Source: Closterium sp. NIES-65 (Eukaryota > Streptophyta > Zygnematophyceae > Desmidiales > Closteriaceae). Taken from it: a stretch of 64,000 nt of DNA. Where the stretch lies: positions 930,001-994,000 of the forward strand of contig CANXME010002068.1 in assembly GCA_948144175.1 (NCBI GenBank). The letters run 5' to 3'. Made by a program: the position numbers and the translations under genes. A model generated the notes under the pieces. The model was not told where the DNA came from. It was given only the letters and a program-made list of their open reading frames with translations, and made no database searches. Positions 1 through 64,000 of the stretch are shown here, piece after piece (position 1 is the first letter of the stretch; every line of letters starts with the position of its first letter).

Positions 1-3000
1 CTCCAACACCCCCAGAACCAGCACTGCCAGAGCCCTCACCTCGAGCACCAACACCCTCAGAGTCCGCAGTGGCCGGGAGAGGAAGCGCCGACGGCTGCTG
101 CGGAGGCTGTGAGGACGACTGTGGGGAAGGAGGAGAGACCTGGGGGGGGACCAAGGGAGGGGGGGTAGCCTGCAACACACCTGACGGAGCGGGAACCGGG
201 GGGGGGTACCGGAGGAGAGGGAGCGGGAGGAGGAGGAGCTGGGGCGAGGAAGAGGGGAGGGGGGGGAACCGGGAGACCTCGACAGGGGTACCGGACGAAG
301 TAGGGGACGGACTCGTCGAAACTGACGTCACGAGAGTCAAAGAACCAGTGGGAGGGAGGGTGGTAAAAGGTGAAGTCAGAGGAGGCCTCAGGGAAACCAA
401 GGAAGACACAGGGGACGCCGCGAGGTGAGAGCTTGTCCGCAGAGGTGTCGCGGACAAGTGCCAAGCAGCCCCAGACACTAAACCTCGACGCAACACCAGG
501 GGACCCTGTCCAAAGACTGGTCGGTGAAGCCCCTGGCCGAGAGACGCGAGGCCAGAGGTTCAGCTGGTGAGCGGCGTACTGAGCCGCGTAGGGCCACAGA
601 AAATGGGGCGCGCGGGCGTGGATCATGGAGGTGCGGGCAATCTCCATGACCAGGCCTAGCCGACGCTCAGCAACCCCATTCTGCTGTGGAGAGTCTGGAA
701 GAGTCCAGGACTGGGTGATGCCCTGCTCAGCACAGAATCTGGCGAGAATGCCGGAGCGAAACTCACCCCTACGGTCGGAGTGGAGACAACTGACACGACG
801 AGGACGAGTACTCTCGGTGGCGAGCAGCCACCGGATCAGCGTAGAAGTCACGTCGGACTTCTTCGCCAAAGGGAACACGGTGGTGTACCGAGAGTAGTCG
901 TCAACGACCACTAGGAAGAAGCTCTCTCGCTCAGGTCCAAGCCATGGAGCGGGGCCCCAGACGTCTAAGTGGAGTGTCTCAAAGGGCTCGGAGGCTGGAC
1001 GAAGGGAGGAGGAGTGAGGAGTGGCGCGCAGCCGACCCTGGACACAAGGACCGCACGGAGGAGCGGGGGACTGCGGGAGCGGCGGGAGGTCGCGGGGGAG
1101 GCCTAAGACAAGACGCTGACTGGACATAGCGCGGAGACGAGAGAGGGACGGGTGACCAAGGCGGTGGTGCCAGAGGAGGGCAGGGTGGGACAGCGACCGA
1201 CACGAGCACGACGCAGCCACTAGACCTGGCACAGCTACCTGACTGGACCTGGCTACCTGGTGGGACGGGGGAACCGGACGGGTGTCGGTGTGGAGGGTGT
1301 ACAGACCAGAGCCCGGCTCCTGACGAAAAGTGGCCAGAGGGGCGTACGTGTCACCGTCCACACAGACTGCAGTGTCACCCGAAGGCTCAAACCAGACCCC
1401 GACGTGCTGTCTCGCCAGAGGAGCCACACCAACCAGATTCCTAGAGAAAGTAGGAACGTGGAGGCCGGTCAGAGAACCGGAAGGGGCAGCTGGGCACGGG
1501 AGGGTAGTGGCGTGAGTCGCAATGACCGGTCCCGAAGAGGGATCGGCCAGTGCTACAGAAACCGGCGCCGAGAGTGGAGTAAGAGTCGTGCTGTCGCGGA
1601 AGAAGCACTGCGTCGCTCCGGAGTCCAGTGTGAAGGAGAGCGACGCGTCTGCCGAGGGAGCACCTGTACTAGTAGCTAGACAGGATCCTACACCAGCTCC
1701 TACTCTAGCAACAGGCAAAGATCCTACGCTAGGTACAGGCAAGTAAACAGATCCGACAACACTATAGTCAACATCAGCATACATGGCATAAGACCTAGCA
1801 TCATCCATAGACATATCAAACACAGCAACACCACGAGCAAGGAGTGGTCCCCAGCGCGGTGGCGGGGGAGCGGAGGGACCGTGGTGCAGGACGTACAGGT
1901 CGTCAAGACGGCTGAAGCAGCGTGCAGCAGAGTGGTTAGGGCGGCCGCAGTACGTGCCCATGCGCGGACCCGTCAGGATCCAATACTCACAGGGACCAAC
2001 GTCGCGGCCGGCCGAGCGGGGTCCCCGACTAGAAGGGGCACCACTGCGCCCAGTGCTCGGGGGGCCCGTAGGTATCCACTGCTGCGGGGGGGCCCACTGC
2101 TGCGAAGGGCCCCACTGCTGCTGAGTGCCCCACTGCTGCAGAGTGCCTCACTGCTGGGGCTGGTGCTGAGGCGGACGCTGCTGTTGGCCCTGGCGCTGCT
2201 ACTGCTGTCCCTGCCGCTGCTGCTGTCCAGGCGGGGGCAGCTGCGGAGGAGTCTGCTGCTGCTGCTGCGAAAACCCCTCACCATCGTCTAGAGGAGAGCC
2301 GTCAGGTCCCGAGTCACCCCCGCCGCCACCCCCGCCACTAGTACTACCACCACCGCCGCCACCCGCAACACCCCCAGAACCCCCGCCGCCCTTCCCTCCC
2401 TTCTTGCCGGACTTGCCACCTTTCTGTCCGCCAGAGACAGAAACGGCCGCCATCTCCTGAGAGGCAGAAGACGCGGCAGTGGCAAGCGAGGCAGTGAAGG
2501 TGGGAAGCTGTGGTACCGCACACCCCTCAAAGAGACGAGGAGGAGGCGCGGAAGAGGCGGAGGCAACAGCGAGGAGGTTACTCTCGATCTTCGAAAGAGC
2601 GGTCTCAAGAAGATCGATAGTAAGCTCAGTGGGGAACTTCAGGAGAAGCGCGTCGCGGGCTGTGGCTAGACGGCCAGGGAGGCGAGTGACTAACCAGTGA
2701 ATAGTGAGCCACATGGGGGGGGGTGCAAGGGCAAGCTGTTCCTCAGTGCAAGCGGCCTTGAAGCGAGCTTCAAGGGAGCGCAGGTGGGTAGCGAGGTCAG
2801 CAACAGTCTCAAAGGAGGCGAGGTCAGGGTAGATAAAGGGGACGAGGAGGCGGCTGAGGGAGGCAGAGGAGGGAGTGGAGTAGCGAGCAACAATAGCAGT
2901 GTAAAGGTCTGCAGCAGACTCGACCTGAGTGAAGTGGACAGCCTCAGTCGGCGGGAGAAGGTCGGTCAGGGCGAGGCAGGCAGCAGCGTCACGAGACTCC

Positions 3001-3113
3001 CACACGTCACGAGCGAGGAACCGGCGCTGGTACTCAGCCTCCTGCTCGGAAGTAGGCGGTGGGGTAGTGGGCAGCGGTGAAGGCTGCGGCGGGGCGGGCA
3101 GAGCACCGGACGC
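1..3113 (-). mobile_element. Copia fragment, near-identical duplicate of part of element A (copy 1)
   Basis: Positions 1-3113 repeat positions 7888-11000 at a constant offset of 7887 bases. I found only a few substitutions in about 3.1 kb, for example one changing His to Pro after the Gag region and one changing Phe to Ser in Gag. The fragment covers, on the minus strand, the Gag body, the zinc-binding tail, protease, integrase and the start of the Pro-rich hinge. It continues left out of the window. On the right, similarity stops abruptly at 3113, inside gag, and no 5' LTR or primer site follows. It carries the same stops and frameshift as element A, so both descend from an already defective sequence. 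Confidence 0.92.
57..1961 (-). pseudogene. Copia protease-integrase ORF, copy 1
   Basis: This 634-residue frame starts in a Cys/His zinc-binding tail (GTYCGRPNHSAARC) and runs through an aspartic protease motif (LDSGAT, about residue 112), the GAG-pre-integrase HHLGH-like signature (WHHRLGHPS, about residue 266) and an integrase core (LHLDVWGPA, later HSDRRGEF and NGVAERR). It ends in a Pro-rich tail where the reading frame slips before the hinge. In the parent element it would continue from Gag: only two stop codons separate the two in the same frame. It is treated as a pseudogene because of those stops, the frameshift and the missing 5' end. The protein is identical to that at 7944-9848. 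Confidence 0.88.
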
Positions 3114-3377
3114 ACACCCGGACGAGTGGCGCTCGTGTCTGGCGAAATCGCCACTTGCGCCACTGGCGCACGTGTGTGGCGAAATCGCCACTTGCGCCAC
3201 TGGCGTGAGGGTGTGGCGAAATCGCCACCTGCGCCACTGGCGCGAGGGTGTGGCAAAATCGCCACTTGCGCCAGTGACACGCGTCTGTGGCGAAATGGCC
3301 ATTTGCACCAGTGGCGAAATCGCCATGGACGAAATGGCCAGTGGCGCGGCAGTCAAGAAACTGCTACTGCCGCGCAT
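2199..3377 (-). pseudogene. Copia Gag with replaced N-terminus, copy 1
   Basis: Residues from about 90 onward match the Gag of element A (10086-11141): the helical UBN2-type body (ARYSTPSSASL, WLVTRLPGRL) followed by a Lys/Gly-rich stretch and a poly-Gln region ending in TAG. The first 90 or so residues are not Gag. They are the translation of the minisatellite at 3120-3345, joined in frame at 3113. Element A instead has the ordinary N-terminus (FDPEGRAIDFSTWL). The reading frame is open across the junction, but there is no promoter or LTR to suggest expression, so the fusion may be fortuitous. Confidence 0.8.
3120..3345. repeat. Palindrome-rich minisatellite
   Basis: About six imperfect copies of a 36- to 40-base unit. 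Each has two short dyads: TGGCGAAATCGCCA (six-base arms around AA) and a GCGCCA-N-TGGCGC type palindrome. Variants substitute AAATGG or ACACG at the ends. The array begins just outside the truncated gag fragment, so it either marks the breakpoint or was already at the site. Confidence 0.85.
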
Positions 3378-3660
3378 ATGGCGTTTGACTGGGCGTCAAC
3401 CACCAACGATCCCAGTGGAGCACCCCATGTCACCTCACCAATTATTTCGTTGCATATAAACCGTTTCAACTTTTCATTTTTTTTTTCTTCTTCTTCTTCC
3501 AGTTCTAATTTTTACTATCATTGCCTATAAATCTCGATACCCCCTTGACTCTCTTGATGGCAAAAAAACCGGCACAAGATGGAAAGCCGTTGATTGAAGT
3601 CGCGCGGAAAAATTGCAACGACGACGGGATCAACTGCACCCAGGGACCGAGGGTTCGCAA
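3346..3660. other. Spacer without recognisable gene
   Basis: Mixed-composition DNA with a TTTTTTTTCTTCTTCTTC pyrimidine tract near 3477-3500. I see no coding domain, LTR end or RNA gene. One sentence of caution: ORFs crossing it are extensions of the neighbouring minisatellites. Confidence 0.5.
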
Positions 3661-4010
3661 GTTGGCCTGAGAGCCGCCCCCAGGGGGGGAAGGGGCCGAG
3701 GGTCCCCAAAGTTGGCCTGAGAGCCGCCCCCAGGGGGGGAAGGGGACCGAGGGTCCCCAAGTTGGCCTGAGAGCCGCCCCCAGGGGGGAAGGGGACCGAG
3801 GGTCCCCAAGTTGGCCTGAGAGCCGCCCCCAGGGGGAGAAGGGGACCGAGGGTCCCCAAGTTGGCCTGAGAGCCGCCCCCAGGGGTTAAGGGGACTGAGG
3901 GTCCCCAAAGTTGGCCTGAGAGCCGCCCCCAGGGGGGGAAGGGGACCGGGGGTCCCCAAGTTGGCCTAAGAGCCGCCCCCAGGGGGGGAAGGGGACCGAG
4001 GTCTTTAAAC
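3661..4010. repeat. Tandem repeat, seven copies of a ~50-bp unit
   Basis: The segment GTTGGCCTGAGAGCCGCC recurs at 3661, 3711, 3761, 3810, 3859, 3910 and 3959, giving a period of 49-51 bases. Each unit ends in a G-run followed by CCGAGGGTCCCCAA. Copies differ mainly in the length of the G-run. The array is followed by an A-rich stretch at 4024-4055. Short ORFs here on the minus strand (Pro/Gly/Leu-rich) are translations of the repeat. Confidence 0.93.
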
Positions 4011-4901
4011 TTCGATATTTGGCAAAAAAAAAAAAAAAAAAAAACAAAAAAAAAGTTCTAAGTAAAGGTTCTAAGTATGCTGGCCAGAGGGCCACCTTCT
4101 TAGGGAGGGAGGATTTGCGGACCCGATGAGATGGGTAAAACCCCAGTTATCGTGTATGTGGATCTGTAGTATCATTGGCTATTATGTGTACAATATGATA
4201 ATAGTGAAAAAAATGGAGCAATTTTGGTCCTAATCGGATGTCGAAGCCACAAACAATTATTTGAGTGACTTTGGTAAGGTTGGTAGAGTGCAACTACCGT
4301 ATCGGTAGTAAGGACATCTATGGGATCCTACTTTATCACTCACCTACACTGCACGATGAGGAAGGAGAGTGTCATGCAACCAATATTCAATAGTACGATG
4401 ACTTGTTTCGTCACACCTTCCGAACCATAGGGAGGAAAGTAAAACATGTACCGAATGTCAAGGTACCGTAATTTACCTTCCACTACCGGTAATCGTTACG
4501 CTTCGACAATATAATTGTTGACTGGAGCTACGAGACAACAGTAACATGGTGTGGCAAGGCAGCCAATGCACCTCTTGTCGTTTTTCTTGTGCAACCATCA
4601 TATGCGGTCCAAGATAGAGAGGAGGAACAGATGGGCCATGAGACGAGCAACCGATGGGCTAGGAGACGAGCAACTGATGGGCCACGAGAAAAAGCAACCG
4701 ATGGGCCACGGGACAAGCAACCGATGGGCCACGATAAGGTACGAGCAACCGATGGGCCACGAGAGGAGCTGTCAAACATATGTTTATATGTTATAGTTTA
4801 GGTAGGCTTTAGTGGGGTACCGTATACTCCCGGACAAAACACCCCCCCACAATTGTACACCCCCGGGTAGCTTGTGCGGGGTGGGTGTTATGATAGACCT
4901 C
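4011..4901. repeat. AT-rich spacer with a short minisatellite at 4629-4772
   Basis: 4011-4600 holds an A-run and low-GC unique DNA in which I recognise nothing. From about 4629 the phrase GATGGGCCACGAGA and variants repeat six times at a 22- to 28-base period, interspersed with GAGCAACC. Short ORFs on both strands here are translations of this array. 4790-4901 leads up to the left target-site duplication of element A. Confidence 0.75.
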
Positions 4902-4906
4902 GTTTC

Positions 4907-5023
4907 TGTCAGAATGAGAAGTACAGCCGAATACGTTGTGTTGACAGGATTGGGGTACATCACCTAACCCTAACTAGTTGTACCCCATATAGCCCAACCC
5001 ACTACAGGCTATAATATTTGACA
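4907..5023 (-). repeat. Element A 3' LTR
   Basis: 117 bp, TGTCAGAATG at the left edge and ATATTTGACA at the right. The short length is typical of several elements in this window. It matches 11897-12013 except at three positions. The GTTTC duplication precedes it. Confidence 0.95.
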
Positions 5024-5034
5024 CACCCCCATAG
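5024..5034 (-). promoter_or_regulatory. Element A polypurine tract
   Basis: On the minus strand the bases CTATGGGGGTG lie directly against the 3' LTR. This is the expected site where plus-strand DNA synthesis is primed. Equivalent tracts occur at the same place in B, D, J and K. Confidence 0.8.
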
Positions 5035-5111
5035 CCTAAGTGGGGAAGGCCAATCAACAACAAGCAACCTACGGTCACAAGACCAGTCAAAAACAAGAGA
5101 AATAAAACAAA

Positions 5112-5149
5112 GCTCAGGGTGGATCACAACGTCACCACCTAATCTGAGC
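5112..5149 (-). promoter_or_regulatory. Conserved 38-nt stem-loop, element A
   Basis: An inverted repeat of outer arms GCTCAG/CTGAGC and inner arms GGTG/CACC, 38 nt in total, lies in the 3' untranslated region between the RNase H end and the polypurine tract. The same structure, with the same total length, is found in elements B, D, J and K. Loop bases vary while the arms do not, apart from one arm base in K. A role in packaging or reverse transcription is inference. Confidence 0.8.
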
Positions 5150-5247
5150 ACAAGCAAAGGGCCACAAGGCCAGTCCAAAAGTGTGCAAACATATATATAT
5201 ATATATAAGGTACAAGCAAGCAACAGACAAAGAGCACCCTACAGCAG

Positions 5248-5660
5248 TCAACTAGACCCAATCTCAACGAGGCCTAACTGCAGACAAAACCGACAGTGGT
5301 CACAAGGCTGGAGGGCCTTGGTGAAGATGTATGCAGTGTTGGCCTCGGAGGCCACAAAGTCCAGACGAGCCTGTCCGCGTCTCTGCAACTCTCGAAGGAG
5401 GAAGTACCTGACGTCGATGTGCTTCACTCGGCTCTCCAGTCGAGGCTCACGACACAGGAGAATCATCGCCCTGTTGTCAGCAAACAGGGTCGGTGCAGAG
5501 CTCGGCCGCTCACCAAGGCCAGTGAGCAAAAAAGGTCAACCAGCGTAGCTCCTGAGCAGCAAGGGCCCCAGCGTAGATCTCGGCCTCTGCGGTAGAAGTC
5601 GCAACAGAGGAGGACCGAGTAGACCTCCACGAAACAGCTCCAGAACCCAGGCTGAAACAC
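5248..5660 (-). pseudogene. Copia RNase H, element A
   Basis: C-terminal RNase H region of Pol. The sense strand reads through a SWRSTRSSS segment and an AEAEIYAGALAAQE segment, then shifts frame near 5530 (an A-run) into LFADNRAMILLCREP, VKHIDVRYFLLREL and ANTAYIFTKALQ. These are the usual copia RNase H motifs, including the DN and the terminal FTKAL signature. A TAG at 5660 replaces the tyrosine seen at the same place in B, D and F. Not functional as it stands. Confidence 0.88.
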
Positions 5661-6376
5661 TAACCCTGCGTAGACCTCTGAGTCTCAACGTCGTCAGCGT
5701 AGGAAGAGTCACAGTGACCGGTGAGTACAACTGGCTGTGTCCCTCCAAGTACAAGCCCCATGCCTGATGTCGCGCCAAGGTACTTCGCCACCCTCTTAGT
5801 CGTCGCCCAGTGAACAGGACGGTGTCTCCCAGTCGCAACAAAGCGAAACAGGATGCTAAGGGGGAAGGCGAGGTCCGGGCGAGTGCACGTCATCAGGTAT
5901 ATGAGGCAGCCCACCAGCTCTGCGTAGGGACCACTGGGCTCGAACGGCTCGTCAGGAAAAGGCCCAGTGAGTCTGTGGTCTACAGCAAGAGGAGTGGGGG
6001 CAGGAGAAGAGTCCTGAAGCCCGAACCGCTGAAGAACCTGCTGCACCATGTGTGACTGAGTGAGAGTGATGGTGCGAGCGGCTCTGTCCCTGGAGATCTG
6101 CAGGCCAAGGTAGCGGCGCAGTTCCCCAAGGTCAGTGCAGGTGTGTCTCTTCTGCAGTTCGGACTTCACCTCCGCCAGTGCAGCTGTGTTGGCCGTGGCA
6201 AAAACCAAGTCGTCAACGTAGACTAGGACGAAGAAAGGTGTACGACCACGACGAACAAACAACGACAGGTCGGCGGAAGACGGCTCAAACCCGAGGTCGG
6301 AGAGAGTAGAGCGGAGAGTGTCGTGCCACTCACGGGGTGCCTGGCGGAGACCGTAGACCGGTCGTGAGAGGCTCCA
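5660..6376 (-). pseudogene. Copia reverse transcriptase, C-terminal part, element A
   Basis: Reads VYGLRQAPREWH, then the catalytic VLVYVDDLVF, then TDLGELRRYLGLQI, TLTQSHMVQQVL and the connection segment CTRPDLAFPLSIL ahead of RNase H. The YVDD active site is intact. The segment is separated from the upstream RT half by the TAG at 6377-6379. A frame change lies near 6260. Confidence 0.9.
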
Positions 6377-7442
6377 CTAGGTCCCAGGCGGGAAAGTGCC
6401 AGTGAAGCCCGGAGGACGACGAAGCCAGATCTCCTCGTGTAAGCAGCCCTGGAGGAAGGCAGTGGAGAAGTCAAGAGAGTGTAGCTCGTAGTCTCTCTGC
6501 GCTGCTACGTGCAGTAACACCCGAAGAGTGGTCATCTTCGGGGTGGGCGCGAAGGTCTGAAAGAAGTCAACCCCCTCGCGCTGACTGAACCCTCTAGCCA
6601 CGTAGCGTGCCTTGAAGACTGGGGGAGATCCCGGCGGCCGCTTCACCTTGAAGATCCACATGCCGTCAACAATGTTCGCCCCTGGGGGGGGAACCTCGTC
6701 AACGTAAGTGCCTGTGGACCTGTAGGAGGCCATCTCTGCGTCCATGGCAGCTCTCCACTGAGAGGCCCAAGGCCCTGACACTGCCTCAGCGTAAGTGCGA
6801 GGAGTAGGTATGTCAGGAGCGTCGGGGTCTCCCTCAGGAGTGAGCAGCATGGCACAGAGATGAGGCGAAGCAGCTGCCAGGAACTCTAGCTCTAACTGTC
6901 TGTCCTCTAGGACGTCACAACCAAGGGCACACACACCCCCGGCGGACAGAGGACGGACAGGAGGAGCTGCCACAACTCGAGTGGCGTAGTCAAGGCGACG
7001 CGTAGCAGTAAAGTCAGTGACAGCGGCAGTGAGGACCGCGACGGAGGAAGGAGAGGCACGAGGGTCTGTAACAAGAGAGGCGAGAACACGAGAGAGAGTG
7101 GGGCGGTACGTGCGGTAGTAGTCAGTGACCGGAGGGGACAGGGAGGCAGTGAGGGAAGACTCAGGAGGACGAGGAAGGACAGACGGAGGAGAACGAGGAG
7201 GACGAGGACGAAACAACACGGTACGGAGGTCAGTGACAGGGGACGAGGGACGAGCACGAGGAGGGCGAGAGGCCCAAGTGTGGGCGAGAGGAGGGGGGGA
7301 CGGAGGAGACTGAGAACGAGGGAAGACAGCCGGAGTGGAGTCCGGAGGAGGAAACGTGGGACCGAACACAGGAGGAGAGGAGGGGAGACCAAGGGCCCGA
7401 AGGCCAGAAACAGGGGCCGGAGGCTGCCCCGGCAGCTGCGGC

Positions 7443-7475
<33 letters not shown>

Positions 7476-8383
7476 GGCTGTGGCTGCGGCTGCTGCTGCT
7501 GAAACTCCAACCGCTCACGCTCCACCCGCTGCTGAACCTCCGACCTCTCACGCTCCAAACGCTGCTGCTCCTCACGCTCTAGACGACGAAGGGCCTGGTA
7601 ACGAGTCGGGTAGGGGTGAGGAGGAGGAGTGGTGTCAGGAGACGACGAAGAAGAACCGGCTCCACCCTCGACAGGACCCGGCTGAGCACCCCCAGAGCGA
7701 GGACCCCCTGCGGCAGCACGACCAGTACCTGTAGGAGGTGTACCCGCACCCCCAGTCGTGGCGCCGCCAGTGGCACCAGCACCAGCCCCAGACTCTCCAG
7801 CTCCAGAAACACCACCAGCTCCAGCACCACCACCGACTCCAACACGCTCGGGACGTGCAGCTGCGGCAGGTGCACGCTCAGCTCCAACTCCAACACCCCC
7901 AGAACCAGCACTGCCAGAGCCCTCACCTCGAGCACCAACACCCTCAGAGTCCGCAGTGGCCGGGAGAGGAAGCGCCGACGGCTGCTGCGGAGGCTGTGAG
8001 GACGACTGTGGGGAAGGAGGAGAGACCTGGGGGGGGACCAAGGGAGGGGGGGTAGCCTGCAACACACCTGACGGAGCGGGAACCGGGGGGGGGTACCGGA
8101 GGAGAGGGAGCGGGAGGAGGAGGAGCTGGGGCGAGGAAGAGGGGAGGGGGGGGAACCGGGAGACCTCGACAGGGGTACCGGACGAAGTAGGGGACGGACT
8201 CGTCGAAACTGACGTCACGAGAGTCAAAGAACCAGTGGGAGGGAGGGTGGTAAAAGGTGAAGTCAGAGGAGGCCTCAGGGAAACCAAGGAAGACACAGGG
8301 GACGCCGCGAGGTGAGAGCTTGTCCGCAGAGGTGTCGCGGACAAGTGCCAAGCAGCCCCAGACACTAAACCTCGACGCAACAC
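6377..8383 (-). pseudogene. Copia hinge and reverse transcriptase N-terminal part, element A
   Basis: The first 400 or so residues are a low-complexity hinge between integrase and RT: Pro/Ser-rich, then Gly/Ala-rich, then a poly-Gln run near 7445-7500. The RT follows: MDAEMASYRSTGTYV, a GMWIFKVK motif, FKARYVARGFSQ and LHSLDFSTAFLQG. It ends at TAG 6377, where B, C and D have the Gln of GTQW. The hinge overlaps the tail of the protease-integrase ORF because of a frameshift at a C-run near 8155, so this frame before about 8160 is a shadow. Confidence 0.87.
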
Positions 8384-9848
8384 CAGGGGACCCTGTCCAA
8401 AGACTGGTCGGTGAAGCCCCTGGCCGAGAGACGCGAGGCCAGAGGTTCAGCTGGTGAGCGGCGTACTGAGCCGCGTAGGGCCACAGAAAATGGGGCGCGC
8501 GGGCGTGGATCATGGAGGTGCGGGCAATCTCCATGACCAGGCCTAGCCGACGCTCAGCAACCCCATTCTGCTGTGGAGAGTCTGGAAGAGTCCAGGACTG
8601 GGTGATGCCCTGCTCAGCACAGAATCTGGCGAGAATGCCGGAGCGAAACTCACCCCTACGGTCGGAGTGGAGACAACTGACACGACGAGGACGAGTACTC
8701 TCGGTGGCGAGCAGCCACCGGATCAGCGTAGAAGTCACGTCGGACTTCTTCGCCAAAGGGAACACGGTGGTGTACCGAGAGTAGTCGTCAACGACCACTA
8801 GGAAGAAGCTCTCTCGCTCAGGTCCAAGCCATGGAGCGGGGCCCCAGACGTCTAAGTGGAGTGTCTCAAAGGGCTCGGAGGCTGGACGAAGGGAGGAGGA
8901 GTGAGGAGTGGCGCGCAGCCGACCCTGGACACAAGGACCGCACGGAGGAGCGGGGGACTGCGGGAGCGGCGGGAGGTCGCGGGGGAGGCCTAAGACAAGA
9001 CGCTGACTGGACATAGCGCGGAGACGAGAGAGGGACGGGTGACCAAGGCGGTGGTGCCAGAGGAGGGCAGGGTGGGACAGCGACCGACACGAGCACGACG
9101 CAGCCACTAGACCTGGCACAGCTACCTGACTGGACCTGGCTACCTGGTGGGACGGGGGAACCGGACGGGTGTCGGTGTGGAGGGTGTACAGACCAGAGCC
9201 CGGCTCCTGACGAAAAGTGGCCAGAGGGGCGTACGTGTCACCGTCCACACAGACTGCAGTGTCACCCGAAGGCTCAAACCAGACCCCGACGTGCTGTCTC
9301 GCCAGAGGAGCCACACCAACCAGATTCCTAGAGAAAGTAGGAACGTGGAGGCCGGTCAGAGAACCGGAAGGGGCAGCTGGGCACGGGAGGGTAGTGGCGT
9401 GAGTCGCAATGACCGGTCCCGAAGAGGGATCGGCCAGTGCTACAGAAACCGGCGCCGAGAGTGGAGTAAGAGTCGTGCTGTCGCGGAAGAAGCACTGCGT
9501 CGCTCCGGAGTCCAGTGTGAAGGAGAGCGACGCGTCTGCCGAGGGAGCACCTGTACTAGTAGCTAGACAGGATCCTACACCAGCTCCTACTCTAGCAACA
9601 GGCAAAGATCCTACGCTAGGTACAGGCAAGTAAACAGATCCGACAACACTATAGTCAACATCAGCATACATGGCATAAGACCTAGCATCATCCATAGACA
9701 TATCAAACACAGCAACACCACGAGCAAGGAGTGGTCCCCAGCGCGGTGGCGGGGGAGCGGAGGGACCGTGGTGCAGGACGTACAGGTCGTCAAGACGGCT
9801 GAAGCAGCGTGCAGCAGAGTGGTTAGGGCGGCCGCAGTACGTGCCCAT
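7944..9848 (-). pseudogene. Copia Gag tail-protease-integrase, element A
   Basis: 634 residues in the order zinc-binding tail, aspartic protease (FTLDSGATQCFF), GAG-pre-integrase (LLWHHRLGHPS with a downstream CGPC pair), integrase catalytic core (LDVWGP, VVVDDYSRY, LHSDRRGEF, SPQQNGVAERR) and a Pro-rich tail. The frame is the same as Gag: the interval 9849-10085 translates as a run of QQWG-type repeats interrupted by TGA at 10035-10037, where a Trp would complete the repeat. Frame is lost before the RT hinge. One of the best preserved integrases in the window. Confidence 0.92.
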
Positions 9849-10085
9849 GCGCGGACCCGTCAGGATCCAATACTCACAGGGACCAACGTCGCGGCCGGCC
9901 GAGCGGGGTCCCCGACTAGAAGGGGCACCACTGCGCCCAGTGCTCGGGGGGCCCGTAGGTATCCACTGCTGCGGGGGGGCCCACTGCTGCGAAGGGCCCC
10001 ACTGCTGCTGAGTGCCCCACTGCTGCAGAGTGCCTCACTGCTGGGGCTGGTGCTGAGGCGGACGCTGCTGTTGGCCCTGGCGCTG

Positions 10086-11141
10086 CTACTGCTGTCCCTG
10101 CCGCTGCTGCTGTCCAGGCGGTGGCAGCTGCGGAGGAGTCTGCTGCTGCTGCTGCGAAAACCCCTCACCATCGTCTAGAGGAGAGCCGTCAGGTCCCGAG
10201 TCACCCCCGCCGCCACCCCCGCCACTAGTACTACCACCACCGCCGCCACCCGCAACACCCCCAGAACCCCCGCCGCCCTTCCCTCCCTTCTTGCCGGACT
10301 TGCCACCTTTCTGTCCGCCAGAGACAGAAACGGCCGCCATCTCCTGAGAGGCAGAAGACGCGGCAGTGGCAAGCGAGGCAGTGAAGGTGGGAAGCTGTGG
10401 TACCGCACACCCCTCAAAGAGACGAGGAGGAGGCGCGGAAGAGGCGGAGGCAACAGCGAGGAGGTTACTCTCGATCTTCGAAAGAGCGGTCTCAAGAAGA
10501 TCGATAGTAAGCTCAGTGGGGAACTTCAGGAGAAGCGCGTCGCGGGCTGTGGCTAGACGGCCAGGGAGGCGAGTGACTAACCAGTGAATAGTGAGCCACA
10601 TGGGGGGGGGTGCAAGGGCAAGCTGTTCCTCAGTGCAAGCGGCCTTGAAGCGAGCTTCAAGGGAGCGCAGGTGGGTAGCGAGGTCAGCAACAGTCTCAAA
10701 GGAGGCGAGGTCAGGGTAGATAAAGGGGACGAGGAGGCGGCTGAGGGAGGCAGAGGAGGGAGTGGAGTAGCGAGCAACAATAGCAGTGTAAAGGTCTGCA
10801 GCAAACTCGACCTGAGTGAAGTGGACAGCCTCAGTCGGCGGGAGAAGGTCGGTCAGGGCGAGGCAGGCAGCAGCGTCACGAGACTCCCACACGTCACGAG
10901 CGAGGAACCGGCGCTGGTACTCAGCCTCCTGCTCGGAAGTAGGCGGTGGGGTAGTGGGCAGCGGTGAAGGCTGCGGCGGGGCGGGCAGAGCACCGGACGC
11001 ATGCGCAAACAGGTGCACGCCATCCTGGCGCTGGCTCCTAAGGTGGCGCTGGGCCTGCGTCAGCCAGGTACTAAAGTCGATCGCACGCCCCTCAGGGTCG
11101 AAACGGAGCACGCGAGACGTCGCCATGAGGGGCGAGGACAA
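10086..11141 (-). pseudogene. Copia Gag, element A
   Basis: 351 residues. A likely functional start is the internal Met of MATSRVLRFDPEG at about residue 6, matching the starts in B, C, D and I. The N-terminal FDPEGRAIDFSTWL block and the helical body (TAIVARYSTPSSASL, DLATHLRSLEARF, MWLTIHWLVTRLP) are the UBN2-like copia Gag fold, which forms the virus-like particle shell. The C-terminus is Lys/Gly- and Gln-rich and ends at a TAG inside a poly-Gln run, almost certainly a changed CAG, since the frame continues into protease. Compare copy 1, which lacks the N-terminal block. Confidence 0.9.
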
Positions 11142-11159
11142 GTGATAGCGGCCGCCAGC

Positions 11160-11790
11160 CGCGAGAGGAGGAGGAGAGGGAGGTGAGTGCGAGGCGGGTG
11201 CGCGCAGGCGGGGCGCGCACTGGCTGGGCGCGGGGCGGCGGGGCGCGCGCTGGCGGGGCGCGCTCCGGCGCGGCGCGCTGGCTGGCGTGGCGCGCGGGCG
11301 CGGCGCGCTGGCGGGCGGCTAAGCAGGGCGCGCGCTGGCGGGCGCGGCGCGCTGGCGTGCGCGCTGGCGGGGCCCGCTGGCGTGGCGCGCTGGCGGGCGC
11401 GCTAGCGGGCGCGCTGGCGTGCGTGCTGGCGGGCGCGCTGGCGAGCTCGCTGGCGAGCGCGCTGGCAGGCGAGCCGGCGGGCTCGCTGGTGCGCCCGCTG
11501 GCGGGCGCGCTCGCGGGCTGGCGTGCAAGCGGGCTGGCGCGCAGGCTGGCTGGCGCGCTGGGTGGCTGGCGCGCTGGCTGGCTGGCGCGCTGGCGGGCTG
11601 GCGCGCTAGCTGGCTGGCGCGCTGGCGGGCTGGCGCGTTGGCTGGCTGGCGCGCAGGCTGCTGGCGCGCTGGCTGGCTGGCGCGCTGGCTGGCTGGCTGG
11701 CGCGCAGGCTGCTTGCGCGCTGGCTGGCTGGCGCGCTGGGTGGCTGGCGGGCGCACTGGCTAAGGGCGGGGAGGGGAGGGGCGCGCCGGC
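11160..11790 (-). repeat. Element A leader with GC-rich minisatellite
   Basis: Between the 5' LTR and gag lies about 600 bp of degenerate repeats of GGCTGGCGCGCTGGC and GGCGGGCGCGCTGG. ORFs of 145 to 273 residues open on both strands here simply because the repeat lacks stop codons. They encode Arg/Ala/Gly/Trp runs and are not listed as genes. Leaders of B, C, D, E, G and I carry different GC-rich repeats at the same place. Confidence 0.85.
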
Positions 11791-11884
11791 TGGGGCGTGG
11801 GGTAGGGCGCTGGCGGGCTGGCAGGGTGCAGTGGTAACCCTAGTGGTAGGGAAGGGCGGGCCTAGGACTAGGAGCGCTAACCTA

Positions 11885-11896
11885 CTGCTGATACCA
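11885..11896 (-). promoter_or_regulatory. Element A primer-binding site
   Basis: Minus strand TGGTATCAGCAG directly follows the 5' LTR end. The first eight bases match the usual plant copia site complementary to the 3' end of initiator methionine tRNA. The remainder has drifted from the expected AGC. Confidence 0.85.
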
Positions 11897-12013
11897 TGTC
11901 AGAATGAGAACTACAGCGGAATACGTTGTGTTGACATGATTGGGGTACATCACCTAACCCTAACTAGTTGTACCCCATATAGCCCAACCCACTACAGGCT
12001 ATAATATTTGACA
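11897..12013 (-). repeat. Element A 5' LTR
   Basis: 117 bp, partner of 4907-5023, followed by the GTTTC duplication at 12014-12018. It would hold the promoter for minus-strand transcription. No clear TATA box is visible in so short an LTR. Confidence 0.95.
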
Positions 12014-12018
12014 GTTTC

Positions 12019-12390
12019 TACTATACCCCCCTTTTTGGCTGATTTTCTATAACACCCCCCTTTTCTTACGGATTCATTATTATAGTCGTTAACGAGTAGT
12101 TGCAATACGGAAGAATATCGTGTGAATTTCTCCCTCAATGAAATTTCGCGGTACATTCAAAGGCAATCTGCCGAGATTTGCCCCCTCCCACTAATTCTCT
12201 GTTGCCACGTGCAGGTGAATCTTCCGTTGCAAGTGGCAAGAGAGGTGTCACATGGCATTTTCGTGAGGGCGATGAAGTTCGAGGCCGAAACTGACATTCG
12301 CGCCTCAGGCAGTGATGCTAAAACGACCAGCAAAACACCCACATTGACTAATTAAAAAAACACTAACACTTAAATATGCCATATGTAAAG
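12019..12390. other. Spacer, nothing recognised
   Basis: AT-richer unique sequence. A 77-codon plus-strand frame at 12122-12355 has no recognisable domain and no supporting signals. Ends at the TAAAG duplication that flanks the solo LTR. Confidence 0.45.
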
Positions 12391-12640
12391 TGTAAGACGT
12401 TATATTATTTATATTTGTAACTGCCTGTAGCTGTAGTTAGTGTAGTTATTGTAAACTTTGTTAGGTGGTGCACCCTTTTGTTTCCTATGCTATATGTTCC
12501 TTGAACCTATAGTGAAACCTCACTTTCCAACTTTCTCGACCCTCTCACCCTTGGCCCAACTTACTCGACATCCTAGTTGGGCCTAGGCTACTAAGCCTAG
12601 GCCCTAGTTAAAACTTTGTAACCTCGAGCTCATTTTAACA
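12391..12640 (+). mobile_element. Solo LTR of the N family
   Basis: 250 bp, TGTAAGACG at the left and CATTTTAACA at the right, flanked by a perfect 5-bp duplication TAAAG (12386-12390 and 12641-12645). Read in this orientation it matches the reverse complement of the LTRs of element N: shared blocks include AACTGCCTGTAGCTGTAGTT, TTGTTAGGTGGTGCACC and the near-palindrome GGGCCTAGGCTNCTAAGCC. No internal sequence remains, so it is a product of LTR-LTR recombination. Confidence 0.88.
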
Positions 12641-12754
12641 TAAAGACCCGGGTATTATGTATTTTTTTCCTATGAGGAGACCCCCCCCATTTTTTCCCTG
12701 TATTTTTAGCTATACCCTAGGGTGTTATTTCCGGGAGAATACGGTACTCACTGT

Positions 12755-12846
12755 GGAGTACAACCCCTTAGGTTTTACTTCTGTACCAAACATCTCGATA
12801 GTTGAACATTCCCCTATGCCTTAAGTCTCGACATGGTAACTAGAGC
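12755..12846 (+). mobile_element. Element C 5' LTR remnant and primer-binding site
   Basis: 12755-12833 resembles the 3' LTR remnant of element D (shared TACAACCCCTTAGG and TGTACCAAA blocks) and ends in TCGACA. TGGTAACTAGAGC at 12834-12846 is a tRNA-iMet-type primer site. The bases that follow (GGACCTAAG...GGGCCCACC) match the start of element D's leader at about 27490. The 5' part of the LTR is not recognisable. Confidence 0.7.
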
Positions 12847-12892
12847 AGGAGGTCGCAAGGACCTAAGAATTGGGCCCACCTAACATTGTTAC

Positions 12893-13018
12893 TGTTAAGA
12901 ATGAGAAGTGTTGGACTAGAAAGGATCAAGAGTACAAGTAAGAAAAGCTAGAACGTTGTACCCCCTAAGGCTAAACCCACTATAGCCTACAGAACAGTAA
13001 CATATATAATGTTTGACA
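12893..13018 (-). repeat. Element B 3' LTR
   Basis: 126 bp, partner of 21415-21540, preceded by GTTAC. The polypurine tract CTATGGGGGAG (minus strand) abuts its inner edge at 13019-13029. Confidence 0.95.
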
Positions 13019-13082
13019 CTCCCCCATAGGCTAAGTGGGGAAGAGCAAGGGGTCACAAGACAAGTCAAGAAAGAAAACGCAA

Positions 13083-13120
13083 GCTCAGGGTGAATCACAG
13101 AGTCACCACACACACTGAGC
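13083..13120 (-). promoter_or_regulatory. Conserved 38-nt stem-loop, element B
   Basis: Same outer arms GCTCAG/CTGAGC, inner arms GGTG/CACC and total length as in element A, with different loop bases. It lies about 65 bases from the 3' LTR. A TA microsatellite (13214-13244) separates it from the RNase H stop. Confidence 0.8.
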
Positions 13121-13260
13121 ACAAGCAAAGGGCCACAAGGCCAGTTCACATGCAGAGGCATATATGCAACACAAACATTACAGTGATCTCTACCTAGCAA
13201 TGCAAGCATGCAGGTATATATATATATATATATATATATAGATCACAGTACAAGCAAAGT

Positions 13261-13653
13261 CTACAACAAGTGAGGAAAAGTGGGCACAAACCCTAATAAA
13301 ATGCAGAAACGCTGATGATCACCAGACTGAAGTGCCTTGGTGAATATATCAGCAGTGTTGGCCTGAGTGGCCACGTAACGCAGACGAAGCTGACCACGCT
13401 GCTGCAACTCTTGAGCCAGGAAGTAACGTAGAGCGATGTGCTTCGTTCTGTGCTCCAGTCTGTGCTCCTCACACAAGGCAATGGCAGCCTTGTTGTCGAC
13501 GTACAGCACTGGAGGAGAATGAGGCCGCTCTCCCAGGTCGGTCAAAAGGTAGGTGAGCCAGCGTAACTCCTGTGCAGCCATGGCTGTGGCGTAGATCTCA
13601 GCCTCACAACTGAAGCTGAGAACTGAAGACGAACGCGTAGAACGCCACGAAAC
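13261..13653 (-). pseudogene. Copia RNase H, element B
   Basis: Encodes SSCEAEIYATAMAAQELRW, LYVDNKAAIALCEE, RTKHIALRYFLAQEL and ANTADIFTKALQSGDH, ending TFPHLL and TAG. All conserved copia RNase H motifs are present. A TGA near 13652, in place of a Ser or Ala, and a frame change near 13580 separate it from RT. The TAG used here as the natural terminator is in the position homologous to the TAG terminator of element D. Confidence 0.88.
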
Positions 13654-14870
13654 TCAGCCAGAGCCAAGACTGAAGGTGTAACCCTGTGACGACCGCTGAG
13701 TAGCCTGGTCGTCAACCCAAGAAGCGTCTGAGTGCCCAGTGAGAACAATTGAGCTCCTCCCTCCAAGCACGAGCCTCATGCCCGATGTACTGCACAAGTA
13801 GCGCAATACCCTCTTTGTAGCATCCCAGTGCACCTTTCGGTTCCTACCAGGAGCCACGTAGCGGGCTAGAAGGCCAAGAGGGTACGCTAGGTCAGGACGA
13901 GTGCAAGTCATCAGGTGCATGAGGCAGCCAACTAACTGTGGGTAAGGACCACTCGGCTCTACGGACTCATCCGAAGGCAGAGCTGAGAGCGAGTGACCTG
14001 TAGCCAGAGGAGTGGCTTCTGCCAAGGACCAGGTGAAGCCAAAGCGCTGAAGGACCTGCTGCACCATGTGTGACTGAGTCAGTGTGATGGTGCGGCGTGC
14101 TCTGTCGCGGGTGATCTGCAAGCCAAGGTAGCTGCGCACTTCACCCAGGTCTGTGCACGTGTGTCTCTTCTGCAGCTCCGACTTCACGTGGGCAAGAGCC
14201 TCAGTGTTAGCAGTGGCAAAAACCAAGTCGTCGACGTACACGAGGATGTAGAAAGGCGGCAGCGAAGCGTCGGTGCGCAGAAACAGCGACGGGTCAGTAG
14301 TAGAAGGCGCGAACCCAAGAGCCGCAAGAGTAGTCCTTATTGTGCTGTGCCACTCACGTGGCGCCTGGTGGAGACCGTAGACCGACTGCCGGAGGATCCA
14401 CTGGGTACCAGGAGGAAACAACCCAGTGAAGCCAGGAGGGCGGCGTAGCCAGATCTCCTCGTGCAGGCTGCCCTGCAAGAAAGCTGTGCTGAAGTCTAGA
14501 GAGTGAAGCTCGTAATCACGCTGAGCGGCAACGTGCAGTAGCACCCGAAGAGTGGTCATCTTCGGGGTGGGGGAGAAGGTATGGAAGAAGTCTACTCCCT
14601 CTCGCTAACTGAAGCCTCGAGCAACGTAACGAGCCTTGAAGACCGGCGGAGAACCTGGCGGCCGCTTCACCCTGAAAATCCACATGCCATTGACGATGTT
14701 CGCCCTAGGAGGGGGAACCTCGTCGACGTAAGTGCCAGTGGACTTCCAGGATGCCATCTTTGCATCCATGGCTGACTGCCACTAAGAGGAGTACTCACCC
14801 GCGATCGCCTCCGCGTAAGAGCGCGGGGTCGGGATGTCTGGTGCATCCGGGTCTCCCTCAGGTGCAATCA
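13654..14870 (-). pseudogene. Copia reverse transcriptase, element B
   Basis: From MTTLRVLLHVAAQRDYELH onward the frame is open for 301 residues and includes LDFSTAFLQGSL, GLHQAPREWH, the catalytic ILVYVDDLVF and QSHMVQQVLQRFG. Upstream, FKARYVARGFS ends at a TAG (14605) where other elements have FSQREG, and the MDAKMASWKSTGTYV block is preceded by TAG at 14782 where others read SSQW. Otherwise the domain is complete, with an intact YVDD. Confidence 0.9.
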
Positions 14871-16380
14871 GCATGGACACGAGATGAGGTAGAGCAGCGG
14901 CAAAGCACTCAAACTCCTCCTACCTGTCCTCAAGGACGTCCGTGCCTAGAGCACACTCACCCCTGATGGACGGAGGATAGACAGACTTAGACTCAGCAAC
15001 AAGACTCGCGGCGTAGTCTAGACGACAGCTAGCAGCAAAGTCGAGAAGCTCAGCAACTAAGGAAGACGCAGCAGCAGACTCGAAGGAAGGTCAGTGACAA
15101 CAGTGACCAGGAGACGCGTGACAGTAGGACTAGCAGCACGAATAGAGTCAGACTCCGGGTCAGCAAGGGCAGGAAGAGAGGACGCAGGAGGAGAAGGCAG
15201 AGGGACACGCTGCGGAGTAGTGGAAAGACGAAGCGTCATCTGGTGAGTGCCTGGGACAGCAAGAGGACGCTGACGCGGGACACGACGACCAGTGCGAGCA
15301 GCACGAGCAGGCAACGGAGAACGAGACTCAGGCGACACAGGACGAGACTCAAGCTCATGACGTTCCGTACGACCTCTTGTCGGACCAGTGTAGGGAGAAG
15401 GACCAGGGAGGGGCGAGGCAAGCTGTAAATGTAACTGCGACTGGACAGGCTGAGGACACTCTAAGGAGGGAGCAGGACAAGGAGGAGGAGGCGGACCAAG
15501 AACCTGCTGAAGGAGCGGAACGAAGTACGGCCGCGGGCGTGAAGCGCCCCTAGAACCAGCAGAGACAGCACCAGAACCTCCAGCATCAGCTCCAGCAGCG
15601 TGAACTCCAGTACCCCCAGGAGTACTAGCTCCAGCCGCACTATCGGTTCCAGCACCTGCAGGACCAACCCTAGGGTCAGCAGCGACACCAAATCCAGTAG
15701 GCCCAGCGTCCTCAGCTCCACCGGCAGCTCCAGCAGCGTCAGTACCTGCAGCTCCAACTCCAGCTCCAGCAGCTCCAGCTCCAGCACAGCCCCTAGTCCC
15801 AGCAGCTCCAGTACCTCCAGCCGCACCAGGGCCTCCAGCGAGCGGCATCCCAGTGATAGGAGCGCCGCTCCGGAGGCTGTAGCGGCGAGCGTAACACTCA
15901 CGCAGTCGCTGTGGAGAGGGAGGCGCCGGCTACAACACATTGCCCGAAGCACCACCAACTCCAACTCCGGTAGAACCCGCAGCTCCAGCAGCCCCCGCCG
16001 GAGGCTGTAACGCTGAGAGTACCACTCATGAAGCTGCTGTGAAGAGGGAGCGTCACCAGGCGCACGACGGTCAGTCTCAGCTCCCGCAGGCTCAGCACCC
16101 CAAGGCTCAGCACCCCCAGGCTCAGCACCCAAAGTCTCAGCACCCCCAGGATCAACACCCCTAGTCTCAGTACCCCCAGGCTCAGCACCCTCAGTCTCAG
16201 CACCCCCAAGCCCAGCACCCCCAGTCTCAGTACCCCCAAGCTCAGCACCCCCAGGCTGAGCACCCTCAGTCTCAGCACCCCCAGGCTCAGCACCCCCAGA
16301 CGCTGTACCCCTCGCACGACCAGAGTCGACAGCTACCTCGATAGGCTCGGCCGGGTCTACCTAGGAAACACCTGAGGGAG
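14871..16380 (-). pseudogene. Copia integrase-RT hinge, element B, with pentapeptide repeats
   Basis: A low-complexity linker. Its upstream half is coded by a 15-base minisatellite at about 16075-16310 (CTCAGCACCCCCAGG on the plus strand), giving repeated GAEPG and GAETG pentapeptides in the sense frame. A Gly/Ala-rich stretch (15540-15850) and a Pro/Ser-rich stretch follow. TAG at 14920 replaces the Gln of DRQE. Frame slips occur in the repeats. Comparable hinges occur in C (24990-25240) and D. Confidence 0.75.
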
Positions 16381-16746
16381 CAAGACCCTGGGGAGGGAGG
16401 GGGTCTACCGAAGTAGCACCTGGCGTGAGGAAAAGCGGCGGGGGGGGGAAGCGGCGCAGTGCTGTAGGGGAACAGACGGTAGAAGGGTACCGACTCGTCA
16501 AAAGTGACGTCCTGAGAGGGGAAGACACGTCGCGAGGTGGGTGGTAAAACTACCAGCTAGGCGCGTCAAGGACAAAGCTAAGAAAGACGCAGGGAACGGT
16601 ACGGGAGGAGAGCTTGTCCGCGGACGTATCGTGGACAAAGGCTCGACATCCCCAGACTCGGAACACCGACGCATAGCCAACCTTCCCCGTCCAACGCAGT
16701 GTGGGCGAGGTCTCCGGAGCAGAGACACGGGGCCAGAGGTTGAGCT
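16381..16746 (-). pseudogene. Copia integrase C-terminal part, element B
   Basis: Sense strand reads NLWPRVS, TLRWTGKVGYASVFRVWGC, then FVHDTSADKLSSRTVPCVFL and a DVTFDESV block, the C-terminal part of copia integrase leading to the hinge. It continues the domain that starts at 18143-18800, from which it is separated by element N and the GATGC duplication. Confidence 0.8.
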
Positions 16747-16751
16747 GATGC

Positions 16752-18142
16752 TGAGAAGAAACGAGAATGAGTGTAGTTAGATGCTAGGTTTAACTAGGGC
16801 CTAGGCTTAGGAGCCTAGGCCCAAGGAGGATGTCGAGTAAGTTGTGCCAAGGGAAGGTGTCGAGAAAGTTGGGAATGAGAGGTTCACTATAGGTTTGCAA
16901 GAACATAAAGCATGTGAACAAAGAAGGTGCACCACCTAACAAAGTATATAACTACACTAACTACACTAACTACAGCTACAGTCAGTTACATATATAAATT
17001 CTGACACTCCCCCATAACTGCTTGCAGCAGGAGTTTGTGCAGAACACAACCTGTAGGGGTACACAAGCAGACTGATAAAAAAGAAACAGCAGGTATGGTA
17101 AGTGAGCAGGTACAATAGGTCGACAGCAAGAAATTCCTGCCACCCCCTTACCCTCTCCCTTCCCAACCACAGGAGGAGCAGAAGGAAGAGTGAGGAGGCG
17201 GGCTGGCTCTGGCTGGTCACCCCCTTTATCTCCTCACCCTCCTCCTTCCCCTCCCCCACACTGCTGCAGGAGCAGCAGAGGGGGGGAGAAGAGAGGAGAG
17301 GTGGAGGGACGGCTGCTGGTTGCCTCACACCCGCCACCCCGGTGCCACTCCCCCTGCTCCCCCACACCCTCACACCCTCCCCACCAGCGGCAGCTGCAGC
17401 AGTGGGAACGAAAGGAGGAGGAGGGGAAGGGAAGCACACTGCCCAACAATCCAACACCCGCCACCCCCATACCCTCCCCCCTACGGCTGCAGGGAGACGA
17501 AGGAGGAGGGGGTGGGCGGGAAGAAAGCCGCAGAGCGGCTACATAAGGTCGGCGCAGGTAGGTCAGGGGCGGCTGCAGGGAGTGCAGGTGCGGAGAGCAC
17601 CGTCACGTGCCACGGGGCGCACAACGGGCAAGTTCAAGTTTAGAGAACCGTCGTGTGCCTCGGGGCGCACGACGAGCAGGGCACCGTCGCATGCCACGGG
17701 GCGCACGACGGGCAAGTTTAGGGCACCGTCGCGTGCCATGGGGCGCGCGACGGGCAGAGAAGGTGTCACTCGCCACCCGAGGGCGGGACAAGACGAAAAT
17801 CGCCACGCGCCCTAGGCGCGCGACCGGAAAAATAGCAGCGGAATCATAAGGCGGGCTCACAGGCCAGGACGAAACACGCTCTGAATCCATGTGAAAACTG
17901 AAACGAGAATGAGTGTAGTTAGATGCTAGGTTTAACTAGGGCCTAGGCTTAGGAGCCTAGGCCCAAGGAGTATGTCGAGTAAGTTGTGCCAAGGGAAGGT
18001 GTCGAGAAAGTTGGGAATGAGAGGTTCACTATAGGTTTGCAAGAACATATAGCATGTGAACAAAGAAGGTGCACCACCTAACAAAGTTTATAATGACTAC
18101 ACTAACTACAGCTACAGGCAGTTACATATATAAATTCTGACA
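16752..18142 (-). mobile_element. Element N: non-autonomous LTR element nested in B integrase
   Basis: 1391 bp. LTRs at 16752-17006 (255 bp) and 17890-18142 (253 bp) end in CTGACA and contain the near-palindrome GGGCCTAGGCTTAGGAGCC. The target duplication is GATGC (16747-16751 and 18143-18147). The minus-strand primer site TGGATTCAGAGC (17878-17889) and a polypurine tract at 17007-17018 show minus orientation. No Gag or Pol motif is present. The left terminus has lost a few bases relative to the right. Same LTR family as the solo LTR at 12391. Confidence 0.92.
17590..17830. repeat. GCGCACGACGGGC module in element N
   Basis: Five or so copies of a 40- to 55-base unit centred on ACGGGGCGCACGACGGGCA. 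A close relative of this module occurs in elements J (44995-45110) and K (52040-52145), whose LTRs are unlike those of N. ORFs here are repeat translations. Confidence 0.75.
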
Positions 18143-19130
18143 GATGCGCAACATACTGAACTGCAAACGGCCACAGAAGATGGGGGGCAGCCGCATGGAT
18201 CATGGAGGTACGAGCGACCTCCATGACTAAGCCGATGCGGCGCTCAGCAATCCCATTCTGCTGTGGAGAGGCCGGAAGAGTGAACGTCTGGCGGATGCCG
18301 TGCTCCGCACAGTAGGCTGCCAAGCGGTTAGAGGAAAACTCACCACCCCGGTCAGAGTGCAGACGCAGGACTGGAAAGTCCGACTGGAACCGGTCGCGGA
18401 GCTGAAGATGAGCAGCGTGGATCCAAGGGATCAAAACATCAGGGACCTCTCCCTTGGTGCGCAAGGGGAAGACCATGGTGTAGCGCGTGTAGTCGTCGAC
18501 GACCAGCAGGAAGTACCGCTCATGGCCCTGTCCACGGACGCGGGCTGGGCCCCACACGTCCAGGTGGAGAGTCTGCACAGGAGCCTCTGTGGGAGGGAAC
18601 GAGGAGGAGTGAGGAGTGGCGCGCTGCCGCCCCTCGACACAGGGAAGACAGGGAGGAGCCGGCGAGGTTGGGAGAGGAGGGAGAACACTGGGAAGACCAG
18701 ATACAAGGTACCGGGAGTGCATGCCACGAAGGCGCTGCACTGAAGGGTGACCAAGGCGGTGGTGCCAGAGGACAGTCTGGTGCGACAGGGTGCGACACGA
18801 GCTGGGGGCCGACAGCTGACCTGACGCAGACGCAGACGCAGCTACCTGAGGGGACTCAGTGGTCAGTGTGTACTGGTCTGACCCCGGCTGCCGAGTAAAG
18901 GTAGCCAGGTGGCGATCGGTCCGAGCACACGTACAGTGGGTCACACGCTCATAGGCAGGGGTGAACTGGTGAACACCCCCGTCCTGGAGAGCAGAGCCCG
19001 CCACCAAGTTCGTCGAGAACGAGGGGAGGTAAAGACCCGACAGGGTGCCGGCCGGAACCGCTGGACAAGGGAGGACAGTGGAGGAGGTCGCAAGGACTGG
19101 GCCCCCAGAGGGGTCAGCGCGAGAGAGCAA
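18143..19130 (-). pseudogene. Copia protease tail-integrase N-terminal part, element B
   Basis: Sense frame contains LPSFSTNLVAG after the protease, the GAG-pre-integrase WHHRLGHPS with CLPC, and the integrase core: LHLDVWGPARV, LVVDDYTRYTMVF, LHSDRGGEF, SPQQNGIAERR and VARTSMIHAAAPHLLWPF. The open frame then runs into element N's LTR, where the last residues are not integrase. The two parts join cleanly when N and one GATGC are removed on paper. Confidence 0.9.
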
Positions 19131-19440
19131 CTGTTCGAGCTAGCTGCTCAAGGACAGTGCAGTCACGAAAGAAACAGCGGGAAGCACCCAAGTCCAGTGT
19201 GAAGGTATGTTGTGCCTCAGTAGACGCAGTAGCACCTAGAGCAGCAGCCTCACCAGGACCTAGGGCAGTAGACGCACTAGCACCTAGAGCAGCAGCCTCA
19301 CCAGGACCTAGGGCAACAGACGCACTAGCACCTAGAGCAGCAGCCTCACCAGGACCTAGGGCAGCGGACGCACTAGCACCTAGAGCAGCTGTCTTACTGG
19401 TCCCAATGCCCGGGTCGGGCGGTACACTCAGGTAGCAGTC
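19131..19440 (-). pseudogene. Copia protease region with 48-bp repeats, element B
   Basis: The sense strand carries the LDLGASRCFF-like protease site near 19160-19200 in a frame damaged by small indels. Just upstream, 19205-19395 is a tandem array of four 48-bp units (GCAGCCTCACCAGGACCTAG recurring at about 19239, 19287 and 19335). They encode Ala/Gly/Leu-rich linker repeats between Gag and protease. Similar but shorter Ala/Gly repeats occur here in element I. Confidence 0.75.
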
Positions 19441-19443
19441 ACC

Positions 19444-19791
19444 CTAAACACTAATAGTCAATGCATACATAGCACCAAGGATAGCATCAAAATCTAGAGC
19501 AAAGATATCAATTCCCTTCTTAAGCAGATCAGCCCAGCGGGCCAGCTCAGAGGCGTCAGGGAACTGCTCGCGCCAGGCGTCGTCGAGGCGAAAGAAACAG
19601 CGCTGCGCCGTGTGAAACCTCCCACATGTATGGCCAGTGCGGTCACCTGTGCGGATGACGTACGGGCAGGTACCTCCACCCCCAGACCCCCCACGCTGAG
19701 AGTACCACTCACAGAGCTGCTGGGACGACGGGGTCTCGCTGGGACGCTGCTGCTGCTGCCTCTGACCACCTCCAATCCCCCCACGCTGCAT
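19444..19791 (-). pseudogene. Copia Gag zinc-binding tail, element B
   Basis: Gln-rich start, then SQQLCEWYSQR and a C-X13-C-X3-H-X4-C pattern (CPYVIRTG...HTCGRFHTAQRC), followed by FRLDDAWREQFPDASELARWADLL and DFDAILGAMYALT. This takes the place of the usual CX2CX4HX4C zinc knuckle of copia Gag. The same arrangement is seen in A, C and I. Frameshifts in the Gly-run separate it from the Gag body. Confidence 0.82.
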
Positions 19792-20771
19792 CGCTCCACT
19801 GCGCCCGCCACCGGCTCCATGGCCGCCACCATTGCCACCACCACCCCCGCCACCGCCGCCGCCACCACCCCCGGCTCCGCCACTGACCCCCCCACCACCA
19901 GCACCACTCCCACCACCGCCACCACCCCCGCCGCCTCCACCCCCTCCACCACCGCCGCCCCCGCCGCCACCACCGCCACCCCTGCCCCCCTTGCCCCTAC
20001 CACCCTTGCGCCTCCCACTAGGAGCAGACGCAGCCCCAACCCCCTGAGCACCGAGGTAGTTGACAGCAGCAGCAGATGCAATGGAGGGGAGGAGGGGGAC
20101 GGGGGAGCACCCCTCAAAGAAGGGAGTGCGAGGGTCGCCACGAGAGGCACCACAGCTACAATGCTCTTCTCAGCAGTTAGGAGTTCCTTCTCGGGCAGGT
20201 CGACAGTGAGGTCGGTAGGGGAGAGGGCGAGAAAGTGGTCCCTGACAGTGCGAAGGGAGTCAGGGAGGCGGGTGACTAGGTGATAGAGTGTGAGGTACAT
20301 CGGGGGAGGGTTCTTGGCTAGGAAATCGGGGGGAAGCGCAGGACGGTAGCGAAGATCACTAGTACGGAGGTGCGTGATGAGGTCAGCTACAGTGGCAAAA
20401 GCAGACAGATCAGGGAAGAGATAGGGCAGTGAGAGACGGCCTATCGCAGCAGTAGCAGGGGAGGAGTAGCGTGCAACTACAGCGTCGTACAGCTCCTTAG
20501 CGGTCTTATGTTGGCCAAAGTGCTCGCGCTCATCTAACGGCAGGTGGCTACAAACGGCTAGGCGAGCATGAGCGTCACGGGTCTGCCACTGTGAGCGAGC
20601 AGTGCTGTCAGCAGTAGCAGCAAGTGCGGGAGCGGTGCCAGACGTGTGGTCAAACAGGGAAACATCGTCCTTGACAGTGATCTGGAGGAACAGGTGTAGG
20701 TCATCGAGCCAAACGTCAAACTTAATCGGACGACCCTCAGAGTTAAACGTGAGAACAGTAGGACTAGCCAT
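19792..20771 (-). pseudogene. Copia Gag body, element B
   Basis: Starts MASPTVLTFNSEGRP and contains FDVWLDDLHLFL, QWQTRDAHARLAV, LYDAVVARYSSPATAAIG, LPYLFPDLSAFATVADL and MYLTLYHLVTRLPDSL, the same UBN2-like fold as elsewhere here. The frame is correct to about residue 205 (RGAPPS), then slips into a long Gly-coding GC tract at 19830-20030. The antisense poly-Pro ORF over that tract is an artefact. Confidence 0.88.
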
Positions 20772-21400
20772 AGTGGCAGTAGCAGTAGCATCAGTAGCAG
20801 TAGCAGCAGAAGCAGTAGTAACAGAAGCAGTAGCAGTAGCAGTAGGAGCAGTAAGAGCAGTTGCTGCAGGTGGGGCGGCGCAGCTCGGTCAGGGCGGCGC
20901 GACTTGGGCGGCGCGACTCAGGCGGCGCGGCTTGGGCGGCGCGGCTCGGGTAGGTAGGGCGGCGCGACGGCGGGCCTATGCTCGGTGCGCGGCGGCGCCT
21001 AGAGTGCGGCTGCGCGCGGGCTGTGGCTGCGTTCGTGCGGCGGCTAAGCGCTAGCTGCAGCAGCCGACGCGCGCTCGCCGCGGCGCGCGGGCTGCGACCT
21101 GCGGGTGGGCGGCGGTGGGTCGAGCGTCGGCCTAGGGGCGAGCGGGGCCTACGGGGGACGGCCTGCTGGGGCTCGCAAGAAAAAATCAGGCCGCCCTAGG
21201 CGGCGAATTCGCTACTCGCGCTAAAAACGCGGGGCCGCGCTCGGGCTGCTTGCGGGCTGCAAAACGAGCACTGTGAAAGAAGGGCGCGCGAGGGCGCACT
21301 AGGAGAGAGGCGCTCGAGGGCGCTAAGACGGTAGGGCGCACGAGGGCACCTGTAGCGGATCGGTGGGCCCTTAGGTAATCGGTCCTAGGTCCCTAACCTA
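20772..21400 (-). repeat. Element B leader with GC-rich repeats
   Basis: Between gag and the primer site. 20772-20860 is a GTAGCAGTA-type microsatellite. 20870-21000 repeats GGGCGGCGCGACT and variants. 21190-21350 is GC-rich with GAGGGCGC repeats. No protein motif is seen. Confidence 0.75.
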
Positions 21401-21414
21401 GGCTCTTAATACCA
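21401..21414 (-). promoter_or_regulatory. Element B primer-binding site
   Basis: Minus strand TGGTATTAAGAGCC abuts the 5' LTR: a near match to the tRNA-iMet-complementary site TGGTATCAGAGCC, with one change and one extra base. Confidence 0.85.
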
Positions 21415-21540
21415 TGTTAAGAATGAGAAGTGTTGGACTAGAAAGGATGGAGAGTACAAGTAAGAAAAGCTAGAATGTTGTACCCCCTAAGGCTAAACCC
21501 ACTATAGCCTACAGAACAGTAACATGTATAATGTTTGACA
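21415..21540 (-). repeat. Element B 5' LTR
   Basis: 126 bp, partner of 12893-13018, followed by the GTTAC duplication at 21541-21545. Confidence 0.95.
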
Positions 21541-21545
21541 GTTAC

Positions 21546-22009
21546 CCAACCTACCGCCTACCTGCCTTGCCTACTGCCCGCGCGCGCCTCGGCTGCAGCG
21601 CGCGTAATCTTTTTTTTTCGCGCGCGCCTCGGCTGTTAGCGCGCGCGTCACTGTTTTTTAGCGCGCGTCACTGCTGCAGCGCCGCGCGCTGGCCCGCGAC
21701 ACCCGCGCAACTCGCGTCAAGCCCGCGCAGCTCACCGCCGTGCGCAGCCTGCCGTCGCGTGCAGCCCGCCGTCGCCCCGCACGCCGCGTCTGTCGCCAGC
21801 GCGGCCCGCCACTGCGCCGCGCGTCGCGTCGGCCGCCTGCGTGGCCCGCTGCTGCTTAGCGCGCTGCGTTAGGAGCTCGCGTGCGGTCGCTCCTGCCTGC
21901 TGCCTGCTGCCTCCTGCCTGCTGCTTGCTGCCTCTGCCTTTGCTTGTGGCCTGGTGCCTGCTGCCTCTTGTCTGCTGCCCGTTGCCTCCTGCCTCTGCCT
22001 GCTGCCATT
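21546..22009 (+). other. Element C leader, continued
   Basis: GC-rich leader resuming after element B. CCCGCGCGCGCC and GCGCGCGTCACTG motifs alternate with short T-runs, and the 3' part is a TGCCTGCTGCC-type repeat (21895-22005) ending at the Gag ATG. It matches the leader of element D in layout and partly in sequence. Confidence 0.7.
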
Positions 22010-23181
22010 ATGACAACGCCTAATGTTCTAGCGTTCGAGCCTGACGGTCGCCCCATAGAGTTCGTTGTGTGGTTAGACGATCTCCAGCTGTTCCTTTTGA
22101 CCATTTCCTTGTTCGATTACGTGTCTGGTACTGCCGTTGCTCCTGCTGCCGATGCTCCTGCTCTCGAACGCTCGCAGTGGCAGACTCGCGATGCTGCTAC
22201 ACGCCTCGCTATTAGGAACCACTTGCCGATTACTGAGCGCGCGCATTTCAGCCAGCACAAACTGCTAAGACACTGTACGATGCTGTAGTTGCGCGCTACT
22301 CCTCCCCGGCCACTGCAGCCATAGGTCGATTCATGCTACCTTACCTGTTCCCCGACCTTTCCTCGTTCACCACTGCTGAGGACCTCATTTCCCACCTGCG
22401 GGCCACTGACACTCACTTTCGTGCCGCCCTTTTAGCCGAGTTCTGCGCTGCAACCCCCTTCCCCCCCCCCCCCCCCCCCCCCCCGATGTACTTCACTCTC
22501 TACTACCTCGTCACCCACTTCCCTGACACTCGTAGCTCGGTCAGGGACCACTTCCTAGCGCTCGACCCCCCCACTCTCACTGTCGACGACTTCGGGAAGC
22601 ACCTCCTAGCAGCAGAGAAGAACATCCTTGCTGTAGGTGCTGCTCGTGGCACTCCGCGCTCTCCCCTCTTTGAGGGGTGCTCCCCCTCCCCCCTCAACCC
22701 CTCCTACGCCTCCGAAGCTGCTCCTCACGACTACCTTGGTGCTGAGGAGGTCGGGGCTGCTTCCGCTCCTAGTGGGAAGCGTCGCAGCGGCAGGGGCGGC
22801 AAGGGTGGCAGGGAAGGTGGGGGTGGCGGTGGAGGTGGCGGTGGTGCAGGCGGCGGGGGAGGTGGAGGTGGTGGGGGTGGTCGTGAGGGTGGAGGTGGTG
22901 GAGGTGGTGGTGGGGGCGGCGGGGGCAATGGGAGCGGTGGAGGTGGCAGCGACAGCAGTGGGGGAGGGGGGAGCGGTGGTGGCAGTGGTGGTTCGGGCCA
23001 GCAGCAGTCGCAGAAGCAGCAGCAGCAGCAACGTCAGAGCCAGACCCCCACTTTCCAACAGCTTCTTGACTGGTATGCCGGGCGTCGGGCTTCTGGGAGT
23101 CCTGGTCGCTGCCCCTATATCATCCGCACAGGTCCCCGCGCTGGTCACCAGTGCACAGGGTTTCATACTGAGCAGCGCTGA
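22010..23181 (+). pseudogene. Copia Gag, element C
   Basis: ATG at 22010 begins MTTPNVLAFEPDGRP, followed by FVVWLDDLQLFL and QWQTRDAATRLAI. A one-base deletion near 22262 shifts into the frame starting 22333 (MLPYLFPDLSSFTTAEDL, MYFTLYYLVTHFPDTR). A run of 24 C at 22461-22484 encodes Pro inside the body. A Gly-rich stretch (22780-22990) and Gln-rich stretch precede the zinc-binding tail, CPYIIRTG...QCTGFHTEQR. The TGA at 23179-23181 sits where B and I have the last Cys of the C-X13-C-X3-H-X4-C pattern or its neighbour. Confidence 0.88.
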
Positions 23182-24912
23182 TTCGCTCGGCTTAGCGACG
23201 CTTGGCGCGCCAAGTTTCCTGATGCTACTGAGTTCCCCAACTGGGCAGATCTGCTTAGGCGTGATGTACCTATCTTTGATCTTGACTATGAGGCAATTCT
23301 TTCTGCCATGTATGCATTGACTATTAGTGCTGAGGGTGACTGCTACTTGTCTGTGCCGCCGGATCCTGGTAATGCCCCTGGTATAGCCCCTGCAGCACTA
23401 GGTGCTTGTGAGTCTGCCCCCCCTAGTACTGCGCCTGCACAGGCCCTACACACCTTCACACTTGACTCTGGTGCTTCCCGCTGTTTCTTTCGCGACAGTA
23501 CCACAGTCACTCCCCTCCCTGCACCTGTTCCTGTCTTACTGGCTGACCCCTCTGGGGGCCCAGTGCTTGCACGGTCTTCCAGTGTGCTTCCGTGTCCGGC
23601 GGTCCCGTCTGGTGAGCTGTCTGGTCTCCACCTCCCCTCGTTCTCTACGAACTTGGTGAGCAACGCTATCCTCCAGGATGCGGGGGTTGACACCTTCACC
23701 CCTGGCTGGTAGCGTGTGGCGATCTGCATGTGTTCCCTGACCCGCCACCACCTGGCCACGTTCACCCGTGCGCCAGGGTCCAGTCTGTACACCCTCACCA
23801 CTATGCCGCGCTCCACCTCTTTGCCTCCCCAGCTACACGCGTCTGCTCAGGTAGCTACCAAGTGTGAGTGTCGCCGGCTGTCGCACGACACTCTCCTGTG
23901 GCACCACCGCCTTGGTCACCCCTCCTTGCCTCGCCTTCGTAGCATGCACTCTCGCTTCCTGGTCTCTGGCCTTCCCAGGTCTCTGCTTGCCGTCCCTCCC
24001 TCGCCATCGCCGCCCTGCATTCCTTGTGTCGAGGGGTGGCAGCGCGCCGCTCCTCACTCCTCCTCGTTCCCTCCCACGGAGGCTCCACTGCAGACTCTCC
24101 ACCTGGACGTGTGGGGCCCAGCCCGCGTCCGTGGACAGGGCCACGAGCGGTACTTCATGCTGGTCGTCGACGACTACACGCGTTACACCACAGTCTTCCC
24201 CTTGAAGAGCAAGGCGGATGTCCCTGCTGTTTTGATCCCTTGGATCCGCGCTGTTTGTCTCCAGCTCCGCGAGAGGTTCCACTCGGACTTTCCTGTCTTG
24301 CGTCTGCACTCTGAAAGAGGTGGTGAGTTCTCCTCCGACCTCTTGGCAGCCTACTGTGCGGAGCACGACATCTGTCAGACGTTCAAACTTCCGGCCTCTC
24401 CGCAGTAGAATGGGGTTTCTGAGCGCCGCATTGGCTTAGTCATGGAGGTCGCTCGTACATCCATGATCCATGCAGCTGCCCCCCATTTTTTGTAGCCGTT
24501 TGCGGTCCGGTACGCCGCGCATCAGCTCAACCTCTGGCCCCGTGTCTCCTTGCCGGAGACCTCGCCCACACTGCTGTGGACGGGGAAGGTTGGCGATGCG
24601 TCGCGTTTCCGGGTCTGGGGTGCTCGTGCCTTTGTCCGCGATACCACCGCGGACAAGCTCTCCGCTCGCTCCATTCCCTGCGTCTTCCTTGGCTTTGTCC
24701 CTGACGCGCCTGGCTGGCAGTTTTACGACCCCGCCTCGCGCCGTATCTTTCCGTCTCAGGACGTCACCTTTGACGAGTCAGTTCCCTTCTACCGTCTCTT
24801 TCCCTACCGCATTGCCCCTCGCCCCCCCCCCCCGCCGCTCTTTCTCGCCCCAGGTCCTCCCCAGTTAGACCCCCTCCCCGCGCCAGGTCCTGCTTCCTCA
24901 GGTGTTTCTTAG
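23182..24912 (+). pseudogene. Copia protease-integrase, element C
   Basis: Same frame as Gag. It contains the protease LDSGASRCFFRDSTT at about 23461, LHLPSFSTNLV, GAG-pre-integrase WHHRLGHPS at about 23899, and integrase LHLDVWGPARVRG, LVVDDYTRYTTVF, LHSERGGEF and ISERRIGLVMEVARTSM. HSERGGE has Glu in place of the catalytic Asp of HSDRGGE. In-frame stops: TAG 23710 (a Gln in D), TAG 24406 (Gln of SPQQNG), TAG 24493 (Trp of LWPF) and TAG 24910 (Gln). It ends in a Pro-rich hinge. Confidence 0.9.
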
Positions 24913-26304
24913 GTAGACCCTCCCGTTTGTGCGCTTGTTGAGGTCACTGGTGACTCCATTCCTGCTGGGAGTGGTGCTGTCCCTGGGGGCGCGGAGCTTG
25001 GGGGTGCACAACGTGGGGGTGCTGAGTCTGGGGGCGCTGAGCGTGAGGAGCGTGAGGGTGCGGAGCCTGGAGGTGCTGAGCCTGCGCGTGGGGAGCCTAG
25101 AGGTCCTGAGCCTGGGGGTGCTGCTTCTGGGGGAGCTGCACCTAGGGGTCCTGCGTCTGGTGGTGCTGAGCCTACGTGTGTGGAGCCTGGGGGTGCTGAG
25201 TCTGGGGGTGAGTCGCCTAAGGGTTCTAAGACTGCTGTTACGCGGTCTCCTTGAAGTAGCGGTCTTCGTTCGCGTGTGCTTCTCACCTCCCAGCAACTGC
25301 ACGACTGGTACGGTCGCCGTCAGCGTCGCGCTTCTGCACCTCAGGGCTCTACTACTGGGGGTTCTTCTGCTGGCGTCACTGGAGCTGGGAGTCGTGTTGG
25401 TCCTTTGCCTACTAGAGGTGCTGGTGTCGCTGGTACCGGAGGTGCTCGTATTGGGGGTACTGGAGCTGCTGGGGCTGGCGGTGTTGTGTCTGAGGGTGCT
25501 GCTGCTGGTGGCACTGCGGCTGGAGACCCTGGGACTGGAGGTGCCGGTTCTGGGGGTGCTGCAGCAGGTGGAGCTGGTGGTGAGGGTACTGGAGCTACTG
25601 GAGGCGCTGGAGCCGCTGAGGGTACTGGAGCTGCTGGAGGTACTGGAGGTGCTGGAGGTGCTGGAGTTGCTGAGGGTACTGGAGCTGCTGGAGGTGCTGG
25701 GGCTGCTGGTGCTGGTGGCACTGCTCAGCCACCGCCTGACTCTGCACTTCGCCAGGTTCTCAGTCTCCACTCGTCTACTGGTCTTCCATTACTGCCTGGA
25801 CCGCTGCCCGCTCCGTCACCGTACACAGAGCAGACTGGGGGCCTTGCTCAGCCTACGTCGCGTCCTGTCTCACCTGTCCACTCTGGTCGTTCCAGTCGTC
25901 GTGTTCCTCGTTCGCGTCAGCCGGCTGTCCCTGGCCCTCCCCTTGTAGTCCGTCGTCCTTCCTCTCCGCCGTCGCGTGTACACCTGCCGTCCCCCCTTGT
26001 GTCCTCTTTGCCTGTCGTTGCTGACCCTGCGTCTGACCAGTTTTGTGCTGAGCACCCTACTGTCACGCGTCTGCTAGCCACTGTTGTCATCGACCCGTCA
26101 TTTGAGTCGCCTGCTGCATTTGCCTTAGTCACTGAGCTTGTTGACTTTGCTGCTGCCTGACATCTAGACTACGCCGCTAGTCTTGTTGCTGATTCTGAGT
26201 CTGTCTGTCCTACGTCTGTTGGGGGTGAGTGTGCTCTAGGCACGGACGTCCTTGAGGACAGACAGGAGGACCTTGAGTGTCTTGCAGCCGCTGCGCCTCA
26301 TCTC
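24913..26304 (+). pseudogene. Copia integrase-RT hinge, element C
   Basis: Repeated GAEPGG-type peptides coded by GGGGGTGCTGAGCCTG units at 24985-25240, then LLTSQQLHDWYGRR and a long Gly/Ala/Thr repeat (25330-25720), then a Pro/Ser/Arg linker rich in basic residues and a FAAA..LDYAAS block before RT. TGA stops lie near 25251 and 26158; the latter replaces the Cys of D's FAAACRLDYA. Overlapping frames (24929-25948) are shadows of the repeat. Confidence 0.75.
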
Positions 26305-27180
26305 GTGTCCATGCTGCTTGCCCTTGAGGGAGACCCGGATGCTCCAGACATCCCGACCTCGCGCTCTTACGCTGAGGAGATCGCGGGTGAGTACTCCTCT
26401 CAGTGGGAGACAGCCATGGACGCAGAGATGGCATCCTGGAAGTCCACAGGCACCTACGTCGACGAGGTTCCCCCTCCTGGGGCGAACATCGTCAGTGGCA
26501 TGTGGATTTTTAGGGTGAAGCGGCCGCCAGGTTCTCCGCCGGTCTTCAAGGCTCGTTACGTTGCTCGAGGCTTCAGTTAGCGAGAGGGAGTTGTCTTCTT
26601 CCAGACCTTCTCCCCCACCCCAAAGATGACCACTCTTCGGGTGCTGCTGCACGTTGCCGCTCAGCGTCACTACGAGCTTCACTCTCTTGACTTCAGCACA
26701 GCTTTCTTACAGGGCAGCCTGCACGAGGAGATCTGGCAGCGCCGCCCTCCTGGCTTCACTGGGTCGTTCCCTCCTGGTACCCAGTGGAGCCTCCGGCGGC
26801 CAATCTACGGTCTCCGCCAGGCGCCACGTGAGTGGCACGACACACTGAGGACGACATTTGCGGCTCTTGGGTTCGCGCCTTCTACTGCTGACCCATCGTT
26901 GTTTCTGCGCACCGACACTTCGCTGCCGCCGTTCTACATCCTCGTGTACGTCGACGACTTGGTCTTTGCCAGTGCTGACACTGAGGCTCTCGCCCTGGTG
27001 AAGTCGGATTTTAGAAGAGACACATGTGCACAGACCTGGGTGAGCTGTGCAGCTACCTTGGCTTGCAGATCACCCGGGACAGAGCACGCCGCACCATCAC
27101 ACTGACTCAGTCACATATGGTGCAGCAGGTCCTTCAGCGCTTCGGCTTCACCTGGTCCTCAGCACAGGCCACTCCTCTGG
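26305..27180 (+). pseudogene. Copia reverse transcriptase, truncated, element C
   Basis: Begins DAPDIPTSRSYAEE and MDAEMASWKSTGTYV, then GMWIFRVKRPPG and YVARGFS with TAG at 26578 for the Gln of FSQREG. MTTLRVLLHVAAQRHYELH, LDFSTAFLQGSL, LRQAPREWH and ILVYVDDLVF follow. A small deletion near 27010 shifts frame into TDLGELCSYLGLQITRDRARRT and QSHMVQQVLQRFG. Similarity ends at about 27177 and no RNase H follows. Confidence 0.88.
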
Positions 27181-27468
27181 GGTTGGAGGACATTTGGCCT
27201 CCACCCACGTCTTCATTTCGGAACGTTTCTGTTCCGCTTCCCCCCCGCCCACCCCTAGTTGATGTTTATGTAATGTGTGAGTTGGACGAGAATGTTGTAA
27301 TTACCCAATTAAAATGAAGCACGTTGCCTTGCAATAATCAGAAAGCAAGCTTTCTCAATAGAGCGAGCAGTACAAATAGGCAAGAATGAAGAAAGGTGCA
27401 CCACCAAACAGAAAGTTACATGACTAAAGTATTCTACACTACAGGCAGTTATAAAATAATATATTGTC
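27181..27468 (-). mobile_element. Junction segment with LTR-like fragment
   Basis: From 27181 to about 27270 I recognise nothing. About 27335-27466 (GAGCGAGCAGTACAAATAG, AAAGGTGCACC, ACACTACAGGCAGTTATA) closely matches the right half of the G LTR at 43210-43340. By comparison with N and E it is the right-hand half of an LTR of a minus-strand element, directly abutting a truncated primer site (TCAGAGC) of element D. I find no target duplication, so it is a rearranged remnant rather than a clean insertion. Confidence 0.55.
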
Positions 27469-28149
27469 AGAGCATAGGTCTTTAGGACCTAAGTTTAGGG
27501 CCCACCGGTTACCACGTTACCTCACCTACGGCCTTGCCTGCCTGCCTGCCTTGCCTGCTGCCCGCGCGCGCCTTGGCTGCACGCGCGCGGCCTTTTTTTT
27601 TAACCGCGCGCGCCACTTAAGTAGACCGCGCATAGCCCGTTTTCGGCCCCGCGCGCCACAACAGCCGCCCGCGCAGCCTGCCGCCGGCCCGCGCACAGTG
27701 TAAGCCGCCCACGCGCAGCCCGCTTAGGCCCTGCACGCCGCGTCCACTGCCCGCGTAGCCCGCTTTCGGCCCCGCGCGCCGTGTCAGCCGCCCGCGCAGC
27801 CTGCTGCCGACCTGCGCGCCACGTCAACCACTTGTGCAGCCCGCTGCTGCCCCGCGCGTCACCTCCTTCGGTTGCGCAGCCCGCACCTTCTCTGCGCGCT
27901 GCCTTGAGGAGCCAGCGCGCGGCCTACTGCAGCACCGTGCGCCGTCTTAGGAGCCCGCGTGCGGCCCGCTGCTGCACTGCGCGCCGCTTTAGAGGCCCAC
28001 GCGTGGCCCACTGCTGCCCTCCGTGCTGCCTTAGGAGTCCGTGCACCGCCACTGCAGTCCGTGCGCCGCCGCTGCAGCCTTGCACGCAGTCTCTCCTTGC
28101 TTGCCTTTTGCCTTGCCGCCTGCGCACTAGACTTGCCTACGCTTCACGC
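27469..28149 (+). other. Element D leader
   Basis: About 680 bp of GC-rich sequence rich in CCCGCGCGCCAC, GCCCGCGCAGCC and CCCGCTGCTGC motifs, an irregular minisatellite. ORFs on both strands are compositional. It parallels the leader of C in position and style. Confidence 0.7.
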
Positions 28150-29147
28150 ATGGCGGCTCTTAACGTGCTCGCGTTCGATCCTGACAGTCGCCCAATAGAT
28201 TTTACCAACTGGCTTGACGACCTGCAACCGTTCCTTCTGAGTGATGCCAAGGATGGTGTTTCCGTGTTTGATTACGTGACTGGAACTGCCGTTTCTCCTG
28301 CTGAGACTGAGCCTGCTCTAGACGGCTCTTAGTGGCAGACCCGCGATGCTGCTACGCGCCTCGCTATTCGCAACCATCTTCCGATCACAGAGCGCGCACA
28401 TTTTAGCCAGCACAAGACTATCAAGGCGCTGTACGACGGTGTAGTTGCCCGCTACTCTTCCCCGGCCACTGCAGCCCTCGGTCAACTTATGCTACCCTAC
28501 TTGTTCCCCGACCTATCCTCGTTTACCACCGCCGAGGACCTCATCTCTCACCTACGCGCTAGTGACACTCGCCTTCGTGCCGCCCTTCCAGCTGAGTTCC
28601 TCGCAGAGAACCACCCCTCGATGTACTTTACTCTCTACTTCCTCATCACCTGCCTCCCTGACACTCTTTGCTTAGTCAGGGACCACTTCCTTGCCCTTGA
28701 CCCCCATTCTGTCACTGTCGACAACCTCGAGAAGCACCTCCTAGCAGCAGAGAAGAACATTCTAGCTGTTGGTGCTGCTCGTGGTACTCCTCGCACTCCC
28801 CTCTTTGAGGGGTGCTCCCCCTCCCCTCTCACCCCCTCCTATGCCTCCGCAGGTGCTGCTATCGACCTCCTTGGTGCAGAGAAGGTCGCAGCTGCTTCCG
28901 CTCCGAGTGGGAAGCGTAGCGACTTCAAGGGAGGCAAGGATGGCAGGGGTGGCGGACGTGGCGGTGGAGGGGGCGGTGGTGGAGGCAGTGGGGGCGGTGG
29001 TCGTGGGGGTGGAGGTAGTGGTGGGGGTGGTGGTGGTGTCGGGAGCGGTGGCGGTGGCAGCGGTGGTGGTGGCGGAGGGGGGAGCGGTGGTGGCGGCGGT
29101 GGTGGGGGCTTGGGTGAGGCCGGTGGTGGCCAGGGACAGCAGCAGCA

Positions 29148-29180
<33 letters not shown>

Positions 29181-29340
29181 CAAGCAGCAGCCGCAGCAGC
29201 GTCAGCGCCACACCCCCACTTCCCAGCAGCTTCATGACTGGTATGCTGGGCGTGGGGCGTCTGGGGGTCCTGGTCGCTGCCCCTACATCATTCGCGCATG
29301 TCCCCGCGCTGGTTGCCAGTGCACCGGCTTTCGAACTAAG
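28150..29340 (+). pseudogene. Copia Gag, element D
   Basis: ATG at 28150, MAALNVLAFDPDSRPIDF, TNWLDDLQPFL, then TAG at 28330 in place of the Gln of SQWQTRD seen in B and C. The frame then continues through VVARYSSPATAAL, MLPYLFPDLSSF, MYFTLYFLITCLPDTL, a Gly-rich tract (28940-29130) and a Gln-rich tract. In the zinc-binding tail the His of the pattern is Arg (TGFRTKYR), so binding would be impaired. Confidence 0.9.
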
Positions 29341-31023
29341 TACCGGCTTAGCGACGCCTGGCGCATCAAGTTTCTTGATGCTACTGAGTTTCCCAACTGG
29401 GCAGACCTGCTTAGGCGTGATGTACATATTTTTGATCTAGACTATGATGCTATACTTGCTGCCATGTATGCATTGACTGTTAGTGCTGAGGGTGACTGCT
29501 ACTTGTGTGTGTCGCCTGACCCCGGTATAGCCCTAGGTATAGCCCCTGCTGCTCTAGGTGCTTCTGAGTCTGCTCTCCCTGGTACTGAGTTTGCACAGGC
29601 CTTGCACACCTTTGCACTTGACTCTGGTGCTTCCCGCTGTTTCTTTCGCGGCAGCACTACAATCACTCCCCTCCCTGCACTTGTCCCTGTCTCACTGGCT
29701 GACCCCTCTGGGGGCCCAGTGCTTGCACGGTCTTCCACTGTGCTTTCGTGTCCGGCGGTCCCGTCTGGTGAGCTGTCTGGTCTCCACCTCCCCTCGTTCT
29801 CTACGAACTTGGTGAGCAACGCCGTCCTTCAGGATCATTGGGTTGACACCTTTACTCCTAGAGGACAGCGTGTGGCGATCTGCACGTGCTCCCGGACGGG
29901 CCGTCACCTGGCCACGTTCACGCGTGCGCCTAGGTCCAGTCTGTACACCCTCACCACTACGTCGCGCTACGTTTCTTTGTCTCCCCAGCTGTACGCGTCT
30001 GCTCAGGTAGCTACCCAGTGTGAGTGTCCCCGCTTGTCGCACGACACTCTCCAGTGGCACCACCGCCTTGGTCACCCCTCCTTGCCTCGCCTTCGTAGCA
30101 TGCACTCTCGCTTCCTGGTCTCTGGCCTTCCCAGGTCTCTGCCTGCCCTCCCTCCCTCGCCTGCGCCGCCCTGCATTCTCTGCGTCGAGGGGCGGCAGTG
30201 CGCCGCTCCTCACTCCTCCTCGTTCCCTCCCATAGAGGCTCCACTGCAGACTCTCCACCCGGACGTGTGGGGCCCAGCCCGCGTCCATGGATAGGGCCAC
30301 GAGCGGCACTTCCTGCTGGTCGTCGACGACTACACGCGTTACACCACGGTCTTCCCTTTGCAGCGCAAGGGGGAGGTACCTGATGTTTTGATCCCTTGGA
30401 TCCGCGCTGTTCGTCTCCAGCTCTGCGAGCTGTTCCGCTCGGACTTTCCTATCCCGCGTCTGCACTTTGACAGGGGTGGTGAGTTCTCCTCAGACCTCTT
30501 GGCAGCCTACTGTGCGGAGCACGGCATCCGCCAGACGTTCACGCTTCCGGCCTCTCCGCAGTAGAATGGGGTTGCTGAGTGCCGCATTGGCTTAGTCATG
30601 GAGATCGCTCGTACCTCCATGATCCATGCGGCTGCCCCCCATGTTTGGTGGCCGTTTGCGGTCCGGTACGCCGCGCATCAGCTCAACGTCTGGCCCCGTG
30701 TCTCCTTGTCGGAGACCTTGCCCACACTGCTGTGGACGGGGAAGGTTGGCGATGCGTCGCGTTTCCGGGTCAGGGATGCTCGTGCCTTTGTCCGCGATAT
30801 CACCGCGGACAAGCTCTCCGCTCGCGCCATTCCCTGCGTCTTCCTTGGCTTTGTCCCTGACGCGCCTGGCTGGCAGTTTTACGACCCCGCCTCGCGCCGT
30901 ATCTTTCCGTCTCAGGACGTCACCTTTGATGATTTTGTCTCCTTTTACCGTCTCTTACTCTACCGCACTGCCCCTCGCCCCCCCCCCCGCTGCTCTTTCT
31001 CGCCCCAGGTCCTCCCCAGGTAG
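29341..31023 (+). pseudogene. Copia protease-integrase, element D
   Basis: In frame with Gag. Protease LDSGASRCFF at about 29620, then LHLPSFSTNLVS, WHHRLGHPSLPRL with ILC and integrase motifs LHPDVWGPARV, LVVDDYTRYTTVF, LHFDRGGEFSSD, GVAECRIGLVMEIARTSM and TLLWTGKVGDASRFRV. TAG codons at 30292 (Gln of RGQGH) and 30562 (second Gln of SPQQNG) are the only in-frame stops up to the C-run near 30980, where frame is lost. Confidence 0.9.
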
Positions 31024-31980
31024 ACCCCCTCCCCGCGCCAGGTCTTGCTCCTTAAGTTTTTTCTCAAGTAGACCCTCCCGATTCTGCGCCTGTTGAGGTC
31101 ACTGGTGACTCAGGTCCTGCTGGTGGTGGTGCTGTCTTTGGGGGTGCTGGGCATGGGGGTGCGGAGCTTGGGGGTGCTGAGCCTGGGAGTGCTGCAGCTA
31201 GTGGAGCTGGTCCTGGAGGAGCTCCCGCTGAGGGTTCTGGAGCTGCTAGAGGTGCTGGAGCTGCTGAGGGTACTGGGGCTGCTGGAGGTGCGGGAGCTGC
31301 TGAGGGTACTGGAGCTGCTGGAGGTGCTGGAGCTGCTGGTGCTGGTGGCACTGCACAGCCGCGCCTGTTCTTCACTCCGCCGTCTCCGTCGTCTCAGCCA
31401 CCGCCTGACTCTGAGCTTCGCTAGGTTCTCAATCTCCCTTTGTCTACTGGTCTTCCATTACAGCCTGGCTCGCCGCTGCCTGCTCCTTCTCCTTACACAG
31501 AGCAGAAAGGGAGCCTTGCTGAGCGTTGTGAGCCTGCGTCGCGTCCTGTCTTGCTTGTCCGTTCTGGTCGATCCGGTCGTCATGTTCCTCGTCCGCGTCA
31601 CCCGGCTGTCCCCGGCACCCACCTTGTAGTCCGTCGTCCTTCCTCTCCCCCGCAGCGTATTCTTCTGCCTTCTCCCCCTGCGTCCTCTCTGCCTGGCGTT
31701 GCGGACCCTGATTCTGACCAGTTTCGTACTGAGCACCCTACTGTCACGCGTCTATTAGCCACTGTGGTCACTGACCCGTCGTTTGAGTCCACTGCTGCGT
31801 CTGCCCTAGTCGCTGAGCTTGTCGACTTTGCTGCTGCCTGTCGTCTAGACTACGCTGCTAGTCTTATTGCTAAGTCTGAGTTTGTCTGTCCTCCATCTGT
31901 CGGGGGTGAGTGTGCTCTTAGCACGGACGTCCTTGAGGACAGGCACAAGGACCTTGAGTGTCTTGCGGCCGCTGCGCCTC
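31024..31980 (+). pseudogene. Copia integrase-RT hinge, element D
   Basis: GAG/GAE/GTG repeat region (31130-31350) coded by GCTGGAGGTGCTGGAGCTGC-type units, then a Pro-rich stretch and the LR-stop-VLNLPLST segment, where TAG at 31432 replaces the Gln of C's LRQVLS. A basic Ser/Pro linker and the LVAELVDFAAACRLDYAAS block lead into RT. Confidence 0.75.
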
Positions 31981-33475
31981 ATCTCGTGGCAATGCTACTT
32001 GCCCCTGAGGGAGACCTGTATGTACCAGACATCCCGACCCCACGCTCTTATTCTGAGGCGATCACGGGTAAGTACTCTTCTCAGTGGCAGACAACCATGG
32101 ACACAGAGATGGCATCCTGGAAGTCTACAGGCACCTACGTCGATGAGGTTCCCCCTCCCAGGGCGAACATCGTCGACGACATGTGGATTTTTTAGGGTGA
32201 AGCGGCCGCCAGGTTCTCCGCCTGTCTTCAAGGCTCGTTACGTTGCTCGAGGCTTCAGTCAGTGAGAGGGAGTTGACTTCTTCCAGACCTTCTCCCCCAA
32301 CCCGAAGATAACCACTCTTCGGGTGCTGCTGCACGTTGCAGCTCAGCGTGACTACGAGCTTCACTCTCTTGACTTCGGCACAAATTTCTTACAGGGCAGC
32401 CTGCACGAGGAGATCTGGCTGCGCCGCCCGCCAGGCTTCACTGGGTCGTTCCCTCGTGGTACCCAGTGGAGCCTCCGGCGGCTGGTCTACGGTCTGCGCC
32501 AGGCGCCACGTGAGTGGCACGATACACCGAGGACGACACTTGCGGCTCTTGGGTTTGCTCCTTCGACTGCTGACCCGTCGCCGTTTCTGTGCACCAACAC
32601 TTTGCTGCCGCCATTCTACATCCTCGTGTACGTCGACGACTTGGTCTTTGCCACTGCTGATACTGAGGCTCTTGCTCTGGTGAAGTCGTAGCTGCAGAAG
32701 AGACACACGTGCACAGACCTGGGTGAGCTGCGCAGTTACCTTGGCTTGCAGATCACTCGGGACAGAGCACGCCACACCATCACACTGACTCAGTCACACA
32801 TGGTGCAGCAGGTCCTTCAGCGCTTCGGCTTCACCTGGTCCTCGGCACAGGCCATTCCTCTGGCTACAGGTCACTCGCTCTCAGCTCCACCTTCGGACGA
32901 GTCCATAGAGCCAAGTGGTCCTTACCCAGAGCTAGTGGGCTGCCTCATGTACCTGATGACCTGCACTCGTCCTGACCTTACGTACCCTCTTGGCCTTCTG
33001 GCTCGCTATGTGGCTCCTGGTCGGCACCGAAAGATGCACATGGATGCTGCTAAGAGGGTACTGCGCTACTTGTGCAGTACATCAGGCATAGGGCTCGTGC
33101 TTGGAGGACGGGGCGACGCTGTCCTCACTGGTCACTCGGACGCTTCTTGGGTTGATGGCCAGGCTACGCAGCGGTTGTCACAGGGTTACACCTTCAGTCT
33201 TGGCTCTGGCTCTGTTTCTTGGCGGTCTACTTGCTCGTCTTCTGTTCTCGGCTCCAGTTGTGAGGCTGAGATCTACGCCAGAGCCATGGCTACACAGGAG
33301 TTACGCTGGCTCAGCTACCTGCTGACTGACTTGGGAGAGAGGCCTCGTTCTCCTCCAGTTCTGTATGTCGACAACAAGGCAGCCATTGCCTTGTGTCAGG
33401 AGGAGCACAGCCTGGAGCATAGAACGAAGCACATCACTCTGCGTTTCTTCCTGGCTTGAGAGTTGCAGCAGCGTG
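31981..33475 (+). pseudogene. Copia reverse transcriptase-RNase H, element D
   Basis: MDTEMASWKSTGTYVD, a one-base insertion at about 32190, FKARYVARGFSQ followed by TGA, LHSLDFGTNFLQGSL, LRQAPREWH and ILVYVDDLVF. TAG near 32689 stands for the Glu of VKSELQK. QSHMVQQVLQRFG, CTRPDLTYPLGLL and RNase H segments SSCEAEIYARAMATQEL and YVDNKAAIALCQ follow. Two substitutions (STAFLQ to TNFLQ) touch a conserved RT block. A TGA at 33457 precedes the E insertion at 33475. Confidence 0.88.
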
Positions 33476-33964
33476 TGTTACGATATGATCTTAACTAGAG
33501 TACGGGTTAATCTAAGGGCCTAGGCTTAGTAGACTAGGCCAAACGGGTGTCGAGTAGTTTGTGCCAAGGAGAATTGAAAATGGTTGGAGGTTCACTATAG
33601 CACACGAGTACATATAGCAACCTAACAAAGATGAAAGAGGTGCACCACCATACTAGGGAATTACACAACAGCTACACAACAGGCGTATTATACTAAATAG
33701 ATATAAATCTATTGTGACACACCCCCTATCTGCCTGAAGTGCATAACCATGTGCAGAGCCCCCCTTAAAGGGGTACACCTGTAAAACCCCATTACAGGGC
33801 GTGGAAACACCAGCAAGGGGCCCCCTCTGAAACTGACAAGCAGCAACCACCAAGCAGCATCTGAACCACCGCGGTGGAACAGGTGCCCGGCTGCGGTTTA
33901 ACACCCCGCAGCTGGTGCACGGTGTGCGAGGAGCACGGGTACGGGTAGCGGGTTCGGGTAGCAA

Positions 33965-35950
33965 CTAGGTGCTGTACGAGACGGGCCGCACGGGGTTGAT
34001 GGGCAGCACGAGACCGGGCAGCACAGACCGGGTGGGGCACGAGCGAGAACTGACAGCACGGGTGGGGCACCAACGGGTACGGACAGCACGGGTAGGACAC
34101 AAACGGGCTGAACGGGGCAGCACGGGCAGAACAGGCCAACACGGGCAGAACGAGGCAGGACACGGGCTGAACGAGGCAACACGGGCAGAACGGGGCAGGA
34201 CACGGCCTGAACGGGGCAGCACACGGGCTGAACGGGGCAACACGGGCAGAACGGGGCAACACGGGGACAACGGGGCAGCACAGGTAGAACGGGGCAGCAC
34301 AAGGGCTGAACGGGGCAGCACGGGGAGAGCGGGGCAGCACGGGAGCACGGGGGCAGCACGGGAGCACGGGGGCAGCACGGGGGCAGCATGGGAACACGGG
34401 GGCAGCACGGGAACACGGGGGCAGCACAGGAGCACGAGGTAGCACGGGCAGAACGGGGCAGCACGGGCACTGACAGCACGGGTGGTACAGGTGGGGCACG
34501 CACGGGAACAAACAACACGGGTAGAGCACGAGCAGAAGCATAGGGAACACGGGCAGACAGCACGGGCACGGGCACGGGGCAAGCACGGGGAAGTACGGGC
34601 AATACGGGACAGCACAGGACCACGGGGCAGCACGAGAAGCACAAGAAGCATGAGTAGCACATGATCACGGGAGCACAGGAGGTGCACGGTCAGTATGGCA
34701 CGGGAACGGGCAGCAACACGGGCAGGATCACAGGCAGAATCACGGGCAGAATCACGGTCAGGATCACGGGCAGAACACGGGCAAAATACGGGCAACACAC
34801 GGGTATAATCACGAGCAAAATCACGGGCAGCAGTACGGGCAGAATCACGGGCAGAATCACGGGCAGGATCACGGGCAGAGAGAGAGAGGAGGAGGCGTGG
34901 CGACAATTGCTGCAGTTTGATCACCCCCTCCATGTCACTCCCCCCCCAACAGCTGCAGTCGCGGTAGTGAAGGCGACGGGGAGGGGGGGAAGGGAAGACG
35001 GACAGGCGGTAGGCGTTGGCGGCAGTTCTGGCGCTTGCGCTGGTGTTCACTGCTGACAGCCGCCAACCACCCCTTTCCCCCACGCCTCCCCCACCCCCCC
35101 ACATGAGCCGCCAACCCCGCCACTCCCGCAACTCCCGCCATTCCCGCCGCCGCCGCCCCCACTGTCCTCCAAACCCACCACCGCCCAACACGGCATAGGC
35201 AGGCGCGGTAGAGGGGGAAGGCGCGACGAGGGAGGGACGGGGAGGGGCAGGGACAGTGCGGGTACGGGACGAAACGGCAGTTGCTGACGCGGCAGATGCA
35301 GGCGGGGCAGGGACGGGTCGTGCAGATGCGGGTGGCGTACGGGAGATGGGCGGGGTGCGAGCTGGCTGGCGCGTCGGTTGGGCCGCCAATCCCTTCCCGT
35401 CCTCCCTCTCCCACCCACAGCGACCGCCGCTGCACACGCGAACAGTTGCGACGGGGGGGGGGGGGGGAGACGGGCAGGCGGCCGGGTACAGGTGGGGCAT
35501 CGGGTTCCGGGTGGGGAGGCGGGAACGGGACGAAACGGCAGTAGCTGGTGCAGCAGATGCAAGCGGGGCAGGAACGGGTCGCGCGGGTGCGGGTGGCGGG
35601 TCGCAGGCGAGCTTGCTGGCGCTCTCGTTGGTGGGTCCGACGGCGGGTCCGTCGCCGGGCCCTGTGACGAGCCCGTCGGCGGGCCATGTGACGAGCCCGT
35701 CGACGGGTCCGTCGACGGGCTTGTTGAAGGCGGGTTCGCGGGTCCGCTGGCTCGCTCGCTGAAGGCGGGTCCGCGGATCCGCTGTCTCTCTTGCTCGCGG
35801 GTCCGCAGGTGAAATGGGGGGGCCGTAACGGTGGTGCGCGACGAGCGCCCTCGCGCAGCTCGTCGTCGCTAGCGCAACAGCAGCGGGACCTCGAGCCGGT
35901 GGGGCGACGGGCGAGCGACGGGCCAGCGATGCATGTAACAGGCTGCGCAA
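33965..35950 (-). other. Long low-complexity open frame in element E
   Basis: A 661-codon open frame in E's sense orientation starts about 85 bases after the 5' LTR. It encodes Pro/Arg/Ala-rich sequence with an internally duplicated ARPVPAP-type segment, then DPARDSARDS-type and VLPRSARVLPRSA-type repeats. Other frames on the same strand (33898-34668, 33792-34586, 34935-35999) are also open, as expected from this composition. No known domain. I consider coding unlikely but record it because it fills most of the element. Confidence 0.25.
33990..34890. repeat. CAGCACGGGCAGAACGGGG minisatellite in element E
   Basis: Some 40 degenerate copies of an 18- to 25-base unit (GGGGCAGCACGGGCAGAAC and relatives), grading at 34720-34890 into AATCACGGGCAGGATCACGG units. 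Strong purine/pyrimidine strand asymmetry. A run of 15 G occurs separately at 35453-35467. Confidence 0.85.
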
Positions 35951-36270
35951 CGACCTGATCGACGGGCCGCGTCATATCGACAGCTGGTGGTGGGCCCATT
36001 CACCTAGGAGTAGGATCTTAGTAGCTCGATACCATGTTACGATACGATCTTAACTAGAGTACGGGTTTAACTGAGGGCCTAGGCTTAGTAGCCTAGGCCA
36101 AACGGGTGTCGAGTAGTTTGTGCCAAGGAGAATTGAAAATGGTTGGAGGTTCACTATAGTACATATAGCAACCTAACAAAGATGAAAGAAGTGCACCACC
36201 ATACAAGGGAATTACACAACAGCTACACTACAGGCAGATTATACTAAATAGATATAAATCTATTGTGACA

Positions 36271-36410
36271 GCGTGATCAGCTTTGCCTTGCTGACGTGGC
36301 CACTCGGGCCAACACTGCTGATATATTCACCAAGGCACTTCCGTCTGGTGACCATCAGCGTTTTTGTACCTTGTTGGGCCTTGTGCCTACGTTTCCACAC
36401 TTGCTATAGT
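36271..36410 (+). pseudogene. RNase H tail of element D
   Basis: After the second GCGTG the sense strand continues D's RNase H: QLCLADVATRANTADIFTKALPSGDHQRF, TLLGLVPTFPHLL and TAG. It matches the end of element B's RNase H and confirms that E is an insertion into D. Confidence 0.88.
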
Positions 36411-36536
36411 CTCTGCTTGTACTGTGATCTATATAGATATACTTGTATGCTTGCTCTTGCTAGGTAGAGATCACTGTACTGTTCTTGTTGCATATATACC
36501 TCTGCATGTTAACTGGCCTTGTGGCCGTTTGCTTGT

Positions 36537-36574
36537 GCTCAGTGTGTGTGGTGACGTTGTGATCCACCCTGAGC
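36537..36574 (+). promoter_or_regulatory. Conserved 38-nt stem-loop, element D
   Basis: GCTCAG, then GGTG, CACC and CTGAGC in nested inverted order over 38 nt, sense orientation. Flanks (GGCCTTGTGGCC upstream, GATCTATATAG further upstream) correspond to those of A and B. Confidence 0.8.
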
Positions 36575-36627
36575 TTGTTTTGCTTCCCTTGACTGGTCTT
36601 GTGACCTCTTGCTCTCCCCCACTTTGC

Positions 36628-36735
36628 CTATGGGGGTAGGCTGTAGTGGGTTAGATATTATTTGGTACAACCCCTTAGGTTTCTTCCTTGTACCAAAACC
36701 TCTCAATAGTGCAACTCATTCATGCCTAGTTCATA
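36628..36735 (+). repeat. Polypurine tract and truncated 3' LTR, element D
   Basis: CCTATGGGGG at 36628-36637 is followed directly by TAGGCTGTAGTGGG, which in element B lies about 35 bases inside the LTR. The first part of D's LTR is therefore missing. TACAACCCCTTAGG and TGTACCAAAA blocks are shared with the C remnant at 12755-12833. Confidence 0.6.
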
Positions 36736-37008
36736 AGAGGTGCAGGGGCAGCAGGTCGCCTGAGGAGCAGGCTTTGTGGCTGCAACGTGCAGCAGGACAG
36801 CAGCGGCTCGACGGCAGCACCTGCAGGCCCTAGCAGCAGGTAACAAAAGCAAAGGCAGCAAAGGCAGGTGGCGGCAGGGGCGGCAGCTGGAGGTGCCACG
36901 TCAGTAGCGGACAACAGCAGCAGATGACCGGCTGAAGTGAGAGAGAGAGAGGAGGGGCGGCAGCTTCTTGCTCACACCCGCCACCCCAAACCCTCCCCCC
37001 TCCACTGC
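36736..37008. other. Left part of remnant G, interior
   Basis: GC-rich, CAGCAG-rich sequence ending in CACACCCGCCACCCC, a phrase also seen inside N and K. It abuts the ACTGC target duplication of F. The matching right part starts at 42576. No coding domain is visible and the left LTR of G is not found. Confidence 0.45.
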
Positions 37009-37411
37009 TGTTGGAGTAGGCTAGTGTTCGCTCTGCATTTCTTTTTGGCCCTATATTATTTTTCAGCCACTTTTAGACTTAGTTTCAATTTTGGTTCATC
37101 TCAGGTTCACTTTGCAGTTTGTCTCTGCATTGAACACGCCCTAGGTTCAGTTGGGGTTTCCCAACCCTATCTTTCAAATGTCTCTCGACTCTTGTCAGTA
37201 GATCTGCACTGTGGATGCCCGATTGATCCTGGAGAGGGTTACAGGCGCGTTCGCCTGGGGGGTTATGGGCGCACTGACCCGCTACTGAAACAAGCCCTTT
37301 TATCCCAATGGTCTAGTGGTTGGGATTCTGACATACTCTTTCTCTAGTTCAACTTTTCTTCCCTCGTTACTTCACTCACTAGCCATGGCTGCCGCAAACC
37401 TAATATTAACA
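37009..37411 (+). repeat. Element F 5' LTR with internal insertion
   Basis: Matches the 3' LTR except for about 146 extra bases between GTCTCTCGACTCT and TTCTCTAGTTCAA (37191-37336). TATATTATT near 37050 is a candidate TATA element. Confidence 0.9.
37191..37336. mobile_element. Small insertion with tRNA-like segment in F 5' LTR
   Basis: About 140 bp absent from the 3' LTR. Its ends are inverted (TGTCAG and CTGACA) and it is flanked by ACTCT on both sides, allowing one extra T at the right. Near its right end TCCCAATGGTCTAGTGGTT resembles the 5' half of a tRNA-Glu, including an A-box-like TGGTCTAGTGG. No 3' half or paired anticodon arm is seen, so it is not a tRNA gene. It may be a tiny solo LTR or a SINE-like or other short transposon. 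Confidence 0.55.
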
Positions 37412-37424
37412 TGGTATTAGAGCG

Positions 37425-38489
37425 AAATCCTAGGCGTCTCCTTGTCATCTACATTTCTTAGAACCTTCCAGGCCCCTAAGCTTATTCCGCGCTACCCCTT
37501 AGCTAGTCGATTTTTCTCTTTCTCTTTCGCTCGATCTTTTTTTTTCTCCCCAAATCGCGGATCCGCCCTCCGTAGTAGCGCGCGATCTCCCTCAGCACTA
37601 GCGCGCGACCTGCTGCTCGTCGCGCGCCCTCTCTCCCTCCTCCCTTTTGTCGCGCGCGGCCCATACTGCCGTCGCGCGACCATTCTTCCCGCTTCCGCCT
37701 GCCCCTCGTCCCTCACCCGCGCGTCCCTTTGCTCCCCTCGTCGCGCGCTACTACTGAGCCGAAGTCATGTGCCTCCTCCCCCCCCCATGCGCGCCTTTCT
37801 GCATTCTGCTATTCGCCATCACCATTCTCTTTTACGAAATCCGTCTCTTCACTCCCCTCCTCCTCCTCTCTGTCCCTTCATTCCCTCTACAACCTTCCTC
37901 TTTCCTCCGCCTCCTATCTCACCTCAGCTGTAGCAGCTGGGTGCTGATTTTGCCTGGTGGCTCTGCCTCTCTCCACTCCTCTCCCCTCTATCAAGACCCT
38001 TCCCCATACAATCCGCCCCTTCACCCTCCTCCTCCTCTCCTCTCTCCCTAGTTTTCCCTCCCCATCTTGCTCTCTCCTTCGCCTTTCTCCTCTCTCCCTC
38101 TGCCGCAGCTGGTTGCTGACCTTGTCTCGTCGTGCTCCTTCTCACACTTTCCCTCCGCCTCTTATTTCTCCCCTCAGCGGCGCAGCAGCAGACTACTACG
38201 CCCATATTCCTCCGCCTCTTATTTCTCCCCTCAGCGGCGCAGCAGCAGACTACTCTGCCCATATTCCTCCGCCTCTTATTTCTCCCCTCAGCGGCGCAGC
38301 AGCAGACTGCTCCGTCCATATTCTTCCGCCTCTTGTGTCTCCCCTCAGCGGCACAGCAGCATACTACTCCGCTGATTCTTCCTCCTCTTATTTCTCCCCC
38401 CCAGCTGCTCAGCAGCAGACTACTTCGACATATTCCTCCGCCTCTTAGTTCTCCCCTCAGCTCCTCTGGTTCTGTCTCCTTCCCCTCCT
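37425..38489 (+). pseudogene. Element F gag-position region with 57-bp repeats
   Basis: Where Gag should be there is Ser/Pro/Leu-rich coding with no recognised Gag block. Five 57-bp units occur at about 38155-38440 (TTATTTCTCCCCTCAGCGG at 38162, 38218, 38276, then degenerate), translating in the protease frame as a SYFSPQRRSSRLL-type repeat. Gag has either been lost or diverged past recognition. Confidence 0.6.
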
Positions 38490-39100
38490 ATGGCACCCAT
38501 TCTTACGACTCCCTCTCTTCATCGCCGCTACTGCCTTCTCCCTTCTGCTGCTGTCCCTCATCCCTTACCTCTCCTTTCCCTACCCTATGCGTCATCCGCT
38601 CCCCTCTCTCCCTCTTGGACCGCCTCTCCCTTTTCCCGTTGGACCTCTCCTCCTGTCACGTTTCTACAGTCTCACCAGCGTCGCCAGTCCCTTGCCCCGC
38701 CATCACTTTCCGTCGCGACTCTTGGTGCTGACGCTTTTCCCTCTGCTCTCAATTTGACCGTGCCTTCTTATGCTAGCATTCTTGGTGCTTCTCCTCTCAT
38801 GGACCCTCGCTTTGCCATGCCTCTTATTCCTTCTGCTCCTAGGGTTGTCTCTCCATATTCCTGCTCCACGGTTGCTGCTCTCTCTCTCCCTTGCACCTTG
38901 GACTTGTTCCTCGACAGTGGTGCTACTGACTCTGTTTTTCGTGATGCTGGTGTTCTTGGTTCCTTTCCCTGCCCTCTCTTTATTCATGGAGTTGGGGAGA
39001 CCATGACCCCTGAAATGCACCGGCACTTCCTCTCTTCCCTGTCCTGCCTCCCCCTCCGGCGCAGTCACTGGCCTCTATGTTCCCTCCTGTCGTCATAACC
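38490..39100 (+). pseudogene. Copia protease, element F
   Basis: Frame includes LFLDSGATDSVFRDAG, the aspartic protease active site with Asp-Ser-Gly, about residue 140. Frame is lost near 39040, before the GAG-pre-integrase domain. Confidence 0.82.
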
Positions 39101-40515
39101 TTCTCTCCCTCTCCGCCCTCCAGTGCCTTGGTGTGCGAGCAAGTTTTCCCGCAGGTGAACTTTACTGTGATCTTCATTACCGAGACTGCCATCTCGTTCG
39201 CTTCACCCATTCCCCTACCTCTCGTCTCTATACCCTCTGTGTTTCTCTCCCCTTGTCTGCGCATCACACTTCCCCCGCTTCCGCTCCACCCATTTCCTCT
39301 TGCGACTGTCGCTCTCTCACCCAACCTACCCTTCTTCTCCATCATCATCTCGGCCACCCACACTTCCCTCTCCTTCGCAGCATGGTCCATTCGAAGCTAC
39401 TTCACGATCTTCCCTCCTCTCTCCCACCCCTTCCTCCCTCTCCTGCCCCTCTATGCACTCCTTGTGTTCAAGCCAAGCTCTCTCAGTCTCCTCATCCCTC
39501 TTCCCTTTTTGCCTCCCCCCAGCCTCTTGATCTCGTGCATATGGACCTCTGGGGTCCTTCCCCAATTGCCTCCCGAGAAGGTCACCGTTACTTTCTCCTT
39601 CTCGTTGATGACCATTCCCGCTTTGCCACTGTCTATCCACTTCGTGCCAAATCTGACGCCCCTTCCCTCATCATTCGTTGGGCTGAACAGGCTCGCCTTC
39701 GGTTCGGGCGTCCTGTCGCGCGTTTCCACTCCGACGGTGCTGGCGAGTTCTTGAATCATTCTCTCTCCTCTTACTGCTCCTCTCATGGCATTCGCCAAAC
39801 CTCGACCCTCCCGCACTCTCCTAAATAGAATGGCGTTGCCGAGCGTCGCAATCGCACTCTCATGGAGATCACTCGATGTCTCCTCACCCATGCTTCCACT
39901 CCCCGCTCTCTTTGGAGCTATGCTCTTGTTCACGCAACTCTTCATTCCAACCTTCGCCCTCATCCTCTTTGCTCTTCCATTACACCCTTTTAGCTCTGGA
40001 CGGGCCGCCAGCCCTCTGCCCGCCCTCTTCGGGTGTGGGGCTGTGTCGCTCATGTCCTCGTCAATCCGGCTGATCGGGCACGTCAGGGTGGGAAACTCGC
40101 TCCTAAGACGCAGCTCTGTGCATTCATTGGCATTAACTCTGATTGTCCTGGCTACCTTTTCTATCCTCTCTCCTCTCAGCAACTCATTCGCAACCTGGAT
40201 GTCATCTTTGACGAAACTCTCTCTCCATTTCTCACTCCCCCTCCCACCCCTCCTGCTCCTTCTCTCCATTGGTCTGACTTTGATCCGCGTCCCTCCCCTC
40301 CTCCATCCGCTACTCTCTCCCCACCTCCCCTTCCCCCCGCCCCTACTCCTCCCTCCCGCCTGCCCCCTCTGCCCCTCCTTCCGCCGTCACATCAGGCAAC
40401 TCTCCTCCTGCCTCTTCCTCTTCAGCTCCCACACCCTCTCCATCACCACCTTCTAATGCTTCACTTCCTTCTGATCCCATTCCCCCACCCTCCCCGCGCC
40501 TCACTCGCTCCATGA
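39101..40515 (+). pseudogene. Copia integrase, element F
   Basis: GAG-pre-integrase LLHHHLGHPHFPLL with CTPC, then VHMDLWGPSPIAS, LLVDDHSRFATVY, FHSDGAGEFLNH and TSTLPHSPK-stop. TAG at 39826 replaces the Gln of SPQQNG at exactly the position hit in C and D. GVAERRNRTLMEI, LWGYALVHA-like and VWGCVAHVLVNPADR continue in shifted frames, ending with FIGINSDCPGYLFY and a Pro-rich hinge. Confidence 0.87.
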
Positions 40516-42288
40516 CCCGCTCAATGTCCAATTTTCAACACTCTGCTCTTTTCACTCGTCTATCTTCGTCTCAAGACCCCAATCTTCTTGAAGATTGGTT
40601 TGAGGAACTCTTCTCTGTTCACCCTGTCTCCCCTCTTCTATGTGTCACCATTGGCGACTTCAGCAATTCACCCACTCTTCTCTCTGCCGACACTGCCGCC
40701 ATTCCCATCCCTCAGTCCTTTTCCGAGGCCGTTTCTAGCTTTCACGCCTCGGAGTGGATGGCTGCCATCATTGCTAAGTGTGAGGCATTCACTCGTACCA
40801 ATTCCTACATCGACTTTGTCCCCCCCCTGGTGCCACCATTGTCAAGGGCAAATGGGTCTTTCGTGTTAAGCTAGTTGCCTGGGGAGCTTCCTCTCTTCAA
40901 AGCCCGCTATTGCGCCAAAGGCTTCACCCAGCATGAAGGCATTGACTACTTTGCCACTTACTCTCCCACTGCTCGCCTCCCCACCCTTCGCCTCCTTCTT
41001 GACCTAGGTGCTTGCTGGGATTGGGAGATCCATTCCATGGATGTTTCCAATGCTTTCCTTCAGGGCGAGCTTCATGAGCGCATTTTCCTTGAGCGCCCTG
41101 CAGGCTTTCCTCGCCCCTTTCCTCCAGGCACTGTTTGGAAGCTGAAGCGCCCTGTGTATGGCCTCAAGCAGGCTCCCCGCGAGTGGCATGCCAAGCTCGC
41201 CTCAACTCTTCACTCTCTTGGTTTCTCCACCTCTACCTCCGACCCCAGTCTTTTCATTCGCACTTCCCCTCACAAGCTTTACATTCTTGCCTATGTGGAC
41301 AACTTGGTGCCGCTTGCTGAGGATTCTATCGATTTGGGTGCTGTCAAGAAGGCCCTGCAGGCGCGTCTTCTGTGCAAGAATCTCGGCGAGCTTCGTCACT
41401 ATCTTGGCATGGAGATTTGTCGCGATCGTGCGGCCCGCACCATCTCTCTTTCTCTGTTGTTCTACATTCACTCCATCCTTCAGCGGTTCGAAATGTCCCA
41501 GGCCAAACCGGTCTCCACTCCTCTTCCGTTTAACCATCAGCTCACTACCCCTGCTGTCCCTGCTCCCACCTCAGAATTGCGACCCTATCCAGAGCTCGTT
41601 GGGTCACTCATGTATGCTATGATGTGCATTCGCCCTGATCTTGCTTATCCCCTCAGTGTCCTCTCTTGTTTTGTTGGCCTTGGTCGCCACACTGACGTGC
41701 ACTGGGCGGCTGCCAAGCGCGTTCTCCGCTATCTTCATGCTACCTCTGATCTTGCACTCACTCTTGGTGGCTCTTCTCCCCCCATTCTTTCCGGTTACAG
41801 TGATTCCTCCTACGCTGATTCTCGCCCTGATCGGCGCTCTTCCCAGGGTTATGGTTTTAATCTTGGCAGCGGTCTCATCAGTTGGCGCTCTACTCGCTCA
41901 TCCTCTGTCTGTCTTTCCACCTGTGAGGCTGAGTTGTACGCAGGCACGTTGGCAGCTCAAGAGGCTCGTTGGCTCTCCTTTCTCCTTGCTGAGCTTGGTC
42001 ACTCTCAGTATTCTGTGACGCTTTCCTGTGACAGTGCGAGCATGATTCATCTCATTGAAAATCCTATCTATCATGCCCACACCAACACATAGAGGTCCGC
42101 TACTACTTTGTGCGCGAACTGGTGCAGTCTGGTTTCCTCTGCCTTCGCAAGGTGGCCGCAGACGCTAACCTTGCTGACATTTTCACCAAGGCCCTCCTTC
42201 GTGCGCCGCACCGTTTCTACGTCCGCGCGCTTGGTCTCACTCGTCTCGCCACTTCTGGGGGTGTTCCAGTTCGCTAGGTGTTCTGTTC
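40516..42288 (+). pseudogene. Copia reverse transcriptase-RNase H, element F
   Basis: RT starts at SEWMAAIIAKCEAFTR; a frameshift near 40870 leads into a 405-residue frame from 40875: FKARYCAKGFTQHEG, IHSMDVSNAFLQGEL, LKQAPREWH and ILAYVDNLVPL. The catalytic YVDD is YVDN (AAC at 41301-41303), a change expected to abolish activity. CIRPDLAYPLSVL and RNase H blocks STCEAELYAGTLAAQEA and CDSASMIHL follow. A small deletion near 42088 shifts frame; VRYYFVRELVQ and ADIFTKALLRAPHRF end at TAG 42276. Confidence 0.9.
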
Positions 42289-42313
42289 CAGAGCTTCACC
42301 TAGCTTGGGGGTG

Positions 42314-42570
42314 TGTTGGAGTAGGCTAGTGTTCGCTCTGCATTTCTTTTTGGCCTTATATTATTTTTTCGGCCACTTTTAGACCTAGTTTCAATTCTGG
42401 TACATCTCAGGTTCACTTTGCAGTTTGTCTCTGCATTGAACACGCCCTAGGTTCAGTTGGGGTTTCCCAACCCTATCTTTCAAATGTCTCTCGACTCTTT
42501 CTCTAGTTCAAATTTTCTTCCCTCATTACTTCACTCACTAGCCATGGCTGCTGCGAACCTAATATTAACA
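42314..42570 (+). repeat. Element F 3' LTR
   Basis: 257 bp, free of the insertion that the 5' LTR carries. Ends CTAATATTAACA, followed by ACTGC. Confidence 0.94.
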
Positions 42571-42575
42571 ACTGC

Positions 42576-43116
42576 TGCACGCGTAGCAGAGAGAGAGAAG
42601 GGACGTCGTGTGGCGGCGTAGCGGTGTGGTGCAGCAGCGAACAGAGTGGCGTCAACCACCCTCGCGCCTCCCCTCCCCCCACCCCGCCACCTCCTCCCAC
42701 AGCGGCAAACGCGGCGGCGGGATACAGGGCGCCGAGGCGACGGGAAGTGGAGCGCCGCGACAACGGGACGCGGGGCACCACGTCGAATGGAGGCGGGGCG
42801 CCGCGGCGACGGGACGCGGGGCGCCGCGGCGACGGGACGCGGGGCGCTGCCGGCGACGGGACGCAGGGCGTCGTGGCGACAGGACGCAGGGCGTCGCGGC
42901 GACGGGACGCAGGGCGCCGTGGTGACTGTAGCGGCAGGGCGATGGGGCGAGCGACGAGCGTAGGCGCTGCCACACCGTGAGCTGGCAGAAATGATCGCGA
43001 AGCTTCTGCAGTACTCGCGCGCCAATGAAGGCGCTCGTGCGCTAGCAGGGGCGCCATTGCTAAGAAAGGGTGGGCCTATTTAAACGTAGGTCCAGGAGCT
43101 TATAGCTCTGACACCA
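42576..43116 (-). mobile_element. Remnant G interior (leader) with GC minisatellite
   Basis: Right part of the element that F entered. 42725-42930 is a tandem array of GCGGCGACGGGACGC units, about 20-21 bases each. TGGTGTCAGAGC on the minus strand at 43105-43116 is a primer site abutting the LTR. No coding domain. ORFs in this region on either strand are repeat translations. Confidence 0.75.
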
Positions 43117-43354
43117 TATTAGAATATAGTGCTCTGCCTTAGGAACCTCCATAACTTAGTGAGTAGCTTAAGAACTTGGGAGGGGGAGTAGGAGAGGTGT
43201 TGGCCAACAAAAGAGGGTGTTCACTATAGAGCGAGCAGTACAAATAGACAAGAATGAAGAAAGGTGCACCGCTAAACAGAAAGTTATATGACTACAGTAT
43301 TCTACACTACAGGCAATTATAGAACAATATATAGAATTATATATTATTCTAACA
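43117..43354 (-). repeat. Remnant G right LTR (5' LTR)
   Basis: 238 bp, TATTAGAATATAG at its left edge (the usual TG is TA) and TATTCTAACA at its right. The right half is shared with 27335-27466. Its left partner is not identified. It lies inside the 5' LTR of element L. Confidence 0.75.
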
Positions 43355-43644
43355 CAAACAACTGACTCGTTATTGAGCAGTTGCTCGAGTCGTCACTGCA
43401 TCGAACCGCAACAGCAACAGCAAAACAGTTATTAGCTATAACCTTTCATATTCCCTTGTACTCTTATAAAAGCTTGTATCTCATTGATTTAATCAATCTA
43501 CTTTGCCCTCACACACCAGCGCAAGGTGGTTCACAGACTTATCATTAAACACTTCTGCTATTACATTGTTCCTACTCAGAGTTACATTGTTCTTACATTG
43601 TTCACAGTCCTGCAAAGATCCTCAGGGCTTTTCTCAGCTCAACA
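43355..43644 (+). repeat. Element L partial 5' LTR
   Basis: Ends CTCAGCTCAACA against the primer site. A TATA box (CTTATAAAAG, TATAAA at 43465-43470) lies about 180 bases before the end, with CATTGTTC repeats downstream. The 5' edge is cut by remnant G. Confidence 0.7.
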
Positions 43645-43656
43645 TGGTATGAGAGC
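43645..43656 (+). promoter_or_regulatory. Element L primer-binding site
   Basis: TGGTATGAGAGC, one base different from the standard tRNA-iMet-complementary TGGTATCAGAGC, directly after the LTR. Confidence 0.85.
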
Positions 43657-43697
43657 TATCAAGGCAAACTGAAGTACTATTAAGACACCTACAACAT

Positions 43698-43708
43698 CAC
43701 AAAAAACC
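43698..43708 (+). repeat. Left terminal inverted repeat of the Plavaka-like element
   Basis: CACAAAAAACC, with AT (or CAT) before it. CAC termini recall the CACTA group. Exact element boundary could be shifted by up to three bases, because CAT precedes the left end and ATG follows the right end. Confidence 0.6.
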
Positions 43709-44295
43709 TGGGTTTTTGAAAAGGGGTTGGAAGGGGTGTACATTTCAGGTTTTCTGGTTGGCGAAGCTCCGAAACGAAATCGCGACCAATCACGGACCAA
43801 AATCGGACCGCGTTTGTTTGTTGGAGTTGAAAATCAATTTCGGGATGTAGTACATTGTCGGTTTTTTGTGGGTTGCCAAAATAGTTGTCATTTTGGAACA
43901 AATCTAGTTAGCTATGACTTCAATTAAGCTTGAGAGTGCATAAATAAGCTGGCAATTTTATTACAAAATAAATGCAATACATATGATACTTATTTAGGAG
44001 ATAGGTACTGTCCAGATGGAACGCCTTCACCACATGGACGTGGCGAAGCAGCGCTTCAAGCGGTATCACGGAGTACGCATACACTCCAGTCGTCCACTTG
44101 AGGCGAGTGCATCTGTCAAAGTTTAGAAGAAAGAAGAGAATTGAACTAGCAAGAATGAGGATACAAATAGCAAACCCTAGAAGGGTTGTACTCGCTATAG
44201 AGCGCCCCACTACAGGCTAGAGCATAAGATAACATTCTGACACACCCCCATAGCCAAAGTGGGGTGTAATCAGCAGAGCAAGCAAGGCAGTACAA

Positions 44296-44333
44296 GCTCA
44301 GGGTGGATCACAATGTCACCACACATTCTGAGC
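44296..44333 (-). promoter_or_regulatory. Conserved 38-nt stem-loop, element J
   Basis: Arms GCTCAG/CTGAGC and GGTG/CACC, 38 nt, about 55 bases from the 3' LTR. Preserved in an element with no coding capacity, so selection on protein cannot explain it. Confidence 0.82.
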
Positions 44334-45167
44334 ACAAGTTCAAGAAGCAATAGTTTAGAGTTCACAATTATAAGCAAAGCTAGAGTTCACTCTCTCTCTC
44401 TCTTACAGGTGCTGCTGGCGACACGACGGCAACCTCCATACAGCTTCCCCAAACTATCCCACTCCCCCTGGCACATACCCGCTGCTACACCGCTAGCTCC
44501 ACTCCCACGCACCCCCCTTAAACCCTAAACCCCAGTCTCCCACACATCCACCCCCCTCAGCGACAGCTGCAGCAGTGGGAGACGAAGGAGGAGGAGGAGC
44601 AAAGGGAGGAATGAAGAAGTGCCACCCCCATACGCGCCACCCCCTACTTGCCACCCCCAAACCCTAACACAGGCAGGGTGGGATGGCGGGTAGGCAGGGT
44701 GGGATGGCGGCGCTCGCCCCCCGAGGGAGCCGCGACGGGCGACGGGAAAAGGGGCCGGGGCGCAAGTAGGGCGGCGGGGCCGCAGGTGTAGGGCGGCCGG
44801 GCCGCGAAGTTGGGGCGGCGGGGCCGCGACAGAAGGGCGGCGGGACCCCAAAGTGGGGCGGCGGGGCCGCGAACGTAGGGTGGCGGGGCCGCGAAATGGG
44901 GCAGCGGGGCCGCGAAGTGGGTCGGCGGGGCCGCGACGGGTCCCCGTCGCCCGTCGCGGCGCCACCAGAGGGCGACGCGGCGAACGACGGGGCAGAAGCC
45001 CGCCGCGCGCCTCGGGGCGCACAGCGGGCAGAGAACCGCCGCGCGCCTCGGGGCGCACGACGGGCAGAAAACCGCCGCGCGCCTCGGGGCGCACGGCGGG
45101 CAGAAAAAGTTGCAGCGGAAGCGAGGAGGTGGTAACCCACCCACAGGATCGATCCAAGGGGATCGAC

Positions 45168-45181
45168 CTGCTCTGATAGCA
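45168..45181 (-). promoter_or_regulatory. Element J primer-binding site
   Basis: Minus strand TGCTATCAGAGCAG, a one-base variant of the tRNA-iMet-type site. The preceding 45 bases (45120-45167) are almost the same in K. Confidence 0.85.
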
Positions 45182-48100
45182 TGTCAAAGTTTAGAAGAAA
45201 GAAGAGAATTGAACTAGCAAGAATGAGGATACAAATAGCAAACCCTAGAAGGGTTGTACTCGCTATAGAGCACCCCACTACAGGCTAGAGCATAAGATAA
45301 CATTCTGACAGCATCCAGTTGCAGCATCCTCCCCGCACGCATTCCAATATCGAATGTAAGCCAGCTCCTCCCTCTCTCCACGGATTTTTGTGTGGAACAG
45401 CAGCAGCAACCTTGCATACCACTCATCTCTCCGACCATACCTTACACCCTCTACTGCAACATCCGAGTACCACGGCCGCTCAAAATAGTCAGGCGTCGCC
45501 CGAACGAAGTGAGAAACCCTTGAGAAGCTGGCATCATCTGCCGCTGGGATGGCCAACGATGCATGGGCCTGCATAACAATGGCAGTTTGTAAGCTATTGG
45601 GACAGGGGCAAGAAAAAAATGATTGTATGATCCACGAAGTACTTACTCTGATCTTGGGGACGCATCCAGCATAACGTACTAGCGCATCCTTGAGGGCAGC
45701 TTGTGCAACTGGTTGTTGCTTGGCCCACTTCCTTGCAAACCAGTTGGTGGAGGTGGGTTCTTCTGGTAACTCCACAGGGAGAAAGTAGGACTCTTTGATA
45801 AGAGTCCATGTGCCTGTCTCAATGGCCTGCCAACAAACAGTAGCAAGTTTATTACATTATGCATGCATAGCATTGCAATTCAATCACTAGACAGGTTTAC
45901 CTGCCGCATGGCAGTGTCCCGGCCAGCGGGATCGTCCACCGGCACAACGTCTGGAATGCGCCTAGCATGGAACTTCATAATCTGACCATCTACATTGCGC
46001 TTGTTGGACTGCCGGTAGATCCTCTTTACCAACGGTCCGTGCAAGTGCTCGAACATGTTGGTGCTGAATTCCGTGACATGACCCGCCCGACGAATGGAGT
46101 CAATGTAGTGCGACATGAGATGGGTTTTCACAAGGCACCAGGATGATGGCTGCTTTGGAAAAGCAGCCTGCAACTGCTCAACCAGCCTGATGAGAGTGGG
46201 AGTTGACAGCATATGCAAGGACATCAGAGTCTACTACAGCATTCTGCAGCCTATTTTATTTGATATACTATCATGGTTTATCAGCAACATCCTGTGAAGA
46301 TAGGTTACTGCAACAGCTTAGGTGCCGTGGCTAGGCATTCATGCAATGCCCAAGGTTGTACATGCATGTTAATAGTACCGGGAGGTCTTGAGATCCCGCA
46401 CGGACCGCTCGGTCTGCCCCATTGGCTGGCAACATAAGAGGTACCAGCCAAGATAGGCACGAACAGCATCCATCTGGGGCTGGCGAAGCAGGCCAGCAAA
46501 GACAAACACCATGACCTGCAAATTTCAGGGTTTATCACAGCAGGGGGGCATGAGTAGTTGGGACATGCGTGAGAAGATGAGCAAACGGGTTTCGAGGCGG
46601 AATTAATGAAAGCATGAGAGAGGGTACTGAGATGTAGCAGGGGGTGTGTTGTAGTCTGGAATCGGCATGCCACTTCTGCATGGTGCATGCTATCGCACAA
46701 GATGATCACATGCACCATGGCTTGCACACCTGCATGACGGCCCTGTGCTCATAGGCCGCGACACATGCTCCAGTCTCGAAGTAGGTGCTCTCTGGCAGGC
46801 GCAGATGGTTCAGGCGCGTGCGGTCGCGAATGAGCGACAGGCGCCTGCGCATACACAACAGTTCAAGGGCAGGAACAAATACAAAAACATGTAAGTAGGA
46901 GGAGGAGAGTGCAGATTGGAGTGTTGTTGACAACGAGCAACAAATCTAATCCCCCAGGGCACTAACCTGTCCATCTGCTTCACGCGCCGCTTCTTCATCT
47001 TGCGCACGACAGCCACAATGTGGCTCATCATGCCCAGGTCCGCCTGGTGCATGATGTGAGGCATGATAATGAGGTAGGGATAGCCCCACACGGTCCCTGG
47101 GACATCCCACTTCCAGAGCACACACTGGAAAAGGGGATGTGGTGGGGAATGGTAGAGAAAGGTATTTGAGAGACTCGGCACACAACATGTGGGACAGTGC
47201 AATGGGGTATAGCACATCTCCCCAAGGTTTGAGCAACAAGGAGTGCGTAGACTACACAGTCGCCCGGGGAACAGGTCGCTCACCTCAACCGGGTAGGTCG
47301 AGTAGGTCTTGCATGGGTCGTCCTGGCTTGATGTCAACCCTGCCGCCTCATTCACGATCCATTGCTGCTGTTCAGGCGTGTGCGGCGTGTTCCGTGCCTT
47401 TACAGCAACCAGATGCTCCTGGTGTAGCACAGGGGGTGGGATGGGATGAACAGGTAAGGGAGGTGAGATTATGAGGTCCGTCATGTGACATTCGGATGGC
47501 GATGGTTCTGAAGGCACGCAGATCGCATGTTTTCTCACCTTTGCAGCATAGCAGATGCTGCACGGCATCCGCGATCCATGCAAGAGTGTGCAACTGATCT
47601 TGCCGCTCTCAGGGTAGTCGCACACCCAGGCGTACAGCAGGGGCCGCACGGTTTGCCAATCACCGAAAGGGTCCCTGAGACGGAACCCGCTGCAAAGAAC
47701 AGGTATTGTGGCAACAGGAACAGGGATTTCGGCTTTGTGCATCGGCGAAGAGGGACAAGGGGGACTGTTACATACAGAAACGCTGTGCATACTATGACGT
47801 TGATTGGGTGACGACATAGCAAGACGGAAATAGAGTACGGACCTTTCCATGCCATCAAGAAGCGGCTGCAACATGGTGATGACGCATCGCTGGAAGAGCA
47901 TCACCTTCTCCACGGGAGACATTGCAGAAGGGGGGATAGGAAGGAGAGCAAGTAGCGTGTGCCCGGCTTTCCCCTATCGCTTGGCCTGGGAGATGTTTGC
48001 AAGCGTCATCATTAGCGGCCACGCCTTCTTCCAGCCGTTGTTGCTCATGTGCGTCACATCCGAGTATAGGATGATACCCCCTACGACTTCGGACCATCCA

Positions 48101-49299
48101 AAGTGTTCCTGCAAGGCATGACAAAGAGGGAAAAGGCACACGGTCAAACACCAACAAGGTAACTTGTCGCCAGGTGGACTAAGCATGCTTCAAAGAACTC
48201 CCCAGAAACATGACACAATGAAGATGCTCCCTACACAACAACGCATCAACGGAGGCATGCGCACTCTTCTGGTTTTGGGTGGCAACGGTGTATTTCCATA
48301 CCTGAGCGTCGTTCCACCACGTTCCAGTTTCCGGCGTGGTATAGCGACGCTCGCCTGTGTCAGGGTCCTCATCGACACGAGCCTTGAGCTTGAAGCCGGA
48401 CGCGTTGTTGGTATGCCCAAACAGTTCGGCAAACACCTAGCGTACAGCGGCAAGAGCAGGAGAGAACCAAACCCTGGTTAGTGGCGTTGAAGGTGGGTCA
48501 GATCTCACACAAGCCTAACAGAGGCAACGTTCAACAAGCACCAAATGGATGCGGAATCTGCATTTCACAGCCATGGATCCAGATTCAACTTACCTGCGCA
48601 GAGTTCTGGAAGAGAAGGCGCTGTGGCGGATGACCGTCAATCTCGAAGGTCGCCACTGACCATCCGCGATTGAGCCCAACCAAGCGCTCCATCTCGAACC
48701 GCTCCAGATCCTTGCTGTTTCGGATCTCTGAGATCACAAGAGGCGCAAGGCCGGGCTCCACCACGAGCTGAAGCAGGCCATTGATGTCGATCTCCGCCAT
48801 TCCCATTCTGCCATTAACACGCCGCACGAAATGCAGCAGCTTCAACGCAAGCGGATTGAGGGGCATGGCATTGCTCTGCCCAGAGATGCATGTCGGCGGT
48901 GAGGCGTGAGTCTCTTCAGGGCGGCTCTCCGGATGCTCACTCGTGTCAGAGGCATGTGTTCTGGGAGGCGATTGATGCTCACTTTCAGGAGCCCCCCACG
49001 TTCACAGATGAGGGTGTTGCGTCCCCGTCAGCTTCGGGCACGCGAGGAGGACCATTGACACCGTCGGTGTTGGACGCGTTAGACGCGGTAGGGGAAGCGG
49101 ATGCAGCGGGAGCGTCTGACAGAATGTCGTGGACGAACAGCAGAGCGTGTAGACCGGCGGACGGTGTAGACGAGGAGGGCCTTGCCACAGCGGAAAGCCC
49201 TTGACAAGGGGTCCGCCGTGACTTATGGCCGCCATAAACCTGGGCGTTGGGGAACCATCTGTTGCAGAACTCGCATACTACGCCTGGCAAAGAGCCCAT

Positions 49300-50004
49300 G
49301 TATTCTAGATCCGTCTAAGAGTGGTGGAATGTAGTGTGAGGAGACTAGCCAGTTTGAAGCTTGTAAACGCTTTTACTTCACGATCAATGAAGGCTCAGAC
49401 TCCAGCACGATCATCGCTACAACGTGAAGTGTCCACGGCGGCTTGGATCTCTGCACGCCTGGCACTTGATCGTGGCGCATTAGTGAGAGACTGGTTAATA
49501 ATGGTCGCGCAGCACGGCCGTGACAAGCCTAGATACAGACCGCCGACAGCACGGTATAGGCCTTCCCTACAAGGCGTGTCGCCCCCTGTTAGAGTGATTA
49601 CAACGTGAGCAGGGCCTTATGCAGTGGTGTACGGCTAGCTTGGTCGCGGGCGTGCGTGACGAGCACGGTGAGGAGTACGTGCCTCCATATTCAAAACTTC
49701 GGTTTTTGAATCGTGTGTGAGAGTCGAGGTGGGAGAGGAAGAGAGGGAAGAGATCTGTTTGGTTTTGTGATTCTTTCGAGAGTCTCTATAGGGGGGAGAT
49801 CGCGATCACGTAGGTGTGCCCAAAGTGGTGCGCACTCCAAACCAGGTAATACCATTGTACAGTTACATATAACAAATAACTTAATGTCACTCATAACGAT
49901 TATACGACCATACTTTACGTCATGCTCAATACCTTCCGGCATATTGACAACGACAGTGCTTAGAAACAACACCGTTAGTGTGGTCTGCTGCCATTTGGGA
50001 AGCA
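49300..50004. other. Transposase upstream region
   Basis: Presumed promoter side of the divergent transposase gene. Unique, moderately AT-rich DNA. Small ORFs on both strands show no domain. No strong TATA box stands out. Confidence 0.4.
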
Positions 50005-50836
50005 ACACCATTCCACAACCGATTCACCATGTCACGTAAGCCACGGGCCTCAACGCTGCAACGTCGCCGCGTCTGAACAGCGATGTCGATAACGCATAAC
50101 CGCTCGTACGTTGGACCAGTGCTTCATGCCACACCCTCCATGCACCTTGTCGAGGGCCCATGCAAGAATTGAGCCCAACCCAACACCATTCCACAACGGT
50201 TTCACCATGTCCCGCAAGCCATGGGCCTGAACGCTGCAACGTCGCCGCGTCGGAACAGCGATGTCGAGAACGCATCTACGCTTGTGCATTGGGCCTGTGC
50301 TTCATACCACTCTCTCTAAGCACCTTGTTGAATTTCTGTGCAAGAATGGATGACAATCCAACGCCAAACCACAACAGATTCACCATGTCGCGCAACACAC
50401 AGGCCGGAACGTGGCATCGTCGCACTGTCTAAACACTGCTGACGGGAACGCAACTTACGCTTGTGCGTTGGGCCTGTGCTTCATACCACTCTCTCTAAGC
50501 ACCTTGTTGAATGTCCGTGCAAGAATGGATGACAATCCAACGCCAAACCACAACGGATTCACCATGTCGCGCAACATACAGGCCGGAACGTGGCATCGTC
50601 GCATTGTCTAAACACTGCTGACGGGAACGCATCTTACGCTTGTGCGTTGGGCCTGTGCTTCATACCACTCTCTCTAAGCACCTTGTTGAATGTCCGTGCA
50701 AGAATGGATGACAATCCAACGCCAAACCACAACGGATTCACCATGTCGCGCAACAGACAGGCCGGAACGTGGTATCGTCGCACTGTCTAAACACTGCTGT
50801 CAAGAACGCATCTACGCTTGTGCGGTGGGCCTGTGC
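50005..50836. repeat. 179-bp satellite array in the DNA transposon
   Basis: About five tandem units. ACCATGTC[A/C/G]CG recurs at about 50027, 50206, 50384, 50563 and 50742, and AATGGATGACAATCCAACGCC at 50345, 50524 and 50703. The first two units are more diverged. The array is interrupted by element K and a partial unit continues at 52351-52430. Three similar 66-residue ORFs are unit translations. Confidence 0.92.
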
Positions 50837-52350
50837 TGACAAAAGTTAGAAGAAGAAAGAGGATTGAACTAGCAGGAATGAGGATACAAATAGCAAAACC
50901 CTAGAAGGGTTGTACTCGCTATAGAGCACCCCACTACAGGCTAGAACATAAGATAATATTCTGACACACCCCCATAGCCAAAGTGGGGTGTAATCAGCAG
51001 AGCAGGCAAAGCAATACAAGCTCTGGGTGGATCACAATGTCACCACACATTCTGAGCACAAGTTCAAGAAGAAATAGTTTAGAGTTAACAATTATAAGCA
51101 AAGCTAGTGGTAGTCACAACGGGCAAGTGAGGAGGAGGAGGGAGAGTGAGGGGAGAGGAGATAGGAGGCGACGGCTGAAGCTGCAGACACACGGGCAGCA
51201 GGAGGCAGACTGGCACAGCGGCTACCGGACAGCGCCCGGACTACAGGAGTAACAGGCCCCGCGGCTCAAATAGCGGCGGACGGGCAACGGACCCACAGGC
51301 GGCTGGCGTAGAAGTCTAGCTCACTGGGCTACCGGGACAGCGCCCCGGACTACAGGTGCTGCTGACGACAAACTGGCAACCTCCGCTCATCCTCCCGCAC
51401 ACAGTCCCACCCCCCTGATACACACCCGCTGCTACACCGCTAGCTCCACTCCCACGTACCCCCCTTAAACCCTAAACCCCAGTCTCCCACACAACCACCC
51501 CCCTCAGCGACAGCTGCAGCAGTGGGAGACGAAGGAGGAGGAGGAGCAAAAGGAGGAAAGCACACCGGCCACCCCCATACCCGCCACCCCACAGCAAGCG
51601 GCCCCCTCAGGTCGCCTCGACGGACGACGGGAAATGGCAGGGGGAAGGGGGGGGGGGGGGGGGGGGGGCGGTGTGGTGAAAGGGGCCCACCACGGGCCTG
51701 GTTGGAGGGCGGAGCCGCGACAAGGGGCGGGACCGCGACGGTCGGGGCGGGGCCGCGACGAGGGGCGGGGCCGCGACGTAGGGCGGGGCCGCTTCGAGGG
51801 GCGGGGCCGCGACGCAGGGCGGGGCCGCGACGTAGGGCGGGGCCGTGTCGAGGGGCGGGGCCGCGACGGTCGGGGCGGGGCCGTGACATAGGGCGGGGCC
51901 GCTTCGAGGGGCGGGGCCGCGACGCAGGGCGGGGCCGCGACGTAGGGCGGGGCCGCGTCGAGGGGCGGGGCCGCGACGGTCGGGGCCGCTTCGAGGGGCT
52001 GGGCCGCGACGCAGGGCGGGGCCGCAACGTAGGGCAGAAGCCCGCCGCGCACCTCGGGGCGCACAGCGGGCAAAGAACCGCCGCGCGCCTCGGGGCGCAC
52101 GGCGGGCAGAAAACCGCCGCGCGCCTCGGGGCGCACGGCGGGAGGAAAAAGTAGCAGCGGAAGCGAGGTGGTAACCCACCCACAGGATCGATCCAAGGGG
52201 ATCGACCTGCTCTGATAGCATGACAAAAGTTAGAAGAAGAAAGAGGATTGAACTAGCAGGAATGAGGATACAAATAGCAAAACCCTAGAAGGGTTGTACT
52301 CGCTATAGAGCACCCCACTACAGGCTAGAACATAAGATAATATTCTGACA
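50837..52350 (-). mobile_element. Element K: TRIM-like non-autonomous LTR element in the satellite
   Basis: 1514 bp. LTRs 50837-50966 and 52221-52350 (130 bp) appear identical, and the TSD is TGTGC (50832-50836 and 52351-52355). Primer site TGCTATCAGAGCAG (minus) at 52207-52220; polypurine tract at 50967-50977. The interior has GGGGCGGGGCCGCGACG repeats (51715-52035), a G-run at 51644-51668 and the GCGCACGGCGGGC module (52040-52145). Coding-free. Identical LTRs imply recent insertion. Confidence 0.95.
51020..51057 (-). promoter_or_regulatory. Conserved 38-nt stem-loop, element K
   Basis: Same structure and length as in A, B, D and J. One arm base is changed (GCTCTG for GCTCAG on the plus strand), leaving one mismatch. 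Confidence 0.78.
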
Positions 52351-53184
52351 TGTGCTTCAAACCACACTCTCTAAGCACCTTGTTGAGTGTCCATGCAAGA
52401 ATGGATGACAATCCAACACCATACAACTACTTTTTCTTGTCTGTTACTATTCGTCAACACATTCGTTTGTTACACTTTGTGTGTGTGACATGAGACAAAC
52501 CCACTACCGGCGGCAACCCCATATTAAACCAAGAGCATCAAAGTTTTGGATGTTTTTTTATTGTTGTATTTTTTGAAATTTATTCCGCGTACATGTTCAA
52601 CACTGTGCGTTCACGAGATCACTGTACTTTGCAGGGATAAGGTTACATTCGCACTTGAGGTTCTAAAACTGTCATACTATGCGTAGAGATTGATGCGTTG
52701 GCAACCGTGGTTGGCCAATGCATCTCAAACGAGTCCCCACACAACACAAGCACCAGCCAAGAGGTACTTCCGCCATTGAGCGGATGAGATCGAGCGGTAG
52801 GCGGGTTTATGCACGGGTGGCTACACGTACACCGTCCGATATAGCCTGATAGGGTTACAGTAATCTCTATAGTCTCGCAACCCACCCCAACCACCCTCGT
52901 GCCCCACACACCTGCTCCCGTCACCCTCTATGCCAACACTTAGACACTGCTCTCTGTTTGACAAGCGCGTTTCCAGATCGCCCGTGACTCACCAATATAC
53001 TAAGTCACGGGCCGTAGCTTTGTGATGAGTGGCTACTATTTCAGGTTTAGTGATAGCAGTGATTTTCGGAGAAACATAACAGTGATAGGCCATCGTTAAA
53101 CACTTCGTGATATTCATTTGCTGCGGCCCTTCAAAACAGGCTAACCCGTTTTGTGCGATAGACCTTGGCATTCCTACGGCAACC
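52351..53184. other. Satellite remnant and spacer before the accessory gene
   Basis: 52351-52430 is a partial 179-bp unit. The rest is unique. A stretch of T near 52553-52570 is the only low-complexity feature. It would contain the promoter of the rightward gene; no motif is compelling. Confidence 0.45.
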
Positions 53185-56100
53185 ATGATACGTGCCACAC
53201 GTCAACAAGCAATGGAGGAGGAACAGGCCGGACGCCGAGCGACAAGGACGATCTCTAAACGGACTGATAGGGAGGGTGGCGGCGGCGCTAAGAAAACTAA
53301 TGCGTCCGTTGCGCGTGGCACTGGGGTGAATAAAGTGGCGGCAAAGAAGGTCGCGCGGGATCAAGAGAAGTCCGGCAGGAAGGCGGTAGACAACGGGAAG
53401 CAACCAAGGCCACGCAAGCGTGTTTCTACAGTGAACAAAGATGCAGATGTTGCCTCAACTGGAACCACGCCCGGTCCGACTAACGACGGCACCAGTGGCG
53501 GCAACGAACATCCGGGGTGAGGGAGCGCAAGTCTTGCAGTCCCGTCGGCGGAGAGAGAGGGATCGGCGACAGGGGGAACCACGGAGGCGATCCACGCGCC
53601 GAGCATACCGCAACCAAGGAGTCCGAGGCGGAGGCATCTCAACACCATCTGACGCTGCTCCAGCCGACCGTGGTCGAAATTTCTGCTGCCGTGCTGGATA
53701 AGGACAAGGTGGGGGAGCACGAGTCGATGGAGGATCCTAGCCACGGCATAGCTGACGTCGGTGGCTCTCCTCCTTCTGGTGGACGGGGGAGACGTAGGCA
53801 GAGGAAGAGCGATGAGGAGGACGATTCTGACACCGCCGTGCCCGGGGACATCACCACGCGGGCGAAGAGGCGGCAGACGACAGGCAGTGCCGACGACGCT
53901 GGTGGCGCGGAAGTTGGGAGAACGCGAGGTGCCAGTGAAGCTAGTGGCAAAGCGACGGGTCATGCATTGCGCCAAAAGGGCCGACCCGCAGCAAGAAAAA
54001 CATCCGGCGGAAGGAGGGGCAAGAAACGGGGTCGTGAAGACCCTGGTGAGGCCGAGGAGGAGGATGCGCAGGAAGAGGAGGATGAAGAGGATGCGGAGGA
54101 GGATGACGCGGATGTTGGGGAGGATGAAAAAGATGAGAATGATGGCGGGGAGGACGAAGAGGAGGAGGAGAAGGAGGAGGACGATGAGGAGGAGGATGAG
54201 GAGGAGGAGGAGGAGGAGGAGGAGGAGGAGGATGATGAGGAGGAGGAGGAGGAGGAGGAGGAGGAGGAGGAGGAGGAGGAGGAGGAGGAGGAGGAGGAGG
54301 AGGAAGAGCAGGGGGACGATAAGGAGGAGGATGAACAGGAGGAGGAGGAGGAGGAGGAGGAGGCAGAGGAGGAGGAGGAGGAAGAGGGGGAGGAGGAGGA
54401 GGACGTGGCGGCAGTGAAGGGACGGGGCGGGCGTGGCAGACGGAAGAGTGGTATGGGGAAGGTGGGGGGCCGGACTCGCCATTCCCGAAAACGCGGGGCA
54501 GTTGACGCCGCGCGCGGCGTAGCAGCTGGCAGAGCGAAGGCGTGTAAGGTGAAGGTCGAAAGTGAAGGGGGTGGTAAAAAGCAAGGGCGCCAGGGAGCAA
54601 AAGGGGATGGAGGAGGTAAGGGTGGCGGCGCCAAAGGGGTTCCATTGGGTACTGGCAAGAAAGAACCTGCCGGTAAAAGTCGCAGCGGCCGTCAAAGCAC
54701 CCCGCGGAAAGGTGGCAACGAGAAGGCGCTGGCCCCAAAAAATCCGAAGGGACAGTAGAAAGGTGAGCACCCTGGCCAATAGACCGGGCGTGGTTGTTGC
54801 ACTCTTTGCGCAACCGTGCCAAATAACACCATTCTACACGTTGTTTCTCCCCTGCAGGGAAGGAGAAGGACGACGAATCTACAAAGAAAGGTAAAGTCTC
54901 CTGTCTCAAAACAGTACACGGCTAAGCCCGATTTAGATTCAAACCATTGATTTTATGCATGACTGTCTGGCCCTGTATTGATACCGATCGACTTTAATTT
55001 CTTGATCCTACTCCCTCTAAATCTCAGCCCCTCGCGTTACAGGCATTGGGCCACCGGTAAGCGTGCAACGGATGCAGCTAATGAAGGGGGCCGGAAGAGC
55101 AAGTGTGACGCCGCTATCCACAGGAGCCCCAAGGTTCTTCACGCCGTACTCCGGCCCAAGCAAAGTCGCTGCGACGGCTCCCGGTGCGCCAAGAGGAGAG
55201 GAATCTGAATGACCTCCACCAGGCCCCGTCACGCACTCCCCACTCGCCTCACCCTCATACCCATTTCGGCCGCTATATGCTTCTCCTGTCCGGGGCAGGG
55301 CGGTCCCACCCCTCGCTGGTCCTTCGCGCGGGCATCAGCCAAGCACTTCTGCCAATCCCTTCCCTGAGCTCCCCTTTTCCCGCCAGTGTGATAGTGTGAG
55401 GGCACACAGGACTGCTGAAGAAGATGCTGAAGCCCTTGGCCAGAGGGGGGATTCTTCACACCCTTTTCCACCGCTCATGGGTGCCCTAGGTGAAAGTGTG
55501 GAGCACGAGCAGTTTGTTACATGGGAGGAGTTCCAGGCGCTGCGGTCTGAGATGTACGCCATGTTTGCATAGCTCGGCCTGCATCGTGGAGTACCTGCCA
55601 GTTATGCCGGGGGTTTCGCAGCCGCGCCTATGGCTGGTACCCCGCCGCCGATGAGTGCCGTGGACAAGGCACGAGTGCTAGTGTTGCAGGAGACAAACCC
55701 ATTCCCGGTATGTGGCGGGCCAAATGGGGCAGGTTGGGGCTGACGTGGGGGCTTGGAAGGGTACACGGGAGCGGCACGTGACGAGGTGACGCGTGTTAGG
55801 TGGGTGGGGTGACGTGGCATGGGGTGGGTGGGTGGGTGGGTGTGATGTGGCACGTGGGGCTGGTTGTTCCCTGACGTGGCGGATGGAGGACGGTGTGACG
55901 TGGCGAGATGTGAGGCTTGGGGCTGACGTGGCGGCTTGGACGGGTACACGGGAGCGGCGCGTGACGAGGTGACGCGTGTTAGGTGGGTGGGGTGACGTGG
56001 CATGGGGTGGGTGGGTGGGTGTGATGTGGCACGTAGGGCTGGTTGTTCCCTGACGTGGCGGATGGAGGAGGGTGTGACGTGGCGGGATGTGAGGCTTGGG

Positions 56101-57996
56101 GCGGACGTGGCGGCTTGGACGGGAACACGCGAGCGGCGCGTGACGTGGTGACGCGTGTCAAGTGGGTGGGGGGTGACGTGGCATGGGGTGGGTGGGTGGG
56201 TGTGATGTGGCACGTGGGGCTGGTTGTTCCCTGACGTGGCGGATGGAGGAGGGTGTGACGTGGCGGGATGTGAGGCTTGGGGCGGACGTGGCGGCTTGGA
56301 CGGGTACACGCGAGCGGCGCGTGACGTGGTGACGCGTGTCAGGTGGGTGGGGGGTGACGTGGCATGGGGTGGGTGGGTGGGTGTGATGTGGCACGTGGGG
56401 CTGGTTGTTCCCTGACGTGGCGGATGGAGGAGGGTGTGACGTGGCGGGATGTGAGGCTTGGGGCGGACGTGGCGGCTTGGACGGGTACACGCGAGCGGCG
56501 CGTGACGTGGTGACACGTGTCAGGTGGGTGGGGGGTGACGTGACATGGGGTGGGTGGGTGTGACGTGGCACGTGGGGCTGGTTGTTCCCTGGCGTGGCGG
56601 ATGGAGGAGGGTGTGACGTGGCGGGATGTGAGGCTTGGGGCTGACGTGGCGGCTTGGAAGGTTACACGGGAGCGGCGCGTGACGAGGTGACGCGTATCAG
56701 GTGGGTATGGGGTGACGTGGCATGGGGTGGGTGGATGTGACGTGGCAAGTGGGGCTGGTTGCTGGTGGATGTGGCGGATGGAGGAGGGTGTGACGTGGAA
56801 AGTTCACACAGTCCATCCTGTGGTCACGCGGCCACAGTCATAACTGATGGTTTCTCTCTCCCCATGTTGTGTTGTAAACCCCACACCCCTGCGCAGAACA
56901 AGGCCTACTTAGTGTGCTCTCAGCTCCTGTTTTTGAACCCCTCAGAAAAAATCCAGTACTACCCTGCACCGGAGGAAGTGTTCGAGGCGTTCGCTGTCCA
57001 CTTGTCTGCCGAAGGGCTCGAGTCAATGAAGCTGCTGTGGTTGCACAACGACAAGTCAACCATGGGTGTCTTCAACCACCAGATGTCGTCAACCAGGTCA
57101 ACAATCAACAGCACCCTCAGGCCAGCAACGTACGCCGGCATGGGCCTCTCCGATTACGCCCATCTCGTGGATACCCTGCCCACTGAGCTACACCCAAAGA
57201 AGTGGTTCAACCACGAGGATCTCCTGGTCGAGTACAGAGATGGTATGTGCAACTCGAACACACCATATCCCCCTGCCCATATGCCAGGTGGCAGCTACAA
57301 ATAACCGTGCGGTGTCCCTCACCCTGACTCTCACCCAGCCACTTGATTTCTATGCACCCCCTTTCCAACCCGTACGCTCCCTCCCAAAATGCAGAACAGT
57401 GGGCCCTCAACTGGCACTTTGACAAGGCCACCGGAACGCCCTTCAGCAACCCTTTGTTTGCTTATGCGTTCAAGCTCTCCTTCAAGAGGGGCGGGGTCGT
57501 GTTCAACAAGTTCAAGAGCCGCATGGTGGCATGGGGCCTGTTTTCGGTAAGGATGTAGATATGTGTCTGTACACCCATGCCTCATGTCTCGGGAGATATG
57601 GGTTGCCTGTACTTCATCTAAATCCCTGGTCGCTTAGGCATTCGCGGTTATGTAGGGTGTGTTGTCTTCACCGCTTTCAGTTGGCCCATATACCCGTAAC
57701 CCCCCCCCCATACTCCATCCACCCAACCCTACACCACATTGCAGATCGAGTGGCCCCTTCTGCAGGATAAGCGTCGCAAGCGAATTCCGGCCCAGCCAGA
57801 ACAAAACAGGCCGGACTACTTCGAGTGGTGTGACAAGGTCAAACAGATGATACACTTTGCCGTCGTGGAGCGGCGGATCCCACACGATCCGGCTCAGGGT
57901 GCGTTCGTCTTCCCGAACAAGTTCCTCATCGACGATGGCGACCTTGGAGATGTCATTCTTGCCCACCGGGCGATTGCAGGGCCCAGCACTGCGTAG
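53185..57996 (+). CDS. Unrecognised multi-exon gene carried by the DNA transposon
   Basis: ATG at 53185 opens a Lys/Arg-rich segment (MIRATRQQAMEEEQAG) with a splice donor after 53516. A second long exon (within 53517-54758) passes through a basic region, then about 120 residues of nearly pure Glu/Asp (54040-54410), then another Lys/Gly-rich region. A small exon lies at about 54857-54893. Later exons are clear: about 55400-55707, 56897-57242, 57395-57546 and 57745-57996, in phase, ending GPSTA-stop. They encode NKAYLVCSQLLFLNPSEK, MKLLWLHNDKST, WALNWHFDKATG, SRMVAWGLFS and WPLLQDKRRKRIP blocks. TAG codons at 54756 and 55570 interrupt. I do not recognise the family. By position it could be an accessory (TnpA-like) transposon gene or a captured host gene. 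Confidence 0.6.
54040..54410 (+). repeat. GAGGAG microsatellite coding poly-Glu
   Basis: Long imperfect GAG/GAT triplet run inside the second exon. Frames on the opposite strand (Ser-, Leu- or Pro-rich, up to 472 codons) are its shadows. Confidence 0.85.
55708..56896 (+). repeat. Intron with ~182-bp tandem repeat
   Basis: Intron between CCG|GTATGT and GCGCAG|AAC. It is filled from about 55740 to 56790 by six units in which GACGTGGCATGGGGTGGG recurs at about 55812, 55993, 56175, 56358, 56539 and 56716 (spacing 176-183). Each unit has many TGACGTGG motifs. The unit is unrelated in sequence to the 179-bp satellite though similar in length. Confidence 0.9.
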
Positions 57997-58346
57997 GCTA
58001 TTTGACCTGGTGCTAAAACTGCTGGTTGTTAGAATGTTGAATAATAGTTGTTTACCAAAATATTGAATGTAATTCTGAAATCCTCAATACCCAAAATAAA
58101 ACAAAACCAAAATCCAGTTTATAATATTTTAGTACCGAAATTGCACCAGAACGGATTGCGTCGGAATGTCATCCGGAAAAGCTCGCGTGCCAATTTGAAT
58201 CTTGACCCGAGCCAAACCTTGTCGCGAGATGTGTGTCGGAGCTCCTATCAAATGATTCCAACCGTCGGTCGAAATTGGGTCCGGACTTTTTTACGCGAAG
58301 ACAACCCCAATCAAAATTCATCCAAACTTGGCATAGGGTTTTTGTG
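57997..58346. other. Right subterminal region and end of the DNA transposon
   Basis: AT-rich DNA following the gene's stop, with the AGCTCCGA/CGCGAC block (58221-58243) and terminal inverted repeat (58336-58346). No further gene. Confidence 0.6.
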
Positions 58347-58362
58347 ATGAACATCAGAAGGC

Positions 58363-59430
58363 ATGGCAACGCAGAAGGAGAGAAGTTCCTCTAACGGCTC
58401 TCCCGGTACTACTCCTACTCCGCCTCCTGCCTCTGGCCTGCAGACGGATGAGAGCACAGCAACAAGACCAGCAGCTGGGTCTACCAAAACTCCCGCAATT
58501 CAAGCCGCAGGCTTTGACCCAGACATGATGGAGAAGTTCTTCTCCTTCATGCCCTTCTACGAACAACACCAGCAAAAGGCACCTACGCACTCAAACAATA
58601 GAAACAACAACAACGTGACACCAATGAGCCTCGACGGTTCATCCTACGCGCGAGGAAATCAGCAACAATAACCTACCTTTGCCCCGTACAAACCTCAGCG
58701 CGGTTCCGTCAGCTTCATGCCGCGCCAGCAGCCTTCACATGAGCAAGAAAAGACATTGGATGCTCTTCAAATTCAGTCGCAGTTTGCGCACGTCTTAAAA
58801 CTGCAGACATTAAGACCGTTCGGCAGAAAAGACTTCTTTACCTGGTCGTTCGAATTCGAGCTGATGATGGAAGGCGCGTAGATTCTTGGCTTCTTCGACG
58901 GGTCTCTGCCATATCCAACGCACGGGACGCAATACGACAAGCAGTAGTACACATATCAGTCCATGATGGCGTGCACAATCCTACTACGCAACGTCACACC
59001 GAACCAGCAGCAGAACATTCGGTCTTACCGGGGATACGGGAACTGCGCCGAGCTCGCGTACAACCACTTGAAGAACCTGTATCAGGCAACAGACAGCGTT
59101 AACCAGAGTCGGTTAATGGCACAACTGACAACAGTGGTAATGAAACCGGGTGAAAAGGGGATGGCGTATATCAGCCGTTGTCGCGAACTGCGCGACAAAC
59201 TCCTTCGATGCGGAGGGTCAATATCGGAAGACGCCTTCGTCACAATCATCATTGGCGGTCTTGGTCCTAATTGGCGCTCCACTCGCGCCATACTCCGAGC
59301 TCCGGGAAGATCTCCGAAGCAGCACTCTGTGCTGAAATCTACGCTGAGCAGCAAGACATGGACCTGCAAGAGGAGCGGCACAAGAAGAAAACGTCAGTAC
59401 CCGAATTTGTGTTTCACACTCAATGACGCT

Positions 59431-59466
<36 letters not shown>

Positions 59467-59600
59467 CCCGACATCAACCAAAACCCATACCTCCGTTTTG
59501 TCATCTCTGCAAGACTTCTGGCGTCCACACAAGCGCACCCCACGAGTCAACTGCAGCCCTCAACGACATCGTCAACACATTATGCACAAGGAGCAAGAAA
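58363..59600 (+). pseudogene. Copia Gag (UBN2), element L
   Basis: ATG at 58363 (MATQKERSSSNGSPG). A Ser/Thr/Gln-rich N-terminus is followed by the UBN2 core: FFTWSFEFELMMEG, AELAYNHLKNLYQATD, RLMAQLTTVVMKPGEKG, YISRCRELRDKLLR and FVTIIIGGLGPNWRS, the typical Gag of plant copia elements. Same frame throughout, broken by TAA 58669, TAG 58879 and TAG 58945. An ACAACA microsatellite at 59431-59465 lies after the core. No zinc knuckle is evident. Confidence 0.88.
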
Positions 59601-60612
59601 CATCGTCAGCTGCATGGCAAAATTGACTGACTCCTGCATCACCAAGTCACCACCACACTCACTGGAAGAGCAACTTGACAACAGTACCCCTCGTCGCGAG
59701 TCACTTCAACCGAGCCCGACGTATGCAGCCATCGCTCAAAGCGAGCCGTCCGGGATAGACACTTGGTTCTTGGACAGTTGTTGCGGACAGCATATGTGCT
59801 CTTCGGGTCGTTTCGTTCAACGAGAATATCAACTTCAACGCGACGTTGTCATCACCGTCGCCAACAATCAGAATCTGCGCACACGACGACAAGGCGTAGT
59901 GCAACTTCAGTCACGAGAGACAAACGTCATACTGCAAATGTCAAAGGTTTTGATTGCGGAGGGACTCGGCTACAACTTACTAAGTGTCAGTCAGCTGATG
60001 GCGAAAGATATCCACCTTGAAGGAGACAGCACAACACAGGAGTTCAAGCTGTACCACGGGAGAAAAGGCCTCTACATCGGCAAGGCCGTGCTGAAGAACA
60101 ACGTGTTCATCCTTGACTTCGTTCCAGATCTAGGCACCACCGACAGCGACGGAATCGTCACCTTCACCTCCTGGACGCACCCACCGGATCTCGATCCTGA
60201 CTTCAGCCCCGAAGGTTTCTGGTATTCGCACAACATCCCTGCCGTAGAATTACCAAGAGCATTAGCAACAATTCAATCATCGGCAGCAGCAGAGACAACA
60301 TCGGCAGCAGTAGAGACAACATCGGCAGCAGCAGAGACAACATCAGCAGCAGCAGGGACAACATCGGCACCAGCAGAGACAACATCGGCAGCAGCAGAGA
60401 CAACATTGGCAGTAGCAGAGACAACATCGGCAGCAGCAGAGACAACATCGGCAGCAGCAGAGACAGCATCGGCACCAATCGCGGGTCCTTCAATTGCACC
60501 AGCCACAATCGACAACGACACTCCACCGACTCTTGCGCAGCAACTGAATCCAACACCACGAGAAGTACATTGAAGCGCAAACCTCACTGCAAGCTTCTAC
60601 TCCAACTCCGAC
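59601..60612 (+). pseudogene. Copia protease, element L
   Basis: TWFLDSCCGQHMC at about 59759 corresponds to the aspartic protease LDSGA site, but reads D-S-C-C, so the catalytic Gly is lost. VVITVANNQNLRT and EGLGYNLLSVSQLMAKDI are the usual conserved blocks after the active site. 60275-60480 is an 18-bp tandem repeat (AGCAGAGACAACATCGGC) coding AETTSAA units, about eleven copies. TGA at 60571 ends the frame shortly before the integrase region. Confidence 0.85.
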
Positions 60613-61082
60613 TTGTATCGTCGCTCACCCGGACATCGAGCCAGCGAAGATATGTGGCACGCACGAATGGGACATCTAAGCAACACTGTGTTAAATAGCA
60701 CAATCAGAGCAGGCGTGCTCGACAAAGACTCATTGCTCCTAACCGACGGAAGCGAACTTCAACGAGCTCGGGGAACATGCTTAACCTGCCCCGAAGACGA
60801 CTTACCACATCGGCCGTTCGTTTCTCACCACAACTCGAGCGCACCAGCTTACGCACCATTCGAGAAAGTGTACAACGACATCCTGTACAATCGCGAACCT
60901 GGACAAGGAGCATACATCTACACCATCATCTTCATCGATGCCACCACACGCTACGTTTGGCACCTCAATCTTCCGAGCAAAGACATAGCTTTCGAGGCTT
61001 TCGTCGCCTAGCTCCCAGTAGCAGAACAAGAATCAGGCGTGAAGCTAAAGAGCTTCCAGTCAAACAGAGGAGGAGAATACAC
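60613..61082 (+). pseudogene. Copia integrase, truncated, element L
   Basis: GAG-pre-integrase DMWHARMGHLSNTV with CLTC, then VYNDILYN and IFIDATTRYVWHLNL of the integrase core. TAG at 61009 interrupts. SNRGGEY at about 61060 has Asn (AAC at 61063) for the second catalytic Asp. Element I's LTR begins at 61083, and the target duplication would be TACAC (61078-61082) with its partner outside the window. Confidence 0.85.
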
Positions 61083-61221
61083 TGTCACATATATATGACA
61101 TAGTGTTTGTAGGCTCTAGTGGGGTAGACACTAAGGGGTACAGGTTTCTAGGGTTTCATATTTGTATCACACACTTTCCTAGTTCATTCATTCCTCATTA
61201 TTGCACATGGTTTAGAGCAGG
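61083..61221 (+). repeat. Element I 5' LTR and primer-binding site
   Basis: 125-bp LTR followed directly by TGGTTTAGAGC, the tRNA-iMet-type site with one base missing. The LTR opens with the palindrome TGTCATATATATGACA-like sequence. Confidence 0.85.
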
Positions 61222-62091
61222 TTCCCTAGTGGGAACGTTTCCTAGGGCCCACCACTAAAACGATTTTTTTTTACCTGCACGAAGCTCGCTTCGCGCCTGC
61301 CCTAGTCGCGCCCCATGCGCCTGCCCTCCCGTCGCGTCCCCTGCCCTTAGAGGCCTGTCGCGCCCCCCTTAAGGCCCCTTCGCGGCCCCTCTCACGGCCC
61401 TTCGCGGCTCCCACGCGGCCCCTCCGCGGCCCTTCGTGGCCCCTCTCACGGCCCTTCGCGACCCCTCGCGGCCCCTCGCGAACCCTTCGCCGCCCTTTGC
61501 GGCCCCTCGCGGCCCCTTCGCGGCCCTTCGCGGCCCCTTCGCCGCCCTTCTCGACCCCGTCGCCGCCCTTCGCGGCCCCTTCACGGCCCCTTCTAGGCCC
61601 CTTTGCCGCCCTTAGCGGCCCCTTCGCGGCCCCTCCGCGGCCCTTCACGGCCCTTTGCGGCTCCTTCACGGCCCCTCGGCAGACCGGTCGCGGCTCGTCG
61701 CGGCCCCTTAGCGGCCCCTCCCCGGCTCTTTACGGCCCTGCCGCCCCGCGATCGCCGCCCCAGCAGCAGCTGCCGCTGCTGCTTCTTCTACGACCGGTCG
61801 CCGCCGCCGCTGCTGCCGTGACAGCCGCCGCCGCTCCTGCTGAGACAATCGCCGCTGCCGCTGCCGTGACAGCCGCCGGCGCCGTCCCGGCCCTGCCCTG
61901 CAGCCGAGGCGCGGCACTCCTCTGCCGCCCAGTCGCGGCCCTGTCCTTGCCAGCGCGCCTCGGCCCTGCCCCACCGCTTGCGGACCTCTACCCACCCGCC
62001 CCTGGTAAGAGCACCGCTGAGACGCGCCTCTCTTGGTGAGCTGCTCCTAGCCTGCTGCTGCCACTGCTAGCCTGCTGCTGCTGCTGCTGTC
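61222..62091 (+). repeat. Element I leader with CGGCCCCTT minisatellite
   Basis: 61365-61735 repeats CTTCGCGGCCCCT and variants, about 15-24 bases per unit, followed by CCGCCGCTGCTGC-type repeats to 62090. ORFs on both strands (132 and 180 residues) are compositional. Parallel to the leaders of A, B, C and D. Confidence 0.82.
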
Positions 62092-63170
62092 ATGGCTACC
62101 CCAAGTTTGCTCACCTTTGATGCCGATGGTCGGGCTGTCAACTTTGAGGTCTGGGTCGATGATCTGCACCTTTTCCAGCAGTGCGATAGAAAAGATGGTC
62201 TTTCACAGTTGCCATGCCACTGCTGCCCTTAGTTCTCTCATGCTGCCGTACCTGTTCCCTGACCACGCCGCCTTTCCCACACTCGCTGACCTCATTATGC
62301 ACCTTCGCACTAGTGACACCCGCTACCGCGCTCCGCTTCCTGCTAAGTTCTGCGCCAAGAACCCCCCCCCCATTTACATCACCCTCTACTACCTAGTTAC
62401 CCGGCTCCTTGACTCCCTTCGCTCGGTCAGGGACCACTTCCTCTCTATTTGCCCCACCACACTCACCGTTGACCTCCTCGAGGAGCGCCTCCTGGCAGCT
62501 GAGAAGAGTATAGTCGTTGTAGGAGCCTCTTGTGGTGACCCTCGTGCCCCCTTCTTTGAGGGGTGCTCCCCCTCCCCCCTTTTGCCCTCTATTGCCTCTG
62601 CTGCTGCGGTCGACCTCGTTGGCACCAAGTCGGTCGCCACTGTGTCTGCCCCTAGCGGGAGACGCCGCAACGGCAATGGCAAGGGGGGCAAGGGCGCTGG
62701 AGGAGCTGGCGGCGGCAGTGGAGGTGGCGGTGGAGGCGGCGGAGGGGGTGGGGGTGGCGGTGGGAGTGGTGGCGGGGGTGGGGGCTTCGGTGGCGGCGGT
62801 GGAGGCGGAGGCGGCGGCGGCGGTGGCGGTGGAAGCGGAGGAGGCGGCGGTAGCGGCGGTGGCGGCGGTGGCGCCGGCGGCAGTGGAGCTGGTCGGGCTG
62901 GCTCTGTGCAGCGGGGCGGCTTCGGTGGTGGTCAGCGCCAGCAGCAGCAGCGCGCTCGTGAGACCCCGCCCCCCCAGCAGCTTCGTGAGTGGTACGCTGC
63001 GCATCAGCGAGGTGGGGGTGCACGTCCCTGTGCCTACGTCCTGCGTACCGGCGACCGCACTGGTGAGCCGTGCGGTAGCCCGCACACCACCCAGCGCTGC
63101 TTCGGCCGCCTGACGGACGCCTGGCGTCTCCAGTTCCCTGAGGCGTCAGAGTTCCCTCGCTGGGGCGAGC
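62092..63170 (+). pseudogene. Copia Gag, element I
   Basis: ATG at 62092, MATPSLLTFDADGRAVNF and EVWVDDLHLFQQ, then the frame stops at TAG 62230. Relative to B about 60 codons are missing here. From 62240 (MLPYLFPDHAAFPTLADL) another frame is open to the window end: YITLYYLVTRLLDSL, a Gly-rich tract (62690-62900), QQLREWYAAH and the zinc-binding CAYVLRTG...PCGSPHTTQRC, an intact C-X13-C-X3-H-X4-C pattern. Confidence 0.87.
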
Positions 63171-64000
63171 TGCTTAGGTCGGGGGTTGCTATCTTTGATC
63201 TTGATTATGATGCTATTCTTGCTGCCATGTATGTTGTGTCTACTAGTGATGAGGGTGACTGTTACCTCTGTGTTCCGCCTGACCTGGGCATTGAGGCTGC
63301 TGCTCTAGGTGCTGGTGAGGCTGCTGCTCTAGGTGCTAGTGCGTTTGCTGCTCCAGGTGCTGGTGAGTCTGCTCTCTCAGGTACCACGTCGGCTCAGGCC
63401 TTGCACACCTTCACCCTTGACTCGGGTGCTTCCCGCTTCTTCTTTCGAGACCGCACCACACTCACGCCGCTTTGTCGGCCGGTTGCAGTCTCCCTGGCAG
63501 ACCCCTCTGGGGGTCCTATCCTTGCTTACTTCTCCACTGTCTTACCGTGTCTGGCGGCCCCTTCTGGCACCCTGTCAGGTCTATACCTCCCCTCGTTCTC
63601 TACGAACTTGGTGAGTGGTGCTGATCTACAGGATGGGGGGGTTGACCAGCTCACTCCTGCGAGTCAGCGAGTGACCCACTGTACGTGTGCTCGGACGGGC
63701 CGACACTTGGCCACGTTTACCCGTCAGCCGGGGTCGAGCCTGTACACACTGACTATTGAGTCTCCTCCGGCTGCTGTGTCTGGTCAGGTAGCTGCGTCGG
63801 GTCAGGTGTCTACTGCAGCGTCCAGGTCTGGTCCTGAGTCTGCCCCTTGCTCGTGTCGTCTCCTGTCTCACCAGACTCTCCTCTGGCACCACCGCCTTGG
63901 TCACCCCTCCCCGCCTCATCTCCGAGGCATGGCCTCCCGTGTCCTTGTCTCTGGTCTCCCCCGGTCCCTCCCTCCTCTTCCTCCGGGGCCTGCCCCTACC
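63171..64000 (+). CDS. Copia protease to GAG-pre-integrase, element I (partial)
   Basis: Same open frame as the Gag body, no stop seen from 62240 to 64000. Ala/Gly/Leu linker repeats (GAGEAAALGA type) at 63290-63385, protease FTLDSGASRFFFRDRTT at about 63410, ADPSGGPILAYFS, LYLPSFSTNLVSG, TGRHLATFTRQPGSS and WHHRLGHPSPPHL at about 63884. It ends at the window edge before the integrase core. Among the best preserved stretches here, though the Gag upstream is damaged. Confidence 0.88.

Follow-up and report, generated by a model that had tools for sequence, protein, structure and literature searches.

Transposons of the type reported here are known mainly from fungi. In the available part of Kojima (2025; PMC12730594), Plavaka is grouped with CACTA in the CMCT clade, whose transposases carry the motif order D, D, C(2)C, H(3-4)H, E. 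The PlavakaB families, DNA transposons of Agaricomycotina, are defined there by CATCA..TGATG termini and a target site duplication (TSD) of 2 or 3 bp, and KDZ (Zisupton) has a TSD of 8 bp. The same source places some fungal elements with Plavaka-like transposases in EnSpm, on the basis of similarity search, CAC..GTG ends and a 3-bp TSD, and describes TET/JBP dioxygenases, thought to counter silencing, in fungal Plavaka and other elements. The green alga Auxenochlorella is reported to carry an EnSpm-Plavaka element (PMC12636532, available part), and En/Spm needs two proteins, tnpA and tnpD arising by alternative splicing of transcripts from a single element (PMC2613891, available part). Within the open-access literature, in part represented by excerpts, the Plavaka families found with their ends and target duplications described are all fungal.

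We describe here a Plavaka-type element of Closterium sp. NIES-65, lying in a 64,000-nucleotide stretch of DNA (C1770:930001-994000, hereafter the window). It resembles PlavakaB in its CATCA..TGATG termini, 2-bp TSD and Plavaka transposase, and in the possession of an extra gene, which some PlavakaB families also have according to the available text (PMC12730594), but it differs in its plant-lineage host and in having two divergent multi-exon genes on either side of a satellite. With the Auxenochlorella element it shares a green-lineage host, although Auxenochlorella is a chlorophyte (PMC12636532, available part). With En/Spm it shares CAC..GTG inside the terminal inverted repeat (TIR), membership of the same wider clade and two proteins, but the En/Spm TSD is 3 bp rather than 2, and the subterminal repeat arrays of En/Spm are not clearly seen here. 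The initial annotation had likened the gene orientation to that of CACTA TnpA/TnpD; this comparison does not hold, since tnpA and tnpD come from one spliced element whereas the genes here are separate and divergent, and because En/Spm obtains its two proteins by splicing, the likeness is one of working, by analogy, and not of layout (PMC2613891, available part).

Results

Ends of the element and its target duplication

The element has a net length of about 11.9 kb once insertions J and K and their target duplications are removed, and contains, in order, a leftward multi-exon transposase gene, a 179-bp satellite and a rightward multi-exon gene (Table 1). The two genes are thus divergent with the satellite between them, and both are interrupted in the window copy. 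The initial annotation had proposed an element of about 12 kb with two genes, inverted ends, a leftward Plavaka transposase, a central satellite and a rightward multi-exon gene; all of these were found again within the corrected limits, and the ends, the paired genes and the Pfam match bear out the overall description. It had put the ends at 43698 and 58346, and although the inverted ends were correctly recognised, the true ends lie 3 bp further out on each side.

Table 1. Features of the two-gene element and its insertion site, in window positions.
Feature	Position	Strand	Remarks
Two-gene Plavaka-type element	43695-58349		Ends with 2-bp TSD AA; from other copies and empty copia sites
Left TIR, CATCACAAAAA	43695..43705	+	30 left ends placed here, own included; genome pattern counts
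Right TIR, TTTTTGTGATG	58339..58349	-	30 right ends placed here, own included
TSD AA, left copy	43693..43694	.	7 sibling copia loci
TSD AA, right copy	58350..58351	.	7 sibling copia loci
Copia 5' LTR (to 43644) and primer binding site (43645-43656)	43354..43656	+	Insertion target
Plavaka transposase gene	43975..49299	-	11 exons, approximate borders; Pfam PF18759 and comparison with C1955
Transposase exons 1-6	49299-48594, 48436-48302, 48108-47843, 47688-47539, 47418-47284, 47124-46964	-	
Transposase exons 7-10	46847-46730, 46515-46377, 46189-45901, 45826-45647	-	
Transposase exon 11	45568-45311, resuming at 44108-43980 past insertion J	-	
Zinc-finger-like N-terminal stretch of transposase	49204..49275	-	From sequence
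Insertion J, TRIM-like	44114..45310	-	129-bp terminal direct repeats, TSD GCATC
Central 179-bp satellite between divergent genes	50013..50837	.	4.6 units in window copy
Insertion K, TRIM-like	50837..52350	-	130-bp terminal direct repeats, TSD TGTGC
Second gene	53185..57996	+	Upstream exon chain uncertain
Second gene, KGRP motif	53973-53999	+	
Second gene, E/D-rich tract	54048-54413	+	83% acidic residues
181-bp minisatellite in second-gene intron	55734..56798	+	
Second gene, conserved C-terminal domain exons	56897-57226, 57395-57547, 57743-57996	+	

The corrected positions rest on searches of the 874-Mb assembly (2400 contigs), in which other loci do end there. From the best 40 of 203 left and the best 40 of 202 right candidates, 30 left and 30 right ends, the window's included, were read and placed by alignment. 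The left ends have exact CATCAC in 26 of 30 and one altered letter in the other four; the right ends have exact GTGATG in 29 of 30 and GCGATG in one. Many of the sequences flanking these ends differ, and some groups have a common flank. The 2 bp outside both ends are identical in seven of eight end pairs (AA in the window, CC in C2388, CT in C2155, TA in C2182, C1652 and C2148, and TG in C1955), the exception being C2325 with AT/AC. The C2148 pair, which sits in a repeated unit, was inferred from order and distance, and the surroundings of C2182 and C2148 are repeated. A 26-base left-end pattern, allowing up to two mismatches, gave 174 matches in the whole genome and none for the reversed control, whereas simple counts of CACAAAAA were uninformative (13654 and 13428 matches, compared with 13042 and 13330 for the reversed control).

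Local alignment of the two ends of the window copy gave a score of 26, which shuffled sequences also reach (mean 24.8, s.d. 3.6, largest 39), so it is the other copies, and not the window copy alone, that demonstrate the TIR. The shared subterminal blocks proposed initially are not clearly above control. Beyond the 11-bp TIR there are seven one-mismatch 10-mer pairs in inverted sense, compared with 0-14 in 15 interior stretches, and 13 pairs between the ends in direct sense, compared with 0-12; four of these 13 fall within the right TIR, leaving nine, and one control stretch overlaps the right end, without which the control ranges are 0-14 and 0-11.

The site of insertion gives a second measure of the TSD. 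The element lies between a copia 5' LTR with its primer binding site and a copia Gag start that adjoins it on the right, and 19 of the 42 LTR-side matches listed end at query positions 293-302, the end of the LTR. The left flank (to 43694) and the right flank (from 58350) were searched separately (best 40 of 3195 and best 40 of 2943 candidates). Apart from the window, 20 loci have a left-flank match that stops no more than 8 bp from the junction, and in seven of them (C2356, C741, C429, C842, C139, C2388 and C1709) the right flank is listed alongside, that flank not being among the matches listed for the other 13. In all seven the overlap between the two flanks is exactly 2 bp; in C139, C2388 and C1709 the left alignment ends 5-8 bp short and the junction was extrapolated. 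Since these siblings run on without the interval, they confirm that a single copia was split, as first proposed, and they fix the duplicated target as the 2 bp AA. The copia element is itself damaged: only its 5' part was seen, and a search for the 3' LTR through the remaining window sequence and 29.7 kb beyond it found none.

The element therefore ends in CATCA..TGATG with a TSD of 2 bp, both in the seven end pairs and at the seven empty copia sites, as in PlavakaB, and has neither the 3-bp TSD of CACTA/EnSpm nor the 8-bp TSD of KDZ. Elsewhere in the window there is a direct repeat (1-3114 and 7888-11001, starts 7.9 kb apart) that is 99.94% identical over 3114 bp, and is perhaps a young LTR pair or a recent duplication.

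The leftward gene

The joined exons of the leftward gene match Pfam PF18759 (Plavaka) at 76.5 bits (E 2.9e-21; cut-off 26.3), and two single stretches taken alone fall short of that threshold, at 22.3 and 16.6 bits. At E values up to 1, Plavaka was the sole Pfam family matched, with CACTA transposase families absent from the matches. Residues that could form the D, D, CxxC, HxxxH, E series occur in order, at positions picked by eye. Pfam zinc-finger matches to the transposase are all below their cut-offs.

Reading the gene against the more distant copy in C1955 gives 11 exons rather than the 12 first counted. Excluding the variable start of exon 1 (49299-48885), the exons are 94.5% identical to that copy (1948/2061) and the introns 84.2% (1236/1468), and this difference supports the exon chain independently of RNA data. 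The window copy is disrupted, having lost the frame in exon 1, acquired an in-frame stop in exon 3 and received J in its last exon. The dN/dS ratio against C1955 is 0.15 over 685 codons, with single exons, each with few changes, ranging from 0.05 to 0.92. Against two nearer copies, A (C2388) and B (C2325), it is 0.62 and 0.42, the weaker constraint being as expected of decayed copies. Counts of differences by codon position between the window and these two copies were uninformative.

The rightward gene, the satellite and the insertions

The second gene encodes a KGRP motif, a tract rich in acidic residues and a C-terminal domain that is conserved, and has an in-frame stop at about 55570 in the window copy. 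The dN/dS ratio of its last three exons is 0.29 against C1955, 0.37 against copy A and 0.34 against copy B; by these ratios both genes are under purifying selection. Searches gave no Pfam match, two chance matches in the PDB (E 0.73 and 1.2) and no relative among viral contigs. With no Pfam match there is no TET/JBP match either, unlike the cargo of fungal Plavaka elements described in the available text of PMC12730594. Relatives at about 78-82% identity sit in 446-aa open frames elsewhere in the genome, and in these the gene may be split otherwise by introns.

The central satellite has 10.0 units in copy A and 8.1 in copy B. At the sites of J and K both copies run uninterrupted with a single copy of the 5-bp target (one letter of which is altered at the K site of copy A), and the absence of J and K there indicates that they inserted later, as initially proposed. 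J and K are TRIM-like elements of one family with a reverse primer site, and a stretch related to them lies in the minisatellite intron of copy A.

Copies in the genome and pairing of the two genes

This two-gene, Plavaka-type DNA transposon occurs in many copies, of which the element in the window is one. Copy A aligns collinearly with it from one end through both genes to the other, and so does copy B apart from a missing stretch that holds the last exon of the second gene. The copy in C1955 is about 13.6 kb long, with ends CATCAC and CTGATG. It has an insertion of about 620 bp beyond the second gene (at about C1955:33525-34148), whose inverted ends resemble AGGACGTGTGTGA and which may be a MITE.

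A transposase exon lies inside, on the opposite strand, at 75 of the 100 left-end matches listed, and in 57 of these 75 the spacing is 1001-1008 bp; two transposase matches fall on the outer side of the listed left ends, and for 25 of the 100 no transposase is among the matches listed. We scored the best 150 of 1064 candidate transposase loci and the best 150 of 640 candidate second-gene loci. The second gene was found on the predicted strand and side, 5-30 kb away, in at least 100 of the 150 transposase loci (median distance 10.5 kb), compared with 2, 4 and 5 of 150 in wrong-geometry controls. Most scored transposase loci thus have the second gene, and copies with ends and both genes occur elsewhere. 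The count used 153 second-gene matches (those to the first conserved exon and six added from another listing), leaving out three exon-8 matches and one duplicate. No second gene is among the matches listed for the remaining 50 loci, and because only the best 150 of 640 second-gene candidates were scored, the 100 paired loci are a lower bound. Chlorophyll-protein genes occur in pairs of contigs, so both haplotypes may be present and locus counts are possibly inflated.

One transposase exon has an equal score at 24 loci apart from that in the window, a pattern in keeping with a recent burst, and such sets of equal-scoring copies suggest recent movement of the element. Five copies (C2182, C1234, C2161, C1351 and C1432) have the same span of about 27.3 kb by end coordinates and like left flanks, and are perhaps segmental duplicates or haplotigs.

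The genome holds at least 133 Plavaka-profile matches (best 123 of 1397 candidates), many of them in single open frames (the longest 1914 aa), which probably belong to other Plavaka families. No such matches were found in 14 control genomes, one of which is a bacterium, so that this says little about eukaryotes. There are also 146 chlorophyll a/b-binding profile matches in the genome, and one LHCII protein has higher scores with single-domain plant and moss chains (8htu, 8c29 and 7xqp, 435-423 bits) than with the Chlamydomonas chain 6kac (383 bits), two polyprotein chains of 9vfj giving 553 and 440; the host is accordingly a photosynthetic organism and probably a streptophyte.

Discussion

We consider it highly probable (roughly 0.9) that the element is a DDE transposon of the cut-and-paste type, from the Plavaka lineage within the CMCT clade, with PlavakaB-like termini and TSD, which inserted into an older copia and carries an accessory second gene. 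The accessory role is inferred by analogy with En/Spm. The leftward gene would encode a DDE transposase that cuts at CATCA/TGATG, and the rightward gene, with its acidic tract and conserved C-terminal domain, would supply an accessory transposition protein. Like TnpA in En/Spm, this second protein may bind the DNA of the element, or chromatin, and the satellite-bearing centre could hold a shared two-way promoter. More tentatively, and at somewhat less than even odds, we propose that the family is a PlavakaB branch with hundreds of candidate loci whose transposition needs both proteins of the divergent pair, the second having an undescribed fold and having evolved apart from TnpA.

What the second gene does is where another explanation competes most seriously. 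It could be cargo that aids persistence of the element, such as an anti-silencing or chromatin protein, and takes no part in the transposition reaction; we think this possible, if doubtful. The TET/JBP dioxygenases of fungal Plavaka and other elements, thought to be anti-silencing in the available text of PMC12730594, offer a parallel, an acidic tract would be in keeping with a role in chromatin, and the Pfam and PDB searches recognised no DNA-binding domain. The fixed geometry in at least 100 of the 150 scored loci and the selection on the second gene argue for a role in transposition, though cargo that pays its way would fit both, and En/Spm provides a precedent for a second required protein (PMC2613891, available part).

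It is unlikely that the element is a strict CACTA/EnSpm element with a Plavaka-like transposase, even though CAC...GTG, the form seen in EnSpm, can also be read in its ends and Kojima places some Plavaka-like fungal elements in EnSpm (PMC12730594, available part). The TSD is 2 bp and not 3, the conserved ends extend to CATCAC...GTGATG, the transposase matches Plavaka and no CACTA family in Pfam, and in one copy, C1955, the right end retains TGATG while GTG is altered. That the genes come from separate nested elements and are neighbours by accident, as might be imagined in a window so dense in repeats, is scarcely credible given the collinearity of copy A from end to end and of copy B in all but the last exon, and the geometry shared by most scored loci but by only 2-5 in controls.

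The initial annotation had suggested that such an element may be undescribed. For a green-lineage Plavaka as such this does not stand, given Auxenochlorella (PMC12636532, available part), but it does for the bounded two-gene family: within the open-access literature, a bounded plant-lineage Plavaka family with a conserved second gene stays new. With its ends, target duplication, empty sites and conserved partner gene, the family is an independent plant-lineage case, and its near-identical copies suit an excision test. The presence of the second gene in most scored loci hints that movement may depend on a machinery of two proteins. The family also lets one ask what leads members of the CACTA-RAG clade to acquire a second protein.
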